Source: Drancourtella massiliensis (GTDB lineage Bacteria; Bacillota; Clostridia; Lachnospirales; Lachnospiraceae). Taken from it: a stretch of DNA of 64,000 bases. Where the stretch lies: positions 83,673 through 147,672 of the forward strand of contig NZ_JACJKH010000005.1 in the NCBI RefSeq assembly GCF_016900655.1, written 5' to 3'. Below the pieces are notes generated by a model. That model was not told the origin of the DNA. It saw nothing but the letters and a program-made list of their open reading frames with translations, and searched no databases. Below, one piece after another: positions 1-64,000 of this stretch. The stretch's first letter is position 1. The number at the start of each line of letters is the position of its first letter. The position numbers and the translations under genes were made by a program.

Positions 1-292
1 TTGTACCGATCGAAATCAGATCCTCCACTCCGACTCCTGTATTGTCGAATTTTTTTGCGATATAAACAACAAGCCGCAGATTATGCTCGATGAGCTGCTT
101 TCTTGCGTCCTCATGCTGTTCCGTACAGAGCTGTTCAATCGCCTTTGCCTCTTCTTCCACTTCCAGTGGCGGCGGAAGAATATCTGAACCTCCTATGTAA
201 TACACTTCCTGCTTTTCCGGAAAAAGCCATGTCCGGAAAGCCGGAAAAATTTTCTGTCTGAATGTGTTCGGCACCGTAATGTTCATAATCAT
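1..292 (-). CDS. sigE: RNA polymerase sigma-E factor (SigE), N-terminal part, cut by window edge
   Basis: Mother-cell sigma factor of early sporulation. Reading minus from 292 gives a short hydrophobic N-terminus ending in [13 protein letters not shown], then [20 protein letters not shown] and VEDLISIGT. This is the hallmark of sigma-70 region 2 in SigE/SigK-type factors. The first residues would be the pro-sequence removed by SpoIIGA. The ATG at 292 overlaps the spoIIGA stop as ATGA, with AGGAGG eight bases upstream inside the end of spoIIGA. The two are therefore translationally coupled. Gene order spoIIGA-sigE matches Bacillus. The coding frame continues past base 1, so regions 3 and 4 are not visible. 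Confidence 0.95.
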
Positions 293-1077
293 TTACATCC
301 CCTCCTAAAAATATCCGGATTTACAAGTATCCGGTATGTTCCGTCTGTTGAAATCCTGGTATCCGATATCCCGATCCAGATATCACAGATCTGCTTTTTC
401 TCTTTCCCCGGCAGATATAGACTGTCAAACCGTACCAGAAGCAGTCTGGCATGCTCATTTCCGACAGACCGAAAACCGATATAGCGCCTTTTCTGCGTGC
501 TCTCCATAAGGCTTTCGACCGCCTCTCTTTCCACGATACAGACCGGCTGTCCGGTAAGCGGATCCGTCAGGCTGTTTCCCGTATCAATCAGCCCTTTCAG
601 CCGTACCTTCCTCCCGGACTGTTCCACCAGAAGTTCGCAGGTATATTGATTCTGCCTTTGCATCTGACGCCAGAATGCCCACACCGCCTGCATCAGTTCA
701 TAGCTGACAACGGCAAACAGAAAAAAAAGACTTCCTGTACGAATATATTGCCCGAAAAAGCTAAAAATACCGCCCAACAGAAATCCGCCCCCGTAAAGCA
801 TAAAAAAAGCTTTCACAAACTCCCTCATGCCGTGTACGGGAATTGCCGCTTTGAGCATAACCGTATTCACCGCTACATGGTATAGCAGCAGTTTCACAAA
901 GCCGGGAACCGGGAGCATCGTCGTAAGACAGGTCAGCAAAGAGCCCAGAACCGCTCCCGGAAGCACCCGTCTTCTCCGGAAATCACCGGCCAGCATCCTG
1001 CACACCGCTGCTAAAAGCAGATAATCCATCATAAAATTGACGAGGAAGAATACATCCATGTAGATTTCATAATACAT
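289..1077 (-). CDS. spoIIGA: SpoIIGA, sporulation sigma-E factor processing peptidase
   Basis: Membrane-bound aspartic protease that activates pro-sigma-E in the mother cell. It has 262 residues, somewhat shorter than the roughly 300 of B. subtilis. Residues 1-130 are strongly hydrophobic with about five membrane segments. The C-terminal half carries [11 protein letters not shown] with the catalytic Asp near residue 165. It sits directly after the division cluster and directly before sigE, the canonical place. A promoter with Spo0A features lies just upstream (1135-1199). Family assignment rests on the DTGN motif, the membrane topology and the neighbour. Confidence 0.93.
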
Positions 1078-1134
1078 GCTTCACCCTCTTTTCTCCTGTC
1101 GCTGCTAAATCGATTCAGTATACGAACAAATAGT

Positions 1135-1199
1135 ATTATAAAAAAAAGGAACTTGAAATTTTGTCAGAAACTGACAGAGAAACTTGTTTTCTTTCGACA
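1135..1199 (-). promoter_or_regulatory. Putative Spo0A-activated promoter of spoIIGA-sigE
   Basis: On the minus strand there is a -10 TATAAT at 1140-1135 and a -35-like CTGACA at 1167-1162, 21 bp apart. The B. subtilis spoIIG promoter is known for an over-long spacer and dependence on phosphorylated Spo0A. A perfect 0A box TGTCGAA lies at 1199-1193, and the -35 is inside an inverted repeat GTCAG-AAA-CTGAC that also contains half 0A-like TGTCA. The sequence elements are seen directly; activation by Spo0A is inferred. Confidence 0.6.
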
Positions 1200-1210
1200 T
1201 GTAAACATAG

Positions 1211-1244
1211 AAAAAAGGTATGGAAACTCTCGCCTCCATACCTT
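1211..1244 (-). terminator. Rho-independent terminator after ftsZ
   Basis: Perfect 10-bp inverted repeat AAGGTATGGA (1215-1224) and TCCATACCTT (1235-1244). On the minus strand it is followed by a run of T residues (1216-1211). It closes the ftsZ transcript and isolates it from the spoIIGA promoter. Confidence 0.88.
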
Positions 1245-1265
1245 CTGATTATCTTAATTCACTTT

Positions 1266-2471
1266 TTATTTTTTAAAGAAATCCGGAATCTTGATAGTCT
1301 GCTCTTTTACTCTTCCCGTTCCTGCAGAGTAGGATGGTGTGGAAGACTGAGCAGTTGTGCTGCTTTCCGGTGCTGCAGATGTCCTCGGCTGCTGCGGCAT
1401 TCTTGTCACTCTCCCCATATCTGATTTAAGAGAGGATGTATCCTGAGTCTCGGCAAATACAGATCCTGCCGGTCTGGCTGTTCCGATTTTGGATTTCAGC
1501 TTGGATGCTGTACTTTCCTTGCTGTTATGTAAACCCGTCGCGATGACCGTCACTGTTGCTTCATCAGACTTGGATTCATCATACATAGCACCGAAGATGA
1601 TGTTTGCATCTTCTCCTGCAAGCTCCTGAACATGCTCTGCTGCGTCGCTTGCATCCATAAGAGTGATATCACCGGAAATATTGATGATGACATGAGATGC
1701 TCCTGAGATTGTTGTCTCAAGCAGCGGACTGGATACAGCCTGTTTTACAGCCTCCAGCGCCTTGTCATCTCCTCTTCCGTGTCCGATTCCGATATGGGCG
1801 ATACCCTTGTCGATCATAACTGTCTGAATGTCGGCAAAGTCAAGGTTGATCAGGGATGGTACATTGATCAGGTCAGTGATTCCCTGGATACCCTGCTGAA
1901 GTACTTCGTCTGCCTTTTTCAGTGCATCCGGCATCGTTGTTCTTCTGTCGACAATCTCAAGAAGCTTATCATTCGGAATGACAATCAGTGTGTCTACATT
2001 TTCTTTTAATTTTTCAATGCCGGCAAGTGCATTATTCATACGGGCTCTGGATTCAAAACGGAAAGGCTTTGTAACAACGCCGACTGTCAGGGATCCCTGC
2101 TCTTTTGCGATACGTGCTACAACCGGTGTTGCACCTGTACCTGTACCGCCGCCCATTCCGCATGTAACAAATACCATGTCTGCGCCTTTGAGTGCTGCCG
2201 CGATCTCATCTGCGCTTTCTTCTGCTGCTTTTTCTCCAACTTCCGGCTTTGCTCCTGCTCCAAGTCCTTTTGTGAGCTTGTCTCCGATCTGCATCAGTGT
2301 AGGGGCCTTGCAGAATGAGAGAGCCTGTTTGTCTGTGTTGATGGCGATAAATTCTACTCCAGCAATCTGCTCATCTATCATGCGGTTGACAGCATTATTA
2401 CCGCCTCCACCTACACCAACGACGATAATTTTTGCTGCTGCTTCTGATTCATTTGTCTTAATTTCTAACAA
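1266..2471 (-). CDS. ftsZ: Cell division protein FtsZ
   Basis: Tubulin-like GTPase that builds the Z ring. It has 401 residues. [17 protein letters not shown] at the N-terminus is the first nucleotide-binding loop, and [12 protein letters not shown] near residue 105 is the tubulin signature. After a variable linker rich in Ser, Thr and Pro, the protein ends in IKIPDFFKK, the conserved C-terminal peptide that binds FtsA, SepF and similar partners. The start codon is TTG (2471-2469), supported by AGGAGG seven bases upstream; no in-frame ATG precedes it before a stop. It has its own promoter at 2545-2573 and is last in the division cluster. Confidence 0.98.
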
Positions 2472-2544
2472 GAGTGTCTCCTCCTTTGTTATGCTTTATT
2501 ATTTATACACCCTACTAGTTCATGTATTCTGCCATATATACTAT

Positions 2545-2573
2545 ATAATATAGTCTTTCTTTCTAAATTTCAA
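2545..2573 (-). promoter_or_regulatory. Sigma-A-type promoter of ftsZ
   Basis: Minus-strand -35 TTGAAA (2573-2568), a 17-bp spacer, and -10 TATTAT (2550-2545) in a very AT-rich gap between ftsQ and ftsZ. This gives a leader of about 65-70 nt before the TTG start, so ftsZ can be read independently of the upstream cluster. Confidence 0.75.
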
Positions 2574-2633
2574 TAGAATTTTTCCTATTTTTCGATTTTT
2601 TTACGCCAGATTCCTATGGTACTTTCAGGTATT

Positions 2634-3404
2634 TTATTCCTCTGTTGTTTCACTTTTTTCAAAGCGGATCGTCTCCGTCAGCTCTCCATAATGTTCCAGA
2701 TGGAGCGTCCCGCTCTGTCCTTCCAGCTTCTCAAGAATAGCCGGAAGCTGTGCCGCCTTCTCCTGCGGATCCCCGCTTCCAAGTTCCGCGCAGATGTTCC
2801 CGAAATACAGTGTCAGATTTTCTCCATCGCATACAATCCGGTCCGGGCTGACCCCGCTTCTTCCAAGAATTTCCTGGATCCGGACAATATATTCAAATAC
2901 GGAAGAATCCTGAACGGTAAGTTTCTTTCCTTTTTCGGCTTTCGAAACATCAAGCCCCTCTACAAGACTGAGACCGTCTCTCTGGCTGTCCGTAACCCCG
3001 AGAACCATGCCTTCGTTGTCAAAATAGACATATTCCTCATCCCGTCTGGCATACCCGGCCGGACTTTTTTCCTTCACATCCACCCGGATCGTCCAGGGAT
3101 TCACCATATGAAATTCCATACTTTCGACAGTCGGCGGCTCCGGATAGTCTCCCAGTTTTGTGCTTAAAAGCAGAACCAGAGAATTCCCATCCCCTCCCTG
3201 TTCACGGATGTACCGGCTTACTTCGCTGTCTGTAAGAAAATCGTTCCCCCTCACCCGGATATCTCTGAGCTGGAACAAAAGAAGAAACACGATGATGCCG
3301 GCAATGACAGCTGCCCCTGTTCCCAGTCTTGTCAGAATCTGCCTTCGCCTGGTACGCTTGATCCTCTTTCTCTTCTCATCCCTTTGCACAATCTGATCAT
3401 TCAT
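2634..3404 (-). CDS. divIB: Cell division protein FtsQ/DivIB
   Basis: Bitopic divisome protein. It has 256 residues: a basic cytoplasmic N-terminus (KRKRIKRTRRRQ), one membrane segment at about 31-47, then LRDIRVRGNDFLTDSEVSRY, the start of a POTRA domain. It stabilises FtsL and the septal PBP outside the membrane. AGGAGG lies seven bases before the ATG at 3404. It lies between ftsW and ftsZ as in many Firmicutes. The POTRA sequence is divergent, as is normal for the family, so position in the cluster carries much of the assignment. Confidence 0.9.
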   Translation of the reverse strand: MNDQIVQRDEKRKRIKRTRRRQILTRLGTGAAVIAGIIVFLLLFQLRDIRVRGNDFLTDSEVSRYIREQGGDGNSLVLLLSTKLGDYPEPPTVESMEFHMVNPWTIRVDVKEKSPAGYARRDEEYVYFDNEGMVLGVTDSQRDGLSLVEGLDVSKAEKGKKLTVQDSSVFEYIVRIQEILGRSGVSPDRIVCDGENLTLYFGNICAELGSGDPQEKAAQLPAILEKLEGQSGTLHLEHYGELTETIRFEKSETTEE

Positions 3405-3446
3405 GGATGTGCCTCCTGTATTTTTCCTATCATTAACGCTTTTATT

Positions 3447-4532
3447 TTACCAACTGGCAACGCTGAATACAAGCCCCATTTCCACGAGAAGGAAAACAAC
3501 AGATGTTCCTCCATAACTGATAAAAGGAAGGGTAATTCCGGTATTGGGAATTGTATTGGTTACAACGGCTATATTCAAAATCACCTGAATCATCATATGC
3601 CCCATGGCTCCTGCCGCAATCAGTGCCCCGAAAAGATCCGGTGCGTGAGATGCGATCACAAAGAAGCGCCAGATCAAAAGGAAGAACAGCAGAATAACAA
3701 GAACCGCTCCCACAAGCCCCAGTTCCTCACATATAATAGAGAAAATCATATCGTTCTGCGCCTCCGGGACAAAACCCAGCTTCTGGATACTGCTTCCAAG
3801 TCCTTTCCCGAACAGTCCTCCTGATCCGATGGCGTAAAGCCCCTGAAGGGTCTGATATCCTTTCTCATACTTCTCCGGATTCTGCCAGATCGCGATCCGC
3901 TCCAGACGGTAACTTTCCAGGCCGAGAAAGACTGCCATAAAGCCGGTCCCTGTCACCGCCATCCAGATGAACTGGCCATATTTGGGACTGGCCGTAAAAA
4001 TCAGGATCACGGCGATTCCAAGAATGATTACTGCCGTGCTTAAGTTGCTTGCTCCTACAAGACCCACAACCGGCAGAGCGAAAAGCATGATCCGAAACAA
4101 GATGGAAAGCTTTCCGATCTTCTTTGCATTTCTTGTCACAAGCCATGCCAGAAACACGATCAGAGCAACTTTGACGTACTCTGACGGCTGAAAAGAAAAT
4201 GGTCCCAAAGACAGCCATCTTTTGGAACCATTGTATTCATCGCCAAACAGCATGACGGCGATGCAGAGCACAATCGCCAGAATATATCCTGGTACAGCAA
4301 GCTTCGCCCAGACATGATAATCGGTCTTTGCCACTGCGTACATCCCGGCAATGCCAAGCGTTGTAGCAAATATCTGTTTTTTTAAATAATAGAAAGAATC
4401 TCCAAATTTTATCCTTCCATTATAGGAACTGGTACTGTACAGGATCACCAATCCCGTTATCACAAGTAAAAAAACGATCACCAGAAGGACTTTGTCAATT
4501 CCTCCGGACTCCGGTTTTTCCGCCCGCTTCAA
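3447..4532 (-). CDS. ftsW: SEDS-family peptidoglycan polymerase FtsW (SpoVE/FtsW type)
   Basis: Lipid II polymerase that works with a class B PBP at the septum. It has 361 residues and about ten membrane segments. SEDS signatures visible are KRWLSLGPFSFQPSEYVK near residue 108, an IGSGGLFGKGLGSS loop and NTGITLPFISYGGTS near the C-terminus. The start is TTG at 4532 with GGAGAGG just upstream. It is 12 bases from murD and part of the same transcript. A second SEDS gene lies at 14130-15317, so one of the pair may serve the cortex (SpoVE role); which one cannot be decided from sequence. Confidence 0.92.
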   Translation of the reverse strand: MKRAEKPESGGIDKVLLVIVFLLVITGLVILYSTSSYNGRIKFGDSFYYLKKQIFATTLGIAGMYAVAKTDYHVWAKLAVPGYILAIVLCIAVMLFGDEYNGSKRWLSLGPFSFQPSEYVKVALIVFLAWLVTRNAKKIGKLSILFRIMLFALPVVGLVGASNLSTAVIILGIAVILIFTASPKYGQFIWMAVTGTGFMAVFLGLESYRLERIAIWQNPEKYEKGYQTLQGLYAIGSGGLFGKGLGSSIQKLGFVPEAQNDMIFSIICEELGLVGAVLVILLFFLLIWRFFVIASHAPDLFGALIAAGAMGHMMIQVILNIAVVTNTIPNTGITLPFISYGGTSVVFLLVEMGLVFSVASW

Positions 4533-4544
4533 TCTATCCTCTCC

Positions 4545-5900
4545 TTACAGCGATTTTACCAACTCTTTGAATTTCTCTCCACGTTCTTCATAACTTCCGA
4601 ACATATCCCAGCTTGCACATGCAGGAGATAACAGTACCGCATCTCCCTCTTTTGCCTCACGGCTTGCAAGTGTCACCGCCTCTTCCAGTGTATCCGCAAA
4701 CATATACGCTGTAAAGCCGCACTTTCTGGCCGTCTCGGCGATCTTCTTTTTTGTTTCGCCGATCAGAATCAGCTTTTTCACTTTTCCGTGGAAACTCTCA
4801 ATCCACTCATCGTATTCCGACTGCTTATCAAAGCCTCCTCCGATCAGGACCGTAGGACGGTTCATCGCAGTGATTCCCCGGATTGCAGCATCCGGATTCG
4901 TTCCCTTGGAATCATTATAATAAGCTACGCCGTTCTTTTCCGTCACGTACTCGATCCGGTGTTCCACTCCTGAGAATCTTCGGATAACATCCCGGATCGT
5001 ATCCATCGGGACGCCGTAAAGTGCCGCCATGGCGACAGCTGCCATCACATTTTCATAATTGTGTGTGCCAAGGAGCTGAAGCTCGTTTGTTTTGCACACC
5101 CGTACCTCATCCGGATTCCGGAAGATAATCTCCCCGTCCTTTAAGAAAATTCCCGTTTCCAGTTCTCGTTTACTGCTGAAGAAAAATGGAGTCGCATTCG
5201 TCTTTTCTCCAAACTCTCTGAGGACTTCATCCTCATAATTCAGTACACAGAACTCTTCTTTTGTCTGATTTTCTGTAATTGCCTCTTTGGCCTTGATGTA
5301 GTTTTCCATTGTATGGTGACGGTTCAGATGATCCGGTGTGATATTCAGGATCGCGCTGATTTTCGGAGCAAACCGGTGGATCGTCTCCAGCTGGAAACTG
5401 CTGATTTCCGCAACTGTCACACTGGCCGGTGTCATCTTCAATGCTTCCAGCGTATACGGATTTCCTATATTGCCCACAACGAAAACTTCCGGTTTGTATG
5501 CTTTCATAATCTCTCCAAGGAGTGTTGTCGTCGTCGTTTTTCCATTCGTTCCGGTAATCGCCAGCACATCTCCTTTTCCAAAGCAGCTTGCAAGTTCCAC
5601 TTCTCCCCAGACAGGAATTCCGGCCTTTTCCATATCCTGCACAACCGGAAGATCAGTCGGGACTCCCGGGCTTAGCACAAGCATCCCAATCTCATCCACT
5701 CTCTCGTACGGAAATGCTCCGATTACAATCTCTGCTCTGCATCCTTCCGGAAGACGGCCTGCCACTTCCTCTCTGCTCAGCTTTTCATTTCCGTCATACA
5801 AAATCGTCTCAACACCTTCGTGCTCAAGCAGTGTTACAGCGCCGATTCCGCTTTTTCCCGAGCCAAACACAAGTACCTTTTTTCCATTACCGTCAAACAT
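4545..5900 (-). CDS. murD: UDP-N-acetylmuramoyl-L-alanine--D-glutamate ligase
   Basis: Adds D-glutamate to UDP-MurNAc-L-Ala in the cytosol, using ATP. The N-terminal Rossmann-like stretch KVLVFGSGKSGIGA is followed by the Mur-ligase ATP loop AITGTNGKTTTTTLLGE, then ITPDHLNRH, AVAMAALYGV and EYVTEKNGVAYYNDSKGTNP. The C-terminus has SPACASWDMFGSYEERGEKF. I place the start at the ATG at 5900: it has AAAGGA upstream and yields 451 residues, the size of B. subtilis MurD. The longer frame up to 5942 would overlap mraY and has no supporting ribosome site. Confidence 0.96.
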   Translation of the reverse strand: MFDGNGKKVLVFGSGKSGIGAVTLLEHEGVETILYDGNEKLSREEVAGRLPEGCRAEIVIGAFPYERVDEIGMLVLSPGVPTDLPVVQDMEKAGIPVWGEVELASCFGKGDVLAITGTNGKTTTTTLLGEIMKAYKPEVFVVGNIGNPYTLEALKMTPASVTVAEISSFQLETIHRFAPKISAILNITPDHLNRHHTMENYIKAKEAITENQTKEEFCVLNYEDEVLREFGEKTNATPFFFSSKRELETGIFLKDGEIIFRNPDEVRVCKTNELQLLGTHNYENVMAAVAMAALYGVPMDTIRDVIRRFSGVEHRIEYVTEKNGVAYYNDSKGTNPDAAIRGITAMNRPTVLIGGGFDKQSEYDEWIESFHGKVKKLILIGETKKKIAETARKCGFTAYMFADTLEEAVTLASREAKEGDAVLLSPACASWDMFGSYEERGEKFKELVKSL

Positions 5901-5922
5901 CTTCTTCCCGTCCTTTCTTATC

Positions 5923-6879
5923 TTACAGTGCCAGCAACGCAATCAGACATAAAATCGCCGTTATAATTGAGAATACTGCCACAATCCTTGTCTCCGACCA
6001 CCCGCAAAGTTCAAAATGATGGTGGATCGGGGCCATTTTAAAGATTCTTTTTCCGCCTGTCTTTTTAAAGTATGTGACCTGAATCATGACGGAAGCCACT
6101 TCAACAAGATAAATCAGGCCGACAATAATAATGAAAATCGGCATCTGAAGCATATAAGCCGTGGATGCCACAAATCCCCCAAGTGCCAGCGAACCCGTAT
6201 CTCCCATAAAAACACTGGCCGGATAGACATTAAACAGCAAAAATCCCATCAGAGCTCCTACTACCGCGCAGGTGACCGGTTCGATCCCGCTCTTTGTTCC
6301 CACTGCGACAACCGTGAAAAAGGTAGCAACCAGCACTGTCACGCTGGAGGCAAGACCGTCCAGTCCGTCTGTAAAATTGACACCGTTTACCGTACCAATC
6401 ACCGCTACAAACAAAAGCGGAATGGCAAGCCATCCAATGTTCCAGTATTTTCCCCCGGAAAACGGGATCAAAAGTGTAAGCGGTGTATTGGTGACATTGA
6501 CAAGATAATAGGCAAATACTGCCGTAACTACAATCTGAAGTGCGAATTTCTGTTTTGGATACAGCCCGTCGGAACGCTTCATCACTACTTTCAAATAATC
6601 ATCCAGAAAACCGATCAGTCCAAATCCAAGTGTTACAAACAGAATCGGAATGATCTTCGGATAATCTTTCACATAAAAAAGGGATGTAATGACAATCGAA
6701 GCCAGTATCATGACTCCTCCCATCGTCGGTGTGCCCGCCTTCTGAAGGTGGGACTCCACTCCCTCCACACGTTCTGTCTGCTTCATCTTCATTTTTCGTA
6801 AAATTGGAATCACGATCGGCCCCATAATCACACTCAGCACAAATGATATAAGAACCGGAATTACAAATGTATAATCCAT
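5923..6879 (-). CDS. mraY: Phospho-N-acetylmuramoyl-pentapeptide-transferase MraY
   Basis: Integral membrane enzyme that forms lipid I from UDP-MurNAc-pentapeptide and undecaprenyl phosphate. It has 318 residues and about ten membrane segments. Signatures include KAGTPTMGG near residue 47, GFLDDYLKV near 89, NFTDGLDGLA near 167, VFMGDTGSLALGG near 222, and the histidine cluster APIHHHFE near 287. It is normally preceded by murE/murF, but here it directly follows the second PBP gene. A strong promoter lies in the 96-bp gap upstream. Confidence 0.97.
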   Translation of the reverse strand: MDYTFVIPVLISFVLSVIMGPIVIPILRKMKMKQTERVEGVESHLQKAGTPTMGGVMILASIVITSLFYVKDYPKIIPILFVTLGFGLIGFLDDYLKVVMKRSDGLYPKQKFALQIVVTAVFAYYLVNVTNTPLTLLIPFSGGKYWNIGWLAIPLLFVAVIGTVNGVNFTDGLDGLASSVTVLVATFFTVVAVGTKSGIEPVTCAVVGALMGFLLFNVYPASVFMGDTGSLALGGFVASTAYMLQMPIFIIIVGLIYLVEVASVMIQVTYFKKTGGKRIFKMAPIHHHFELCGWSETRIVAVFSIITAILCLIALLAL

Positions 6880-6931
6880 ATCTGCACCTCTTCATCCTTT
6901 GGTTTCTAAACAGGCCTTATGCCTGCGTTCA

Positions 6932-6960
6932 ATTATAACGTATTTGCCCTGTCTTTGCAA
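6932..6960 (-). promoter_or_regulatory. Sigma-A-type promoter before mraY-murD-ftsW-ftsQ
   Basis: Minus-strand -35 TTGCAA (6960-6955), a 17-bp spacer and a perfect -10 TATAAT (6937-6932). It is the only sizeable gap inside the cluster. A small CAGGC/GCCTG hairpin follows just downstream at about 6911-6925. It would let the lipid I/II genes be transcribed apart from the PBP genes. Confidence 0.72.
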
Positions 6961-6975
6961 GCTTACCGCCTGCGC

Positions 6976-8700
6976 TCACTCTTCTTTTTCAATTCCCAGA
7001 TACGGAAGCACATCATCGAAAATCTCCCTCACGACCGGAGCTGCGATCGTTCCGCCATAATAGATTCCCTGGGGATCGTAAATGACACACATTCCCAGAA
7101 CCTGCGGATCCTCGGCAGGAGCAAAACCGATAAAGGAAGAGATGTATTTATTGGCACTTCTTGGAAGCGTCTGAGATGTCGCTGTTTTCCCTCCGATGCT
7201 GTATCCTTCGATATAGGCATTTTTCCCGGAGCCTTCTGACACGACACTTTCCAGAATTTTCTGCATGGTCTTCGATGTTTCTTCCGAAACAATCCGTTTT
7301 CCCTGCTTATCGGAAAATGTCTTGATCGTCCTCCCGCTCTCACCGTCCTGTACCGATACCGCAAAGTGCGGTGTCACACGTTTTCCCCCGTTAATGAGCG
7401 AACTGACTGTCGCTGCCATCTGAACCGGCGTTACCTGGAACGACTGGCCAAAAGTCATGGTGGCAAGTTCCACCTCCCCGATATCTTCCAGCCGGTGCAT
7501 GATTGTTCCTGCCTCTCCCGGGAGATCCACCCCGGTTTTTTCCATCAGGCCGAACTGCTCGAAATAATCGCAGAACCGCTCCGCTCCCAGTCTGAGCCCG
7601 ATCTCCATAAAAACCGGATTACAGGAATTCTGCACTCCTTCCACGAATGTCTCCGCCCCGTGTCCTCCTACTTTGTGGCACCGGATTCTCCGATCCTCTA
7701 CAATCTTATATCCAGGGCACACAAATGTATCATCCAGATCGACTACCCCTTCTTCCAGGCAGGCGCTGGAGGTGATGATCTTAAAGGTGGATCCCGGTTC
7801 ATAGGTATCATTGATACACCCGTTTCTCCACATCTGATTCAGAAGTTCCTGCTTTTCTTCCTCCGAGGAGGCAGATACGCCTTCCGGCAGTTCAAACGGC
7901 TCATTCAGATTAAATTCCGGCCAGTTGACCATCGCATAGATCTCCCCGTTTTGCGGGTTCATCAGGATGATGGCCACTTTATCCGCCTGTTTTTCCTCCA
8001 TCACCTTCTGTGCCATCTGCTGTGCGTATTTCTGGATATTATAATCGATGCTGATCTGAAGCGTATTTCCCGCTGACGGTTCAATCCGGTCTTCCGCTAT
8101 ACCTTCCAGTTCCACTCCTCTGGCATCTGTTGTCGAGAGAATTTTCCCGTTTTCTCCTTTCAGATAGTCTTCATATTTTACTTCCAGCCCGATGATTCCC
8201 TGGTTGTCTCCTCCGGTAAATCCAAGCACCTTGCTCGCCAGTTCTTCATATGGATAATACCGTTTAAAGTCTTCATCCACTTTGACCCCCGCCAGGTTCA
8301 TCTCCCGGATCTTGTCTCCGGTCTCCTTTTCCACATTGGTCTTAATCCGTTCCATGGAGGATACCTTCTCCACCTTTTTCCGCACCTCGCTTTCCTCCAG
8401 TTCCAGAGTGCTGCTCAGCGCCCTGATTACTGCCTCGGGGTCTTCAATCTGACTGTGTATCACGGAAACCGTGCAGACAGTCTTGTTGGTAGCCAGCACC
8501 TTGCCGTTTCTGTCTACAATTTCCCCTCTTGCCGCTTTGATCTCCCGTTCTCTCTCATGAAGATCTTCCGCCTTTTTCTGATAATATTCCGCGTCCAAAA
8601 TCATCAGATAGCAGAGCCTCCCGATCAGTCCAAGAATCATGACAGTGGCGGCAAGAAAGACAATCAGTATCTTCTTTTTATTATAGGTTTTGTTTTTCAT
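6976..8700 (-). CDS. Class B penicillin-binding protein (SpoVD/FtsI-like)
   Basis: Transpeptidase with a cytoplasmic start, one membrane segment (about 11-33), a PBP dimerisation domain beginning AARGEIVDRNGKVLA, and a C-terminal transpeptidase domain. Active-site motifs are EPGSTFK (Ser nucleophile), NSCNP, and GGKTATSQT in place of the usual KTGT. The Ala at the Gly position of the KTG box is unusual. No PASTA domain follows. Being second to the ftsL-linked PBP matches spoVD in B. subtilis, which makes spore cortex with SpoVE. The ATG at 8700 is chosen over TTG at 8703; its GAGG ribosome site lies in a hairpin arm. Confidence 0.88.
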   Translation of the reverse strand: MKNKTYNKKKILIVFLAATVMILGLIGRLCYLMILDAEYYQKKAEDLHEREREIKAARGEIVDRNGKVLATNKTVCTVSVIHSQIEDPEAVIRALSSTLELEESEVRKKVEKVSSMERIKTNVEKETGDKIREMNLAGVKVDEDFKRYYPYEELASKVLGFTGGDNQGIIGLEVKYEDYLKGENGKILSTTDARGVELEGIAEDRIEPSAGNTLQISIDYNIQKYAQQMAQKVMEEKQADKVAIILMNPQNGEIYAMVNWPEFNLNEPFELPEGVSASSEEEKQELLNQMWRNGCINDTYEPGSTFKIITSSACLEEGVVDLDDTFVCPGYKIVEDRRIRCHKVGGHGAETFVEGVQNSCNPVFMEIGLRLGAERFCDYFEQFGLMEKTGVDLPGEAGTIMHRLEDIGEVELATMTFGQSFQVTPVQMAATVSSLINGGKRVTPHFAVSVQDGESGRTIKTFSDKQGKRIVSEETSKTMQKILESVVSEGSGKNAYIEGYSIGGKTATSQTLPRSANKYISSFIGFAPAEDPQVLGMCVIYDPQGIYYGGTIAAPVVREIFDDVLPYLGIEKEE

Positions 8701-8701
8701 C

Positions 8702-8753
8702 AAAAAACCTCACAGAAGTGATTGATATAACTTATTAATCCTTCTGTGAGGTT
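8702..8753 (-). promoter_or_regulatory. Long hairpin between the two PBP genes, terminator-like and covering the ribosome site
   Basis: A 13-bp perfect inverted repeat (8706-8718 with 8741-8753), extended inward by seven more pairs with one G-U wobble. On the minus strand it is followed by six Ts at 8707-8702. The 3' arm contains TGAGG, the only ribosome-binding site for the PBP whose ATG is at 8700. The structure could therefore end pbpB transcripts and also block translation of the next gene. Confidence 0.75.
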
Positions 8754-8760
8754 ATTCTTT

Positions 8761-10617
8761 TTATTCTGTTTTTGTGATATTCAGATATGGAAATGCTTCT
8801 TCCATAATATCTGCTGCAAGGCCCGTTGCGAGATAACTTGCTGCCTGCTGCGCAAGATTCGGTTCGTCCACAATTACGTAGATCATGACCTCCGGATTTT
8901 CCTGCGGCGCATAGCCGATAAAGGAGTTCAGATTCTTTCCTTCACTTCTTGGCAGTTTTTCCGCTGTTCCCGTCTTTCCACCAATTGCATATCCTTCTAC
9001 CTGGGCCGATGTTCCGCTTCCTTCCTGCACAACTCCATACATGTAGTCTTTCAGAATGTCACAGGTCTCCTGAGAAACCGTTTTTCTCGCCAGTACCGGT
9101 GTTTTTGTCTCCACTACATCTCCGTTGGCATTGCGGATCTCTTTGACAAGATACGGCTCATAATAGTTCCCGCCATTGATCAGTGAACAAAATCCGGCCG
9201 CAAGCTGTGTCATTGTCACATTAAAGTTCTGACCAAACGAGTTGGTTCCAAGGTCAATCGGCTGCATGTTGTCAGCCGAATAAAGAAGATTTGATGTATC
9301 TCCCTCTCCCGGAAGATCAATTCCGGTATATTCTCCAAACCCGAACAGATGCTGGTACCGGCAGAAATCGTCCGCACCAAGCACTTCAGCAATCTGCATC
9401 ATACCAACATTGCATGAATTTTCCAAAACCTGCTTTAATGTTTCCGTCCCATGTCCGTTTGTTGCAATACAGGAAACCGGATTTGCCACTCCCTCATAGG
9501 AATAAGAACCGGTACAGACATACGTTTCATTTCCTGTCAGTTTTCCCGTCTCAAATCCTGCCGCCATGGTAAATGGTTTCATTGTAGATCCCGGCTCAAA
9601 CGTGTCACTGACACAGAAGTTTCTCCAGAGCGCATTCAGAGTATCCAGACGTTCCTCATCCGTCATTGCCTCCTGCTCCTCCGTGGTATAGTACTCTGAC
9701 AGATCCCTTGGATTATTCAGATCAAAATTCGGGTAACTCGCCTCAGCCAGAATGGCTCCCGTATTCGGATCCATGACGATGACGGCTGTATTTTTTGTCC
9801 CTTCTCCTTCATGGTCATTGTCCCGCAGACGCTCGTTCAATGCGAGAATATGTTTTTCGACGATCGCCTGGAGATTGGCGTCAATTGTTGTAACAATCGA
9901 ATTGCCGTCCGTCGGGCTCTGTATTACACTTTCCGAACTTGATCCGGATGACAGATATCCGGTCCTCTTTCCGTCCGTTCCGTTTAATTCGCTGTTATAA
10001 TATGCCTCCAGCCCGATCGTCCCAACATTTCCGGATGAGGTAAATCCGATCACATCGCTTGCCAGCGTTCCATAAGGATAAGTTCTTACATACGAATCTT
10101 CCAGTGTCACACACACAATATCGGCATTCTGATCCATCTGGCTCTGAAAGTCTCTTCCTGTCTCATAATCCACATTGGATTTCAGTATGACATATCTGCT
10201 GTCCGCCTGATCCTGCAGAATCTCCCGGAGCTCCGGCTCATCCAGTCCAAATGCACTTACAAGTGCCTCCACTGTAGCATTGATCCGTTTGTTCTGATAT
10301 GTCGTTTTTGTTTCCAGAAGCCCTGCCACATCCAGAATCACATTGTAGGAGCGTTCACTTGTCGCAAGCGCCGTACCATTCGTATCCAGAATATCACCCC
10401 GTTTAAACGGGATCGTCTGACTTCCGCTTCGCATCTGGCTCATCACCTGTTTTTGGTATTCGTCTCCTTTTGTGAGATTTAAAGCCGCTGCCCTGCCTGT
10501 CAAAAAAACAAAAGCCAGTACGATTGCCGTAAACACTCCTACCAGCTTTATCTTCATTTTCTTTGGAAATTTTTTTGGAAAATGTCGGAATTCATTTCTT
10601 TTTTTTCTTTTTATCAT
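8761..10617 (-). CDS. pbpB: Class B penicillin-binding protein, septal transpeptidase (FtsI/PbpB)
   Basis: Septal cross-linking enzyme paired with FtsW. It has 618 residues: a basic cytoplasmic tail (RKKRNEFRHFPKKFPKK), a membrane segment at about 24-44, a dimerisation domain with FKRGDILDTNGTALATS, then the transpeptidase domain with EPGSTMKPFT, ENSCNVGMM and GGKTGTAEKLPRS. All three active-site motifs are canonical. It lies immediately after ftsL, the usual site of ftsI/pbpB. The ATG at 10617 has AAGGGG upstream. No PASTA domains are seen. Confidence 0.93.
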   Translation of the reverse strand: MIKRKKRNEFRHFPKKFPKKMKIKLVGVFTAIVLAFVFLTGRAAALNLTKGDEYQKQVMSQMRSGSQTIPFKRGDILDTNGTALATSERSYNVILDVAGLLETKTTYQNKRINATVEALVSAFGLDEPELREILQDQADSRYVILKSNVDYETGRDFQSQMDQNADIVCVTLEDSYVRTYPYGTLASDVIGFTSSGNVGTIGLEAYYNSELNGTDGKRTGYLSSGSSSESVIQSPTDGNSIVTTIDANLQAIVEKHILALNERLRDNDHEGEGTKNTAVIVMDPNTGAILAEASYPNFDLNNPRDLSEYYTTEEQEAMTDEERLDTLNALWRNFCVSDTFEPGSTMKPFTMAAGFETGKLTGNETYVCTGSYSYEGVANPVSCIATNGHGTETLKQVLENSCNVGMMQIAEVLGADDFCRYQHLFGFGEYTGIDLPGEGDTSNLLYSADNMQPIDLGTNSFGQNFNVTMTQLAAGFCSLINGGNYYEPYLVKEIRNANGDVVETKTPVLARKTVSQETCDILKDYMYGVVQEGSGTSAQVEGYAIGGKTGTAEKLPRSEGKNLNSFIGYAPQENPEVMIYVIVDEPNLAQQAASYLATGLAADIMEEAFPYLNITKTE

Positions 10618-10641
10618 GTAATTCCCCTTGTCAATATGCTG

Positions 10642-11133
10642 TTATTTATCCGATGCTTCCCCATCCTCCGGAATACTTTCATACTGTCTGATTTCATGAG
10701 TGCCTGCACTCTGATATTTCACGATCTGAGACGAATCCGCGTAGACCATTCCAAGTTCTTCAGCCCTTTCCCGGATTTCCTCCAGATTGACAGAGTTGGC
10801 AATATAGTTGTATTCCGATGTATTTTTTTCTTTCAGGCTGGTGATTTCCGTGCGAAGGCTTTCAATCTTTCTTGTCTGCTTATCCAGATCCGCCCGGACT
10901 CCCACATAATGGAAACAGACAAATAATGCCGCTGCCACTGCCCCGGCCAGAAATGTCACATATCCAAAGCCGAGTTTCATCGCTCTGCGCTGATTTTTCC
11001 TTGTCTGAGGACTCACCTGCTTTTCTTCTTCGTAACCATCTGTATTCTGCTCCGCCTGTGTCTGTCTGACCCGGACAAGATTATCATACATATAGATGTC
11101 ATTTCCCTGTTTTCTTTTCTTTCCTGCTGCCAT
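10642..11133 (-). CDS. ftsL: FtsL-like septum formation protein
   Basis: Small bitopic divisome protein of 163 residues. A charged cytoplasmic N-terminus of about 50 residues precedes a membrane segment (about 55-76, FGYVTFLAGAVAAALFVCFH). A heptad-rich coiled coil follows (DKQTRKIESLRTEITSLKEK), then the NLEEIRERAEELGM motif common to FtsL/DivIC. It links the septal PBP to FtsQ. Primary sequence is poorly conserved in this family. The call rests on topology, coiled coil and the slot between rsmH and pbpB. Confidence 0.9.
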   Translation of the reverse strand: MAAGKKRKQGNDIYMYDNLVRVRQTQAEQNTDGYEEEKQVSPQTRKNQRRAMKLGFGYVTFLAGAVAAALFVCFHYVGVRADLDKQTRKIESLRTEITSLKEKNTSEYNYIANSVNLEEIRERAEELGMVYADSSQIVKYQSAGTHEIRQYESIPEDGEASDK

Positions 11134-11180
11134 ACACGTTCCTTCTTTCTGTGTCTGGTATTTCCGTATTTCATCCCGTA

Positions 11181-12116
11181 TCAGACATGTTCAAAAATAC
11201 GGAGCTTTGCACTTTTTGATCTGCTGTTTTCCTCGGTTTCTGTTTCCCCCGGAAGGATCGGCTTTCTGGTGATGACCTTTCCTTTTGACTTCTTCCCGCA
11301 TACACATACCGGAAAATGACTTGGACATGTACACGGATTTTCATTCCGTCGGAATGCTTCCTTTACAATCCGGTCTTCCAGTGAGTGGAAAGTGATAATA
11401 CAGATCCTTCCTCCTGAATTTAATAAATCAATCATCTCATCCAAAGATTCCTTCAAAACTGTCAGTTCCTGATTCAGCTCAATCCGGATCGCCTGAAACG
11501 TCCTCTTGGCCGGATGTCCTGACATCTTCTGAAACTTCATTGGAATCGATGCTTTTATAATCTCTGTAAGCTCGCCAGTGGTTGTAATAGGACCTTTTTC
11601 CCTCGCCTGAACAATATGCTTTGCAATATTCTTCGCAAATTTGTCTTCTCCATAGTCCCGGATAATCCGAAAAAGGTCCATCTCACTGTATCCATTGACA
11701 ATATCGGCAGCCGTCTTTGTCTGCCTCGTATCCATCCGCATATCGAGCGGTGCATCTTTTGTGTATGAGAATCCACGCTCTGCCGTATCCAGCTGGTAGG
11801 ACGATACGCCCAGATCGAGGACAATCCCATCCACCTTGTCAATGCCTAATTCCCGGAGCCGCAGCTTCATATCACAATAATTGCTCCTTACTATTGTAAC
11901 CTTCTCCCCGAAACTGCGAAGCCTGATTCCTGCCGCTTCAATTGCGGCGGCATCCTGGTCTATTCCGATAAAACTCCCCTTGTCGTTTAACCGCTTACAC
12001 ACTTCAAAAGCATGTCCGCCTCCACCAAGCGTTCCATCTACGTAAATGCCGTCTGGCTTGATGTTCAGACCATTTACGACCTCTTCCAACAATACTGATT
12101 TGTGTTCAAATGCCAT
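11181..12116 (-). CDS. rsmH: 16S rRNA (cytosine(1402)-N(4))-methyltransferase RsmH
   Basis: SAM-dependent methyltransferase of the ribosomal P site, also called MraW. The N-terminus has [10 protein letters not shown] and [14 protein letters not shown], the SAM-binding motif I. Further on are [15 protein letters not shown], the RGFSY turn, [18 protein letters not shown] and [15 protein letters not shown]. The start at 12116 has GGAGGAG at good spacing and gives 311 residues, equal to the B. subtilis protein. The upstream ATG at 12134 has no site. It is second in the dcw operon, 24 bases after mraZ. Confidence 0.97.
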
Positions 12117-12140
12117 GGCGTTCTCCTCCATCATATGATC

Positions 12141-12578
12141 TTAAATACTAAGGCCCAGATCTTCCATGTCACTTGCGATATCATCGATATCCGCTTCCAC
12201 TTCTTCACTATGTGCATCCCAGGCTTTCTTGTCCCAGATTTCAATCTTGTCAAGGACACCTGCCAGAACTACTTCCTTTTCCAGTCCGGCATATGCTCTC
12301 AGGGCAGAAGAGATAAGTACTCGACCTTGTTTGTCAAGTTCACCATCGACAGCGCTTCCAAGAAAGAAACGTTTGAAGTCTCTGGCTTTTTTGTTTGTAA
12401 GTGGTAATTCCCGGAGTTTTTCCTCAAAGGCACTCCATTCGTCGTCCGGATACACAAATAAACAGCCGTCCATTCCCTTTGTTATCACGAAATGTTCTCC
12501 CAGACTTTCGCGAAACTTGGAAGGGATGATCAGGCGGCCTTTTGCATCAATACTATGATTGAATTCTCCGTTCAACAT
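12141..12578 (-). CDS. mraZ: Transcriptional regulator MraZ
   Basis: Ring-forming DNA-binding protein that represses the division cluster. The start at 12578 gives MLNGEFNHSIDAKGRLIIP, the standard MraZ beginning, with GAAGGTG upstream, and 145 residues. Two AbrB-like halves are seen, each with a DxxGR motif: DAKGRLIIPSKFRE and DKQGRVLISSALR. The frame open to 12671 reads through the operator and is not translated. It heads the operon and is followed at once by rsmH. The direct-repeat operator lies 36-90 bases upstream, so autoregulation is expected. Confidence 0.97.
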   Translation of the reverse strand: MLNGEFNHSIDAKGRLIIPSKFRESLGEHFVITKGMDGCLFVYPDDEWSAFEEKLRELPLTNKKARDFKRFFLGSAVDGELDKQGRVLISSALRAYAGLEKEVVLAGVLDKIEIWDKKAWDAHSEEVEADIDDIASDMEDLGLSI

Positions 12579-12613
12579 ACAATCACCTTCTTCCAAAATG
12601 GGGATGGCCTCCA

Positions 12614-12668
12614 CCATTTTGTACCACTTCTCTCCACTTTCTACCACTTGAAACCATTGTAAACCACA
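12614..12668 (-). promoter_or_regulatory. MraZ operator: six direct repeats at exact 10-bp spacing
   Basis: On the minus strand, GTGG or ATGG motifs recur every 10 bp (plus-strand complements at 12614, 12624, 12634, 12644, 12654 and 12664). The best form is AAGTGG. Known MraZ boxes are GTGG-like repeats with this same one-turn spacing. The upstream two overlap the promoter -10, and the others lie in the untranslated leader. Confidence 0.9.
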
Positions 12669-12684
12669 CACCCTGCTTTTTCAA
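12656..12684 (-). promoter_or_regulatory. Promoter of the dcw operon (mraZ)
   Basis: Minus-strand -35 TTGAAA (12684-12679), a 17-bp spacer and -10 TACAAT (12661-12656). The MraZ repeats cover the -10 and run downstream of it, so bound MraZ would block initiation. The predicted leader before the mraZ ATG is about 70 nt. Confidence 0.85.
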
Positions 12685-12763
12685 GTGTTTTTTCCAAAAT
12701 GATTCTTAATAATTTCTTACAGGTTTTCACGTCTGTTAAGAGTCCTGCGGGCTTTTCCCGGAA

Positions 12764-12797
12764 CAAAATAAAAGACAGTATGGATGAAACCATACTG
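12764..12797 (-). terminator. Terminator after the small membrane protein gene
   Basis: CAGTATGG (12776-12783) and CCATACTG (12790-12797) form a tight stem with a 6-nt loop. On the minus strand this is followed by TCTTTTATTTT. It separates the upstream gene at 12825-13076 from the mraZ promoter. Confidence 0.8.
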
Positions 12798-12824
12798 CCT
12801 TTTCGCCTTTCATTACATAGGATC

Positions 12825-13076
12825 TTATTCCGTTTCTTCTGTGCCGCTCAGGCCATTAAGATATTCCTCAAACGCGGAATAATCAGCTGTCACACTTGCT
12901 CTCGGTCTGCTCTCTTCAATCTTCTGATATCCGGAAAATCCGATCCAGACAACAATCAGTACAATAATCACTGCCGCCAGAGCCGTCTTCAGACGGAACA
13001 GAAGCTTTTTCTTTTTCTCTTCCTTTTTTCTTTTTTCCCTGTTATTTTTATAAGAATCTGCTTTTGTCAGGCTCAT
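12825..13076 (-). CDS. Small single-pass membrane protein, unknown function
   Basis: It has 83 residues from the ATG at 13076, which has AAAGGAG upstream. The frame open further to 13121 lacks a site. The N-terminal third is extremely basic and Lys-rich (KRKKEEKKKKLLFRLK). One membrane segment follows at about 33-52 (ALAAVIIVLIVVWIGFSGY), then a short acidic outer tail ending SGTEETE. I do not recognise a family. Size and topology recall small divisome or sporulation accessory proteins, and it lies next to the division cluster, but that is only position. Confidence 0.7.
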   Translation of the reverse strand: MSLTKADSYKNNREKRKKEEKKKKLLFRLKTALAAVIIVLIVVWIGFSGYQKIEESRPRASVTADYSAFEEYLNGLSGTEETE

Positions 13077-13183
13077 ATCTGTTACTCCTTTTGCACTCAA
13101 CTGGTATACATGATAACACATTCACCATGCAAATACAAGTTTTGAATCCTGATTTCACATTTCTTACACAATCTCCGTCTGCA

Positions 13184-14023
13184 TTATACGGCAATGATCA
13201 CGCCGCCATCATTGGCATACATACTGCTGACTCCTCTTGTATCGAGCACAATGACCTCTTTAAGCGGAATCCTCTTCTGGATCATTTCCTTTACAAGCTC
13301 TGCCCGTGCCGGACAGTTGCAATGCGCAATACCGAGAATCTTTTCCTCCGGTTGGACAATCTCCTCCACCACGCGGTCCACCATTTTAACAAGTGCTTTG
13401 TTAATGCCTCTGGCCTGCCCATGCTGGATAATGATGCCCTGCTTTGTCGCCCCCATAACGGGCTTGATATTCAGCACCGATGCCGCCAGCGCTTTCAATC
13501 CGGTGAGTCTTCCGTTTTTTCTGAGGGTTTCCAGTGACTCCAGAACAAAATACGTATTCTGTCCGTCGATGTATGTCTCTACCGCATCGATAACCTCCTG
13601 AAAGGTCATCCCCTGCTCTTCACATTCCATAATCTTTTTTGCTATCAGCGTCTCTCCTACCGATGCAGACCGTGAGTTAAATACATAGATGTCTTTTTCG
13701 CCATACTCTTCCAGGAACAGGTTCTTTCCCAGCACAGCACTGTTGTAAGAGCCGCTCAGCTCCGCGGAAAGTGTCACCACATAAACCCGTTCGGCTTCTC
13801 CCTGAAATGCTTTCATATAGGACTCCGGAGATGGACAGGATGACTTTGGACATTCACTGCATTTTGCTACCCGCTCCAGAAAATCCGCCTGATCAAATGT
13901 CTCATCATCTACGACAAGATGTCCTCCGACATTCAATATCAGCGGAGCTGTAAAAATCTTTCCCGAATTTTTCATCTCAGGTGTCAGTTCTCCGCAGCTG
14001 TCTACAATCACTTTATAACTCAT
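13184..14023 (-). CDS. DegV family fatty-acid-binding protein
   Basis: DegV/FakB family proteins bind a fatty acid and present it to a fatty acid kinase. It has 279 residues from the ATG at 14023 (GGGAGG upstream). Family marks are VDSCGELTPEM at the N-terminus, CPSPESYMKAF, VVTLSAELSGSYNSA, VFNSRSASVGETL, LRKNGRLTGLKA and the C-terminal region around HCNCPARAELV. No fakA kinase gene lies nearby, so the exact partner is unknown. Transcribed alone or with the small membrane protein downstream. Confidence 0.9.
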   Translation of the reverse strand: MSYKVIVDSCGELTPEMKNSGKIFTAPLILNVGGHLVVDDETFDQADFLERVAKCSECPKSSCPSPESYMKAFQGEAERVYVVTLSAELSGSYNSAVLGKNLFLEEYGEKDIYVFNSRSASVGETLIAKKIMECEEQGMTFQEVIDAVETYIDGQNTYFVLESLETLRKNGRLTGLKALAASVLNIKPVMGATKQGIIIQHGQARGINKALVKMVDRVVEEIVQPEEKILGIAHCNCPARAELVKEMIQKRIPLKEVIVLDTRGVSSMYANDGGVIIAV

Positions 14024-14129
14024 TTTTATTCCTCCCACATTCCATGGTGTGATTTTTGCGTCTATAATATGTAGTTTTCAATACTACTTTATTTATCATA
14101 ACACAAACCTGTGGGAAAGAAAAGATATT

Positions 14130-15317
14130 TTATCTGCGTATTTTAATTTTTCCCGATACATTCAGGACAATCCCCATTTCAATCATCAAAAACAACGCCG
14201 AAGTTCCTCCGTAACTGATAAACGGAAGCGTGATGCCGGTCGTTGGAATCACATTCAGAACAACAGCGACATTCAGAATAACCTGAATCGCGATGTGCGC
14301 GAACACCCCAGTCACAATAAGAGATCCGTATAGATCCGGCGCATTCTGTGCAATAAACATCAGCCGGTAAAGAAGCATGCCAAACAATACCAGAACGACA
14401 ATCAGGCCGAAGACTCCCAGTTCCTCGCAGATGATGGAAAGAATCATATCATTCTGCGGCTCCGGAATGACCATTTTCTGGGCGCTGTTTCCAAGACCTT
14501 TTCCAAAAAAGCCTCCGCTTCCGATTGCCAGAAGTCCCTGCATCGTCTGAAATGCTCCGCTCTGGGCATACTTTTCAGGATCTACCCAGGAAAGGATTCT
14601 CTGAAGCCGGAAATTGCCGCTGGACTCCAGAAGTCTTCCAAGGATCTGGCCTGCAATCAGCCCCCCGATTACAATTACAAAAAAAGCAATCGCAATTTTC
14701 TTCGTCCTTGGATATGTTACAAAAAAGATGACTGCTGCAATTCCAAATACGATAACCGCAGTACTCAGATTCTCCGTCAGGACGAATACACCTGCTGCGG
14801 CAAGTCCTCCATACAGAAATATCCTGAACGCCCCTTTTTTCGTATAAGCCTCTTTTTCAAGAGAGCATATGATATAAGGGATAAACAAAATCACGGCGAT
14901 TTTGGTCACCTCGGACGGCTGCAGCTGCTGCCTGAAAGGAAGCTGAATCCATCTTCTCGCCCCGTTTGCCTCAATTCCCAGCGGTGTCTGAACAAGCGCC
15001 ATCAAAATAAAGGAAATCACATAAAGAGCCTTGGCGTATCTCGCATAAAGATGATAGTCAATCTTTGTCACCACGTACATCACGACAAGTCCCAGAGCGC
15101 TGATCATCAGCTGTCTTCTGAAATAGTACGTACCGTCCCCGTCATAGTCAATCTGCGCCGAATAATAGCTTGTACTATAAAGCATAATCAGTCCAAAACA
15201 AAGAAGAAAGATCAGCACAGCTACGAGCCCGTAATCAAAATAGGAATATTCTACTTTACCTGTCATTTTCTTCTGGCGTATCATTCGTTTTCTTTTTAGT
15301 CTTTGACGTTGATCCAT
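14130..15317 (-). CDS. SEDS-family protein (FtsW/RodA/SpoVE type), second copy in the window
   Basis: Peptidoglycan polymerase of the SEDS family, 395 residues from the ATG at 15317 (GGAG at nine bases; the ATG at 15323 is too close). The long basic N-terminus KRKRMIRQKK is followed by about ten membrane segments. Signatures are RRWIQLPFRQQLQPSEVTK, IGSGGFFGKGLGNS and TTGITLPFISYGGTSA. It is clearly a paralogue of the cluster ftsW and shares long stretches such as the PQNDMI and CEELG motifs. Being outside the dcw operon and next to the cotJ genes makes a RodA or SpoVE role possible, but sequence does not settle it. Confidence 0.9.
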   Translation of the reverse strand: MDQRQRLKRKRMIRQKKMTGKVEYSYFDYGLVAVLIFLLCFGLIMLYSTSYYSAQIDYDGDGTYYFRRQLMISALGLVVMYVVTKIDYHLYARYAKALYVISFILMALVQTPLGIEANGARRWIQLPFRQQLQPSEVTKIAVILFIPYIICSLEKEAYTKKGAFRIFLYGGLAAAGVFVLTENLSTAVIVFGIAAVIFFVTYPRTKKIAIAFFVIVIGGLIAGQILGRLLESSGNFRLQRILSWVDPEKYAQSGAFQTMQGLLAIGSGGFFGKGLGNSAQKMVIPEPQNDMILSIICEELGVFGLIVVLVLFGMLLYRLMFIAQNAPDLYGSLIVTGVFAHIAIQVILNVAVVLNVIPTTGITLPFISYGGTSALFLMIEMGIVLNVSGKIKIRR

Positions 15318-15364
15318 ATCCATTCACTCCATATTTTTCATTTATACTGCCCCGATGATTTCTT

Positions 15365-15393
15365 ATTATATCCGTATTGACGCGGAAAAACAA
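15365..15393 (-). promoter_or_regulatory. Probable promoter of the second SEDS gene
   Basis: Minus-strand -35 TTGTTT (15393-15388), a 17-bp spacer and a perfect -10 TATAAT (15370-15365), about 48 bases before the ATG. It is back to back with the cotJ promoter on the other strand. Confidence 0.55.
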
Positions 15394-15413
15394 CCTTCTC
15401 CCGGAAATGAATT

Positions 15414-15442
15414 GTAACTTTCACTTTGTTTTCCCATATGAT
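15414..15442 (+). promoter_or_regulatory. Putative sigma-E promoter of the cotJ operon
   Basis: GTAACTT at 15414-15420 resembles the sigma-E -35 (5 of 7). A 14-bp spacer is followed by CATATGAT at 15435-15442, close to the sigma-E -10 CATACAAT. The cotJ operon of B. subtilis is sigma-E dependent, so the fit is expected. Start about 7-8 bases downstream would leave a short leader before cotJA. Confidence 0.6.
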
Positions 15443-15475
15443 AATCTTAGAAAAAAGATTGAAAGGAGTTTCAGA

Positions 15476-15712
15476 ATGCAGAATTATTATCAGCGCCCTC
15501 CGTTCCGCCAGCCTTATAAGAATCAGGATCACACGGGAAAGAGCATCTGCGGCGCGAAAGAAAATCTGAAAAAAGAGTTTCCTGTTGCAATGGCTTATGT
15601 CCCGTGGCAGCGCTATATGGAACCTTACCCGGTTTGCAGGGCCTTTATACGGGGGACTATTTTCGAGGAGCTCGACAAACCGTTTCTTGGCAAAGGAGGC
15701 TGCTGTTCATGA
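15476..15712 (+). CDS. cotJA: Spore coat-associated protein CotJA
   Basis: Small spore coat protein of 78 residues. The ATG at 15476 has AAAGGAG upstream. The central core VAMAYVPWQRYMEPYPVC and the C-terminal GTIFEELDKPFLGKGGC match the CotJA family, whose hallmark is MAYVPWQ followed by GTIFPELDKPF. It is the first gene of the plus-strand cotJ operon, overlaps cotJB by four bases (ATGA), and stands behind a sigma-E-like promoter. Expected site of action is the mother cell, in the inner coat with CotJC. Confidence 0.93.
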   Translation: MQNYYQRPPFRQPYKNQDHTGKSICGAKENLKKEFPVAMAYVPWQRYMEPYPVCRAFIRGTIFEELDKPFLGKGGCCS

Positions 15713-15978
15713 AAAACTTTCCTTCACGAAAAGAGCTTTTAAACCATATTAACACTGTCAGCTTTGCTGTAAATGACATTCAGCTGTATCTCGACACACA
15801 TCCGGATGACGAAGAAGCACTCGCCTTTTTTCACAAATATAAAGAGCAGCGTATCAAGGCGCTGGAAGAATATGCAGCATGTTATGGTCCTCTCACCATT
15901 GACAGTACGGACGAATCATGCGGGGACCGCTGGAACTGGATCAACGAACCATGGCCATGGCAGGAAGGAGGATGCTGA
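15709..15978 (+). CDS. cotJB: Spore coat protein CotJB
   Basis: It has 89 residues. LLNHINTVSFAVNDIQLYLDTHPDD, then YKEQRIKALEEYAACYGPLT and a C-terminus ending WINEPWPWQEGGC are typical of CotJB. The ATG at 15709 overlaps the cotJA stop. GGAGG for it lies inside the end of cotJA (GGAGGCTGC). Only three bases separate it from cotJC, so the three cotJ genes are one transcript. Confidence 0.94.
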   Translation: MKNFPSRKELLNHINTVSFAVNDIQLYLDTHPDDEEALAFFHKYKEQRIKALEEYAACYGPLTIDSTDESCGDRWNWINEPWPWQEGGC

Positions 15979-15981
15979 TTT

Positions 15982-16269
15982 ATGTGGAATTATGAAAAAC
16001 GTCTTCAGTTTCCGGTAAAAATTTCAAAACCGGATCCAAAAGCGGCCCAGATTATCATCAGTCAGTTCGGAGGCCCTGACGGAGAGCTTGCAGCATCCAT
16101 GCGCTACCTCTCTCAACGGTATACCATGCCTTACAAAGAGGTTACCGGAATTCTGACCGATATCGGGACCGAAGAATCCGCTCCGATTTCTTATTTCTTT
16201 TTTGTCTTTCTTTGTCTTTTTCCGTCTAAAAATGTCGTATTTATATTTCCCGGCTTTTCTATATTATAA
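15982..16269 (+). CDS. cotJC: CotJC, 5' part of a split gene (interrupted after residue 65)
   Basis: N-terminal part of the manganese-catalase-like spore coat protein CotJC. Residues 1-65 read MWNYEKRLQFPVKISKPD through GGPDGELAASMRYLSQRY (Glu35 is a metal ligand) to LTDIGTEE, all family-like. From 16177 the reading frame enters inserted DNA and runs 30 hydrophobic, unrelated residues to a stop at 16269. GGAGGATGC ends just before the start. The missing remainder of the protein is found intact and in frame 1.6 kb downstream, at 17762-18184. In the integrated state this fragment cannot be an active catalase because it ends inside the EExxH motif. Confidence 0.92.
   Translation: MWNYEKRLQFPVKISKPDPKAAQIIISQFGGPDGELAASMRYLSQRYTMPYKEVTGILTDIGTEESAPISYFFFVFLCLFPSKNVVFIFPGFSIL
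16160..16185 (+). other. Left attachment site of the cotJC element
   Basis: Gene-side half ATATCGGGACC, core GAAGAA (16171-16176), element-side half TCCGCTCCG. Flanks agree with the right site at CGG, C and CGC around the core, but identity outside GAAGAA is low, as expected for attL and attR of a serine recombinase. Confidence 0.8.
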
Positions 16270-16313
16270 TAGAACATTATGGTGTTGTCTCAGATGTAAG
16301 AGAAAGGAGAATC

Positions 16314-16649
16314 ATGGAAAATCTTTCGCAGCTGATTCACAGGCTGGGTATCAATGCCACTTACCGCGGGTATCACTACCTCTACAGAGCAGTCATTCTT
16401 GCCCTGTCCAATGAAGAGTATCTTCTTTCCATCACAAAAAAGCTGTATCTTGATATCGCTTCTTATTATCATACTCCGGTAAGTAATGTAGAACGAAACC
16501 TCCGTACAGTAATCACGATTTGCTGGGAACGTGGAAACAGAGAGTTTTTAAGTCAGATTGCATCCTATCCTCTTGGCTTTAAACCTTCTGCCGGAGAATT
16601 CATTGATATCCTTGTTGCTTATTGCCAGGAACATAACATCAGACATTGA
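16314..16649 (+). CDS. Free-standing Spo0A C-terminal-type DNA-binding domain protein
   Basis: It has 111 residues. LIHRLGINATYRGYHYLYRA corresponds to the start of the Spo0A effector domain, and TPVSNVERNLRTVITICWER to its recognition helices. Length equals the effector domain alone; there is no receiver domain, so phosphorylation cannot control it in the usual way. The ATG at 16314 has AAAGGAG upstream. A TATAAT at 16265-16270 and a 0A-like TGTCGTA at 16233-16239 precede it. It lies wholly inside the cotJC element, upstream of the recombinase. It may time recombinase expression, act as a directionality factor, or bind 0A boxes. These roles are inference. Confidence 0.85.
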   Translation: MENLSQLIHRLGINATYRGYHYLYRAVILALSNEEYLLSITKKLYLDIASYYHTPVSNVERNLRTVITICWERGNREFLSQIASYPLGFKPSAGEFIDILVAYCQEHNIRH

Positions 16650-16774
16650 TCCGGTTACATATTGTTCATGCTTTTTTCAAATCAGAAACATATTTTTTTC
16701 ATATTCTTCCTGTATATTAAAACACATAGAAAGCAAAACCTTTCTAAGTAAACAATTTTCTTTTTCATAATTCA

Positions 16775-16795
16775 GCCGGTACATTTTGTACCGGC
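16775..16795 (+). terminator. Perfect hairpin between the Spo0A-like gene and the recombinase
   Basis: GCCGGTACA, loop TTT, TGTACCGGC. It sits 126 bases after the stop at 16649 and about 75 before the recombinase start. It lacks an immediate T-run (ACTCCTCATTTTT follows), so it may be a terminator, an attenuator or a protein-binding dyad. The rest of the gap 16650-16868 is AT-rich, and I see no other gene in it. Confidence 0.55.
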
Positions 16796-16868
16796 ACTCC
16801 TCATTTTTGGACCTCTTTTTCATATCTTCTCTTTTTTATTCATAAATTTCTACAAAACAGTTAACAGG

Positions 16869-17786
16869 ATGATTTTTTTGTCTTATTGCATGTATCTTAG
16901 AAAATCCCGAAAAGATCTGGAAATGGAGCGTCTTCACCCGGGAAGCACACTTCTCCGGCATGAATCCGTTCTGAGATCCCTTGCCGACTCCATGTCTCTC
17001 CCCGTCCTGAAAATCTACCGGGAAGTCGGATCCGGAGATACGATCTCCGGCCGTCCCGTAATGAAACAGCTGCTTTCCGAGGTAGAACAGGGAAAGTGGG
17101 AAGGTGTCCTGGTTATGGAAATTGAACGTCTGGCAAGAGGCGACTCTATCGATCAGGGGATCGTAACACGGACTTTTCAGTACAGCGGCACGCGGATTAT
17201 AACCCCGTACAAAATCTACGAACCGGAAAATGATTTTGATCTGGAGTATTTTGAATTCAGTCTCTTCATGTCCCGCAGAGAGTATAAAACAATCAACCGG
17301 CGGATGCAGGCCGGAAGGCTCGCCAGTATCAAAGAGGGAAAATACGTCGGGAATATTGCCCCGTACGGATATGACCGTATTCGTCTTCCCGACCGGAAAG
17401 GTTTTACACTCTGCCCGAATCACGAATCTCCTGCTGTCCGTCTGATTTTTTCTCTTTACGGCGAAAAATCCTTCACTATTTCCGAAGTTGTCGGTGAACT
17501 GAACCGTTCCCGCACTTACCATCCCCGGAAAGCCCCTGCATTTACCTATTCCTCCGTTCACGATATACTGGATAATCCTGTCTATATCGGGAAACTTCGC
17601 TGGAATTACCGGAAGACTTCGCCAAAACTGAAGGATGGAATTCTTACTGCACACCGGCCAAGGCAGAACGACTATCTCATTGTCCAGGGTCTTCATCCCG
17701 CCCTGATCTCCGAAGACCTGTTTTTTACTGTTCAAAAGCGACTTCATCCTTATTCGGAGCAGAAGAACTCGCCCATATGGAAATGA
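16869..17786 (+). CDS. Serine site-specific recombinase, short large-serine-recombinase type
   Basis: Candidate enzyme for excising the cotJC element. It has 305 residues. YLRKSRKD (catalytic Ser13, Arg11), SGDTISGRP near 55-62 and EIERLARGDS at 84-93 are resolvase-domain motifs. Residues about 145-290 form a 'recombinase' DNA-binding domain (RLASIKEGKYVGNIAPYGY, PAVRLIFSLYG, VHDILDNPVYIG, ALISEDLFF). The zinc ribbon and coiled-coil arm of SpoIVCA- or SprA-like enzymes (about 500 residues) are absent. The last eight codons lie past the right core, in cotJC sequence, so the C-terminus changes upon excision. The start is uncertain: ATG 16869 or 16890, neither with a strong ribosome site. Confidence 0.9.
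   Translation: MIFLSYCMYLRKSRKDLEMERLHPGSTLLRHESVLRSLADSMSLPVLKIYREVGSGDTISGRPVMKQLLSEVEQGKWEGVLVMEIERLARGDSIDQGIVTRTFQYSGTRIITPYKIYEPENDFDLEYFEFSLFMSRREYKTINRRMQAGRLASIKEGKYVGNIAPYGYDRIRLPDRKGFTLCPNHESPAVRLIFSLYGEKSFTISEVVGELNRSRTYHPRKAPAFTYSSVHDILDNPVYIGKLRWNYRKTSPKLKDGILTAHRPRQNDYLIVQGLHPALISEDLFFTVQKRLHPYSEQKNSPIWK
17745..17778 (+). other. Right attachment site of the cotJC element
   Basis: Element-side half CGGAGCA, core GAAGAA (17762-17767), gene-side half CTCGCCCATAT. Joined with the left gene-side half, it makes an attB with ATAT...GGG and CCC...ATAT roughly symmetric about the core. The site overlaps the 3' end of the recombinase gene. Confidence 0.8.
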
Positions 17787-18184
17787 TCTGTGCCATTGTC
17801 CATCAGCTGACAAGAAACCTGTCCCCGGAAGAAATTGAGCGTTCCGGATTTGCCACATATTATGTGGACCATACACTGGCTCTCTGGCCTCAGGCCGCAA
17901 GCGGAATGCCATGGACCGCCACTGTATTCCAGTCCAAAGGGGATCCGATCACAGATCTTCACGAAAACCTTGCAGCAGAGCAAAAAGCCCGTACAACTTA
18001 TGATAACATTCTCCGTCTGATCGATGATCCGGATATCATCGCCCCGATCCGTTTCTTAAGAGAACGCGAAATTGTTCATTATCAACGTTTCGGCGAATCA
18101 CTCCGCATTGTAACCGACCATCTCGACAGTAAGAACTTCTATGCGTTCAACCCTGAATTTGACAATCCGGCCTGCCGATCCTGA
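17762..18184 (+). CDS. cotJC: CotJC, 3' part of the split gene (residues 64-203 of the restored protein)
   Basis: C-terminal two thirds of CotJC. The frame begins with EELAHMEMICAIVHQL at the right core and runs through PWTATVFQSKGDPITDLHEN, LAAEQKARTTYDN and FLREREIVHYQRF to a stop at 18184. These hold the remaining metal ligands expected for a manganese catalase: His68, Glu136 and His169 in restored numbering. There is no ribosome site or start of its own at the core, though an ATG at 17777 exists in frame, so it is probably silent until excision. No frameshift or stop is present, so the fragment looks kept under selection. Confidence 0.93.
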   Translation, partial: EELAHMEMICAIVHQLTRNLSPEEIERSGFATYYVDHTLALWPQAASGMPWTATVFQSKGDPITDLHENLAAEQKARTTYDNILRLIDDPDIIAPIRFLREREIVHYQRFGESLRIVTDHLDSKNFYAFNPEFDNPACRS

Positions 18185-18223
18185 CCGGGGGCATGGTGCC
18201 GGAAGCATTTTTCTCTCAAAAAA

Positions 18224-18252
18224 ACGGGAGTGTGTTGTTTACACACTCCCGT
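18224..18252 (-). terminator. Terminator between cotJC and csoR (convergent)
   Basis: ACGGGAGTGTGT and ACACACTCCCGT form a 12-bp perfect stem with a 5-nt loop. On the minus strand it is followed by a T-run (complement of the As at 18218-18224), which suits csoR. The same stem could also slow plus-strand transcripts from cotJC. Confidence 0.88.
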
Positions 18253-18277
18253 CTCCATACCAGCCGGAGGCACCTTG

Positions 18278-18565
18278 TTATTTCATCAGCTTTTTAATCG
18301 TCTCACACAGTTCGTCTACACATTCTACATTCCCTTCCTGGATATCCTTCACCACACAGGAATGAATATGTTCAGAAAGGAGTGTTTTATTAAATCCATT
18401 CAACGCTGCCTGAATGGCCTGAACCTGAACAAGAATATCAATACAGTACCGATCCTCTTCCAGCATCTTTTTAACTCCACGCACCTGTCCCTCTATTCGG
18501 CTCAGGCGGTTGACCAGATCCCGGTATTCTTTTCCTTCCCTGTGTTTTTTCTTCTCTTCTTCCAT
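18278..18565 (-). CDS. csoR: CsoR-family metal-sensing transcriptional repressor
   Basis: All-helical repressor that leaves DNA when it binds copper or a related ligand. It has 95 residues from the ATG at 18565 (GGAGG nine bases upstream). NRLSRIEGQVRGVKKMLEED is the family signature. Cys in DRYCIDIL, His in LLSEHIHSC and the next Cys give the C-H-C metal site of copper-type CsoR. An operator-like dyad and strong promoter lie just upstream. No copper ATPase or chaperone gene is adjacent, so its other targets are elsewhere. Nickel, formaldehyde or sulfur sensing cannot be excluded. Confidence 0.9.
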   Translation of the reverse strand: MEEEKKKHREGKEYRDLVNRLSRIEGQVRGVKKMLEEDRYCIDILVQVQAIQAALNGFNKTLLSEHIHSCVVKDIQEGNVECVDELCETIKKLMK

Positions 18566-18624
18566 CCTGTTTCCTCCGCTTCTTTTCATTCGGCCTGCTT
18601 TTTTCTCCGGATCAGTCCTGCAAT

Positions 18625-18643
18625 TATACCCTGACCCGGTATA
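18625..18643 (-). promoter_or_regulatory. CsoR-type operator upstream of csoR
   Basis: Perfect inverted repeat TATACC-7 bp-GGTATA with a G/C-rich centre (plus strand TATACCCTGACCCGGTATA). Known copper CsoR operators have this TACC...GGTA form. It lies just downstream of the -10, which fits autorepression. Confidence 0.8.
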
Positions 18644-18648
18644 TAATC

Positions 18649-18677
18649 ATACTACATTGCAGATGACCGTTTGTCAA
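18649..18677 (-). promoter_or_regulatory. Promoter of csoR
   Basis: Minus-strand consensus -35 TTGACA (18677-18672), a 17-bp spacer and -10 TAGTAT (18654-18649). It directly abuts the CsoR-type dyad. Confidence 0.8.
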
Positions 18678-18702
18678 GTAGCTCTCCTTTATTTCGGACG
18701 CG

Positions 18703-18731
18703 AAAAAACGCCGGCATTACTCTGGCGGCGT
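18703..18731 (-). terminator. Terminator after htrA
   Basis: Minus-strand stem ACGCCG...CGGCGT (18731-18726 with 18713-18708) followed by TTTTT. It ends the protease transcript ten bases after the stop codon. Confidence 0.8.
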
Positions 18732-18740
18732 CTCTTCCTT

Positions 18741-20012
18741 TTAGCTTAGCTGTTCTGTCAACGTGACATCCACTTCTTTTTCGTTGTATTCTCCCTGACC
18801 TGCCGGGAACTGTACCGTCAATGTCACGGTCTCGCCAATTCTGTAGTAACTCAGCTGTTCCTGAAGGCTTTCCATATTGTTGATACCGGATCCTTCTATA
18901 CCGGTGATAATACAGCCTTTGGTAATTCCTGCTTTTTCTGCTCCTCCATTTTCCATTACTCTGGAAACATAAACACCTTCCGGCATTCCAAACTGTTCCG
19001 AACTCTGAGAATCTACATTTGTACCTTCGATGCCGATATATCCTCTCTGAGCTTCCGGAACCTGCGTTCTCGTCTCTTTATTCATCAGACCGGTAATGAT
19101 ATCTGTCACATCGGAAATTGGAATCGCATATCCCATACCTTCTACAGCTGAGGCATTTACTTTCACCGTATTGATTCCAATTACTTCTCCCCGGATATTA
19201 AGAAGCGCACCTCCACTGTTTCCCGGATTGATCGCGGCATTTGTCTGGATCAGTTTGCTGTCAAATCCCTCCATCTCGATCTCTCTGTCCTTGGCACTGA
19301 CAATTCCGTTTGTCACGGACTGTCCATATCCAAGCGCATTTCCGATTGCAATGACTTCTTCTCCAACCTGAAGTTCATCAGAGTTTCCCAGTACGGCAAC
19401 TTTAATACCATTCTTTGTTTCATCGCCGATCTGACGGATCGGAACAGCTACCACCGCCAGATCTTTTGTGGAGTCTGTCCCTTTGACACTTGCCTCCACA
19501 CTTGTTTCATCATTGAACGTGACTGTCAGTGTTGTACTTCCCTCCACTACATGATTATTTGTAACAATCATCAGTTCCGAATTATTTTGACCGACAATAA
19601 TACCGGAGCCGACACTTGTCTGTGTTTGTTCTCTTGTTCCTCCGAAGAAATCCTGTACCTGCTGTACACTCATATTCTGAATGGAAACAACAAACGGCAT
19701 GGAATTGGCTGCGATCTGTGTGATATCAGATCCCTGCAGCTCTTCCCCCGAATCCTCCTGTGTCTGTACTGTCTGTACCTGTGCCGAATTCTGTGAACTT
19801 CCGTTTCCGGTTCCAAGTATTCTTCCCGATATATAATTTACACCCTGAAAAGTAAGACCTCCGACAACCCCAAACAGGACAGCAAGGCCCGCAACTTTCC
19901 CTACAACAGCCTTATTTACTTTCTTCTTCGGTCTTTTCGGGTTCTCGTTCGAAAACGATCCGTTCCCGGATGGTTCCGGCCCCGGATTGTAATATTCATA
20001 CTCTTGATTCAT
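18741..20012 (-). CDS. htrA: HtrA/DegP-like membrane-anchored serine protease
   Basis: Envelope quality-control protease of 423 residues. The short cytoplasmic tail includes KRPKKKVNKA, then one membrane segment at about 37-57. The trypsin-like domain shows the triad in NNHVVEG (His), TKDLAVVAV (Asp) and NPGNSGGALLN (Ser). A C-terminal PDZ domain begins around YIGIEGTNVD and includes GGAEKAGITKGCIITGIEG. The ATG at 20012 has AAAGGGG upstream. Acts outside the membrane on misfolded proteins. It stands alone between two terminators. Confidence 0.95.
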   Translation of the reverse strand: MNQEYEYYNPGPEPSGNGSFSNENPKRPKKKVNKAVVGKVAGLAVLFGVVGGLTFQGVNYISGRILGTGNGSSQNSAQVQTVQTQEDSGEELQGSDITQIAANSMPFVVSIQNMSVQQVQDFFGGTREQTQTSVGSGIIVGQNNSELMIVTNNHVVEGSTTLTVTFNDETSVEASVKGTDSTKDLAVVAVPIRQIGDETKNGIKVAVLGNSDELQVGEEVIAIGNALGYGQSVTNGIVSAKDREIEMEGFDSKLIQTNAAINPGNSGGALLNIRGEVIGINTVKVNASAVEGMGYAIPISDVTDIITGLMNKETRTQVPEAQRGYIGIEGTNVDSQSSEQFGMPEGVYVSRVMENGGAEKAGITKGCIITGIEGSGINNMESLQEQLSYYRIGETVTLTVQFPAGQGEYNEKEVDVTLTEQLS

Positions 20013-20106
20013 AACATTTATCCCCTTTCCAACAGGTTACCCATTACTTTTTCTTTCCGATAGTCAGTCTATCGAAAAAATGTGTATAATTTGTGATCAA
20101 TTCATA

Positions 20107-20147
20107 AAAAAAGGCTGAATTCCCATTTTGCGGAAATTCAGCCTTTT
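20107..20147 (-). terminator. Terminator after glmS
   Basis: AAAGGCTGAATT and AATTCAGCCTTT arms flank a loop of about 13 nt. On the minus strand a long T-run follows (complement of the As at 20106-20112). Confidence 0.88.
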
Positions 20148-20149
20148 CT

Positions 20150-21976
20150 CTATTCGACTGTTACAGATTTTGCAAGATTTCTCGGCTTATCCACATCACA
20201 GCCCCGTCCGACTGCCACATAATAGCCAAACAGCTGCAGTGGAATGATGGCAAGAGAATTTGTAAAATACTTGTTGGTCTTCGGAATATAGACCACATAA
20301 TCTGCCGCTTTTTCCACATCGATATGCCCCTCATTGGTAACCGCCATGACAAAAGCTCCTCTTGTCTTGACTTCTTCGATGTTGCTGATCATCTTCTTGT
20401 ACAGATTTTCCTGCGTCAGAAGCGCTGTGACAAGTGTTCCGTCTTCAATCAGCGAGATCGTTCCATGTTTCAGCTCGCCGGCTGCATATGCTTCGGAATG
20501 AATGTACGATACTTCTTTCAGCTTTAATGACCCTTCCATGGAAATCGCGTAGTCAATGCCTCTGCCTATGAAGAAAATACTTTTTGCCGCCAGATAACGG
20601 TTGGCAAATTTCTGAATCCTGTCTTTGTTGTTCAAAAGCATCTCAACCTGAGCCGGAAGCTTCTTCAGCTCCTCAATCATCTCCGCAAGTTCGCCTTCCG
20701 AAATCGTTCCTCTTACATGCGCAAACTTCATTGCCAGAAGATAAAGCGCAATCAGCTGGCAGGAGTAAGCTTTCGTTGTTGCAACTGCAATCTCAGGTCC
20801 CGCCCATGTATACATTACGTTGTCAGCCTCCCGGGCAATGGAACTTCCTACCACATTTACAATTCCAAGTACCTTGCAGCCTTTTTCTTTTGCCTCTCTC
20901 AATGCGGCCAGAGAATCGGCCGTCTCTCCGGACTGGCTGATTACAATAACAAGTGTCCCATCTGTCAGAATCGGATCGCGGTACCGGAACTCGGACGCCA
21001 GATCTACTTCTACCGGAATTCTTGCCATTCCTTCAAAAATGTATTTGCTTGTCATTCCCGTATGGTACGCGGATCCACATGCCACAATCACAATTTTCTT
21101 TACTGCGCGGATTGCCTCATCATCCATTCCAAGCTCTTCGATTTCGATCCTGCCATCTTTGATCCTAGGAGAAAAGGTGTCAGCGATCGCTTTCGGCTGT
21201 TCGTACATCTCCTTCAGCATGAAATGTTCGTATCCGCCTTTTTCCGCCGCGTTCGCATCCCAGTCAATATGGACCGGTTCTTTTTTCAATGGTTCTTCAT
21301 CTACCGTGAAAAACTCCATATTTTGTTCGGTAAGCCTTACAATTTCCTCATTTTCAATGAAATAAACATCTCTTGTATATTTTAATACTGCCGGCACATC
21401 AGAAGCAATAATACTTCCTCCGTCCGTATGTCCGACAATCAGCGGACTGTCCTTGCGGACCGCATATAACTCATTCGGATGATCTTTAAAGATAATTCCA
21501 AGGGCATAGGAACCTTCCATCCGGTGCATAATCTTTGTCACTGCTTCCAGCGGATTTCCTCTATAGTAATAATCCAGAAGATGTGCAATGACCTCGGTAT
21601 CTGTCTCTGATACAAACCGGTATCCTTTACTTTCAAGTTTCTTTTTCAGCTTCAGGTAATTCTCAATAATTCCGTTATGTACAACTACAATTGTCTCTTC
21701 ACTGTTCAAATGCGGATGTGCATTTGTATCGGACGGTGACCCGTGTGTCGCCCAGCGTGTATGTCCGATCCCCAGTGTACCCGGAAGCATCCTGCCATCA
21801 TGTGTCAGTTCACTCAGTACCTTAAGTCTTCCTTTCGTCTTTGCAACATTGATAGATTCTCCATCAAAAACTGCAATTCCTGCAGAATCATATCCTCTGT
21901 ATTCCAGCTTTGACAATCCGTCCAGCAGAATCGGTGCAGCCTCTTCTTTTCCAATATATCCAACTATTCCACACAT
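20150..21976 (-). CDS. glmS: Glutamine--fructose-6-phosphate aminotransferase
   Basis: Makes glucosamine-6-phosphate from fructose-6-phosphate and glutamine, the first step to UDP-GlcNAc for wall synthesis. It has 608 residues. The N-terminal MCGIVGYIG has the catalytic Cys after removal of Met; SKLEYRGYDSAG and TRWATHGSPSDTNAHPH complete the glutaminase domain. Two SIS domains follow, with ACGSAYHTG, ISQSGETADS and the C-terminal end DKPRNLAKSVTVE. The leader is only about 50 nt, too short for a glmS ribozyme, so this copy is not under the usual GlcN6P ribozyme control. Confidence 0.97.
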   Translation of the reverse strand: MCGIVGYIGKEEAAPILLDGLSKLEYRGYDSAGIAVFDGESINVAKTKGRLKVLSELTHDGRMLPGTLGIGHTRWATHGSPSDTNAHPHLNSEETIVVVHNGIIENYLKLKKKLESKGYRFVSETDTEVIAHLLDYYYRGNPLEAVTKIMHRMEGSYALGIIFKDHPNELYAVRKDSPLIVGHTDGGSIIASDVPAVLKYTRDVYFIENEEIVRLTEQNMEFFTVDEEPLKKEPVHIDWDANAAEKGGYEHFMLKEMYEQPKAIADTFSPRIKDGRIEIEELGMDDEAIRAVKKIVIVACGSAYHTGMTSKYIFEGMARIPVEVDLASEFRYRDPILTDGTLVIVISQSGETADSLAALREAKEKGCKVLGIVNVVGSSIAREADNVMYTWAGPEIAVATTKAYSCQLIALYLLAMKFAHVRGTISEGELAEMIEELKKLPAQVEMLLNNKDRIQKFANRYLAAKSIFFIGRGIDYAISMEGSLKLKEVSYIHSEAYAAGELKHGTISLIEDGTLVTALLTQENLYKKMISNIEEVKTRGAFVMAVTNEGHIDVEKAADYVVYIPKTNKYFTNSLAIIPLQLFGYYVAVGRGCDVDKPRNLAKSVTVE

Positions 21977-22035
21977 ACTTCTCCTCCATTTTGCACAATC
22001 AACCGTTTTTTTTATACTTTTGTATCACGTGCACT

Positions 22036-22064
22036 ATTTTATCATCTTCCGGAATAGATGTAAA
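22036..22064 (-). promoter_or_regulatory. Promoter of glmS
   Basis: Minus-strand -35 TTTACA (22064-22059), a 17-bp spacer and -10 TAAAAT (22041-22036). AGGAG lies just before the ATG at 21976. Confidence 0.75.
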
Positions 22065-22103
22065 GCATTATTTTGTTCCTTCCACGTCCGAAAATTACAC
22101 CAA

Positions 22104-22136
22104 AACACAAAACAGCAGGAAAAATCCTGCTGTTTT
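22104..22136 (-). terminator. Terminator after the cohesin-like protein gene
   Basis: AAAACAGCAGGA and TCCTGCTGTTTT form a 12-bp stem with a 4-nt loop. T-rich DNA lies on both sides, so it can work in either direction; in context it ends the gene at 22154-23692. Confidence 0.85.
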
Positions 22137-22153
22137 TGTATCTTGACAATTTC

Positions 22154-23692
22154 CTACAGATCAATAAAGTCTATGGAAAAATCATCGTCATCATCATTAT
22201 TCTGCTCGTTGTTCTTTTTACTACGTCTGGATTTTTTAGACGGCTTTGTATCTTCATAATCCTCTTCAAAGTCATCGTAATCCGAATCATAGTCACTGTC
22301 TTCATCGGACTCTTCTTCATCCTCGTAATCGTCTTCGAAGTCCTCATAGTCGTCGTCATAATCCTCAAACTCTTCGTCTTCGGACTCGTCATACTCCTCG
22401 AAGTCTTCGTCACCGTACTGCTCAAATTCATCGAACTGCTCTTCAGGCATCTGAATCTCCGGAAGATTTTCCGCGCTCTCTCTGCTCTCGCTTCTGCGCT
22501 CCGGTCCTCCCGGTCCGTCGGAACCTTTTTTCTTTGTCAGTTCATCCAGTTCATCATACACATCATCCAGCTCCAGATTTCTGCGGTGAAGCTTCACTGC
22601 CAGAATAATAATCAAGAGAAGCAGAACAAGGAATGCAAATCCGGCTCCGATCATCACTACATCCACATGATCCTGTACAAACGTCGAAACTCTTCCGAAA
22701 ATACCGCTGTCGGAATTTGTACCTGAAGCCGTTGTTGTTACATCATCACCGTAGTACTGATATGTCTGATCGGTAGAATCATAACGGTAAAGCGCACGGT
22801 CTCCGGATGCATTCAGCGCGTTCATCAGATAGTATCTGCTGTTTTTGCTGTCCTGCCATGCCGGCAGTGTCTGTGTATCGGAGATATCCAGCTCTACTTC
22901 CTGATATCTTGCCGGAAGTGTCACATCTCCTCTGTCACCGAGCAGAATCAGTGTACTGCCGGAAGTCAATGTCACAATCTGAATCGGGGAAGCTGTATTA
23001 TCTTCGGAATTATAAAGGAAAAACGCTCCGTCATTGTTTCCGTCAAGAAGATAGACCAGCTGTGCACTGCCGTTTTCCTGTGAAGCTCCCGTAACTGTCT
23101 CTCCGCCAACTGTAATATCTGCGGAAACAAATCCGGCCGGAAGCTCACTGTCAGGGTAGCTGCTTGCAACTGTGTATTCCGTATCATTGACTGTCAGGGT
23201 AACTCCGCTCGCCTGGGCAGTAGTAGAGGAAGATGCAGCCGTTCCGTCTCCTTCTACGATCTGAACATCTGAATATCCCGGAGGATCAAGCAGGTTCAGC
23301 GTATCGCCGTTCGCGTCCGTAACTTCCGCGCTCTCCTGTTCCAGTCTGGTCTCACCCTGGATCAAAGCCTCAAACTGCATGTCAAAATCGAGCCGGCTTC
23401 CGTCTACAGATCCGGAGTAAACAAGCGTCCCGTCTCCCTGATCTGTCACATTATCATCTCCGCCCACATACCTCATGGCTGTGCTGTCGTAACTCATCGT
23501 AAGATCGACCTGGCTGAGATTTCCGTCACGATTCACCACGCTTCCTGTTATGGTGAAAGTCTCACCGACACTGATTCCCTCCAGATCTGTAAAGAAAATC
23601 AGCCCATCCGCCGCGTTTACAGCCAGACTGGCACATGGTACTACCAAACATACTGCCAGCAGCATGGCTGCCAATCGTTTCATCAATTTCAT
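22154..23692 (-). CDS. Membrane-anchored protein with cohesin-like ectodomain and poly-acidic cytoplasmic tail
   Basis: It has 512 residues, function unknown. A signal peptide (KRLAAMLLAVCLVVPCASLAVNA) leads to a cohesin-like beta domain at about 30-140 (SVGETFTITGSVVNRDGN, LTMSYDSTAMRYVGG). A second extracellular part at about 150-330 resembles other clostridial surface proteins around the motifs YLLDGNNDGAFFLY and ITVGGETVTG. One membrane segment at about 343-366 is followed by a 141-residue tail. From about residue 410 the tail is nearly all Asp, Glu, Tyr and Phe, then a short Lys/Arg patch and DDDDDFSIDFIDL. It is monocistronic. It may bind a sugar or protein ligand outside and a basic partner inside; both are guesses. 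Confidence 0.8.
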   Translation of the reverse strand: MKLMKRLAAMLLAVCLVVPCASLAVNAADGLIFFTDLEGISVGETFTITGSVVNRDGNLSQVDLTMSYDSTAMRYVGGDDNVTDQGDGTLVYSGSVDGSRLDFDMQFEALIQGETRLEQESAEVTDANGDTLNLLDPPGYSDVQIVEGDGTAASSSTTAQASGVTLTVNDTEYTVASSYPDSELPAGFVSADITVGGETVTGASQENGSAQLVYLLDGNNDGAFFLYNSEDNTASPIQIVTLTSGSTLILLGDRGDVTLPARYQEVELDISDTQTLPAWQDSKNSRYYLMNALNASGDRALYRYDSTDQTYQYYGDDVTTTASGTNSDSGIFGRVSTFVQDHVDVVMIGAGFAFLVLLLLIIILAVKLHRRNLELDDVYDELDELTKKKGSDGPGGPERRSESRESAENLPEIQMPEEQFDEFEQYGDEDFEEYDESEDEEFEDYDDDYEDFEDDYEDEEESDEDSDYDSDYDDFEEDYEDTKPSKKSRRSKKNNEQNNDDDDDFSIDFIDL

Positions 23693-23809
23693 ATTTGTAC
23701 CTCTTCTTTCGTCTCAGATTTTATTTACATACATAAGATTATGATACACGTTTTATTATAAAATGTCCAGAAATTCTCTTATCAATTCCCTTACATTTTC
23801 CTTAACTTT

Positions 23810-24853
23810 CTATTGCTCCATTCCCGCAATTAATCTTGCATACATTTCTCTGAGTCCAAACTCGGGTTTCCATCCAAGCCCGCGGAGTTTTCCTGCGTCC
23901 AGATGCATTTTCACATCAGGGGCATAGCCGAATGTTCTTGCGTCTTCCGGTATATCAAAAACAACCTTTGATTTCCCTCCTCCGAATTCTTCTGCCACCA
24001 TTTTTGCCATATCTGCAATGGTAGTTGTCGTCTCCTCGTTGCAGATATTATACGCCTGACCGTTTTCCCCTTTACAGAGAAGAAGTGCGAGAGCCCTGAT
24101 CACGTCTGTCGTATAACAGTAGTTTCCGTTTGATTTACCTTCTGTATGAAGTACGATATCCTCGCCCTTTACCGCGCTTCTTGCGAACTGGGCGTAGACA
24201 CGGTTGTCACTTTTCAGCACACCCGCTCCGAATGTCTGGGCAAGTCTGGCAATCCGTACCGGAACTTTGTATTCATCCGCATAGGCAGCACAGAGACATT
24301 CTGAAATCCGTTTCCCTTCCGAATAGCTGCTCCGCACATTCAGAACATCAATATACCCCAGATCCTCTTCGGTCACTCTCTCAAGTGAAGGATCCGGCCT
24401 CCCGTACATTTCCATTGATGACAGATAGACCATTCCTTTGCACTGTTTCTCCTTTGCAAGTTCCAGAACATGTTTTGTTCCCCGGTAGGATGTCTCAATG
24501 GTCTCCACCGGCTGATCCACAAAAAGCTTGGAAGTTGTAACGCTTGCAGTATGGAGAATATAATCAATGTCATCCGGAACTTCAAGCGGTTTTCTTAGAT
24601 CTCCTTCTACCAATTCCAGATGAGGATTCGTCAGGGCCGCCTCAAATACTTCCTCCGCTTTTTTTCTATTCCGGATCATTCCAATGACAGAAATCTTTGT
24701 ATCATGCGTTTCGTTGTATCTCAAACATGCTTTTACCGTAAGCGAGCCGATCAGTCCTGTGGCTCCGGTAATCAGAATCCTGTTTCCGGCCAGTTGTTGA
24801 AAAAATGGATCTTCTGTGATCCGTTCCATATCTTCCCGAATGATCTGATTCAT
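23810..24853 (-). CDS. NAD-dependent epimerase/dehydratase
   Basis: Extended short-chain dehydrogenase of 347 residues. The NAD(P) loop ILITGATGLIGSLTVKA lies at about 25-41. The catalytic SSYSEGK (YxxxK) lies near residue 177. The N-terminal 22 residues before the Rossmann fold are an extra helix seen in several capsule enzymes. It is the last gene of the surface-polymer operon and lies 15 bases after a CDP-polyol cytidylyltransferase. The pair may make a CDP-activated polyol or sugar. The substrate cannot be read from sequence. No terminator is obvious in 23760-23810. Confidence 0.85.
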   Translation of the reverse strand: MNQIIREDMERITEDPFFQQLAGNRILITGATGLIGSLTVKACLRYNETHDTKISVIGMIRNRKKAEEVFEAALTNPHLELVEGDLRKPLEVPDDIDYILHTASVTTSKLFVDQPVETIETSYRGTKHVLELAKEKQCKGMVYLSSMEMYGRPDPSLERVTEEDLGYIDVLNVRSSYSEGKRISECLCAAYADEYKVPVRIARLAQTFGAGVLKSDNRVYAQFARSAVKGEDIVLHTEGKSNGNYCYTTDVIRALALLLCKGENGQAYNICNEETTTTIADMAKMVAEEFGGGKSKVVFDIPEDARTFGYAPDVKMHLDAGKLRGLGWKPEFGLREMYARLIAGMEQ

Positions 24854-24868
24854 GATATTCCCTCCGTT

Positions 24869-25591
24869 TTAAACTCCAAAAAGCTGTGAATTTTCATCCG
24901 CTTCAATTAATGCCTTAAACGTATAATAATCCATCGGCGTAGTGATTTTAATATTCTCCATCGGTCCTTCCACAAGATGAAGATCGCTTCCGTAAAAGGA
25001 CATCATAGATGCCGAATCAATAAATTCTCTTCCTTCTTCTTTCGCCTGTTGATGCCTTTTCAGAATTTCATCCAGATAAAAGCACTGCGGAGCTCTTGCC
25101 AGCATACAGTCTGAACGCTCAATGATCTGCTCAACTGTTTTTTTATCACTTGATCTGAAAATTGTCTCAATTGCCGGAGCTGTAGTAATCGCACTCCCGG
25201 TTTCCACAACTTTCTGTATACAGTTTGAAATCAGCTCCTTGTTGATCAAAGGTCTGACTCCATCGTGGATCAGGACAATTGCTCTGTCCCCGTCCGCAAT
25301 TTCTCCGGCAGCACAAAGTCCATGGTAAATGGACTGCTGCCCGGTTTCTCCACCCGGCACAATTTTTTTCACTTTGTCAAGATGATACTTCTCTGTCAGA
25401 TCTTTCAAAAAAGGAATCCAGTCTTCCACACAGGCAACCGCGATTCCGTCGATTTCACTGTGATTCTGAAAATGCTCCAGTGTATATACGATAATTTCTT
25501 TTCCATACAGCCTTAAAAACTGTTTCGGAAGGGCCTTGCTGTTCATTCTTCTGCCGATTCCTCCGGCAAACACTACTGCAATATGTTTCAT
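24869..25591 (-). CDS. IspD/TarI-family cytidylyltransferase, probably CDP-polyol forming
   Basis: Transfers CMP from CTP to a polyol or sugar phosphate. It has 240 residues. AGGIGRRMNSKALPKQFL is the CTP-binding loop, LIHDGVRPLI the second motif and ITTPMDYYTFKALI the C-terminal one. IspD of the MEP pathway and TarI of ribitol teichoic acid share this fold. The setting, inside a polymer operon with a TagF/TarL-like polymerase and a dehydrogenase, favours a TarI-like role making CDP-ribitol or similar. IspD activity is less likely here but not excluded. Confidence 0.85.
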   Translation of the reverse strand: MKHIAVVFAGGIGRRMNSKALPKQFLRLYGKEIIVYTLEHFQNHSEIDGIAVACVEDWIPFLKDLTEKYHLDKVKKIVPGGETGQQSIYHGLCAAGEIADGDRAIVLIHDGVRPLINKELISNCIQKVVETGSAITTAPAIETIFRSSDKKTVEQIIERSDCMLARAPQCFYLDEILKRHQQAKEEGREFIDSASMMSFYGSDLHLVEGPMENIKITTPMDYYTFKALIEADENSQLFGV

Positions 25592-25609
25592 CTTTCTACC
25601 GCACCTTTC

Positions 25610-26662
25610 CTATCTTTTTCCAAGCCGTTTTTTCAAAAATATAAATCTGACATATACTTTGGAAATACTCAGAAGCGCACTGTATCTGCCCTTTACGAAC
25701 AGACGGACGACTCCTTTTTTGGTCAGCGGCAGATTCTGATCGGCTCCCTTTTTCTGCACGTCATGGAACACCTTGCTCTTTTTGAGTTTCCGCATAAATG
25801 CTGCCACTTCTTCCTGAGACATATCATTGTCTTTTCTGCTGAGCAGCATCAGAAATTCAATCAGATATTCCGCTGATCTTCTGATCCAGTCCGAATGAAA
25901 ATCGTCACTTTCTTTCAGATGCTGGAACAGACCGTATTCCGCTTCTGCCGACAGCAGTCCGGAATAAAGCATGTTCCGGTTGAATTTCTTGAATGTGCTG
26001 TGTTCGAAACGCTGGAAATACCGGTAGCCTATATGCGGATTCAGCACCTGTCTCCGTGCGAGTCTGAAGATCTCATAATTGAGTACACGGTCTTCGAATC
26101 CGCATTTGATTTCTGTATTGAATTTCAGATGATGCTCCTGCCACCAGCTTCTTCTGTACATTCCATTCCAGATATAACTGAAATAGCGTTCTTTATCCGC
26201 AATGGCATAATACCTGGCAGCCTTACTCTGATCGAATACTCTTAACTTTTTGAATACATTCGCACGTTTTTCCACGTATCCGCTTTCAAAAGATTCTTCA
26301 ATGCTGCATCCGTATTTCACAACATCTGCGTCATATTTTTTTGCAAGCGCATAATTCTCCGACAGCACATGGTCTGCCAGTTCATCATCATTATCAATAA
26401 AAACCAGGTACTCTCCTCCTGCGTGCTCCACCGCGAAATTTCTCGTGGCACAGATTCCTTCATTTTCCTTATGAAATACCCGTACTCTCGGATCATCCTG
26501 ATACCGGTCACAGATGTTTCCACTGTTGTCTTTTGACCCGTCGTCCACAAGAAGCAGTTCCATCTCTTCTATATCCTGATTCAAAACACTTTTGATTGCG
26601 GTCTCCAGATATTCTTCGGAGTTATACACCGGCATGATCACACTGACTTGTATTCTGCTCAT
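25610..26662 (-). CDS. Glycosyltransferase family 2
   Basis: It has 350 residues. The N-terminal GT-A fold has SVIMPVYNSEEYLETAIKSV, LLVDDGSKDNS and FIDNDDELAD, the DXD-like metal site. The C-terminal half is variable, with basic and hydrophobic helices ending FIFLKKRLGKR that suggest membrane association. One of four GT2 enzymes in the operon that would add successive sugars to the lipid-linked repeat unit. Donor and acceptor are unknown. Confidence 0.9.
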   Translation of the reverse strand: MSRIQVSVIMPVYNSEEYLETAIKSVLNQDIEEMELLLVDDGSKDNSGNICDRYQDDPRVRVFHKENEGICATRNFAVEHAGGEYLVFIDNDDELADHVLSENYALAKKYDADVVKYGCSIEESFESGYVEKRANVFKKLRVFDQSKAARYYAIADKERYFSYIWNGMYRRSWWQEHHLKFNTEIKCGFEDRVLNYEIFRLARRQVLNPHIGYRYFQRFEHSTFKKFNRNMLYSGLLSAEAEYGLFQHLKESDDFHSDWIRRSAEYLIEFLMLLSRKDNDMSQEEVAAFMRKLKKSKVFHDVQKKGADQNLPLTKKGVVRLFVKGRYSALLSISKVYVRFIFLKKRLGKR

Positions 26663-26677
26663 TTTCTTTCCTCCAGA

Positions 26678-27745
26678 TTATTCGTATTTGCGGACTGTCG
26701 CTCTTAATTTTCTTTCCAGCAGGGTTTTATAAAATCTGGCAATCATTGTAACCGTTCTGTCATGTCCCTTTACAAATTCATGCAGAATGACCGCTTTCTT
26801 CCGGTCCTGTGCCCAGATTCTTTTAAAGAGTTCTCGGCTCATCCCATACTGGAATGCCGGCACATCATGAAGCTTTCTGATATAGCCTGTCCTTTGTTTC
26901 ATATTCCAGTTACAGTTTCTATGATACAGCTGCACAAGAACCGGAATCAAATGATGCTTGGCACTGCTCAAAAGTGCTTTGTCACTTTTCCGGTCAATTC
27001 CCATTTTTTCCAGTACTTTCTCTTCAATCACGGCCGAACGGACCAGCCCGTTCAGACTTTCAATATTAAATACACTGGATGTACTGGTAGCATATCTCTC
27101 ATAGTGTTTAAAATATACACCGGTGTTAGTCGCAAAACGGTTTACACAAGCCAGGAACTCAAGACAAAAAGCAGTATCTTCCTCTCCCTGTTTGAACTCG
27201 GTTCTGAAATGAATCTGATGCTTCTGGATCACTTCCCTCCGGAACAGCCCGTCCCATACAGGGGAAAATACATTCTTATCCCTGAGTTCGAAATATGCTT
27301 TTTTCAGTTCTTCACGGTCATAAAATTTCTTCTGCAGTTCTCTGACATCCTTTTTCAGAAGATTCCCGTTTTCATCGATCGTCTCCGCAATACGGCCTGA
27401 TTTTACAAGATCCGCATCGTATTCTTTTGCCACTTCATAATTGTCGCTCAGCCACCCCGGAAGACAGTCATCATCCTGATCGGCAAATGCAATATACTCT
27501 CCTCTGGCTGCATTCAGACCGGTATTCCTTGCCCCGCATATGCCCTGATTTTTCTGATGGATCACTCTGACTCTCGGATCCATCTGCGCAAATTCATCAC
27601 ACATTTTCGCAGAGCCATCTTTTGATCCGTCATTAACCAGAATCAGTTCCAAATCATCCAGGGACTGATCCAATATTGTTTTTACCGTTGTTTCTAAAAA
27701 TTTTTCGCCGTTGTACACCGGCATGATTACACTTACTTTCATCAT
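26678..27745 (-). CDS. Glycosyltransferase family 2
   Basis: It has 355 residues from the ATG at 27745, which has AGAGGAAG upstream; a TTG just before it is less likely. SVIMPVYNGEKFLETTVKTI, ILVNDGSKDGS and FADQDDDCLP are the GT-A motifs. About 30-40 percent similar by eye to its downstream neighbour at 25610, which suggests an old duplication. Part of the surface-polymer operon; substrate unknown. Confidence 0.9.
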   Translation of the reverse strand: MMKVSVIMPVYNGEKFLETTVKTILDQSLDDLELILVNDGSKDGSAKMCDEFAQMDPRVRVIHQKNQGICGARNTGLNAARGEYIAFADQDDDCLPGWLSDNYEVAKEYDADLVKSGRIAETIDENGNLLKKDVRELQKKFYDREELKKAYFELRDKNVFSPVWDGLFRREVIQKHQIHFRTEFKQGEEDTAFCLEFLACVNRFATNTGVYFKHYERYATSTSSVFNIESLNGLVRSAVIEEKVLEKMGIDRKSDKALLSSAKHHLIPVLVQLYHRNCNWNMKQRTGYIRKLHDVPAFQYGMSRELFKRIWAQDRKKAVILHEFVKGHDRTVTMIARFYKTLLERKLRATVRKYE

Positions 27746-27761
27746 CAATCTTCCTCTGGAT

Positions 27762-29177
27762 TTACCTGTTTTGAATTCTGTTTTTAACTTCCTGAATCAT
27801 CACTTTTATAAAATCCCGTTTCCAGATTACGTATATGATATACATACACAGATACAGAACGGTTGAAAGCCAGGATTCTATATTCCAGCTCAGAAGAATA
27901 AATCCTCCTGCCAGAACACATTCGGCAGTCATGTCTTTCCACAAAGAGAAACGAAGAGTTTTTGCCAGCAGGCTTTCTCCGATACAGCAGCGGATTCCCA
28001 TCAGTACCGGAAGCATTGCAATCGCCAGCGTCAGATTATCCAGCACATAAACCGAAATTCCGGTTGCCACCAGTGTAATCGCCACGGAAATCCAGTTGAT
28101 AATCATAAACTCTTTTTCTTTTCTCAATGCTTTTAAATATGTGCTGATCAGCAGCGTTAATTTGCTTTCAAATACACACATCGGGAACAGCAGTGCCATA
28201 TACCGGAGACTTTCCGCATATTTCGGAAGCCACCAGGACAGTATGACACGCGCCGGATAATAGATAATCAGAAGTCCCAGAACGAAAATCATCAGAATAT
28301 TTCTCATCTTCACATAAATTTCAACATAATGATTTTCATCCATGTTTTTCAGCATCGGATAGATTACAATGCTGACAGCACTGATAAAGGCAAGCAGCAG
28401 ATTAGATGCTGTAATTGTCAGTGATACCCTTCCGAAAACTTCAACGGACCAGTGGTTCTCTATCGCAAATCTGACAATACCGACAAGGAGCTGGCCTGCA
28501 ATATTGGCAATCATCAGTTTAATACCGATGGACACATTATCCCATGCCTCACGGATCCCGCCTGCCCAGTCAAGCATTTTCCCCTTCACGATATCTTTAC
28601 ATTCTCTTGAAAGCAGAACAAGAGTCAGACCTCTTGCAAACAGATCTGCCCCTATCAGTATCTGAAAGCTTCTGACACCCGCAATAAGAAATCCGATCAC
28701 CAGAAGCGCGTATACAATTTTTTCCAAAAGGTAGTTTCTGGCATAGTCTACAATTCTGTTTGTCGTCTGCAGAAGATACTGAAGAAATGTCCTCGGAATC
28801 TGAAGCACACAGCATAATGCCACTGCCAGAAGGACCATTTCCCGGTTTGAATCCTCGCTGAACAGAATTGTACAACCTGCGAAAACCGCTGCAAGCACAA
28901 TTTCAAAAATTGTCAAAAGCCAGAACTGTGAGTGAAAATAGCCTTTATCCAGCTCTTCATACTTTTTCCCGCCAAACTTCAAATATACTCCGTCTGCCCA
29001 TCCGAAGTGGAAGAAACCGACATAAGATGCATAAAACAGATACAGCTGCCAGTATGAATATTCTTTCACTCCAAGTATTTTCGGAACAAACAGCACCAGA
29101 ATCAAAGAAACCAGAGTGTTTGTCCCGTTTGCCACTACGGAATATGATAGGTTTTTAATTAGTTTTCCTGTTTTCAT
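27762..29177 (-). CDS. wzx: Polysaccharide repeat-unit flippase (Wzx/MATE-like)
   Basis: Membrane transporter that turns lipid-linked repeat units to the outer face. It has 471 residues and about 12-14 hydrophobic segments across the whole length. The start KLIKNLSYSVVANGTNTLVSL and an early SYWQLYLFY element are typical of the RfbX/PST family. Its first 23 bases overlap the end of wzy, so the two are translationally coupled. Polytopic pattern and neighbours carry the call. Confidence 0.88.
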   Translation of the reverse strand: MKTGKLIKNLSYSVVANGTNTLVSLILVLFVPKILGVKEYSYWQLYLFYASYVGFFHFGWADGVYLKFGGKKYEELDKGYFHSQFWLLTIFEIVLAAVFAGCTILFSEDSNREMVLLAVALCCVLQIPRTFLQYLLQTTNRIVDYARNYLLEKIVYALLVIGFLIAGVRSFQILIGADLFARGLTLVLLSRECKDIVKGKMLDWAGGIREAWDNVSIGIKLMIANIAGQLLVGIVRFAIENHWSVEVFGRVSLTITASNLLLAFISAVSIVIYPMLKNMDENHYVEIYVKMRNILMIFVLGLLIIYYPARVILSWWLPKYAESLRYMALLFPMCVFESKLTLLISTYLKALRKEKEFMIINWISVAITLVATGISVYVLDNLTLAIAMLPVLMGIRCCIGESLLAKTLRFSLWKDMTAECVLAGGFILLSWNIESWLSTVLYLCMYIIYVIWKRDFIKVMIQEVKNRIQNR

Positions 29178-30501
29178 ATCCTACGCCCTTTTTTCGTTGT
29201 CTATATTCTTTCAGAAGCTGCGGAATTTTTAATACCACTAAATAGCTGACAATCATATAAATAAACAGATTTACAGTTCCAACCGCAACATATGCAGAAA
29301 AGAACTTTTCTTCTATGGCCTGAATAACCAGCGGATACGCAAAGATCGCATATACAATCATCGGGCCTTCCGACGACTGTTTCTTCACGAAGTTATAAAA
29401 GAATCCATAGAATACTCCCAGATAGAACTGTACAATATAAAGTCCCACATAGCCAAAATCATTAATATATCTTCTCAGCGAAGTAAATACATTCCCTTCC
29501 ACACCGTTAAAACTGATAAATTCCAGTGCCATGTTCATGCTGACATCACTCATTCCCAGTTTATTCAGCACGGCATAAACTCCGTACAAAGTTTCACTTC
29601 CAACGATCTGTGAAACCGGAATATGATTTGCGATGTAATGATCCAGAGACGGAATCGAAAGTCCCGTATAAAACGCGATCGTATCCACAATAGAAGCCAG
29701 ATTAAACCGGTTTGCAGCCATCCCGAGGAAAATAAACAGTACAAGGAAAAGCGCAAGCGCTCCCCCGCCAACAAGAGCAATCTTCCAGATATTAATACTT
29801 TTCCAACGGTTCTTTTTACTGCACATCAAAAGATACAGCATGAGATAGTACGCAATCCACTCGATGGCAAATCCACGGGTCACTGTTCCAACCGCATAGA
29901 TGCCAAATCCCAGCACAACGGGAACGGCATAGAGACAGTCAGTCTTTTTGAATCTGCGGTACACAAAATTGTGGAGAGCCGCCCATCCGAAAATATAAGA
30001 TAGCGCCTTTGAAAAAACAAGAATATGATTCAGCCCTCTGCTTCTGCTGTAGCCTTCCTGCAAGGTCATTCTTCTTGCATAGGTCATCATTGCTCCGTAT
30101 CCTTCCGCATTTCCGCCCTGTACTGACAATGCATAAATTGTACGGAAGGCGTATAGAAGAAATACACACATAAGAAGAATAATGACAATCGTGAGTCCCG
30201 TCGGTATCTCAACTCTGTCCAGACGGATTTCCGGCTCTTTCTTAAACAGGCACCCGCAGACTTTTTTTGAAAAGACCTCTCCAGCCCCGAATATAAGAAG
30301 CGCGGAAATAATAATAAATACCGTCACATATGACAGGGAAAACTGCCATTTTGACATATAAACTACTGCTACTCCGGTACTGATCAAAAACATGATCGTG
30401 GAAACAGCAAACGGAGACAAAATATCCTTTCTGGATATGATCAGGGCTATGATCAGCAGGAGACATAACGCTGCCAACAATACATAACTGCTCATAAGCA
30501 T
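29155..30501 (-). CDS. wzy: Polysaccharide polymerase (Wzy/O-antigen ligase-like)
   Basis: Polytopic protein of 448 residues with about 12 membrane segments and a large outer loop (RRMTLQEGYSRSRGLN region, about 140-160). It is close in style to the oligosaccharide repeat-unit polymerases of Firmicutes. It would join repeat units outside the membrane. The family has little sequence conservation, so the call relies on topology and on lying between wzx and wzz. AAAGGAG precedes the start. Confidence 0.82.
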   Translation of the reverse strand: MLMSSYVLLAALCLLLIIALIISRKDILSPFAVSTIMFLISTGVAVVYMSKWQFSLSYVTVFIIISALLIFGAGEVFSKKVCGCLFKKEPEIRLDRVEIPTGLTIVIILLMCVFLLYAFRTIYALSVQGGNAEGYGAMMTYARRMTLQEGYSRSRGLNHILVFSKALSYIFGWAALHNFVYRRFKKTDCLYAVPVVLGFGIYAVGTVTRGFAIEWIAYYLMLYLLMCSKKNRWKSINIWKIALVGGGALALFLVLFIFLGMAANRFNLASIVDTIAFYTGLSIPSLDHYIANHIPVSQIVGSETLYGVYAVLNKLGMSDVSMNMALEFISFNGVEGNVFTSLRRYINDFGYVGLYIVQFYLGVFYGFFYNFVKKQSSEGPMIVYAIFAYPLVIQAIEEKFFSAYVAVGTVNLFIYMIVSYLVVLKIPQLLKEYRQRKKGVGYENRKTN

Positions 30502-30515
30502 CCCTTCTCCTTTGC

Positions 30516-31193
30516 CTATCTTGCCTTCTTATCGCTTCTGATAACCTTGATTCCGAAATACGTTGCTGATACAAGGATACCAAGAACCGCACCTACGCCC
30601 AGTTCCAAAATCGTATTGACCTTTTCTTCTCCCTGCGTAAAGATCGGCTCCTCGTTCATAATTTCCTTAGCAACATCATACTTAATATTTTCATCTGAAA
30701 GCGCCGCAATGGATCCTGCATATTCCACATAAGAGTTAATTACTTCCCTTGCAGCCTCCTTCTGGCTTTCCACACTGTCCTCTGTAACCTCTGTGTTATA
30801 AGTAATATTATACATAGTAGATGTGGCCAGTCTCTGAAGCCGGATATTTTCATTGATCCATTCCTTTTTGGATTTGGCATTTTTATCATCCCACTCAGGA
30901 TCCAGAGTGCGGATTGCATCTCCCTGATCCAGAAGCTCCACACAGTCACTGAGCAGATCTTCATTCTGCCATACACTCACATAATCATAAACAGATGCTG
31001 TTCCGTCTCCAAGATATGTATATGTAGTAATATCAAATTTCAGGACAGCGCCCACTGTCAGATTTTCTCTTTGTTCTTTTGCATCATTATTCTGGGCAAA
31101 TCTCATTACTCCAAAGGCAACTGCTGTTACCAAAACAAAAACTATGACCATTTTCAGCCAGCATTTTTTTAATATTTTTCCTGCTGTTTTCAT
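30516..31193 (-). CDS. Chain-length determinant protein (Wzz/CapA-like)
   Basis: It has 225 residues. Membrane segments lie at about 13-30 and 198-216, with a mainly helical outer domain between, containing charged, heptad-like stretches. This two-pass layout is that of Wzz/CpsC modality proteins, which set polymer length. No partner tyrosine kinase gene is seen in the operon. It lies between wzy and the TagF-like gene. The start at 31193 has AAGGAG. Confidence 0.78.
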   Translation of the reverse strand: MKTAGKILKKCWLKMVIVFVLVTAVAFGVMRFAQNNDAKEQRENLTVGAVLKFDITTYTYLGDGTASVYDYVSVWQNEDLLSDCVELLDQGDAIRTLDPEWDDKNAKSKKEWINENIRLQRLATSTMYNITYNTEVTEDSVESQKEAAREVINSYVEYAGSIAALSDENIKYDVAKEIMNEEPIFTQGEEKVNTILELGVGAVLGILVSATYFGIKVIRSDKKAR

Positions 31194-31202
31194 ACTTTCT
31201 CC

Positions 31203-32345
31203 TTACTGTCTTTTGATAAATTGTATTATTTTCCTGCATACTATCTCAGATGCGTGTCCGCTTTCTGTGTCTCCAAGAAGTTCATGATGCTTCCGGATCT
31301 TTTCCCGGCTTTCCTCGTCGTCGTATTCCCGGATCAGCCTCTGGAGCTCCGGATTGGTCTTTGCGATCGGGAATGCCCATGTTGCCGGATCAGAATAGAA
31401 ATTCCGTTCCTGCTCATATTTGTCAAAATCCGGAGCAAATAAAAATCCCGGTTTCTTTGTCAGTGAGTAATCCCATATCGTGGAAGAATAATCTGTAATA
31501 AATACATCCACTGTATACAGAAGCTCCTGCATATCCGGATAATCACCGGCATCAATGCAGCCGTCCGTTTTTACATGTTCCACAAAATGATGTTTTCTCA
31601 TGAGAAAGACCCACTCACCGCCGAATCTGTCCTGCAGCGCTTTGAGGCAGCCTTCCACATCGATCTCAAGATCAAAATTGGCATTTCCTTCCACACCACG
31701 GTATGTCGGTGCAAACAATACGATTTTCTTTTCCGGATCCAGGCCGAAATACCGGTATACTTTTCCTTTGATATCTTTGTCAGTTCCATTGATAAGGAAA
31801 TCATTTCTTGGCATTCCACATTCAAGAAACCGATCCGTCGGAACTGCCTTTGCAATATGCATGACCTCCGTAAATTTTTTGCATCCGGATAAGAAGACGT
31901 CCGTCTGACCGCCGCAGATCCGGTTGATCTTCACTTCCGGGTCATTCGGATCCGGAATGGTATCTCCTCCAACTCTTTTATATGCTCCTCCTCCATGCCA
32001 GGTATTAATAAAGCACTGGCTTTTCCGTTTCGGGATAAAACTTCCGATCCCGTCATTACTGATAATAATCCCTGATGTCAGCATATAGTAAATGGAGGCG
32101 GCTGTATGCGGTTTTACATACTTTACCCGGTCCATCGGTTCCGCCTCTTTGTCATATTCCCAGATGTACTCAAATATACCCGGATACTTTTCCCGTATAT
32201 ATTCAAATATATACCACGGGTTACAGGAAAGCGAAGTTCCTCTGTTTGCTGAAAGGTATATTCTTCTCTTTTTCACCGGTATCAAATATATCCCTTTGCA
32301 GACAAATCTCAGAATGTACACAATCCACAGTTTGATGTGTTTCAT
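31203..32345 (-). CDS. CDP-glycerol/ribitol glycerophosphotransferase-like protein (TagF/TarL family)
   Basis: Transfers polyol phosphate from a CDP-polyol to a growing wall polymer. It has 380 residues from the ATG at 32345 (AAGGGTG upstream); the longer frame to 32423 would overlap the previous gene. Motifs are GIGSFIPKRKSQCFINTWHG, KKIVLFAPTYRG near the middle and VDVFITDYSSTIWDYSLTKKP, the family hallmark DYSS. The N-terminus is amphipathic and hydrophobic, for the inner membrane face. With the TarI-like enzyme it indicates that the polymer carries polyol phosphate. Confidence 0.9.
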   Translation of the reverse strand: MKHIKLWIVYILRFVCKGIYLIPVKKRRIYLSANRGTSLSCNPWYIFEYIREKYPGIFEYIWEYDKEAEPMDRVKYVKPHTAASIYYMLTSGIIISNDGIGSFIPKRKSQCFINTWHGGGAYKRVGGDTIPDPNDPEVKINRICGGQTDVFLSGCKKFTEVMHIAKAVPTDRFLECGMPRNDFLINGTDKDIKGKVYRYFGLDPEKKIVLFAPTYRGVEGNANFDLEIDVEGCLKALQDRFGGEWVFLMRKHHFVEHVKTDGCIDAGDYPDMQELLYTVDVFITDYSSTIWDYSLTKKPGFLFAPDFDKYEQERNFYSDPATWAFPIAKTNPELQRLIREYDDEESREKIRKHHELLGDTESGHASEIVCRKIIQFIKRQ

Positions 32346-32355
32346 AGATTCACCC

Positions 32356-33423
32356 TTACTTTCTTTTGATTTTTTCAAACAGAAGAGGCCCGTATTTTCT
32401 GGCCTCATATACACCTTTTCCAAGAAGCAGACAGGATTGAATTCTTTTTTTATTCAGGCTGTTCTGCAGAAGCTTCAGTGCCGGATTTTCCACCCTGCAC
32501 ATTGCTGCCGTTCTCAGATACAGTTCATCCCTGGCCACGCAATGTACCCATGTCTTTTGCTGGCTTCCTTTCATCTTTGACTGCGGATCTGCGTTCCGCA
32601 TCAGTCCGGAAAGAATATATCTCAGATAAATTACTCCGAGTATATCTACTGCTTCTTCAAGAATGTCTCTCCTCTGACAGAAGCGGTACATTTCATAAAC
32701 TCTCCGTCTGCTGAGTTCAAAATACTCCTTTACAAACTTTGTAGTAATGCTCCCGTTAAACCGTTTATTATAAATGTATCCTGCTGTATCGACTGCCGCC
32801 AGCGATTCTGAATGTTCCAGCATTCTTATTGTAAAAAAGAAATCTTCATAGAGCACTGCTTTCTCAAAACGGATTTCATATTTTTCCGCAGTCTCTCTTC
32901 TGTACAATTTATTCCACTGGTATCCCAGCAGTGTATTCTTTTCCAGTGTCAATGCCTCAGACGCAATCTCCCTTTTTTCTTTCCAAATCCCTTTTTCCGG
33001 CAGAATCGGGTTCTCGGAAACAACATCGCCGTCTGAGTTGTAAAACCGCTCTGTTGCTCCCCAGACGATCATATCAACCCGGCCGTCTTCCGAAGCGTCC
33101 ACCGCTTTTTTATACAGCCCTGTCTCGATGGTATCGTCCGCATCCATAAATGCAAGGTATCTGCCTGACGCCGCCTGAATTCCACGGTTTCTTGCCATTC
33201 CGGCTCCGATATTTTCTTTCAGCTGTATCAGACGTACCCGCTCGTCCTGTTCCACATATCTTTTGCAGACTTCACGGCTGTTGTCACTGGAACAGTCATC
33301 GACAACAATCAGCTCCAGATCACGAAAACTCTGATTTAAAACGCTTTCGATACTGTCAGCAAGATAGTCCTGTGCATTATACACCGGCATCACCACACTG
33401 ATCCACGGTTGTCTCTTTTCCAT
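32356..33423 (-). CDS. Glycosyltransferase family 2
   Basis: It has 355 residues. SVVMPVYNAQDYLADSIESV, LIVVDDCSSDNSREV and AFMDADDTIETGLY are the GT-A motifs with a DAD metal site. The C-terminus is basic with a short hydrophobic stretch. Its stop overlaps the ATG of the next gene downstream in the listing but upstream in transcription (TAATG at 33421-33425). Member of the surface-polymer operon. Confidence 0.9.
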   Translation of the reverse strand: MEKRQPWISVVMPVYNAQDYLADSIESVLNQSFRDLELIVVDDCSSDNSREVCKRYVEQDERVRLIQLKENIGAGMARNRGIQAASGRYLAFMDADDTIETGLYKKAVDASEDGRVDMIVWGATERFYNSDGDVVSENPILPEKGIWKEKREIASEALTLEKNTLLGYQWNKLYRRETAEKYEIRFEKAVLYEDFFFTIRMLEHSESLAAVDTAGYIYNKRFNGSITTKFVKEYFELSRRRVYEMYRFCQRRDILEEAVDILGVIYLRYILSGLMRNADPQSKMKGSQQKTWVHCVARDELYLRTAAMCRVENPALKLLQNSLNKKRIQSCLLLGKGVYEARKYGPLLFEKIKRK

Positions 33424-34487
33424 TATCTTCCCGCCTTTAATTTTGTAAACAGTTTCGTGTTCTTTGTTTTTACAAATGTGATCACTTTCGCCTCAAGATA
33501 AGTAAGCCATGTGCTCTTCCAGCGTACCGGCAAAAGCATTACCTTCATATAGGAAGATCTTGGTCTCGCGATTCTGACCATTTTCTCTACTCTTGGATTT
33601 GCCAGCATCTTTTTGATCTCGTCCCGTTTTTCTTTTTCTGTCATATCACATTTCGGGTTGGTGACATTTTCCACGCATCCGATAAAGCGTTCAATATATC
33701 TTCTGGCGATCATCTCTTTGCTTCTCGCGTCTCCGACATGCCATTCCTTATAAAGATCCATCATCCAGCCATGTTCTTCTTCCCGTTTTTCGTACATTCC
33801 CGGGCGGTAAGCCGCTGTCTCGGATTCGGAACGTGCCCGGAGAAAATGGTAGTACTGTCTGTGAGTCACTGTCACCCGTTCTACGTTTCTTACAATGCTG
33901 ACATTAAACGGGAAATCATCCCAGAATGTTTCCGGAAACCGAAGATTGTTTTCCATGATGTATCTGGATTCAAAAAGCTTGTTCCACGGTGTGTAGAGCA
34001 GGTTTTTATCGAACAGTTTGTAGGCATTGCGGCGGAAAGACTCTTTGTCCGGATATACGGCATCCTCCACCACATAGTCATCTGTCACATAATTCTCTTT
34101 ATCGTAGTAGGTATCGATATAAAATCCTGCCACGACAAGCTGAGCGTTATCACGTTTTGCAAGCTTGTACATATCTTCCAGCATGGTCGGCTCTGCCCAG
34201 TCATCGGAATCCATGAAATACATGTATTCCCCTTTTGCAATATCAATTGCTGTATTTCTGGCACTTGGAGCTCCCCCGTTTTCTTTATGGATCACATGAA
34301 TTCTCTCATCTTCTGCGGCATAGGCATCGCAGATTTCACCGCTCCGGTCCGGAGTTCCGTCATCGACGATCAAAAATTCCCAGTCTTTTAATGTCTGGGC
34401 CTGAATGCTCTCAATCGCCTTTCCTACATATTCTTCTACCTTATAGACAGGCATAATGACACTGACTTTGATTTTATTTTCTCCCAT
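33423..34487 (-). CDS. Glycosyltransferase family 2
   Basis: It has 354 residues from the ATG at 34487 (GGAG nine bases upstream); a GTG at 34493 is too close to the site. SVIMPVYKVEEYVGKAIESI, FLIVDDGTPDRSGE and YFMDSDDWAEP show the GT-A fold and DSD metal site. It lies between glf and another GT2, so it may use UDP-galactofuranose, but this is inferred only from adjacency. Confidence 0.9.
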   Translation of the reverse strand: MGENKIKVSVIMPVYKVEEYVGKAIESIQAQTLKDWEFLIVDDGTPDRSGEICDAYAAEDERIHVIHKENGGAPSARNTAIDIAKGEYMYFMDSDDWAEPTMLEDMYKLAKRDNAQLVVAGFYIDTYYDKENYVTDDYVVEDAVYPDKESFRRNAYKLFDKNLLYTPWNKLFESRYIMENNLRFPETFWDDFPFNVSIVRNVERVTVTHRQYYHFLRARSESETAAYRPGMYEKREEEHGWMMDLYKEWHVGDARSKEMIARRYIERFIGCVENVTNPKCDMTEKEKRDEIKKMLANPRVEKMVRIARPRSSYMKVMLLPVRWKSTWLTYLEAKVITFVKTKNTKLFTKLKAGR

Positions 34488-34499
34488 AATCACGCTCTC

Positions 34500-35597
34500 C
34501 TACTGTAATTCTTTTTCCACAAGCTGAAATGCGGATTCAATCACTTTGTCCATGTCATAATATTTGTACTCCGCAAGTCTTCCGCCAAGAAGCAGATGTT
34601 CCTCATCCGCAAGGTTTCTGTATTTCTGATAAAGTTCCTGATTTTTATCGTCATTAACCGGATAATACGGCTCCATACCCTCTTCCCAGTCGGTCGGATA
34701 TTCTTTGGTAATCACAGTTTTCTCCTGAGTTCCAAATTCAAAGTGCTTATGCTCAATAATCCGGGTATACGGAGTTTCTCTGTCGGTATAATTGACAACC
34801 GCCACACCCTGATGATTTTTCTCATCAAGCACTTCCGTCTCAAATTTCAGACTCCGGTACTCCAGCTTTCCAAAACGATATCCGTAATATGCATCCAGCA
34901 TTCCGGTATAGAGTACCTTCTCACCCAGTGCATTGTATTTCTCTTTTTCCTCGTTATAGTCAACGCCAAGCTCTACATCGCATCCTTCAAACAGAGCGTT
35001 AATCAAAACATTGTACCCGCCGATCGGAATTCCCTGATAAAGATCGTTAAAATAGTTATTATCGTAGGTATATCTCACCGGAAGGCGCTTAATGATAAAC
35101 GCCGGAAGATCTTTACAGTCTCTGCCCCACTGTTTTTCCGTGTATCCTTTGATGAGTTTTTTATAAATATCCTCTCCTACAAGGCTGATGGCCTGCTCCT
35201 CCAGGTTTTTCGGTTCTCCCTTGACTGCGGCCTTCTGTCTGTTGATGATTTCTTCCGCCTCTTTTGGAGTCGCAATTCCCCACATCTTACTGAAAGTATT
35301 CATATTGAACGGCATATTGTAAATTTCGCCTTTGTAGTTTGCGACAGGAGAATTCGTATAACGGTTAAACTCTACAAGAGAATTGACAAAATCCCATACT
35401 TTCCTGTTGCTTGTATGGAAAATATGGGCGCCATATTTGTGTACATGAATTCCCTCGATATCCTCACAGTAAAGATTCCCTCCGAGAGTTTCTCTTTTTT
35501 CCACAATCAGGCAGGTCTTCCCTGCTTTTTTTGCAAAGTACGCAAAAGTACCTGCAAATAACCCTCCGCCTACAATCACATAATCATACTTTTTCAT
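34500..35597 (-). CDS. glf: UDP-galactopyranose mutase
   Basis: FAD enzyme that converts UDP-galactopyranose to UDP-galactofuranose. It has 365 residues. The N-terminal dinucleotide fold DYVIVGGGLFAGTFAYFAKK is followed by GGNLYCEDIEGIHVHKYGAH and IFHTSNRKVW, then YTEKQWGRDCKDLP and NDLYQGIPIGGYN. Length is standard. Its presence predicts galactofuranose in the surface polymer. Second gene of the operon, seven bases after the sugar transferase. Confidence 0.96.
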   Translation of the reverse strand: MKKYDYVIVGGGLFAGTFAYFAKKAGKTCLIVEKRETLGGNLYCEDIEGIHVHKYGAHIFHTSNRKVWDFVNSLVEFNRYTNSPVANYKGEIYNMPFNMNTFSKMWGIATPKEAEEIINRQKAAVKGEPKNLEEQAISLVGEDIYKKLIKGYTEKQWGRDCKDLPAFIIKRLPVRYTYDNNYFNDLYQGIPIGGYNVLINALFEGCDVELGVDYNEEKEKYNALGEKVLYTGMLDAYYGYRFGKLEYRSLKFETEVLDEKNHQGVAVVNYTDRETPYTRIIEHKHFEFGTQEKTVITKEYPTDWEEGMEPYYPVNDDKNQELYQKYRNLADEEHLLLGGRLAEYKYYDMDKVIESAFQLVEKELQ

Positions 35598-35603
35598 ATC
35601 CTG

Positions 35604-36995
35604 TTATTCCTCCGCTTCCGTTTCTTCTGCTTCTTTAAAAATATATTGACTTGTTTCGCCTGTCCGGAACGCCTCCGTGCTGTCCGATTTCAGAAGGACA
35701 ATCGCCGTCTGGAAAATCAGCTGAATATCGCGCAAAATATTGAATTCTTCAATATAGATCATGTCCATGATCAGCTTGTCTTTTGGTGATGTATTATATT
35801 TCCCCGCAATCTGCGCGTATCCGGTCAGTCCCGCCTTCACCCGGAGTCTGTAACGGAATTCCGGAAGTTCTTCCTCGTACGCCTCCACATTTTCCAGCAT
35901 CTCCGGACGAGGTCCTACAAAACTCATATCCCCTTTTAAGATATTGATCAGCTGAGGCAGCTCGTCCATCCGGATTTTCCTCAGAATTCTTCCCGGTTTG
36001 GTAATCCGGTCATCGTCATCTGTTACAGAGTGATTTTCTACATTTTCTTTCATCGTCCGGAATTTGTACACTTCAAAAACACGTCCGTTTAATGTCGCAC
36101 GCTTCTGCTTGAAAAAAATGTGTCCTCCATCATATGCTTTGATCGCAATTGCACTGACAATCCAGATTGGAGAAGTTACAATTCCAAGAACAATCGCAAG
36201 AGACATATCCAGAAGTTTCTTCATAACACGCTGTTCCATCGTCCAGGCTTTGACATTGGCATTCAGAACGGAAACATCGTCCAGAAGATAGTATTTGGCA
36301 CTCATCTCAACAATATCCTCGATTTCCGGATTAAAATAAATATTGATCTTATACTTATAACAAAATCTTACTATTTTACTTCTGACCTCAAGCGGAACGT
36401 CATGAATAAACACGGTATCGGCTTTCTTTACCGTCTCAAGAAGATGTCTATCTCTATAGTCCATGATATAGTCGATTTTATACTGTTTTTTATATTTCAG
36501 AATTCCTCTTACAATATTATCAAGGCTTTCCTGAGAAGATGTTACGATACAGCAGCTCTCCGGCTTGTGAATCGTAAAAAACAGTCCGTTTCCGGCATAC
36601 GCAAAGATGATAATAATAATGACCTGAACAATAAAACTCAAAATCAGAGACCCGATGCTGTCGAGCCGGAATGCATAAATGCTTGGAGTAATCGTATTCA
36701 TAATCATCAGCTGAATATACGTCACAATATCCGTGAACAAAACAGCCAGAGAAAGTGAATAGATGATCGGTTTACTCTTTCTCCGGCCTACATCATACTT
36801 GCCGTAAATGCTGAGAAACAAAAGCCCTACAATGCAGTATGTGGAAAACGTAATTCCCATCGTTCTGGAAAGTACGCCGAGAGCCTTATTTTCTCTGGAC
36901 ATAATAAACATAAAGGTGCCCATCAATAAAATATATAGCAACAATTTGATGCACAGCCACATGGTTGACTCAAATTTTTTCAGTTCTCGTTTCAT
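35604..36995 (-). CDS. Initiating sugar transferase (polyprenyl glycosylphosphotransferase)
   Basis: Starts the repeat unit by moving a sugar-1-phosphate onto undecaprenyl phosphate. It has 463 residues: four or five N-terminal membrane segments, a CoA-binding-like middle domain, then a membrane segment and the bacterial sugar transferase domain with FFKQKRATLNGRVFEVYKFR, RKIRMDELPQLINILKGDMS and VGPRPEMLE. The C-terminus includes YAQIAGKYNTSPKDKL. It is the first gene of the operon, with a promoter at 37027-37055. Confidence 0.93.
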   Translation of the reverse strand: MKRELKKFESTMWLCIKLLLYILLMGTFMFIMSRENKALGVLSRTMGITFSTYCIVGLLFLSIYGKYDVGRRKSKPIIYSLSLAVLFTDIVTYIQLMIMNTITPSIYAFRLDSIGSLILSFIVQVIIIIIFAYAGNGLFFTIHKPESCCIVTSSQESLDNIVRGILKYKKQYKIDYIMDYRDRHLLETVKKADTVFIHDVPLEVRSKIVRFCYKYKINIYFNPEIEDIVEMSAKYYLLDDVSVLNANVKAWTMEQRVMKKLLDMSLAIVLGIVTSPIWIVSAIAIKAYDGGHIFFKQKRATLNGRVFEVYKFRTMKENVENHSVTDDDDRITKPGRILRKIRMDELPQLINILKGDMSFVGPRPEMLENVEAYEEELPEFRYRLRVKAGLTGYAQIAGKYNTSPKDKLIMDMIYIEEFNILRDIQLIFQTAIVLLKSDSTEAFRTGETSQYIFKEAEETEAEE

Positions 36996-37026
36996 AAAAC
37001 ACCTCTCTGGTCTACAAACTTCCTAT

Positions 37027-37055
37027 ATTATATAAGATTTCCATACTTTCCGCAA
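37027..37055 (-). promoter_or_regulatory. Promoter of the surface-polymer operon
   Basis: Minus-strand -35 TTGCGG (37055-37050), a 17-bp spacer and -10 TATAAT (37032-37027), with AGAGGTG before the ATG at 36995. The rest of the gap 36996-37242 is AT-rich, and I see only the terminator of the next gene in it. Confidence 0.7.
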
Positions 37056-37191
37056 GTTTTTAGACCTTAAAAATTTCTTATCTTGTAATAATTTTGTAAC
37101 ACTTTTTTCTCAAAATCCTTTCTAAGCCTTTATCTTTTCCAATGTATTGTCATACTTTTCTTCATTTATCAATTTTCTGAAATTTTTGTGA

Positions 37192-37236
37192 AAATAAAAA
37201 ACAAGGAGAATCCCGTAAAAGATTACTCCTTGTTTT
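37192..37236 (-). terminator. Terminator after the C39-like ChW-repeat gene
   Basis: AAAACAAGGAG (37198-37208) and CTCCTTGTTTT (37226-37236) pair over 11 bp, followed on the minus strand by a T-rich run. It lies seven bases after the stop. Confidence 0.85.
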
Positions 37237-37242
37237 CCTCGT

Positions 37243-39714
37243 TTACTGTATTACCATTGCATTTCTGTTCATGGTCCTATACGCTTTTTCAAAACTCGAA
37301 AAGCTGTATTCTACTTTTCCCCGGATAGGATCATTGACTTTTACCACTTTTCTGTTTTTATCATAGCCGGTCAGAACGACACAGTGGGCTCTGGACGGCC
37401 AGTAAAAGGTAACACCATTTTTTCTTCCTGCCCGGAACCATGTCGTACTTCCCATATTGAGGGTTCCCCACACAACAACCGGCATTCCCTTGTCAATATA
37501 CTGAAACAGTCCTTCAAGCGATGTTCCGGTAATATTTTTGGCAGATCTGTTTTTCACGTTGACCGCCTTGAAATAGTTCGCCGCCGTCTGGCAGATCACC
37601 GGGGCCCAGCATCCATAACCGCCTGTCAGTGAGCCCGGATTCCCCATATAGGCCGCATATGGATTTGTGGAATGAAGCGGCCCTCTTGGAAGATATTTAT
37701 TACAGACATCATTTGTCGTCAGCATATACCCATAATACCGAAGTACCATATATAAAGAGATTGCCTCACACCCGTTCGGATACTTTGGATTCTGATAGGT
37801 CAAAGGTACATTTAATGACTTCTTCCCCGTATACTGTTTATAGTATCCTGAATTTGCCGGAGCATTTCCTCCTTTGGGAACCATCTGGATCTGGAGTGCC
37901 TCCATACGATATCCGTATCCTGTCGTTCCGGCACTCTGACCATTTTTCGCCCACCCAAGCCAGCCAAAATTCTGGACATGGGCACGGTAGTAAATATCGT
38001 AGTACTTTGCGATCTCTCCGGTCAGTTGAATCTGAACCGCCTCCATACGAAGCGCCCTGCCGGTTGTCCCCGCAAGGGCTCCATTCTGTTTCCAGCCCTG
38101 CCAGCCGATATTCTGCACATGGGCGCGGTACTGAATTCCTCCGGATCTTCCATTCATGGCTGCATTCGTCAACCGGATTTTCAAAGCTTCCATCCGAAGA
38201 CTCTTCCCGACCGTACCAAGAATCTGATTATTTGTGACTTCACGGGTATTCCCGATATTCTGCACATGACCGGAATACTTCAGATTTCCCGTGCTGTACC
38301 CTTTACAAAACGCATTTCCGGCTGTTCCCGGTACCGGATCACCTTTTTTGACCAGACAGATTTTCATTGCCTCCATCCGATAGTAAAAAGCTTCGGTTCC
38401 GGCGCTCTCACCGTTTTTCGCCCAGCCAAGCCACCCAAGCTGCTGAACATGAACAGAATAGTATACATCATAATATCTGGCAAGTTCTCCCGTCAGCTCA
38501 ATCTGGATCGCTTCCATTCTGAGCGACTTTCCTTTCGTACCTGCCAGTTCACCATTTTGTTTCCAGCCCTGCCAGCCGATATTCTGGACGTGGGCGCGGT
38601 ACCGGATTCCTCCGGACGGACAACCTGATTCCCCGGCTCCTTTTATAGTCAGCCTTAGACCTTCCATCCGCTTTTTCTCTCCGGTCGTTCCAATCAACTT
38701 TCCAGAACCCGTTGTCGTCCGGTCGCCGTATGTCTGAATATGTGCTGTGGCGGATAATGCGGAAGATGGAAGTCCTTTTACAAAATATCCCTGATTTTCT
38801 CCAGGCGCTTCGCTTCCTTTCTCCACCAGGCAGATCCGAATTGCTTCGACCTGCCGTGAAAAAGCTTCTGTTCCGGAACTCTGTCCGTTTTTCGCCCAGC
38901 CGAGCCAGCCGATGTTCTGGACATAGGTTGTATAATACACGTCATACTTCTCTTTTATTTCACCGGTCAGTTCAATCTGAACCGCTTCCATGCGAAGGGA
39001 TTGTCCCTTTGTTCCGGCATAATCGTCATCACTGACCCAGTCCATCCAGCCGATATTCTGCACATGGGCCCGGTACCGGATTCCTCCGGCAGGCTGTTCC
39101 TCCCCTTCTTTTGTATAAAGCTTTATGGAAATCCCCTCTATTCTCTGTCCGGATCCCGGCCGGCCCGCCACAGCACCGTCCATCACGGGTTTTTCCATAT
39201 TACTCTGTCCGGATATCTGATAAGACACGCCTGCAACCGGTTCTTCCAGACTCTGTGTCAGCAGATCCTGCTCTTCCTCTGCCGCTTCTTCTGTCTGACC
39301 TTCTGCATCCATATCCGGAGTTGTTTCATCTATGTCTTCCGGGATTTCTCCATCCGGAAGAGTCTCTGTTTCCCCGCCTGTCTTGCCAGCTTCCTCTTCA
39401 CCTGCTCCGGCTTCCGGGTCCTGTTCCTCAGTGCTTCCAGCATCATCCTGGCTGCTGTCAGTATCATCCTGAACAGAATCCGGGGCATCTGCGTCTTCTG
39501 CCGGATCCATATCCGGATTTTCACCGGATTCTGCCATGTCTCCCTGATCCGTCAGATCTGTCTCCTGATTTTCCTGCGTTTCTTCCACAGTACCAACTGT
39601 CTTTTCCTGTTCCGGCATCTGGTCTGTTCCGGCGGCCGATGCCGGAACAAGCTGTCCTCCTGCCAGTGTCAGAGCCAGAATACACGCTATGAACCGTTTT
39701 TTCTGCTTTCTCAT
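37243..39714 (-). CDS. Secreted ChW-repeat protein with C-terminal C39-like cysteine peptidase domain
   Basis: It has 823 residues from the ATG at 39714 (AGGGAG upstream); the longer frame to 39786 reads through the preceding gene's end. Signal peptide FIACILALTLAGGQLVPASA. Then about 120 residues of Asp/Glu/Gln/Pro-rich linker, about nine ChW repeats (form YRAHVQNIGWQGWKQNG...RMEAIQIELTG) over about 150-620, and a C-terminal papain-like domain: PNGCEAISLYMVLRYYG (Cys), SRAHCVVLTGYD (His), KVNDPIRG. Likely wall-bound; the substrate is unknown. It lies 11 bases after its NlpC/P60 sister gene. Confidence 0.9.
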   Translation of the reverse strand: MRKQKKRFIACILALTLAGGQLVPASAAGTDQMPEQEKTVGTVEETQENQETDLTDQGDMAESGENPDMDPAEDADAPDSVQDDTDSSQDDAGSTEEQDPEAGAGEEEAGKTGGETETLPDGEIPEDIDETTPDMDAEGQTEEAAEEEQDLLTQSLEEPVAGVSYQISGQSNMEKPVMDGAVAGRPGSGQRIEGISIKLYTKEGEEQPAGGIRYRAHVQNIGWMDWVSDDDYAGTKGQSLRMEAVQIELTGEIKEKYDVYYTTYVQNIGWLGWAKNGQSSGTEAFSRQVEAIRICLVEKGSEAPGENQGYFVKGLPSSALSATAHIQTYGDRTTTGSGKLIGTTGEKKRMEGLRLTIKGAGESGCPSGGIRYRAHVQNIGWQGWKQNGELAGTKGKSLRMEAIQIELTGELARYYDVYYSVHVQQLGWLGWAKNGESAGTEAFYYRMEAMKICLVKKGDPVPGTAGNAFCKGYSTGNLKYSGHVQNIGNTREVTNNQILGTVGKSLRMEALKIRLTNAAMNGRSGGIQYRAHVQNIGWQGWKQNGALAGTTGRALRMEAVQIQLTGEIAKYYDIYYRAHVQNFGWLGWAKNGQSAGTTGYGYRMEALQIQMVPKGGNAPANSGYYKQYTGKKSLNVPLTYQNPKYPNGCEAISLYMVLRYYGYMLTTNDVCNKYLPRGPLHSTNPYAAYMGNPGSLTGGYGCWAPVICQTAANYFKAVNVKNRSAKNITGTSLEGLFQYIDKGMPVVVWGTLNMGSTTWFRAGRKNGVTFYWPSRAHCVVLTGYDKNRKVVKVNDPIRGKVEYSFSSFEKAYRTMNRNAMVIQ

Positions 39715-39725
39715 TTTCCGTCTCC

Positions 39726-42290
39726 CTATACAAATGGTCTTGCGACCCCTGCAATCAGGGAGCGGTGTGAATTCTGAACCGGCCATACTACTACTTTATT
39801 TGGCCAGGACTCAATCACCCTGTTATTTCCGAGATAAATCGCCACATGGATAATCGTTCCATTTGCGCTCTTATAGAATATCAGATCTCCTCTCTGCCGC
39901 TGTGAATACGGAACATGTTTCATCGGGAGATTCCATAAATTCCTGCATTCATATTCGTATCCCGGTCTTGAATGGCGGATCGGACTCACCGGAGCCGGAT
40001 CAATTCCTGCGGAATACAGTGCCTGCATGACAAGGCCGCTGCAGTCCAGCCCGTGATTTGGATCTCCGGAAGCTCCGATAATATATGGATTGCCAAGATA
40101 CTGGTACGCTGTACTGATCATCGCCTCGATACAGTCACTGCGTGTGCTTGCCGGATTCGTCTTCAGAGGACTTGCGTATGCTCCAAGATGATACCATGCA
40201 GACTCGGAATATCCCATCTTTTTCCAGGTTGCCAGATCGACCACACCTGTCGCCGAAAGACCGTTCCTTCTCTGATAATTCCTTACAGCGTTGATGGTCG
40301 TGGAGTCCATGATTGCCCTTCTTCCGGAAAGTCCAAGTTTTCTCTGTACATACCAGACTTTCAGGCCCATGTATCCTCTGCTCAGATTATATCCGCCGCC
40401 GCTTAACGTCTTCTGCACATGTCTGATCTGGAGGTACTGCTTTGGATTCTGATAGCGATACGTATTATAGTATGCCTTTCCTGTCTGATAGGCACTCTGA
40501 CTGTCTTTTTTCGGCACCAGTTTAATCTGAATGGCTTCGATTCTCAGAGACAGGCTGCTCGTTCCGGCAGACTCTCCATCCTTAGCCCAGCCCAGCCATC
40601 CGAAATACTGTGAATGAACCCGATAATATACGTGATAGTAGGAAGCCAGTTCGCCGGTCAGTCTGATCTGAACGGCCTCCATCCGTTTTCCCTGTCCGGT
40701 TGTTCCGGCAAGAGTCCCTTCCTGTTTCCAGCCCTGCCAGCCGATATCCTGTACATGGGCACGGTACTGGATACTTCCTTTCGCCAGTCCATCTGCGGAA
40801 TCATTCAGGTTGATCGAAAAACCTTCCAGCCTTCTTCCTTTTCCAACGGTTCCAAGTGTGGCACCGCCCTTTACTGCCGCTACGTTTCCCACGTTCTGAA
40901 CGTGTCCGGAATAGGTCAGTTCATTGTTCGTATACTTTTTCAGATAAGCATGCGCTGTAGAGCCCGGGGCTTTCCATCCTTTCGGTACAAGCTGAATCTG
41001 GATAGCCTCCATCCGGTAGCCGAATCCGCTTGTTCCTGATACGGCTCCATTCTTAGCCCATCCCAGCCATCCGTAATTCTGAACATGTACCCGATAATAC
41101 ACATCGTAAATCTGAGCGATTTCACCGTCAAGCTGAATCTGAACCGCTTCCAGGCGCAGCGCCTTTCCGGTTGTTCCGGCACTGCTTCCGTTCTGTTTCC
41201 AGCCCTGCCAGCCAATATTCTGTACATGCGCCTGATACCGGATATTTCCGGATGCGTATCCGTTCATCCCTTTCAACCGGAGAGAAAGAGCCTCCATCCG
41301 CTTATACTGTCCTACTGTTCCCAGAACGCTTCCGGATTTAACCTCTTTTACATTTCCAAGTGTCTGGACATGGCCGGAATAATAAAGCACATTTTTCAAA
41401 AAACCATATCCGACAGCCGGTGCCGTGCCTTCATCCTTTTTCACCAGTTTGACTTCGATGCCTTCCAGCCTGAGTCCAAAGGCCTCACTTCCTGCTGCCG
41501 CCCCGTTCTTTACATATGGAAGCCATCCATAATTCTGAATATGTACCCGATAGTATATATCATAATACTCCGCGATTTCCCCGGTCAGACGGATCCTGAT
41601 GGCTTCCAGCCGAAGCGCTCTTGCCTGGGTTCCGGACAGCTGTCCGTCCCGTTTCCAGCCCTGCCAGCCGATATTCTGTACATGGGTCTGATATTCAATG
41701 CTTCCTTCATAATCGCTTTTTGAAAGCTTCAGCTCAATTGCTTCCAGCCGCTTGTAAAGCCCGCTGGTTCCGGCCATCTCTCCGTCCTTCTTCCAACTCT
41801 GCCAGCCAATATCCTGCACATGGGTTCGATAGGTAAGCTCCGGCAGCACAGCCTCCTGCTCGTTCTCAAGCGCCGCTTTTTCCTGTACATCCGCCTCTGT
41901 CTGCTGCTGTACAGCCTCCGCCTGCGCCTCTTCCGCCGGCTGCGTCTGCTCTTCACTCTCCACTGCCGGATCCACTGCTGCAGGATTCTCAGTCTCTACT
42001 CCTTCGCCCGGCGTTGTCTGCTGTGCCGCATTTTCTTCTGCTCCTGCCTTCTCGTTTTCTATTTCCAGAACACTTCCTTCCGTAGAATCCGGATTCTGAT
42101 CATCTTGTCCTGCCTGGTCGTTCAGGGACTCCTGATCCACTGTGGCTGCCTCTTTCACAGCTTCATCCTGTACTGTATTCTCTGTCTCCGGATTTCCGGC
42201 CGCATCCTCTGCATAGGCCACCGGAACCGCCGTCAGTGCAACCGCAAACGCCAGTACCCACGCTGCTGCGCACTTCATCATTTTTCTCAT
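39726..42290 (-). CDS. Secreted ChW-repeat protein with peptidoglycan-binding and NlpC/P60 domains
   Basis: It has 854 residues. Signal peptide AAAWVLAFAVALTAVPVAYA, an acidic Glu/Gln/Ala-rich linker to about 150, then about nine ChW repeats (YRVHVQNYGWLGWAKNG type). A peptidoglycan-binding-like helix bundle follows (LGLSGRRAIMDSTTINAVRN, GLSATGVVDLATWKKMGYSE). The C-terminal NlpC/P60 endopeptidase has HGLDCSGLVMQALY (Cys), GDLIFYKSANGTIIHVAIYL (His) and a final His/Asn element. It probably cuts peptide stems of peptidoglycan. Repeats and linker style match the next gene, so the two likely arose by duplication with exchange of the catalytic end. Confidence 0.93.
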   Translation of the reverse strand: MRKMMKCAAAWVLAFAVALTAVPVAYAEDAAGNPETENTVQDEAVKEAATVDQESLNDQAGQDDQNPDSTEGSVLEIENEKAGAEENAAQQTTPGEGVETENPAAVDPAVESEEQTQPAEEAQAEAVQQQTEADVQEKAALENEQEAVLPELTYRTHVQDIGWQSWKKDGEMAGTSGLYKRLEAIELKLSKSDYEGSIEYQTHVQNIGWQGWKRDGQLSGTQARALRLEAIRIRLTGEIAEYYDIYYRVHIQNYGWLPYVKNGAAAGSEAFGLRLEGIEVKLVKKDEGTAPAVGYGFLKNVLYYSGHVQTLGNVKEVKSGSVLGTVGQYKRMEALSLRLKGMNGYASGNIRYQAHVQNIGWQGWKQNGSSAGTTGKALRLEAVQIQLDGEIAQIYDVYYRVHVQNYGWLGWAKNGAVSGTSGFGYRMEAIQIQLVPKGWKAPGSTAHAYLKKYTNNELTYSGHVQNVGNVAAVKGGATLGTVGKGRRLEGFSINLNDSADGLAKGSIQYRAHVQDIGWQGWKQEGTLAGTTGQGKRMEAVQIRLTGELASYYHVYYRVHSQYFGWLGWAKDGESAGTSSLSLRIEAIQIKLVPKKDSQSAYQTGKAYYNTYRYQNPKQYLQIRHVQKTLSGGGYNLSRGYMGLKVWYVQRKLGLSGRRAIMDSTTINAVRNYQRRNGLSATGVVDLATWKKMGYSESAWYHLGAYASPLKTNPASTRSDCIEAMISTAYQYLGNPYIIGASGDPNHGLDCSGLVMQALYSAGIDPAPVSPIRHSRPGYEYECRNLWNLPMKHVPYSQRQRGDLIFYKSANGTIIHVAIYLGNNRVIESWPNKVVVWPVQNSHRSLIAGVARPFV

Positions 42291-42330
42291 TCCTGATCCC
42301 TCTCTCTTTCCTTTGATAACTCTTTACTCC

Positions 42331-43227
42331 TTAATAAATTCCTTTTTCAATCAGTTCTTTGATAGCATTCACCACACTTTCCTTGTCCTCTTTATAAGTG
42401 ACTCCAAACCACTTGTCCTTTGAATTCAGCACGGTGACTTCTGCCCTGCCCTCTTTCAGAAGTCCTCCGATAATGGTCGGAAGCAGATATTCTGCTTTCA
42501 GATCATCTGCTTTTGTTGTTTCAAGGAATTCATGAAATCCCTTTTCCAGAATATCCAGAAATTCCGGCTGCAGTCCCCACATATTCATGGATACCGGAAC
42601 ATCAAGCTCCAGCTCTTTTGCTCCGTCTTCCGCCTCAGCCTTTTCTCCTTTTCTGATAATATTGTGCGTCTCCACAATGTTTGTCAAATGTCCGTTTTCA
42701 TCGACCTCACAGACACCCCTTGTCACTCCCCCGTTTTCACTCAAGGTGTTGTTCAGTACGAATCCAACCATGCAGATCGGCTCTTTTCCTGATGCTTCTT
42801 TTTTCTCTTTCAGATACTGATATGCCTCCACATATGCTTCTTTTCCGTAGAAGTCATCTGCATTGATAACAAGAAACGGCTCTGTTACCTTACCCCGGCA
42901 TGCCAGAATTGCCTGCCCTGTTCCCCAAGGCTTTGTTCTTCCCTGGAATTTTTCCTGAAATTCCTGCGGAATGTCATCCAGCTCCTGAAAAGCATATTCA
43001 ACAGGAATCTGTTTTTCAATCCGTTCCCCGATGACCTCTTTGAAATCTTTTTCCAGGTCTTTTCGAATGACAAATACAACTTTGTCAAATCCGGCCTCCA
43101 CGGCATCCCGGATTGAATAGTCCATAATGATTTCCCCATTTGGCCCTACCGGTTCCAGCTGTTTTATCCCTCCGCCAAATCTGCTGCCGATACCGGCCGC
43201 CATAATCACTAAAGCTGCTCTGCTCAT
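42331..43227 (-). CDS. Sugar-phosphate nucleotidyltransferase-like protein
   Basis: It has 298 residues from the ATG at 43227 (AAAAGGAG upstream). ALVIMAAGIGSRFGGGIKQL is the nucleotide-binding loop and FLVINADDFYG the metal site. KPWGTGQAILAC and WGLQPEFLDILEKGF follow. It probably makes an NDP-sugar; it is not close enough to GalU or RfbA to name. It heads the operon with the two ChW-repeat genes behind promoter 43264-43292, which suggests a link to surface glycans. Confidence 0.85.
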   Translation of the reverse strand: MSRAALVIMAAGIGSRFGGGIKQLEPVGPNGEIIMDYSIRDAVEAGFDKVVFVIRKDLEKDFKEVIGERIEKQIPVEYAFQELDDIPQEFQEKFQGRTKPWGTGQAILACRGKVTEPFLVINADDFYGKEAYVEAYQYLKEKKEASGKEPICMVGFVLNNTLSENGGVTRGVCEVDENGHLTNIVETHNIIRKGEKAEAEDGAKELELDVPVSMNMWGLQPEFLDILEKGFHEFLETTKADDLKAEYLLPTIIGGLLKEGRAEVTVLNSKDKWFGVTYKEDKESVVNAIKELIEKGIY

Positions 43228-43263
43228 CACTTTTTCTCCTTTTATAAATTAAGATTTTTCTTC

Positions 43264-43292
43264 ATTATACTGAATTTTTCGATGATTGTCTA
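43264..43292 (-). promoter_or_regulatory. Promoter of the nucleotidyltransferase and ChW-repeat operon
   Basis: Minus-strand -35 TAGACA (43292-43287), a 17-bp spacer and a perfect -10 TATAAT (43269-43264). About 37 bases lie between the -10 and the ATG. Confidence 0.75.
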
Positions 43293-43325
43293 CCGACACG
43301 CCCGCCCGTTTCTTTTTTGGTAATA

Positions 43326-43352
43326 TAAAAAGGACAGGATATCCTGCCCTTT
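43326..43352 (-). terminator. Terminator after leuA
   Basis: AAAGGGCAGGAT and ATCCTGTCCTTT pair on the minus strand almost without a loop (the central bases open), followed by TTTTTATATT. It lies only a few bases after the leuA stop. Confidence 0.82.
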
Positions 43353-43355
43353 ATC

Positions 43356-45014
43356 TTAATTTTCAATCAGTCTGTCAACTGCGCTGAAGAATGCGCGGAA
43401 GCCTGCTCTCGTAATATTGGCGCTGACACCAACTCCGTATGTTTCTTTTCCGGTGCGGTTATCATGCAGACAGATATAAGCAGCTGCCTTTGCCTCGGAT
43501 CCTTTGCTCAGTGCATGCTGTGAATAATCCACCAGTGTGAAATCCATGCCGGTTTCGTCTGCCATCAGCTTTTTAAGTGCGGCAAGCGGACCGTTTCCTA
43601 CTGCTTTTGCACTCTTTAATTCTTCACCTGCCATGAATACTACTTCTACTTCTGTCTCATTTTCAGCCACATCTTCTGCCTTTGCCCGAATGAATTCATA
43701 CGGTGTCTTTTTCCGCAGATATTCTTTTTCAAATACTTCCATGATGGTTGCCGGTGCAACTTCACCCTGTTCTTCCGCAATCTTCTGGATTACATCTGCA
43801 AACTCTTTGTGCATCCTTTTCGGAAGCTTGTAGCCGAACTCGCTGTCCATCACAAACGCTACACCGCCTTTTCCTGACTGGCTGTTGATCCGGACAATCG
43901 GCTCATATTCTCTTCCGATGTCGGATGGATCAATCGGAAGATACGGTACTTCCCACCATTCCTGATTCTTCTCATGCATTGCCTGCATACCTTTGTTGAT
44001 GGCATCCTGATGAGAACCTGAAAATGCAGTGAACACCAGCTTTCCGGCATATGGATGACGCATCGGAACATCCATCTTGCTGCATCTTTCGTAAACTTCT
44101 TTGATCTCTGTCACATTTTCGATATTCAGCTCCGGATTAATACCCTGTGAGAACATATTGTAAGCAACGGTGAGAATATCCAGGTTTCCTGTTCTCTCTC
44201 CGTTTCCAAAAAGCGTTCCCTCCACTCTGTCTGCTCCTGCGAGGAGTGCGAGCTCGGTCGCGGCAACACCGGTTCCTCTGTCATTATGCGGATGAATGCT
44301 GAGAATCACGCTTTCCCTGTCGCTGAAATGGCGGTTCATCCATTCAATCTGATCTGCATACACATTCGGTGTTGTCATTTCCACAGTAGCCGGAAGGTTA
44401 ATGATGATAGGTTTCTCTTTTGTCGCTCCCCATTCTTTCTGAACAGCCTCACACACTTCCAGAGCATAATCAAGTTCTGTTCCGGTAAAGCTTTCCGGGG
44501 AATATTCCAGCCTTAAATTCCCCTCAAAGTCCTCCGCGTATTTTTTTACCATCCTTGTTCCATCAAGGGCAATTTCTTTAATTTCTTCTTTTCCCTTTTT
44601 GAATACAACTTCCCTCTGAAGGGTGGACGTAGAGTTGTAGATATGTACGATCGCATTCTTCACTCCTTTGAGAGACTCAAATGTTCTCTGCACAAGATGA
44701 TCTCTGCACTGTACAAGCACCTGAATCCATACATCATCCGGAATCAGATTTTCATCCACCAGTTTCCGCAGAAAATCATACTCAATCTGGGAAGCAGACG
44801 GAAATCCTACTTCGATCTCCTTAAACCCAAGTTTGACAAGCAGGTTAAACATCTCTATTTTTTCTTCTACAACCATTGGTTCAATCAATGCCTGGTTTCC
44901 ATCTCTTAAATCCACGCTGCACCATACCGGTGCTTTTTCGATCTGTTTATCCGGCCAGGTCCGTTCTGGATACGGAACAACCGGCACCCTCCTGTATCTC
45001 TGATAATTCAGCAT
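43356..45014 (-). CDS. leuA: 2-isopropylmalate synthase
   Basis: First committed step of leucine synthesis: acetyl-CoA plus 2-oxoisovalerate. It has 552 residues from the ATG at 45014 (GAGGAG upstream). CSVDLRDGNQALIEPM holds the metal-binding RDGNQ; SIHPHNDRGTGVAATELAL has the HxH-type metal ligands; GNGERTGNLD follows. The C-terminal third is the LeuA regulatory domain. The length and the ERTWPDK beginning fit the long LeuA type of actinobacteria and some clostridia. No T-box or leader precedes it; it follows HPr by 28 bases. Confidence 0.95.
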   Translation of the reverse strand: MLNYQRYRRVPVVPYPERTWPDKQIEKAPVWCSVDLRDGNQALIEPMVVEEKIEMFNLLVKLGFKEIEVGFPSASQIEYDFLRKLVDENLIPDDVWIQVLVQCRDHLVQRTFESLKGVKNAIVHIYNSTSTLQREVVFKKGKEEIKEIALDGTRMVKKYAEDFEGNLRLEYSPESFTGTELDYALEVCEAVQKEWGATKEKPIIINLPATVEMTTPNVYADQIEWMNRHFSDRESVILSIHPHNDRGTGVAATELALLAGADRVEGTLFGNGERTGNLDILTVAYNMFSQGINPELNIENVTEIKEVYERCSKMDVPMRHPYAGKLVFTAFSGSHQDAINKGMQAMHEKNQEWWEVPYLPIDPSDIGREYEPIVRINSQSGKGGVAFVMDSEFGYKLPKRMHKEFADVIQKIAEEQGEVAPATIMEVFEKEYLRKKTPYEFIRAKAEDVAENETEVEVVFMAGEELKSAKAVGNGPLAALKKLMADETGMDFTLVDYSQHALSKGSEAKAAAYICLHDNRTGKETYGVGVSANITRAGFRAFFSAVDRLIEN

Positions 45015-45042
45015 TCCAATCACACTCCTCATTCTTCTGTCT

Positions 45043-45306
45043 CTATTCTCCCAGTCCGCTCTCAACAAGTGCCACCATTGTCTCAAGTGCCTGTTTTTCA
45101 TCTTCTCCGTCACAGATGATCTCCAGTTCATCTCCGCATTTCACACAGGCTCCAAGAACACTGAGAACACTTTTTGCATTGCTCTCGCCTTTATTCGTAC
45201 GGAACTTTACACTGCACCGAAATTCAACCGCAGTCTTACAGAACAGTCCTGCGGGCCTCAGATGAAGTCCCGTAGGATTGCTTACAACTACTTTCCGGCT
45301 AACCAT
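45043..45306 (-). CDS. HPr family phosphocarrier protein
   Basis: It has 87 residues. NPTGLHLRPAGLF has His15, the site phosphorylated by enzyme I in the sugar phosphotransferase system. NAKSVLSVLGACVKCGDELE has Ser46, the HPrK target used in catabolite control. Both residues being present argues against a Crh-type protein, which lacks His15. Extra cysteines (23, 31 and in GACVKCG) are unusual. AGGGAA lies before the ATG. It sits between cdaR and leuA rather than with a ptsI gene. Confidence 0.92.
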   Translation of the reverse strand: MVSRKVVVSNPTGLHLRPAGLFCKTAVEFRCSVKFRTNKGESNAKSVLSVLGACVKCGDELEIICDGEDEKQALETMVALVESGLGE

Positions 45307-45320
45307 AGTATTCCCTCCAG

Positions 45321-46586
45321 TTATTCACTTTCTTCGTTTTCAACCTGTTCCAGCCTGACCTTGATGACAACATCTTCCGCCAGTGAACATCCTTCCGGCA
45401 GTCTTACTTCCACCGGTACATCATATTCTCCCGGCTCTCGATATGTGACAAGATTAATTGACAGACTGCCTTCTCCAAGTTCCAGAGAATCCAGGAGTTC
45501 CTGATCTCCCTGAACCTTGATCTCCAGATTGTTGCCGGATACATAGGAATAGCGGAGACCTTCCTGCAGATTGTTCACGACAATGGATCCTGTCGGCATC
45601 TCCAGAGTCCTGCTTCCTTCCTCTTCAATTCCTATTGTGACGACAACCGCTCCGGCATTTTTATCAATCAGCTCCACGCCATCCGGGAGATACGGGGTAA
45701 TATCAACCACAACCTCCTCTTTACTGTTCAGATTCTGAATGTTCAAAGCACTTGCAGGGATCTCAATCTTGTCAAGATCTTCAAGTACATCTGAACTTCC
45801 TGATACCTGAACCTCCGTCGGTTCTGTCGTGATACCTGTAAATATGTATCCGTCAGCCGTCCTGATGGATGATGTGTCGAACTCCAGCTGGAGTCGTTTT
45901 GTATTTCTCACCTCAACCTGAACACTTACATCGTTCTCATCTCTCAGATCCTGAAGTGTGAGCAGCGTATTATCGATTGTCTTTCCTTCCGCGTCATAGA
46001 ATACCAGCTTGGACTGAAGTGTCGTATCTTCTGCCAGTCCGGTTACATCTACTTCAGCAACCACCTTGTCAATCTGATCGATGATGGACTTCGGTCCATT
46101 GACTCTTACTTTCTCCGGATCTGCTTTAATTTCTCCCAGCACGTATCCATCTCTGACGCTTCCTGTTGTTGTCGGCGTAATCGGGAATGTATTCTGTGCT
46201 TCATCCTCGATCGTTACCTGCAGATTTCTCGGACTAGAATATGCCTCCACATATTCAAATCCCGGTATCGACACCTCAATCGGAACCTGTGAACCAAGAG
46301 ACATCTCTTTCATATCCGCAGATGCTTTAATGTCAGAAACAGTCATGCTGTGCAGGACAGACCTCTTGGCCCTTACTGTCACCCGGACCGTATCTGTTTC
46401 ATCTTCAATCTGATAGGTCTTTCCTTTACTGGTCACAACCTCCGGATGCAGTACTTCAACCGGTACATTTGAAAACTGCACGGATGTAACCGGATCGTCA
46501 ACGTTTACAACGACTGCCCATAAAAATACGGCAAGTGCAAGCGACAACAGCTTCAGAGGGAGGTTTTTAGTCAGTTTCTTTTTCAT
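45321..46586 (-). CDS. cdaR: CdaR, YbbR-domain regulator of diadenylate cyclase
   Basis: It has 421 residues. One N-terminal membrane segment at about 8-27 (LPLKLLSLALAVFLWAVVVN) and then four YbbR beta domains outside, each about 80 residues (for example VTVRAKRSVLHSM, VRVNGPKSIIDQIDKV, VQVSGSSDVLEDLDKI, IKVQGDQELLDSL). CdaR modulates CdaA at the membrane. It overlaps cdaA by 20 bases, as usual. glmM, the normal third gene, is missing here and replaced by HPr and leuA. Confidence 0.95.
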   Translation of the reverse strand: MKKKLTKNLPLKLLSLALAVFLWAVVVNVDDPVTSVQFSNVPVEVLHPEVVTSKGKTYQIEDETDTVRVTVRAKRSVLHSMTVSDIKASADMKEMSLGSQVPIEVSIPGFEYVEAYSSPRNLQVTIEDEAQNTFPITPTTTGSVRDGYVLGEIKADPEKVRVNGPKSIIDQIDKVVAEVDVTGLAEDTTLQSKLVFYDAEGKTIDNTLLTLQDLRDENDVSVQVEVRNTKRLQLEFDTSSIRTADGYIFTGITTEPTEVQVSGSSDVLEDLDKIEIPASALNIQNLNSKEEVVVDITPYLPDGVELIDKNAGAVVVTIGIEEEGSRTLEMPTGSIVVNNLQEGLRYSYVSGNNLEIKVQGDQELLDSLELGEGSLSINLVTYREPGEYDVPVEVRLPEGCSLAEDVVIKVRLEQVENEESE

Positions 46587-47445
46587 GTTTCCGCCTTCCT
46601 TTCCACAGTTTCGCTATTTTCTTTTCCGTATTCTTCGTCTGAATCTTGATCAGACTCTCCTTAAGATATTCCGGAGTCACATTTCTTACAAGCTGTCCGC
46701 CCTGTGCTACAGACACGTATCCGGTCTCCTCGGATACCGCAATGATCAGCGCGTCGCTGACTTCGCTCATTCCAAGAGCAGCTCTGTGCCGTGTCCCCAG
46801 TTCCTTACTGATCTCCATGTTATCTGAGAGCGGCAGGTAACAGGTCGCGGAAACAATCCGGTTTTCCCTTACAATAATTGCACCGTCATGCAGCGGGGTA
46901 TTATGCTCAAAAATATTAATCAGAACCTGGGAAGATACAATACAGTCCATATAGATTCCGGTACTTTCATACTCCGTCAGACGGATCGCCTGCTCCACTA
47001 CAATCAGTGCTCCTGTCTTTACTTTTCCCATGGCGAAGCATGCTTCCACAATCGCATCGATCGTCCTGCTGCTGAACCGTTCGTTTTCTTTCCCCTTGTC
47101 AAGCGGCACAATCGCTGTGAGGAACCGTTTTTCCCCAAGCTTTTCCAGCGCCCGGCGAAGCTCCGGCTGGAAAACCACAATCGTCGCGGTCGCAAGGATC
47201 GATACACTGTTCCTTGCAATCCACAAAATGGTATTCATCTTCAATATGGCTGCGACAAGAATGAAAACAGCAAGGACCAGAATTCCCTTTAGCAGCATCC
47301 ATGCCTTTGTGTTTTTGATCCAGACCATGATCTGATAGATCAGAAACGCTACAATCACAATTTCCACAATATCCGTCCAGTAAATATCCGGCAGATACCA
47401 GTCCGGAAAATATCCTCTCATAGCTTCAAAAAATCTGCTGTTCAT
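46567..47445 (-). CDS. cdaA: Diadenylate cyclase CdaA (c-di-AMP synthase)
   Basis: Makes c-di-AMP from two ATP, a regulator of potassium and osmolyte balance and of the wall. It has 292 residues from the ATG at 47445 (GGGAGGTG upstream). Three membrane segments lie within residues 20-85, followed by the DAC domain with NTPLHDGAIIVREN and GTRHRAALGMSEV (the DGA and RHR motifs). The C-terminus is basic. Followed directly by cdaR. All catalytic motifs are intact. Confidence 0.96.
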   Translation of the reverse strand: MNSRFFEAMRGYFPDWYLPDIYWTDIVEIVIVAFLIYQIMVWIKNTKAWMLLKGILVLAVFILVAAILKMNTILWIARNSVSILATATIVVFQPELRRALEKLGEKRFLTAIVPLDKGKENERFSSRTIDAIVEACFAMGKVKTGALIVVEQAIRLTEYESTGIYMDCIVSSQVLINIFEHNTPLHDGAIIVRENRIVSATCYLPLSDNMEISKELGTRHRAALGMSEVSDALIIAVSEETGYVSVAQGGQLVRNVTPEYLKESLIKIQTKNTEKKIAKLWKGRRKHEKETD

Positions 47446-47500
47446 TCCTGTCACCTCCCATCATCTTATACTCACCCATGTTATCCCCTTTTTTCTTTTG

Positions 47501-48631
47501 CTATTTAGATTCGTCTTTATCGTCCAATTCATTTTTCAGCAGCTTCTCAAGATCCATTTCTTCCTGAAGCTGCTTGGCCAGAAGCATCTCTTCTGTCATC
47601 CCCGGTATGTAGGTCTTCTCTGTAGTTTTTTCCGCCGGAGACGGGGAAGCTTCTTCTATTTCTTCGATCCTTGTATCCCGGTTTTTGTTCTCATTCTTTT
47701 TGGAATCTGTCTTTCGTCTGCTGATCTTTTTCACCCGTTTTTCAGGAACAGCAACAGATACCTTTGGTATCGCTTTAACATAATAGTAATATTCGTCATC
47801 CTCGTACTGAAATTTTTCTGCCTTGGAATAGTCGACAGAAAAAATGAAAAACTCCAGAATCAGGGCAAGAAGAACCGAAATAATATTTCCGAAAATCAAT
47901 GTCACATAATCAATCTGTACACTGAAGACGATGCTTCCTGCAACGATGACGATAATGTCGGCCACTGCTCCGGCTGCCACGCCGATTTTCCATGATTGAT
48001 CGAACTCACTTGTTCTAAGTGTGTAGACAACCAGAAACGCCACAACAAATGATGCGATGTAAATCCACATTTCTTTATTCTGCAGGATCTGTGTGGCAAA
48101 CAAGGTCATCTCTCCTGCCATTCCGCTTGCCCCCGTTACAGCTGTTGCCGACATTTCCAGATAATTGATCATGGAATAGATCAGTGTACCGAAAAAAATC
48201 GGAATGATACAGATTGGCGTTCCCATCAGCGCAAATGCCATCGGAACCGCAAACGGAATCTTGAAAAAGTATGCGACCATAACAAGAAGGACAATCATCG
48301 ACTTTTCCGGTGTAAAACGAAAATAGAAAATGAACATTACTGCAAACAGAGCTGCCGTCACAATCATAACTCCCATCGACAGGGCATATACGTGAATTAA
48401 AATCAGCACCGCTGTCACCAGTACGGTAAGTGTCCCCGGAAGGAACGCACAGATCAGAGCCAGTATCAAAGTAACAAGCGGATTTGCCACAGCCTCCATA
48501 TAACCAATCTTGGAATTAACAAGATAAAATACAATAAAAGCAAGCAGAAACTGTACGATTTTATCTACTTCTTTTGAGTATTTCGCGTAAAAGGCCTGCA
48601 GCTGCTCCTTCAGGACAAATAAATTACTCAT
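47501..48631 (-). CDS. Polytopic membrane protein with long charged cytoplasmic tail, unknown function
   Basis: It has 376 residues. About eight membrane segments lie within residues 27-290, including VTLILALICAFLPGTLTVL and FGNIISVLLALILEFFIFS. A hydrophilic tail of about 90 residues follows, rich in Lys, Glu and Asp, ending LLKNELDDKDESK. I do not recognise a named family. Its start overlaps the stop of the 135-residue gene by eight bases, so they are translated as a pair, and cdaA follows 55 bases downstream. It may belong to envelope functions linked to c-di-AMP, but that is only by place. Confidence 0.75.
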   Translation of the reverse strand: MSNLFVLKEQLQAFYAKYSKEVDKIVQFLLAFIVFYLVNSKIGYMEAVANPLVTLILALICAFLPGTLTVLVTAVLILIHVYALSMGVMIVTAALFAVMFIFYFRFTPEKSMIVLLVMVAYFFKIPFAVPMAFALMGTPICIIPIFFGTLIYSMINYLEMSATAVTGASGMAGEMTLFATQILQNKEMWIYIASFVVAFLVVYTLRTSEFDQSWKIGVAAGAVADIIVIVAGSIVFSVQIDYVTLIFGNIISVLLALILEFFIFSVDYSKAEKFQYEDDEYYYYVKAIPKVSVAVPEKRVKKISRRKTDSKKNENKNRDTRIEEIEEASPSPAEKTTEKTYIPGMTEEMLLAKQLQEEMDLEKLLKNELDDKDESK

Positions 48632-49031
48632 TTTTTTTCTTCCTTTCTTTACCGTAAAATTTCTCCAGCTGAGTCAGCATACGGACATAGCGCTTTACTC
48701 TCCCCTTTGCCCTGATATGCTTCTTCTGGTAAAACCTGGAAGCAAAAAGCCCGTAAGAAACAGCAAGAATCAGATATAGCGCAACAGCCGCCAGCATAAT
48801 CAGAACTATGCTTATCAAAGTTGCCTCATTCAGAAAGGATTCCATAAAAGCGGCCGCAAACACTCCAAACAGAACTACATATCCTATCGTAACCCAGATC
48901 ACAGTAATAATCGTCTGATAGCTGATATAATCTTTTTTGTAATAGGAAGCAATTTTAAAATCTTCTTTTCCATATTTTTCCTCATATAGAGCCATTTTGT
49001 TCATCAGCTTTACTTTTTCTTCGTTAACCAT
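48624..49031 (-). CDS. Small membrane protein, unknown function
   Basis: It has 135 residues. Charged N-terminus (KMALYEEKYGKEDFKIASYY), two membrane segments at about 41-65 and 70-95, and a basic C-terminus (KGRVKRYVRMLTQLEKFYG). AAGGTGG lies before the ATG. Overlaps the next gene. No known domain is visible to me; it reads as a genuine gene by codon use, ribosome site and coupling. Confidence 0.72.
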   Translation of the reverse strand: MVNEEKVKLMNKMALYEEKYGKEDFKIASYYKKDYISYQTIITVIWVTIGYVVLFGVFAAAFMESFLNEATLISIVLIMLAAVALYLILAVSYGLFASRFYQKKHIRAKGRVKRYVRMLTQLEKFYGKERKKKNE

Positions 49032-49077
49032 ATTCCACCTTCCTATCCTCAGAAAACTATGTTCAGTATATCAAAAA

Positions 49078-49785
49078 TCAAATATCTTGTCCAATACTTA
49101 TCGTCAAAAAGAACACCCTCCTGACTCCTGATTTCTTCAGTGTTTTTGCGGCCTCATTGACCGTATTGCCCGTCGTATAGATGTCATCAATAAGAAGTAC
49201 CCGTTCCGGAAGTCCGGTTTTTCGTTCAACCCGAAAAGTTCCTTCCAGATTATGTGCTCTTCCGCGTCTGTTCAGACTTTTCTGAGCGTCTGACGTCTTC
49301 CGCTTTCGGATCAGTCCGGTTTCCACCGGAATTCCGGTAAGTTTTCCAAGTTCTTCTGCCAGAATTTCCGCCTGATTGTAACCACGTTTTCTTTTCTTCC
49401 ACTTATCCATCGGAACCGGAAGGATCGCCTGTACCTTCCATTTCTGAATCTGCTTTCCCAGACGTTCTTTCATTGTTTCCGCATAATACCGGGCATATAC
49501 CCTGCGGTTTTTAAACTTGAACTGATAGATGGAGCCGCTCACCGGGGGCCGGTGCGTCCAGAGACTCCTCCCTCTGTCAAACCAGCAGTTTCCATCCTCA
49601 ATTCTCTCCCGGCAGTCCCTGCAGTACTCTGTCTGTTCATCCCCGACCGGTTTCCCACATTTTTTGCACATTGGTTCTTTTATCCATGAAAGTTTTTTCA
49701 GGCAGTCTGTACACGGCCCCTTCGCGTTCACCTTTCCGCAGAACGGGCAGACATCCGGATAAAGCAGTTTCCATATATTCTTCAT
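49078..49785 (-). CDS. comF: ComF family protein (phosphoribosyltransferase-like)
   Basis: Needed for DNA uptake in competent bacteria. In other bacteria it is thought to act with a helicase. It has 235 residues from the ATG at 49785. An N-terminal double zinc ribbon (CPFCGKVNAKGPCTDC, CKKCGKPVGDEQTEYCRDC) precedes ILPVPMDKWKKRKRGYNQ and the PRPP loop VLLIDDIYTTGNT. The start is uncertain: no good ribosome site lies before 49785, and an ATG at 49866 is in frame but would overlap recD2 by 59 bases. It lies directly downstream of recD2. Confidence 0.9.
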   Translation of the reverse strand: MKNIWKLLYPDVCPFCGKVNAKGPCTDCLKKLSWIKEPMCKKCGKPVGDEQTEYCRDCRERIEDGNCWFDRGRSLWTHRPPVSGSIYQFKFKNRRVYARYYAETMKERLGKQIQKWKVQAILPVPMDKWKKRKRGYNQAEILAEELGKLTGIPVETGLIRKRKTSDAQKSLNRRGRAHNLEGTFRVERKTGLPERVLLIDDIYTTGNTVNEAAKTLKKSGVRRVFFLTISIGQDI

Positions 49786-49807
49786 GCTGTTTTTGTTCTG
49801 ATTTTCC

Positions 49808-52018
49808 CTACGATAGTTCCCGGATCCTCTCCGAGAGAGAAGTGTTCCGCTTCTGCTCTTCAACATTTCGAATCATTTCCTGAAAAACAGTATCGCTTCC
49901 TACAAGTGTAACACATTTTTTTGCTCTTGTAACTGCCGTATACAATAAATTCCTGCAATAAAGCTGTTTTGGTCCCGAGAGAAGCGGAATAATAACCGCC
50001 GGATACTCACTTCCCTGAGATTTATGGATGGTAACCGCATAGGCAAGCTCCAGTTCATCCAGCAGCTTAAATGGATATTTTACCTTACGTTTTTCGTCAA
50101 ACTCCACTTCCACAGTCTCATCATATGTATGAATGGCCGTCACAATACCTATATCTCCGTTGAAAACTCCGATCCCTTTATCAACAACCAGTCCGTATTT
50201 TGTGGCAATCTCCCATTCCAGCTGATAGTTGTTTTTCGTCTGCATCACTTTATCGCCGACACGGAATATTTTTTCCCCATATTCCTTTTCCTGATTTTTA
50301 GGGGACGGCGGATTTAAATACTGCTGCAGAATCCGGTTTAACCGTTCCACTCCCAGAAGCCCCTTCTTCATCGGCGCCAGTACCTGAATATCTGTCATTT
50401 TTGCATCCACATACCGCGGAAGTTTTTTCTGGATCAGTGTCAGGATCACGCTGATAATAACATCTGCATCCTGTCTTTTTAAAAAGAAAAAATCTCTGCT
50501 CTTATTATCAAGCCGTACTTCCAGTCCCGCGTTGATCCGATGCGCATTGACGACAATATCACTTTCCTGTGCCTGCCGGAAAATCCTGGTCAGCATCATG
50601 ACAGGAAATACTTCGGAATCGATCAGATCCTTGAGCACTTTTCCCGGACCCACCGACGGAAGCTGATTGATATCTCCTACAAGAATCAGTCTTGTCCCCG
50701 GGATCACCGCAGACAAAAGCGCATGCATCAGAGGCAGATCCACCATGGACATTTCATCAATAATTACCACATCTGTTTCCAGAGGATTCTCCTGATTTCT
50801 CCCGAATCCTCCTTTCCCTGTCTCCTCAGGATTTCCACTGACTTCCAGAAGGCGGTGAATTGTCTGCGCCTCATATCCGGTCGTCTCTGTCATCCTTTTG
50901 GCGGCGCGTCCTGTCGGCGCGGCAAGACGGATATCCATCCCTTCACTCAGGAAATAGCGGATCATGGCATTGATCGTGGTTGTCTTTCCGGTTCCCGGCC
51001 CTCCTGTCAGGATAAAGATACCGTTTTTTACCGCCTCTGCCACCGCTTCTCTCTGTCTTTCATCCAGCGTGGACTCATTCTGCTTTTCCAGCTTTTCAAT
51101 CCGTTTCCGGATCAGACTGTCGTCTTCCTCGTACCGGATATTCAGTTCTTTGAGCATCCGTGCCGTATTCATCTCCATGTAATAGTACTTTGCCGGATAT
51201 ACGCGGACCTGCTCTTCATCCTGCTTCAGGACAACCTTCTTTTCCATCGCAAGATCCATCAGATACTTCTCAATATCTGTAATCTCCACTTCCAGAAGCT
51301 GTGCCGCTTTTGCTGAAAGCACCTTTTCTTCCAGATATACATGACCTTCCTGTACACTTTGAAGCAGTGTATAAAAAATCCCGCTCTGAATCCGGAAATC
51401 TGAATCCGTATGAATTCCGATTCTGAATGCTATCTCATCTGCCGTTTTAAATCCGACTCCTTCAATATCATCTGCCAGTCTGTATGGATTTTCTTCCAGA
51501 ATGCTGTAAATTCCCAGTCCGTATTTCTGATAGATCTTGACTGCCAGATTGATGGAAATCCCGTATTTCTGCAGATAAATCATTGCCTGTCTGAGGTCTT
51601 TCTTTTCTTCTACCTGTACGCAGATTTCCCGGGCCTTTCTCTCACTGATTCCCTTGATTTCCGCCAGCCGCTCCGGCTCTTCCTCCATAATGCGGAATGT
51701 ATCTTCTCCAAATTTCGCAACGATCTTTCCTGCAAGCGCAGGCCCGATCCCCTTCACAGCACCGGATCCAAGATACCGCTCAATGGATTCCCTGTCCTCC
51801 GGCTCCTTTACCTTGTGCCCTGTCACCTGAAGCTGCAGCCCGTAAGAAGGATGCATGACATACTCTCCTTCCAGTTCCAGAAATTCCCCATCCCCAATGT
51901 ACGGAAATTTCCCGACACAGGTTACTTCCCCGTTCTCATTATGAAATTGAAATACCGTATAACCATTTTCCTCGTTTCTGAAAATAATATGGTCAATGTA
52001 TCCCGTTATCTTTTCCAC
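49808..52018 (-). CDS. recD2: RecD2-type ATP-dependent DNA helicase
   Basis: Superfamily 1B 5'-3' helicase without RecBC. It has 736 residues: an N-terminal OB-like part (GYIDHIIFRNEENGYTVFQF), helix-hairpin-helix elements (GVGFKTADEIAFRIG and others), Walker A GGPGTGKTTTINAM, DVVIIDEMSMVDL (motif II), LILVGDINQLPSVGPGKVLK (motif III) and the final VTIHKSQGSEYPAVI and LLYTAVTRAKK. The start is GTG at 52018 with GGAGGAAACAG upstream. Followed at once by comF. Confidence 0.95.
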   Translation of the reverse strand: MEKITGYIDHIIFRNEENGYTVFQFHNENGEVTCVGKFPYIGDGEFLELEGEYVMHPSYGLQLQVTGHKVKEPEDRESIERYLGSGAVKGIGPALAGKIVAKFGEDTFRIMEEEPERLAEIKGISERKAREICVQVEEKKDLRQAMIYLQKYGISINLAVKIYQKYGLGIYSILEENPYRLADDIEGVGFKTADEIAFRIGIHTDSDFRIQSGIFYTLLQSVQEGHVYLEEKVLSAKAAQLLEVEITDIEKYLMDLAMEKKVVLKQDEEQVRVYPAKYYYMEMNTARMLKELNIRYEEDDSLIRKRIEKLEKQNESTLDERQREAVAEAVKNGIFILTGGPGTGKTTTINAMIRYFLSEGMDIRLAAPTGRAAKRMTETTGYEAQTIHRLLEVSGNPEETGKGGFGRNQENPLETDVVIIDEMSMVDLPLMHALLSAVIPGTRLILVGDINQLPSVGPGKVLKDLIDSEVFPVMMLTRIFRQAQESDIVVNAHRINAGLEVRLDNKSRDFFFLKRQDADVIISVILTLIQKKLPRYVDAKMTDIQVLAPMKKGLLGVERLNRILQQYLNPPSPKNQEKEYGEKIFRVGDKVMQTKNNYQLEWEIATKYGLVVDKGIGVFNGDIGIVTAIHTYDETVEVEFDEKRKVKYPFKLLDELELAYAVTIHKSQGSEYPAVIIPLLSGPKQLYCRNLLYTAVTRAKKCVTLVGSDTVFQEMIRNVEEQKRNTSLSERIRELS

Positions 52019-52086
52019 CTGTTTCCTCCATTTGTATTCACCTTCAATACCGCCAGCCTCTTGTCATGCAACCGGCGGAAAGCAAC

Positions 52087-52126
52087 AGGACTGCTGCGAA
52101 AGTAATCCTCTTCCCGCAGCAGTCCT
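52087..52126 (-). terminator. Hairpin after mreB, weak terminator
   Basis: AGGACTGCTGCG and CGCAGCAGTCCT form a perfect 12-bp stem with a 16-nt loop. On the minus strand the following sequence is GTTGCTTTCC, not a clean T-run. It is therefore either a weak terminator or an RNA-stabilising structure. Confidence 0.6.
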
Positions 52127-52139
52127 TCTGTTTTGACTT

Positions 52140-53138
52140 CTATACATGAAACTTTTTGTTCTCACTCATAAATTCTACGAACTGACCGGTTCCGATCGCA
52201 ACAACCTGCATCGGATCCTCCGCTGTCATTGTATTGATGCCTGTCCGCTCTTCAATCAGCTCTTCCAGGCCTCTGAGCAGGGAACCGCCTCCTGTCAGAA
52301 CAATTCCTCTGTCGAGAATATCTGCTGAAAGCTCCGGAGGTGTTCTCTCCAGCACACCAATTACAGCTTCCACGATCTGACTTGTCGGCTCTCTTAAAGC
52401 TTCTTCTGTCTCCGAAGAAGAAACCGTTACCGTCTTTGGAAGACCCGTAACAAGGTTACGTCCCCGCACCTCGATCGTCTCGTCCTCCACCAGCGGATAA
52501 GTCGTGCCTATCCGGATCTTGATATCTTCTGCGGTACGTTCTCCAATCAGAAGATTGTGCTTTTTCCTCATGTAACGCACAATCGCCTCATCAAAGTCAT
52601 CTCCCGCAATTTTCAGTGATGTATTGACAACAGTACCGCCAAGAGAGATCACCGCAATATCCGATGTGCCTCCTCCGATATCTACAATCATATTTCCACA
52701 TGCTTTGGAAATGTCGATACCTGCCCCGATTGCCGCTGCAACCGGCTCTTCGATCAGATGCACTTCTCTTGCGCCTGCCGCGAATGTCGCCTCTTCCACA
52801 GCCTTTTTCTCAACCTCTGTTACACCGCTCGGTACACAGACGCTGATACGAGGGCGTTTGAATGTACGCTTTCCAAGCGACTTCTGCACAAAATATTTGA
52901 TCATCTTCTCCGTAACCGTATAATCTGAAATCACGCCCTGTCTGAGAGGACGTACCGCTACAATATTGCCCGGTGTTCTTCCAAGCATCAGTCTTGCCTC
53001 TTCCCCGATTGCGCGGATCTCATTTGTATCTCTGTCAAACGCAACTACGGACGGCTCCTTGAGCACAACGCCTTTTCCTTTCACATATACAAGGACACTC
53101 GCTGTCCCCAGGTCAATTCCAATATCTACTACCGCCAT
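52140..53138 (-). CDS. mreB: Rod shape-determining protein MreB/Mbl
   Basis: Bacterial actin that guides side-wall synthesis. It has 332 residues. DIGIDLGTASVLVYVKGKG is phosphate loop 1, VRPLRQGVISDYTVTEKMIK and VPSGVTEVEKKAVEEA follow, VDIGGGTSDIAVISLGG is phosphate loop 2 and GIVLTGGGSLLRGLEELI the adenosine motif. It stands apart from mreC/mreD, which in Bacillus is the state of mbl, so Mbl is equally possible. AAAGGGG precedes the ATG. The upstream gap 53139-53306 has a -10-like TATAAT near 53186-53191 but no clear -35. Confidence 0.95.
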   Translation of the reverse strand: MAVVDIGIDLGTASVLVYVKGKGVVLKEPSVVAFDRDTNEIRAIGEEARLMLGRTPGNIVAVRPLRQGVISDYTVTEKMIKYFVQKSLGKRTFKRPRISVCVPSGVTEVEKKAVEEATFAAGAREVHLIEEPVAAAIGAGIDISKACGNMIVDIGGGTSDIAVISLGGTVVNTSLKIAGDDFDEAIVRYMRKKHNLLIGERTAEDIKIRIGTTYPLVEDETIEVRGRNLVTGLPKTVTVSSSETEEALREPTSQIVEAVIGVLERTPPELSADILDRGIVLTGGGSLLRGLEELIEERTGINTMTAEDPMQVVAIGTGQFVEFMSENKKFHV

Positions 53139-53306
53139 GAACTAAACCCCTTTCGCAAATCCTCTATATTCGCTCCTCTTTGGTCTATTATACTTCCTCT
53201 TTCGCATGTCAGAACTCATAAACCTCTGGTTCTACGCATACATTTGTTATTATAATCAATCTTCCTGGAAATGGAAAGAGTTTTTTCCCAGAATCTGTAA
53301 CTTTCA

Positions 53307-56138
53307 TTATTTCTTAAGGAATGGGGCGAGATAGCGTCCTGTGTAGGATTCCGGACATTCGACGATCTCTTCCGGAGTTCCTTTTGCAATCACAGTTCCG
53401 CCCTTGTCTCCTCCTTCCGGCCCCATATCAATAATATAATCTGCTGTTTTGATCACATCCAGATTGTGTTCAATGACAATGACTGTATTTCCATCAGCCG
53501 CAAGTCTTCTGAGAATCTCGGTCAGCTTATGGACATCTGCAAAATGAAGTCCTGTTGTAGGCTCGTCCAGAATATAAACGGTCTTTCCGGTACTTCGTTT
53601 ACTCAGCTCGGCAGCAAGCTTGATCCGCTGTGCTTCCCCTCCGGAAAGGGTGGTAGACGGCTGGCCCAGACGGATATAGGAAAGTCCCACGTCGTAGAGC
53701 GTCTCCATCTTTCTGCGGATACTCGGCACATTTTCAAAGAAGGTCATCGCTTCTTCCACTGTCATATCCAGCACGTCGTAAATGCTCTTTCCTTTATATT
53801 TCACTTCCAATGTTTCCCGGTTATAACGCTTTCCGTGACAGACTTCACACGGTACATAGACATCCGGCAGGAAATGCATCTCAATCTTCAGGATTCCATC
53901 CCCGCTGCACGCCTCACAGCGTCCTCCTTTTACATTGAAACTGAACCGGCCCTTCTTGTAGCCTCTCGCCTTTGCATCCGGCGTTGCCGCAAACAGGTCA
54001 CGGATCAGGTCAAACACTCCTGTATACGTGGCCGGATTGGACCGCGGCGTACGCCCGATCGGAGACTGGTCGATATTAATGACTTTGTCAAGCTTCTCCA
54101 GCCCCAGAATCTCTTTATGCTTTCCAGGGATCGTTCTTGCATGATTGAGCACTTTTGCAAGCTTTTTGTACAGGATTTCATTGATCAGAGAACTTTTTCC
54201 CGAACCGGAAACTCCTGTTACACAGGTCATAACGCCAAGTGGAATCTCTACATTGACATTTTTCAGGTTGTTTTCTTTTGCCCCGACAATTTTCAGATAT
54301 CCGGACGGAACCGCCCGTTTCTCCGGAACAGGGATACGGATTCTTCCGCTCAGGTAATCTCCGGTGACAGAACCCGGCGTATTCATAATCTCTTCCGCTG
54401 TACCTGCAGCAACCACCTCGCCTCCGTGCTCCCCGGCTCCCGGCCCGATATCCACGATGTAATCTGCAGCAAGCATGGTATCTTCATCGTGCTCTACCAC
54501 AATCAACGTATTTCCAAGATCACGAAGATGTTTGAGCGTACTGAGCAGCTTGTCATTATCTCTCTGATGGAGTCCGATACTTGGCTCATCCAGAATGTAG
54601 GCGACTCCGACAAGTCCGGATCCAATCTGTGTTGCAAGCCGGATTCTCTGTGCCTCTCCTCCGGACAGCGTTCCGGTTGCTCTGGCAAGCGTCAGATAAT
54701 CCAGTCCTACATCCATCAAAAATCCTGTTCTGGACTTGATCTCTTTTAAAATCTGGCCTCCGATCATTTCCTGAACCGGTGTAAGTTCCAGATTCTCGAG
54801 AAATTTCTGGAGATTTTCAATCGACATTGCGGTAACTTCGTAAATATTTTTGTCGCCTACCGTCACTGCCAGCGCCTCTTTCTTCAGTCTCTGTCCCTTA
54901 CATGCATGGCACGGGGTAATTCTCATAAAAGTTTCGTATTCGGCCTTCATCGCCTCCGATCCGGTCTCCCGGTATTTTCTTTCCACACTCTTTATGAGTC
55001 CGTCAAAAGCCACGTCATAGACACCTTCTCCCCGCTGTCCTCTGTAACGGACTTTTACCGACTTTCCGTTGGTTCCGTAAAGCAGAATGTCCTGAATTTT
55101 TTTCGGATACTCTTCAAACGGGGTATCCAGATCAAAATCATAGGCTTCTCCGAGAGCACGCAGGATGGCATTGGTAAAACTGGACGGATCCATGCAGGAC
55201 TGCCATCCAAGCACTGCAATCGCGCCCTGATTGATACTCAGTCCTTTATCCGGAATCATCAGGTCTGCATCAAACTCCATCTTATATCCAAGTCCAAAAC
55301 ATTCAGGGCAGGCGCCGAACGGATTGTTGAACGAAAAACTTCTTGGTTCAATTTCATCAATGCTGATGCCGCAGTCCGGACAGGAAAAGCTCTGGCTGAA
55401 GTTGATCGGCTCGCCTCCGATCACGTCGACTGTCATCAGTCCTTCCGCCAGATTCAGCACGGTCTCAATGGAATCGGTCAGACGCTTTTCGATTCCCGGC
55501 TTTACCACAAGCCGGTCTACAACGATCTCAATATAGTGTTTAATATTTTTTTCCAGACTGATCTCTTCTGTCAGCTCGTACATATTTCCATCGATACGTA
55601 CCCGGACATACCCGCTTTTTTTCGCTTTATCCAGAAGCTTGGCATGAGTTCCCTTTCTGCCTCTTACCACCGGTGCAAGAAGCTGGATTTTGGTACGCTC
55701 CGGCAGGCTCATGATCTGATCCGTCATCTGATCCACCGTCTGCTTTTTGATTTCCTTTCCACAGTTCGGACAGTGCGGAATTCCAATCCTCGCATAGAGG
55801 AGACGGAAATAATCATAGATCTCCGTAACGGTTCCTACCGTTGATCTTGGATTCCGGTTGGTCGACTTCTGGTCAATGGAAATCGCAGGGGAAAGTCCCT
55901 CGATGCTCTCTACATTCGGCTTTTCCATCTGCCCCAGAAACTGTCTCGCATAGGAAGACAATGACTCCATATATCGTCTCTGCCCCTCTGCATAAATCGT
56001 ATCAAAGGCAAGAGATGACTTTCCGGAACCACTCAATCCCGTCAGTACGACAAGTTCATTTCTCGGTATGTCCAGATCAATATTTTTCAGATTATGCTCA
56101 TTTGCTCCGCGTATACGGATATACTGTTTGTTGTCCAT
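53307..56138 (-). CDS. uvrA: Excinuclease ABC subunit A
   Basis: Damage-recognition ATPase of nucleotide excision repair. It has 943 residues from the ATG at 56138 (AAGGG at seven bases). An ATG at 56162 overlapping uvrB is also possible, with closer AGGAG. First ATPase half [30 protein letters not shown] and [19 protein letters not shown] zinc sites, [16 protein letters not shown] signature. Second half [34 protein letters not shown] zinc site and [15 protein letters not shown]. Directly follows uvrB. Confidence 0.98.
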
Positions 56139-56154
56139 CTTTTTTCCCTTCTTA

Positions 56155-58143
56155 TTATCCATCTATCTCCTGCAGATGCTTTTTGATTTCAATCATCTTG
56201 TCACGCAGCTCTGCCGCAGTCTCGAAATCCAGATCGGCTGCTGCCTTTTTCATCTGCTTGTTCAAGTCTTTTACCAGTTTTTCCAGTTCTTCCCTGCTCA
56301 TGGATTCTGGATCTTTTTCCAGCATCTTCTCCTGTTTTGCCACCTTCTTGGAAATACTGATCAGATCGCGGACTGCCTTTTGAATCGTCTTCGGCGTGAT
56401 GCCGTGTTCCTCATTATACTGCATCTGAATCTCCCGGCGCCGTCTCGTCTCGTCAATGGCAGCTTTCATGGAATCCGTCACAGTGTCCGCATACATGATG
56501 ACATGACCTTCTGCATTTCGTGCGGCACGTCCGATCGTCTGAATCAGCGAAGTCTCCGAACGCAGGAATCCTTCCTTGTCCGCATCCAGAATCGCCACCA
56601 GTGTAATCTCAGGTATATCAAGACCTTCCCTCAACAGGTTGATTCCCACAAGCACGTCAAATACATCCAGACGCATGTCACGGATAATCTCTGTCCGTTC
56701 CAGCGTATCAATATCAGAATGAAGATACCGTACCCGGATTCCCAATTCCCGCATATAATCCGTCAGATCTTCTGCCATCCGCTTGGTCAGTGTTGTGATC
56801 AGAATCTTGTTTTTCCTGGCCACTTCTTTGTTGACTTCACCGATAAGGTCGTCAATCTGGCGCTCCACAGGACGCACTTCCACTTCCGGATCCAGAAGTC
56901 CCGTCGGGCGGATCACCTGCTCTGCCCGCAGAAGCTCATGCTCTTCCTCGTAGGTGCCCGGCGTCGCTGACACAAACATCACCTGGCTGATCTTGCTTTC
57001 AAATTCTTCAAAGTTAAGTGGACGGTTGTCCTTTGCTGACGGCAGACGGAATCCATAATCCACAAGCGTCGTCTTTCTGGACTGGTCTCCATGATACATT
57101 CCGCCAATCTGCGGAATCGTCTTGTGAGACTCGTCGATAATCATCAGGAAATCATCCGGGAAATAATCCAGAAGAGTATGCGGCGGTTCGCCCTCTTTCA
57201 GACCTGTCAGATGTCTGGAATAGTTCTCAATACCGGAGCAGAATCCAGTTTCCCGCAGCATCTCAATGTCAAAATTTGTCCGCTCCGAGATCCGCTGCGC
57301 CTCTAAAAGCTTGTCTTCACTTTTGAAAAAGCGGATCTGCTGTTCCAGCTCCTCCTCAATCTGCCCGAGCGCCCGGTCCATGTTTTCCTTTGATACCACG
57401 TAGTGGGACGCCGGGAAAATCGCGATGTGATTCAGCTCATTTTTAATCTCTCCGGTCAGAGAATCCACTTCTGTGATCCGGTCGATCTCATCGCCAAAAA
57501 ACTCTATCCGGATAATATTTTCTCCAGATCCCGCCGGAAATACTTCCAGCACATCGCCGTGTACCCGGAAAGTTCCCCGCTTAAAGTCAATATCATTTCT
57601 GTCATACTGAATATCGATCAGTTTCCCGATCACTTCGTCCCGGTCCTTGATCATACCCGGCCGCAGGGAAATCACCATGTTTTGATAATCGATCGGGCTG
57701 CCAAGTCCATAGATACAGGAAACACTCGCTACAATAATAACGTCCTTTCTCTCAGACAACGCCGCAGTGGCCGAATGCCGCAGCTTGTCGATCTCATCAT
57801 TGATCGCTGAATCCTTGGCAATGTAGGTGTCTGAGGACGGAACGTATGCCTCCGGCTGGTAGTAATCGTAATAGGAGACAAAATACTCCACTGCGTTATC
57901 AGGGAACATCTCCTTGAATTCTCCGTACAACTGAGCGGCCAGTGTTTTATTGTGGGCGATGACCAGTGTCGGTTTCTGCAACTGCTCGATCACGTTGGCC
58001 ATCGTAAACGTCTTTCCAGAACCCGTAACCCCCAGTAAAGTCTGGCATTGATTGCCTTCCTTGAACCCTTTTACAAGCGCCTCGATTGCCTGCGGCTGGT
58101 CGCCGGTAGGCTGATACGGGGCCTTTAAAACGAATTTATCCAT
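56155..58143 (-). CDS. uvrB: Excinuclease ABC subunit B
   Basis: Helicase-like damage verifier of nucleotide excision repair. It has 662 residues. Walker [31 protein letters not shown] in the beta-hairpin, IIDESHKT (motif II), and [13 protein letters not shown] (motif VI). The C-terminal UvrB/UvrC interaction helix pair starts around [27 protein letters not shown] precedes the ATG. A mobile element ends just upstream, so the promoter is either in 58150-58190 or provided by the element. Confidence 0.98.
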
Positions 58144-58160
58144 AGCGAAATCTCTCCTTT

Positions 58161-58290
58161 GTGACTTTTGATACGTTCAATATCAGCCACCCTCAAAAAA
58201 ATCATTCGTAACGAAAATGTCAAAATAATAGCCTTATAGGACACCATTACGAATCCAGAAAGGCAAAAGTCACAAAACACTTTTTTGAGG
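58161..58290. repeat. Cluster of interlaced inverted repeats at the end of the integrative element
   Basis: Three pairs interlock: GTGACTTTTG (58161-58170) with CAAAAGTCAC (58264-58273); CCTCAAAAAA (58191-58200) with TTTTTTGAGG (58281-58290); ATTCGTAA (58204-58211) with TTACGAAT (58247-58254). They lie between uvrB and the integrase genes, where the attachment site should be. Tyrosine recombinases bind such core and arm sites. The exact crossover cannot be fixed without the other end. Confidence 0.65.
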
Positions 58291-58373
58291 ACTAAATAAC
58301 ACGAAGTAACACCAAAACGGTAGTGACAACATTATAGCAAAGATAATGATAAAAGTATATAGGACGAAAAGTA

Positions 58374-58413
58374 AAAAAAGTACAAATGTTCGAGTGTACA
58401 TCTGTACTTTTTT
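58374..58413 (-). terminator. Terminator after the distal integrase gene
   Basis: AAAAAAGTACA and TGTACTTTTTT arms (11 bp) around an 18-nt loop; on the minus strand it ends in a long T-run. It stops integrase transcripts before uvrB. Confidence 0.82.
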
Positions 58414-58436
58414 ATGATTTCTTCCTTATATTGTTG

Positions 58437-59726
58437 TCATGCTGCCATTAAATATTCCTCGGCTGCCTCGTCTATTTCCTTCAGATCGGAGTAATCATAG
58501 TATTTCTCTTTCCGGCTTTCCGGAAGAACTTCTTCCATAAATGGTTCAATAGCATATAAGCAATCTTCAATGATTTCAGCAGTATCCCCATAGATGTCTG
58601 CTGATATAATCTCTTTTGAATGCCCTAACATATGCGATATTCCTTTGATATTAAAGTCATGTTTCAAAAGAATAGTCGTATATGTATTTCTCAACTGATG
58701 GAAATGAATATCCGGAAGTCCTAAAGAAGCAAGCAGTTCTTTATAATATTTCTGATGATAACTTTTACTTCTTGGATTTCCATAGGTGGAACAACAGATG
58801 TAATCCCAGTCACGGAACTCTTTACTTCTTCGCCTGCGATTCTTCTCATAAATCCGGCGCTGTTCCAGAATCGCCTCAAACACATAGTCTGGAATAGGGA
58901 TCTCCCTTATACTGGACGGAGTTTTTGGCTTGATCTCCTGTTTTGTAAGCATTTTAGGCGGTACATCTTCCGCTTTGGAATTTGGTTTTTTCCCCAACTG
59001 CCGCTGTATTTTTAATGTGCGGTTGATATAGTCCACATCACTGTATTTCAGTCCGTTGATTTCTCCACGCCGCAGGCCCATCAGCACTGCAAATAAAATC
59101 TGCATGTGGATCGGTGTCTCTTTACTTGCCTCTACTAACTGGAATACCTGCGGGAGCGTCAGTGTCTTGCTTACATCTATCTTTAACTCACGATATGCTT
59201 TCTTCTTAATCTTCTTTGGCAGCGGAACACCCTCCGCAGGATTTACCGCTATTACATTCTTCGATTTTGCATAATCCAGTGCTGTATTCATGACTGTTTT
59301 CGCCAGACGTGCAATAGACTCATATTTCTCTGCAATCGAATTATATAGCTTTCTGATATATCCTTGATTCAATGTTGCCATATACATTTTTCCCAGTTGC
59401 GGTGTCACATAGTTGTAAACCACGTTTTTATAGCCATTATAGCTGTTGTCCGCTATTTTAGGGCGCATAACCTCTTCCAACCAGAACTCCATGAAATCCG
59501 CCACTTTAATCTTTCCGTATACAATATAAGTTCCCGCATGAAGCTGCCCGATGATTTCATCTCTTTGGGCATTTGCCTCTCTCTTACTGCTGAACCCGGC
59601 GTGTTGCTGAGTAGTATCTGAACCGTCTGCAAATTTCAACAGGACACGAAAACCATACCCTTTTTTTATGGTCGTAACAGAATACACTTTAAATTCCACG
59701 TATTTCTTAAAGTCAAATTTCTTCAT
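58437..59726 (-). CDS. Tyrosine recombinase/integrase (distal of tandem pair)
   Basis: It has 429 residues. An N-terminal arm-binding-like part (KQVEF-like start, KRGYGFR-type strands) and a SAM-like core-binding domain at about 65-165 lead to the catalytic domain with GLRRGEINGLKYSD (first Arg), HFHQLRNTYTTILL (His-x-x-Arg), MLGHSKEIISADIYG (His and nucleophile Tyr). All catalytic residues are visible. The C-terminal extension ends in EEYLMAA. GGAGGGATAACAG lies before the ATG, three bases from the other integrase gene. Confidence 0.93.
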   Translation of the reverse strand: MKKFDFKKYVEFKVYSVTTIKKGYGFRVLLKFADGSDTTQQHAGFSSKREANAQRDEIIGQLHAGTYIVYGKIKVADFMEFWLEEVMRPKIADNSYNGYKNVVYNYVTPQLGKMYMATLNQGYIRKLYNSIAEKYESIARLAKTVMNTALDYAKSKNVIAVNPAEGVPLPKKIKKKAYRELKIDVSKTLTLPQVFQLVEASKETPIHMQILFAVLMGLRRGEINGLKYSDVDYINRTLKIQRQLGKKPNSKAEDVPPKMLTKQEIKPKTPSSIREIPIPDYVFEAILEQRRIYEKNRRRRSKEFRDWDYICCSTYGNPRSKSYHQKYYKELLASLGLPDIHFHQLRNTYTTILLKHDFNIKGISHMLGHSKEIISADIYGDTAEIIEDCLYAIEPFMEEVLPESRKEKYYDYSDLKEIDEAAEEYLMAA

Positions 59727-59729
59727 CTG

Positions 59730-60956
59730 TTATCCCTCCGTCCCTGTCCGCTCCGGAATAAACGTATCATTCATAAAAGCAATGATCTTATCTTTCTCGT
59801 CCATAACCTCACAGTAGTATTCATAGGTGGTATGAATCGAATTGTGGCCTAGCAACCCGGAAATCTTTACCAGAGGAACACCTCTCTCGATCAATATAGT
59901 CGCAAACATATGACGCAGACCGTGGACAGTGATAACAGGAAGGCCATTTCTCTCACAAAGTTTTGTCAATGCCTGGTTCATGGAACTTAACCCTCTCGGC
60001 TTTCCATCCTCCCGGCAACTGACATATCCATGATCCTCATAGTTTCCGGCATACCACTCCTTTTTCATCTCAACATAGTGCAGCCTGCGTTCCACTTCCT
60101 TCATAATTGCCTTTGGAACTTTTAGTATCCGGAAGCTGTTCTCTGTTTTAGGATCACGCTCTATAACCGTATATTCTTCAATTTCAAATCCCTCTTTTAC
60201 TTTAGGATTTGCTACTAACTGGCGGCTGATCCTAACCGTCTGTTTTTCAAAATCAAAGTCACTAAATTTCAGCCCAAGAATTTCCCCTTTTCTTAAACCA
60301 CAGAACAGTCCAAGTAAAATTTCCAGATACCACGGATTCTTACTGGCTGCCCGCAGGAATACTTTCAGCTTTGCTTTACTGAATATTCTGATCTTTGGTT
60401 TTGTCCTCGGATAAGGCTTCGTTTCCGGAACTGGATTATAATTGATAAATCCATCAAACAGAGCGTCTTTAAATGCCAGACTCAACAATTCTCTTCCTTT
60501 ATTACCTGCCGAAGAACAGATTTTTGATACCTGCTCCAGTAATTTATCCAGATATTCTACTGTTACAAATTTCAGTTTCACATCGGTTTCCATACTGGGC
60601 AGGATCAATTCGTACAGAGTATATGATCCCAACATTCTAGTCGTTGTCTCAATCCGCAGAGAATAAATGTGTTCAAACCAATACTGAAGGTATTCTCCGA
60701 ACATAACTTCTTTGCTCTTTAAAAAAGCAACTTGAAATTCCCTCTGTTTTTCCCGGTAACGTTCCTCGTATTCCCAGTAACTTTTTTCTGCCTCTTCCGG
60801 AGTCTTAAACCCACCTTTTTTGCTGTATTTGGTGGTCAGATCATCCATCAGTTCTTTCGTCCTGTGATACCATGAGTTTCCCTCAAAAAAGACAACCCTT
60901 TTTTCTTCCTGTACTTCCTTATTTTCCGCTTTTGTCAACTGATTGTTCTGTTTCAT
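59730..60956 (-). CDS. Tyrosine recombinase/integrase (proximal of tandem pair)
   Basis: It has 408 residues. Core-binding domain at about 85-180, catalytic domain with GLFCGLRKGEILGLKFSD, ITVHGLRHMFATILIERGV and LLGHNSIHTTYEYYCEV. The RHRH-Y set is complete. Clearly a paralogue, not a fragment, of its neighbour: overall layout is shared but sequence differs widely. The pair may act as a heteromer or on different sites. AAGGTG precedes the ATG at 60956. Confidence 0.93.
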   Translation of the reverse strand: MKQNNQLTKAENKEVQEEKRVVFFEGNSWYHRTKELMDDLTTKYSKKGGFKTPEEAEKSYWEYEERYREKQREFQVAFLKSKEVMFGEYLQYWFEHIYSLRIETTTRMLGSYTLYELILPSMETDVKLKFVTVEYLDKLLEQVSKICSSAGNKGRELLSLAFKDALFDGFINYNPVPETKPYPRTKPKIRIFSKAKLKVFLRAASKNPWYLEILLGLFCGLRKGEILGLKFSDFDFEKQTVRISRQLVANPKVKEGFEIEEYTVIERDPKTENSFRILKVPKAIMKEVERRLHYVEMKKEWYAGNYEDHGYVSCREDGKPRGLSSMNQALTKLCERNGLPVITVHGLRHMFATILIERGVPLVKISGLLGHNSIHTTYEYYCEVMDEKDKIIAFMNDTFIPERTGTEG

Positions 60957-60978
60957 TGATTTTCACACCTTGCTTTTC

Positions 60979-61176
60979 CTATTCCCCGTACAGCCACCTT
61001 TCAAATGGGAGACAGGGAATTTTGTATACCTTTCCAATCTTGATGACACGGAACGGCTCCTGCTTTTGAAAAACCTCATCCAGAAATTCATAGGTTTTTG
61101 TCCTACCAAGTCCAAGCAGTTTCTGGATGTCATCCGCCTCATATACCTTCTTTGATATATCAATGGAATCTGTCAT
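60979..61176 (-). CDS. Excisionase-like helix-turn-helix protein
   Basis: It has 65 residues. YEADDIQKLLGLGRTKTYEF is the winged-HTH/MerR-like motif of Xis and helix_turn_helix_17 proteins; IKIGKVYKIPCLPFERWL is the wing. GGGAGGTG precedes the ATG. Its place directly before the integrase genes fits a directionality factor. It could instead be a plain regulator. Confidence 0.85.
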   Translation of the reverse strand: MTDSIDISKKVYEADDIQKLLGLGRTKTYEFLDEVFQKQEPFRVIKIGKVYKIPCLPFERWLYGE

Positions 61177-61213
61177 GACCGCACCTCCCTTTTATCGCTG
61201 CTTAAGCGATAAA

Positions 61214-61247
61214 AGGACTGTACGCCTATAAAATAACGTACAGCCCT
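61214..61247 (-). terminator. Hairpin between the PemK-like gene and the excisionase gene
   Basis: AGGACTGTACG (61214-61224) and CGTACAGCCCT (61237-61247) pair with one mismatch. On the minus strand a TTTTA follows. A second small stem GCGATT/AATCGC sits at 61263-61279. It may separate or attenuate xis-int expression. Confidence 0.65.
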
Positions 61248-61307
61248 CTTATCGTCCAATGTGCGATTTTTCTAATCGCATACTTGACAAATTGAATTTT
61301 CCTGTTC

Positions 61308-61832
61308 TCAGTAATATTTCTTCCTTATTAAATAATCGTACCCCTGACGCACATTACAAAACATACACTTTTCCTTTATTGTCTGATTCTGATCTGCCCG
61401 GATGATAAAGTGTTCTTTGGAACTGTAAAAAGGCTTTGCGCACACCGGGCATAAACACATCAGAATCGGTTTATCCAACTTTTTGATCTCTATGCTGGTA
61501 CGCAGTGCCTTATCCACTTTTATCATCTGCTCCCGGTTCAGCCTGCCGACATAATCATCCAGACGCCCCTTGTCCAGTGTCCGGATCTGCTCCAATAACA
61601 CAAAAGACTCTTTCTCCAGTCCTTTGATCCCATTGATCGGTACATGTGTCGGAAGTTTTGTCTTTGGTCTACTCGTGATAGCCGCAACAATGACCGTTGG
61701 ACTGTGCCGATTCCCCCGGTTGTTCTGGATGATCAGTACGGGGCGGTATCCGCCCTGCTCACTCCCGCAAACAGGATTCAGATCTGCGTGATAAATCTCT
61801 CCACGCCGCATTTCTTGTTCTTCCACAATCAT
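61308..61832 (-). CDS. PemK/MazF-family protein with C-terminal zinc-ribbon extension
   Basis: It has 174 residues from the ATG at 61832 (AAGGAG close upstream); GTG at 61826 has better spacing. [20 protein letters not shown] and [20 protein letters not shown] are the MazF fold; TTHV-like strands and [18 protein letters not shown] follow. A C-terminal part of about 60 residues, unusual for MazF, has [11 protein letters not shown] and KCMFCNVRQ, a probable zinc site. No antitoxin gene is next to it. It may be an RNase toxin, or a repurposed regulator of the element. Confidence 0.85.
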
Positions 61833-61901
61833 ATCTCCTTCCTCTATACACCTTAGAACTCTCTTTGTTCCGTAAGGCTCTCCCCGCTCTTTTGAAACCA
61901 T

Positions 61902-62461
61902 TATTCATAGCGGGTATGTATCAGCCGGACGCAAAGCATTTCTTTGTATCCGGCTACCATAATTGCCTGTTTCAGCCTATTTGTCCTCAACGCCCCGGCT
62001 GTTATCGCATGTATTTCATGCTGGGAAATCATCAAGCGGCTGACTGCTGATCAGCTCCACGGGCCTGTACCCCTCTGAGGATCTCCCAAAGCTGCCCTCA
62101 CTTGTTGCGACGCTCTTAACGCTCGACTTTATGACCGGACAGGAGTATCATGATACCTGTTGCCTGTTATCGCCTTATCAGTAGCAATCTGACAGTTATA
62201 GCCGGGTATTTTCCGCTCCCCGGACAGATAAAACAGCCGCAAACCGATTCTTCTATATAGGTGGGATTTCGCTGCCTTTACCCGTCCGGATCATGGCGTG
62301 CCCGCTAACGTGGCTTACGCTCATCACGATAGCAACAGGAACGTACTTGATGAATGGGTATGAATTTTTCAAGGTTCCTGCCCGCTCTTCCCCTACGAAA
62401 AAACAGGCGAAAGATTATCTCTTCCACCTGTTTCCTCAGTCTCAAGCGATTTTTCTACCCG
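61902..62461. other. 560-bp non-coding, structure-rich stretch of the integrative element
   Basis: No plausible gene on either strand. Composition is more GC-rich than its neighbours. Visible structures are a two-part hairpin AGCCGGA...CAAAG...CTTTG...TCCGGCT (61923-61955), the 12-bp palindrome GTATCATGATAC (62145-62156) flanked by CAGG and CCTG, and CAGGAAC...CTTG...CAAG...TTCCTG (about 62335-62380). It could hold oriT, a structured RNA or replication signals; I cannot tell which. Confidence 0.5.
62398..62433 (-). terminator. Terminator after the sigma-like gene
   Basis: AAACAGG and CCTGTTT arms with inner GAAGA/TCTTTC pairing; on the minus strand TTTTTT follows. Confidence 0.7.
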
Positions 62462-62932
62462 CTATTCTAAAAGTTTTTTCAGTTTTTTCTCTGCTGTTGT
62501 CACAGACTTTGCTATGGCCTGGAAAGAACAGCCTTCCATCTCCGCAATCTGTTCGTAAGTCAGACCGACAAAATAGTAAAGGACTAATCTGCGCTTCTGA
62601 ATTCCCGATAACGTAGATATTGCAGTATAAAGTTCTTCCAATGCAATTTTACGGATTGCCTCATTCTCTGCGGACTCTCCTGCCTGTCCGGAACGCCTGT
62701 GCAGAGTAATATCATATACCTCTGACTGTTCGATGTGCCGTTCAACGATATTGAGATGTTTCAGATCATCCAGTTCAAACCTGTCAAACGCCTCATACAG
62801 TTCTCTGCTGATTTCCATGCAGTGTTCTTTCTTCTGTCCATCTGCAAACTCTATGTAATATTTTCCATCTAACTCAAATATATTATAAGGATTATATTTG
62901 TCTTTTCTTCTTTTTGGGTGGTTGCCCTTCAT
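62462..62932 (-). CDS. Sigma-70 region 4-like regulator of the integrative element
   Basis: It has 156 residues. The N-terminal half has FELDGKYYIEFADGQKKEHC; the C-terminal half is a sigma region 4 HTH: ALEELYTAISTLSGIQKRRL, YYFVGLTYEQIAEMEGCSFQ and SVTTAEKKLKKLLE. Similar small sigma-like proteins (Tn916 orf7) drive excision and transfer genes. GGAGGAAAG precedes the ATG. Upstream gap 62933-63407 holds two terminators and a possible leader ORF. Confidence 0.88.
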   Translation of the reverse strand: MKGNHPKRRKDKYNPYNIFELDGKYYIEFADGQKKEHCMEISRELYEAFDRFELDDLKHLNIVERHIEQSEVYDITLHRRSGQAGESAENEAIRKIALEELYTAISTLSGIQKRRLVLYYFVGLTYEQIAEMEGCSFQAIAKSVTTAEKKLKKLLE

Positions 62933-63121
62933 TTTCTTTCCTCCGATCTGAATTTTTTGAAAGTTCAGACCGAAGAGGTGGGCCCCGCCCCCTATATAAA
63001 AGAAAAGAGCTCTTTAAATAATTACAAAAAAGGCGTACCTGTTTTCTCTCAGATACACCTTCTCGTAAATCTATGTAATCATTTGTAAAAAATAGTAGGA
63101 ATAGGCAGAACTTTGTCGAAC

Positions 63122-63156
63122 AAAAAAACGCCGCAATTCTTATAGGAATTACGACG
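63122..63156 (-). terminator. Terminator in the gap upstream of the sigma-like gene
   Basis: On the minus strand CGTCGTAATTC and GAATTGCGGCG pair fully with two G-U pairs, then seven Ts. It lies about 50 bases after the small leader ORF at 63209-63262, in a layout like an attenuator. Confidence 0.78.
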
Positions 63157-63208
63157 AACTGGCAAGAAAATAATTTATTTTTTGATTGGTATGTATTCTG
63201 CCCTACTC

Positions 63209-63262
63209 TTATGCAGCCCTTCCCCTTTCCAAAAGAGGAAGTAATATGACATATCTATACAT
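63209..63262 (-). CDS. Possible 17-residue leader peptide
   Basis: ATG TAT AGA... reads MYRYVILLPLLERGRAA then TAA, with AGAGGAG five bases before the ATG. A -10 TATACT (63297-63292) and weak -35 TTAAAA (63319-63314, 16-bp spacer) lie upstream, and a terminator follows. Tn916 controls its regulators with a similar leader and attenuator. Too short to prove by sequence alone. Confidence 0.4.
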   Translation of the reverse strand: MYRYVILLPLLERGRAA

Positions 63263-63367
63263 TATTCTCCTCTTATTTTGTCAATAGGAGAAGTATAGAG
63301 TATGAAAACGATGTTTTAACTACGATATACCTATATTTTTTTAAAAAAAATCGCAAATTATGACAAC

Positions 63368-63404
63368 AAAAAACAGCCTAACCGCAAAGATCAGACTGTT
63401 TTTT
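63368..63404 (-). terminator. Terminator after the winged-helix gene
   Basis: AAAAAACAG and CTGTTTTTT arms on either side of a 19-nt loop, three bases from the stop codon at 63408. On the minus strand it ends in TTTTTT. Confidence 0.75.
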
Positions 63405-63407
63405 ATC

Positions 63408-63821
63408 CTACTTCGCCTCGAAGCAGTATCCTACTTCACGCACGCACCGGATCTCAAATTGCCGATCCGGGCAGGCTTTGTATAATTTTCCTCTTAATTT
63501 GCATACATGGGAGCCAATAGTGTTGTTCTCTATATCCTGCACATAATTCCCCCATATCTGCTGATAAATCTGTTCGTATGTAAGAACCCTCCCTTCGTTG
63601 GTAGCAAAATAATATAACAAGTTAAATTCTTTTGTAGTTAAAGCTACTTCCTGTTTCCCACAATATACTCTTCTTTGATCTGGAAGTATTTTAAAATCCG
63701 GGAAGGATATTGCAGTTGCATAGTCTATTTCATATTTTGGGAAATCTGGATATTTATGAAAAACTTCCATTATTTCATCAAAAGGAAGTTTTTCATTGTC
63801 CTTGAATTCTGCAATAATCAA
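63408..63821 (-). CDS. Winged-helix (OmpR/PhoB-type) DNA-binding protein without receiver domain
   Basis: It has 137 residues. FKILPDQRRVYCGKQEVALT, TTKEFNLLYYFATNEGRVLT and YEQIYQQIWG followed by SHVCKLRGKL and IRCVREVGYCFEAK are the Trans_Reg_C winged helix. The first 45 residues are not a receiver. The start is TTG at 63821: the frame is open to a stop near 63870 with no ATG or GTG, so TTG is the only usual start. A poor GGGGAAG lies 15 bases away. Probably an element-borne regulator. Confidence 0.83.
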   Translation of the reverse strand: MIIAEFKDNEKLPFDEIMEVFHKYPDFPKYEIDYATAISFPDFKILPDQRRVYCGKQEVALTTKEFNLLYYFATNEGRVLTYEQIYQQIWGNYVQDIENNTIGSHVCKLRGKLYKACPDRQFEIRCVREVGYCFEAK

Positions 63822-63958
63822 GCGTGCTATATAATCTTCCCCCTTTCCATTTTCTAGTTTATAATCACATTAATACTAGTTATTTGACTAAGACTTCCCA
63901 TACCTGAAATGGGCTTCGCTCCTTGAAAATTCAATATTTCAGCTGACAAAATAGTGAT

Positions 63959-64000
63959 TTATGCCCCTATAGACTCTGGATGGAGTGCGTTACGCAGATA
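63959..64000 (-). CDS. Possible C-terminal end of a further gene, cut by window edge
   Basis: From the edge the minus strand reads YLRNALHPESIGA then TAA at 63961-63959. Thirteen codons are too few to name a product. Codon use is ordinary and the stop is followed by AT-rich non-coding sequence up to the winged-helix gene, so it may be the tail of the next element gene. Confidence 0.25.
   Translation of the reverse strand, partial: YLRNALHPESIGA

Follow-up and report, generated by a model that had tools for sequence, protein, structure and literature searches.

The window analysed here, i.e., the whole stretch of 64,000 nucleotides, carries on its forward strand, like all the features described below, a cotJ operon whose third gene is cut in two. 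The operon starts with cotJA (15476..15712; 78 aa; CotJA PF11007, 1.7e-18) and continues with cotJB (15709..15978; 89 aa; CotJB PF12652, 1.1e-31), followed by the 5' half of cotJC (15982..16176, codons 1-65, up to attL), while codons 66-203 and the stop are found at 17768..18184. Each half scores above the cut-off of the Mn_catalase profile PF05067 on its own (4.9e-21 and 4e-21, respectively), and a whole-genome search (the genome being 99.95% complete) found no further cotJC beyond these two pieces. Between them lies an element of 1,591 bp (16177..17767), defined by the repeat spacing and the join, with the core GAAGAA directly repeated at attL (16171..16176) and attR (17762..17767). The centre of the attP palindrome falls on these cores and places the predicted crossover between 16174 and 16175, at the G|A step of codon 65. 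Recomputing the coordinates gave the same 1,591-bp spacing between the repeats as a previous sequence-only reading, and joining the halves at GAAGAA produced, as that reading had claimed, an open cotJC frame of 203 aa, with E35, E65, H68, E136 and H169, presumably the manganese ligands, at the positions it had assigned to them. Unmentioned there was that the open reading frame of the element's recombinase runs across attR, so that its last codons and its stop lie inside cotJC.

The gene content of the insert, also absent from that reading, amounts to two genes. The first (16314..16649) encodes SpoL, a Spo0A_C-only protein of 111 aa (PF08769, 4.7e-31; Spo0A-C structures 1fc3 and 1lq1), that is, the DNA-binding domain of Spo0A without the receiver, which does not make it a Spo0A response regulator; a full-length Spo0A is encoded separately in the same genome. 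Spo0A_C proteins are present in four of the 11 elements below 5 kb, spread over three lineages. The second gene (16869..17786) encodes a serine recombinase of 305 aa (or 302 from the TTG at 16878), assigned by PF00239, PF07508 and alignments. Besides it, the Spo0A_C protein is the sole recognised gene of the element, and the profile search matched no directionality-factor family. No phage structural or replication genes were found in the 1,591 bp, and the element is therefore not classed as a prophage.

The spaces around these genes hold putative control sites. Upstream of the SpoL gene there are four GTC boxes in exact 10-bp steps (16204..16236), which we take to be 0A-box-like and which are all conserved (4/4) in G002, a genome of the same genus. 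The phased pattern, written after seeing the site, has one match against 0.02 expected, and is absent from the other nine elements below 5 kb, including two with other Spo0A_C proteins. A hairpin between both genes (16775..16795; fold z-score -5.9), whose stem is kept in G002, may terminate the transcription of the SpoL gene. Upstream of the recombinase gene, pattern matches and the G002 alignment point to a sigma-E-like promoter, TCATATC-N14-CATAAATT (16820..16848), on the assumption that the consensus we used for it is right; this pattern, likewise written after seeing the site, has two matches in the window against 0.20 expected, and in G002 its boxes are largely kept (the second one being CATAAGTT) and the spacer has diverged. 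A SpoIIID-like site that lies close to where the recombinase gene begins was dropped, since it is not conserved in G002. Together, the sigma-E-like promoter and the four GTC boxes suggest that the element is timed to sporulation.

The recombinase has the N-terminal resolvase and recombinase domains of the large serine recombinases, and no zinc ribbon or coiled coil. Its YLRKSR motif, the serine of which we assume to be the nucleophile, is invariant throughout the aligned sets. SprA (YokA), the enzyme excising SPbeta from spsM, is the only solved relative found by sequence (30-33% identity) and the first by fold, the predicted structure (mean pLDDT 82.5, pTM 0.54) matching SprA and the phiC31 integrase. 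Most relatives are far longer (510-626 aa in 17 of 19, the others being G002 with 302 aa and locus L057 with 343 aa). The zinc ribbon and the coiled coil are equally missing in G002 and in the short-recombinase clusters of the database, of which there are at least eight (57-99% identity, the window's own counted) and 7/8 end in KNSP[IT]WK, a tail whose codons belong to cotJC. Only these eight were counted as truly short, because the relatives of 329-330 aa (43 of the 120 listed) were rejected as independent truncations: in six inspected loci, the zinc-ribbon part continues in another frame, and two of the clusters share an end point. Three more short entries (172, 201 and 241 aa) seem fragmentary and do not count among the eight. 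As for the individual short clusters, P0193 may be that of G002 itself, and P0195 looks chimeric. From these comparisons, the window recombinase is best classed as a truncated descendant of the large serine recombinases, not as a full member.

In large serine integrases, the zinc ribbon and the coiled coil serve the reading of the outer-arm DNA and the control of direction, and, to our knowledge, the known members need them. Without a zinc ribbon, the outer arm of attP scores close to chance (3/8 and 2/8); in 28 relatives that have the zinc-ribbon part, two of them in another frame that follows, the mean is 6.2/8 and the minimum 4. Could a full-length integrase encoded elsewhere in the genome then help the short recombinase in trans? 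There are two other recombinase matches, on contig C77, but they are only 24-29% identical to the element recombinase, and the strong selection on the short recombinase itself (see below) also speaks against such help, which we consider very improbable; with distant candidates only, a helper was set aside.

Two genomes of the same genus allow a direct comparison. G002 has the same insert in the same place, with a spacing of 1,595 bp and both cotJC halves intact. G001, in turn, has an uninterrupted cotJC, 95% identical, and provides an empty site of the kind that the sequence-only reading had proposed to compare with. Against G002, dN/dS is 0.077 for the recombinase, 0.050 for SpoL and 0.021 for each cotJC half, ratios that are rough given that dS (0.95-1.44) is near saturation. 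Judging from these ratios, purifying selection acts on the two cotJC halves and on the two element genes alike, in agreement with the earlier statement that neither half has decayed. A misassembly is ruled out by the same recombinase-cotJC junction in G002 and in 6/7 other short clusters.

Beyond the genus, related and mostly larger elements occupy, as read from their sequences, the same cotJC spot in many other Clostridia. Within the family, 241 genomes with cotJC were searched, and in at least 45 of them the gene is in pieces. It lies beside the recombinase in 74 of 80 listed relatives from species genomes; for the loci kept from viral contigs, the figure is 16 of 80. Same-contig spacings range from 1.6 to ~42 kb in the family and up to ~57 kb in Anaerocolumna; of the 38 same-contig elements that were measured, none is shorter than the window's, and next come those of G002 and G311 (~1.7 kb). 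The previous claim of an element far smaller than skin and SPbeta thus stands for the window, but small size is not general among its kin. When the best-scoring shared dinucleotide in register was chosen and the frame followed as far as the downstream match reached (in several cases to the next break or contig end), 61 of the 62 junctions tested rejoined to an open frame, a result that tests openness more than register. Under a longest-shared-word rule, register zero was the longest in 30/46 junctions, at least one junction being mis-picked. The attP palindrome is centred at G|A within the Glu65 codon in 30 of the 48 site-A junctions (with a score of at least 9/13 in 21 of these 30), and away from codon 65 in the other 18.

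Is the insert perhaps dead, the decayed remains of a phage that have knocked out cotJC and whose truncated recombinase is inactive? The length of the recombinase relative to its relatives and the lack of phage genes would fit this, and so would the searches for excised forms: the exact 24-base attP word of the window is absent from viral contigs, and no cluster representative identical to the joined CotJC is found among the 120 listed of 7,781 clusters (90% identity), the best listed one, P0001, being identical over residues 58-203 with 10 differences before. Nonetheless, the halves and the element genes are intact and selected for, the short recombinase is kept in eight clusters with its catalytic motif invariant, and the promoter boxes are conserved in G002. 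Decayed pseudogenes were rejected on the basis of purifying selection and the open joins, and a dead insertion is, as a whole, quite improbable.

A second possibility is excision without any sporulation switch, in which an ordinary small mobile island would be constitutively excised and reinserted at a low level, tolerating the cotJC site. In its favour, integrases often target conserved codons, and related integrases occur in free phages, two of the three inspected having a matching attP-like palindrome (in the third, THSA-485A, it was not found in the short stretch available). However, a coupling to sporulation is favoured by the Spo0A-type partner, by the sigma-E-like promoter and by the fact that the target is the single cotJC detected, and directional integration seems doubtful for an enzyme devoid of zinc ribbon and coiled coil. 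We regard this possibility as unlikely.

What is likely, in our view, is that the insert in the Glu65 codon of the only detected cotJC is a programmed-excision element whose removal would restore the frame in the mother cell. It shares with gene-intervening elements the insertion in a sporulation gene, the in-frame rejoining at a short direct repeat and a serine recombinase with an intact catalytic motif. The skin-like nature advanced by the sequence-only reading is thereby supported, given the selection, the recurrent crossover point, the open junctions and the kinship with SprA, "programmed" being the inferred part. Mechanistically, sigma-E would transcribe the recombinase, which, in the mother cell during sporulation, would recombine attL with attR and thereby restore cotJC, and SpoL might bind the four phased boxes beside attL, timing or assisting the excision. 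This excision would be one-way, because the mother cell dies. As for its origin, the most likely ancestor is a phage or island whose serine integrase targeted cotJC and which was cut down to two genes, a reduction that would have included the loss of the zinc ribbon and coiled coil of the recombinase. It is, in short, likely a reduced but functional sporulation gene-intervening element in a new target gene.

Several known systems are close to it. According to PMC4191935 and PMC6957869, SPbeta of Bacillus subtilis is inserted in spsM, which is reconstituted; alike are thus a serine recombinase of the same branch, a split sporulation gene and its reconstitution. SPbeta, though, is a full prophage with full-length SprA and SprB, whereas the cotJC element has 1.6 kb, a short recombinase and, in place of a recognised SprB-like gene, a Spo0A_C protein. 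The skin elements in sigK of B. subtilis and C. difficile also restore a mother-cell gene by programmed excision, with a different target and recombinase. In C. difficile, direction is given by CD1234, a directionality factor driven by sigma-E and also under SpoIIID (PMC5025042), and the recombinase is expressed constitutively, while in the cotJC element the sigma-E-like promoter belongs to the recombinase itself. The gin element in gerE of Bacillus cereus ATCC10987 is a non-prophage gene-intervening element too, with the serine recombinase GirC and the factor GirX (PMC5595907). It differs in gene and proteins, the cotJC element having two genes only. The elements vfbin and yin are larger than the cotJC element. 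They are described in PMC10747680 as prophage-like and splitting sporulation genes as well, although other ones (spoVFB and yabG, respectively). Lastly, the prophage phi027 of Clostridioides difficile lies beside a cotJC-type gene, the homologue CDR20291_1465 (cotG), yet the passages on it in PMC11222575 and PMC12122855 place it next to cotG, which follows downstream of attR, do not describe the gene as split, and contain no claim of gene restoration by excision.

Measured against these elements, two parts are new, namely the shortened recombinase and its Spo0A-like partner. No split cotJC was named in the open-licence PubMed Central literature searched (subscription papers falling mostly outside), and cotJC as a widespread target of likely programmed excision is, within that literature, apparently unreported. 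In the broader picture that we slightly favour, cotJC is split at the DNA level across Clostridia, in up to four places near manganese-ligand codons, by elements of 1.6 to >40 kb, sometimes two per gene, and the Sellimonas element of the window would be a domesticated two-gene device, with a stripped recombinase that takes its tail and stop from cotJC, sigma-E control, a captured Spo0A DNA-binding domain and an excision that runs in one direction only, in a cell bound to die, and dispenses with the usual directionality machinery. This adds cotJC to the known targets and points to split sporulation genes being common, not rare, in gut Clostridia. Annotations of these species in which cotJC is called absent or broken may be in error. 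Since the window element, the smallest of those measured, has a short recombinase kept by selection, it becomes testable with it whether zinc ribbon and coiled coil are dispensable for excision only. The recombinase clade also predicts attachment sites of gut phages.

The cotJ operon of the window comprises cotJA, cotJB and a split cotJC, whose two pieces are separated by a 1,591-bp element bounded by the core GAAGAA at 16171 (attL) and 17762 (attR), with both flanks in the cotJC frame. The sequence-only reading had claimed that exact removal of this DNA restores the gene, and indeed taking out the 1,591 bp gives a single frame of 203 residues in which E35, E65, H68, E136 and H169, which we take to be the CotJC ligands, are all in place. 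A PF05067 search of the whole genome found no further cotJC besides the two pieces. Over the family and its relatives, the joined frame is open at 61 of 62 junctions (46 from the family and 16 from species-genome loci), the only exception, G167, falling 2 residues under the length cut. Directly downstream of cotJC, on the opposite strand, lies a metal-sensitive repressor gene (PF02583, 18278-18589, minus strand).

Regarding the same genus, an unbroken cotJC, as looked for among relatives by that reading, is present in genome G001, and genome G002 has the element at the identical cotJC site. Between the window's genome and G002, dN/dS (Nei-Gojobori) is 0.077 for the recombinase of the element, 0.050 for its Spo0A_C-only protein (SpoL) and 0.021 for each cotJC half, on dS values of 0.95 to 1.44, that is, near saturation. 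In cotJA and cotJB the window's genome is closer to G001 than to G002, but by dS this is not so in cotJC, a contrast suggesting that the cotJC-element block may have crossed between species. In G001 it is sigK that is broken, its two pieces lying some 25 kb from each other (loci L321 and L322, G001:C1:57063-57341 and 82751-83101), and apparent recombinase coding adjoins the second, which looks like a skin-like element; sigK of the window's genome gives an above-cut-off match in one piece.

Two proteins are encoded between the cotJC halves: SpoL, of 111 residues (PF08769, 4.7e-31), and a 305-residue serine recombinase (a resolvase plus a recombinase domain) whose frame crosses attR and stops within cotJC. 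Recombinase relatives have 510 to 626 aa in 17 of 19 cases, the exceptions being those of G002 (302) and locus L057 (343), and, when aligned to eight full-length relatives, the window's protein stops short of the zinc ribbon and the coiled coil. Its predicted structure (mean pLDDT 82.5, pTM 0.54) matches serine integrases, with SprA of SPbeta as the top hit of the structure comparison, and SprA was also the sole solved relative found by sequence search. Among the 120 matches listed of 6,129, recombinases of 297-305 aa form at least eight clusters with 57 to 99% identity (P0190-P0196 and P0201, the window's own included), seven of the eight ending in KNSPIWK or KNSPTWK. Since that tail is encoded by cotJC, these seven occupy the same junction and, judged from the sequences, the short form is stable. 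P0195 is an apparent chimera with P0194. The closest SpoL relatives among the matches listed share 61-97% identity; one of the SpoL clusters, P0126, and the recombinase cluster P0196 are each on a 327,059-bp contig. Circularisation would extend the recombinase frame to 378 aa in the window (17762-17786 joined to 16174 onward) and, if an internal start is taken as the first codon, to 362 aa in G002, so that excision may alter or disable the enzyme. There is also a 356-aa metagenome protein (P0198) in which the recombinase domain continues in frame into the 3' half of CotJC, as would result from a shift of the recombinase frame into cotJC near attR.

For breaks at cotJC codons ~62-66 (site A), the junction of the excised circle, attP, was reconstructed from the inner flanks at 48 junctions and its palindrome scored out of 13. 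Codon 65 supplies the best centre (its G|A) 30 times, the window and G002 included, and codon 62 (its GG) 9 times; the remaining 9 centres are scattered and none of them scores above 7. If only scores of 9 or more are counted, codon 65 has 21 junctions and codon 62 has 5. The 28 codon-65 junctions outside the window and G002 have arms that are palindromic to about 24 bases out, and their recombinases are long, although those of loci L175 and L201 have the zinc-ribbon part encoded downstream in a different frame. The window and G002 retain the inner arm (positions 4-11; 7/8 and 6/8), whereas in both the outer arm (12-19) pairs at a near-chance level (3/8 and 2/8; the 28 others average 6.2, the lowest being 4), which fits the apparent loss of the domain that would read it. 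An attP-like palindrome with a matching core stands just after the integrase gene in Dorea phage DO134P1 and Paenibacillus phage phiIBB_Pl23; in a third phage, THSA-485A, none was found in the short stretch inspected. In six loci (L163, L173, L175, L181, L201 and L213) the recombinase is split over two frames near the end of the first ORF, domains 1-2 preceding a +1 frame that holds the zinc ribbon and coiled coil. The shift point has a CGG codon in every one of these loci, and the corresponding length of 329-330 aa is found in 43 of the 120 recombinase clusters listed. A programmed +1 frameshift or a two-subunit enzyme are both possible.

SpoL hints at a link with sporulation control. Upstream of its gene, at 16204-16236, four GTC boxes stand at exact 10-bp steps, followed by a TATAAT, and upstream of the recombinase there is TCATATC-N14-CATAAATT; both patterns were drawn up with the sites already in view, so their expected counts (0.02 for the former) are generous. 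In G002 the four phased boxes are kept, as are those of the second pattern save one base, its spacer having diverged. SpoL retains the VER motif of the Spo0A recognition helix, presumably involved in DNA recognition. Among same-contig elements, 4 of the 11 below 5 kb encode a Spo0A_C protein and none of the 27 larger ones does; the three lineages give Poisson P values of ~2e-7 to 1e-6 for the small elements and, when all 38 are considered, of 0.001 to 0.006, assuming 55-100 background hits and with the 5-kb limit set after looking. We propose that Spo0A at sporulation onset, perhaps together with SpoL itself, would turn on SpoL, and that attL x attR recombination at the G|A of codon 65 would rebuild cotJC, which would then be transcribed along with its operon, the element staying in the forespore. 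The cotJC-type genes cotCB and cotD of C. difficile are assigned to the sigma-K regulon in PMC3789822, so restoration of cotJC might be needed late.

No excised form was found among the listed CotJC cluster representatives or, by the attP word, in viral contigs, and searches of open-licence papers in PubMed Central brought up no mention of a split cotJC. A 1,180-bp metagenome contig encodes an intact CotJC (P0001) that matches the window's at every residue from 58 to 203, its 10 differences all lying earlier; it could be an empty allele or else a chimera. Another intact CotJC, P0002, equals the window's over residues 1-83 and differs elsewhere, and the two could represent mosaic alleles, chimeras or plain conservation.

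In a sample of 397 genomes from the family, 241 gave a cotJC match, and in 69 of these, chosen for weak or multiple matches, break points concentrate around residues ~28-35, 62-66 and 133-137, with a looser group at 165-181; these positions are close to the putative ligands E35, E65/H68, E136 and H169. Pieces were fetched from 45 genomes (46 junctions); eight of these genomes have them on different contigs, and several also retain an intact copy. Same-contig spacing ranges from 1.6 to about 42 kb. Three-piece genes occur in G254 (one contig), G284 (two contigs) and two Anaerocolumna genomes, G400 (~7 + ~37 kb) and G401 (~6 + ~57 kb), whose sequences, NZ_CP121445.1 and NZ_CP133190.1, are titled complete and also have one intact cotJC each. 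With an alignment of ten recombinases, not all of them located at cotJC, as query, cotJC lies within the fetched stretch at 74 of the best 80 loci among the matches listed for species genomes and 16 of the best 80, again taken from a larger set, in viral contigs. Locus L235 has a SpoL-like match only, and in L140 (G061:C68) the cotJC 3' half is present in two copies ~3.5 kb apart on one contig, perhaps as a result of tandem elements.
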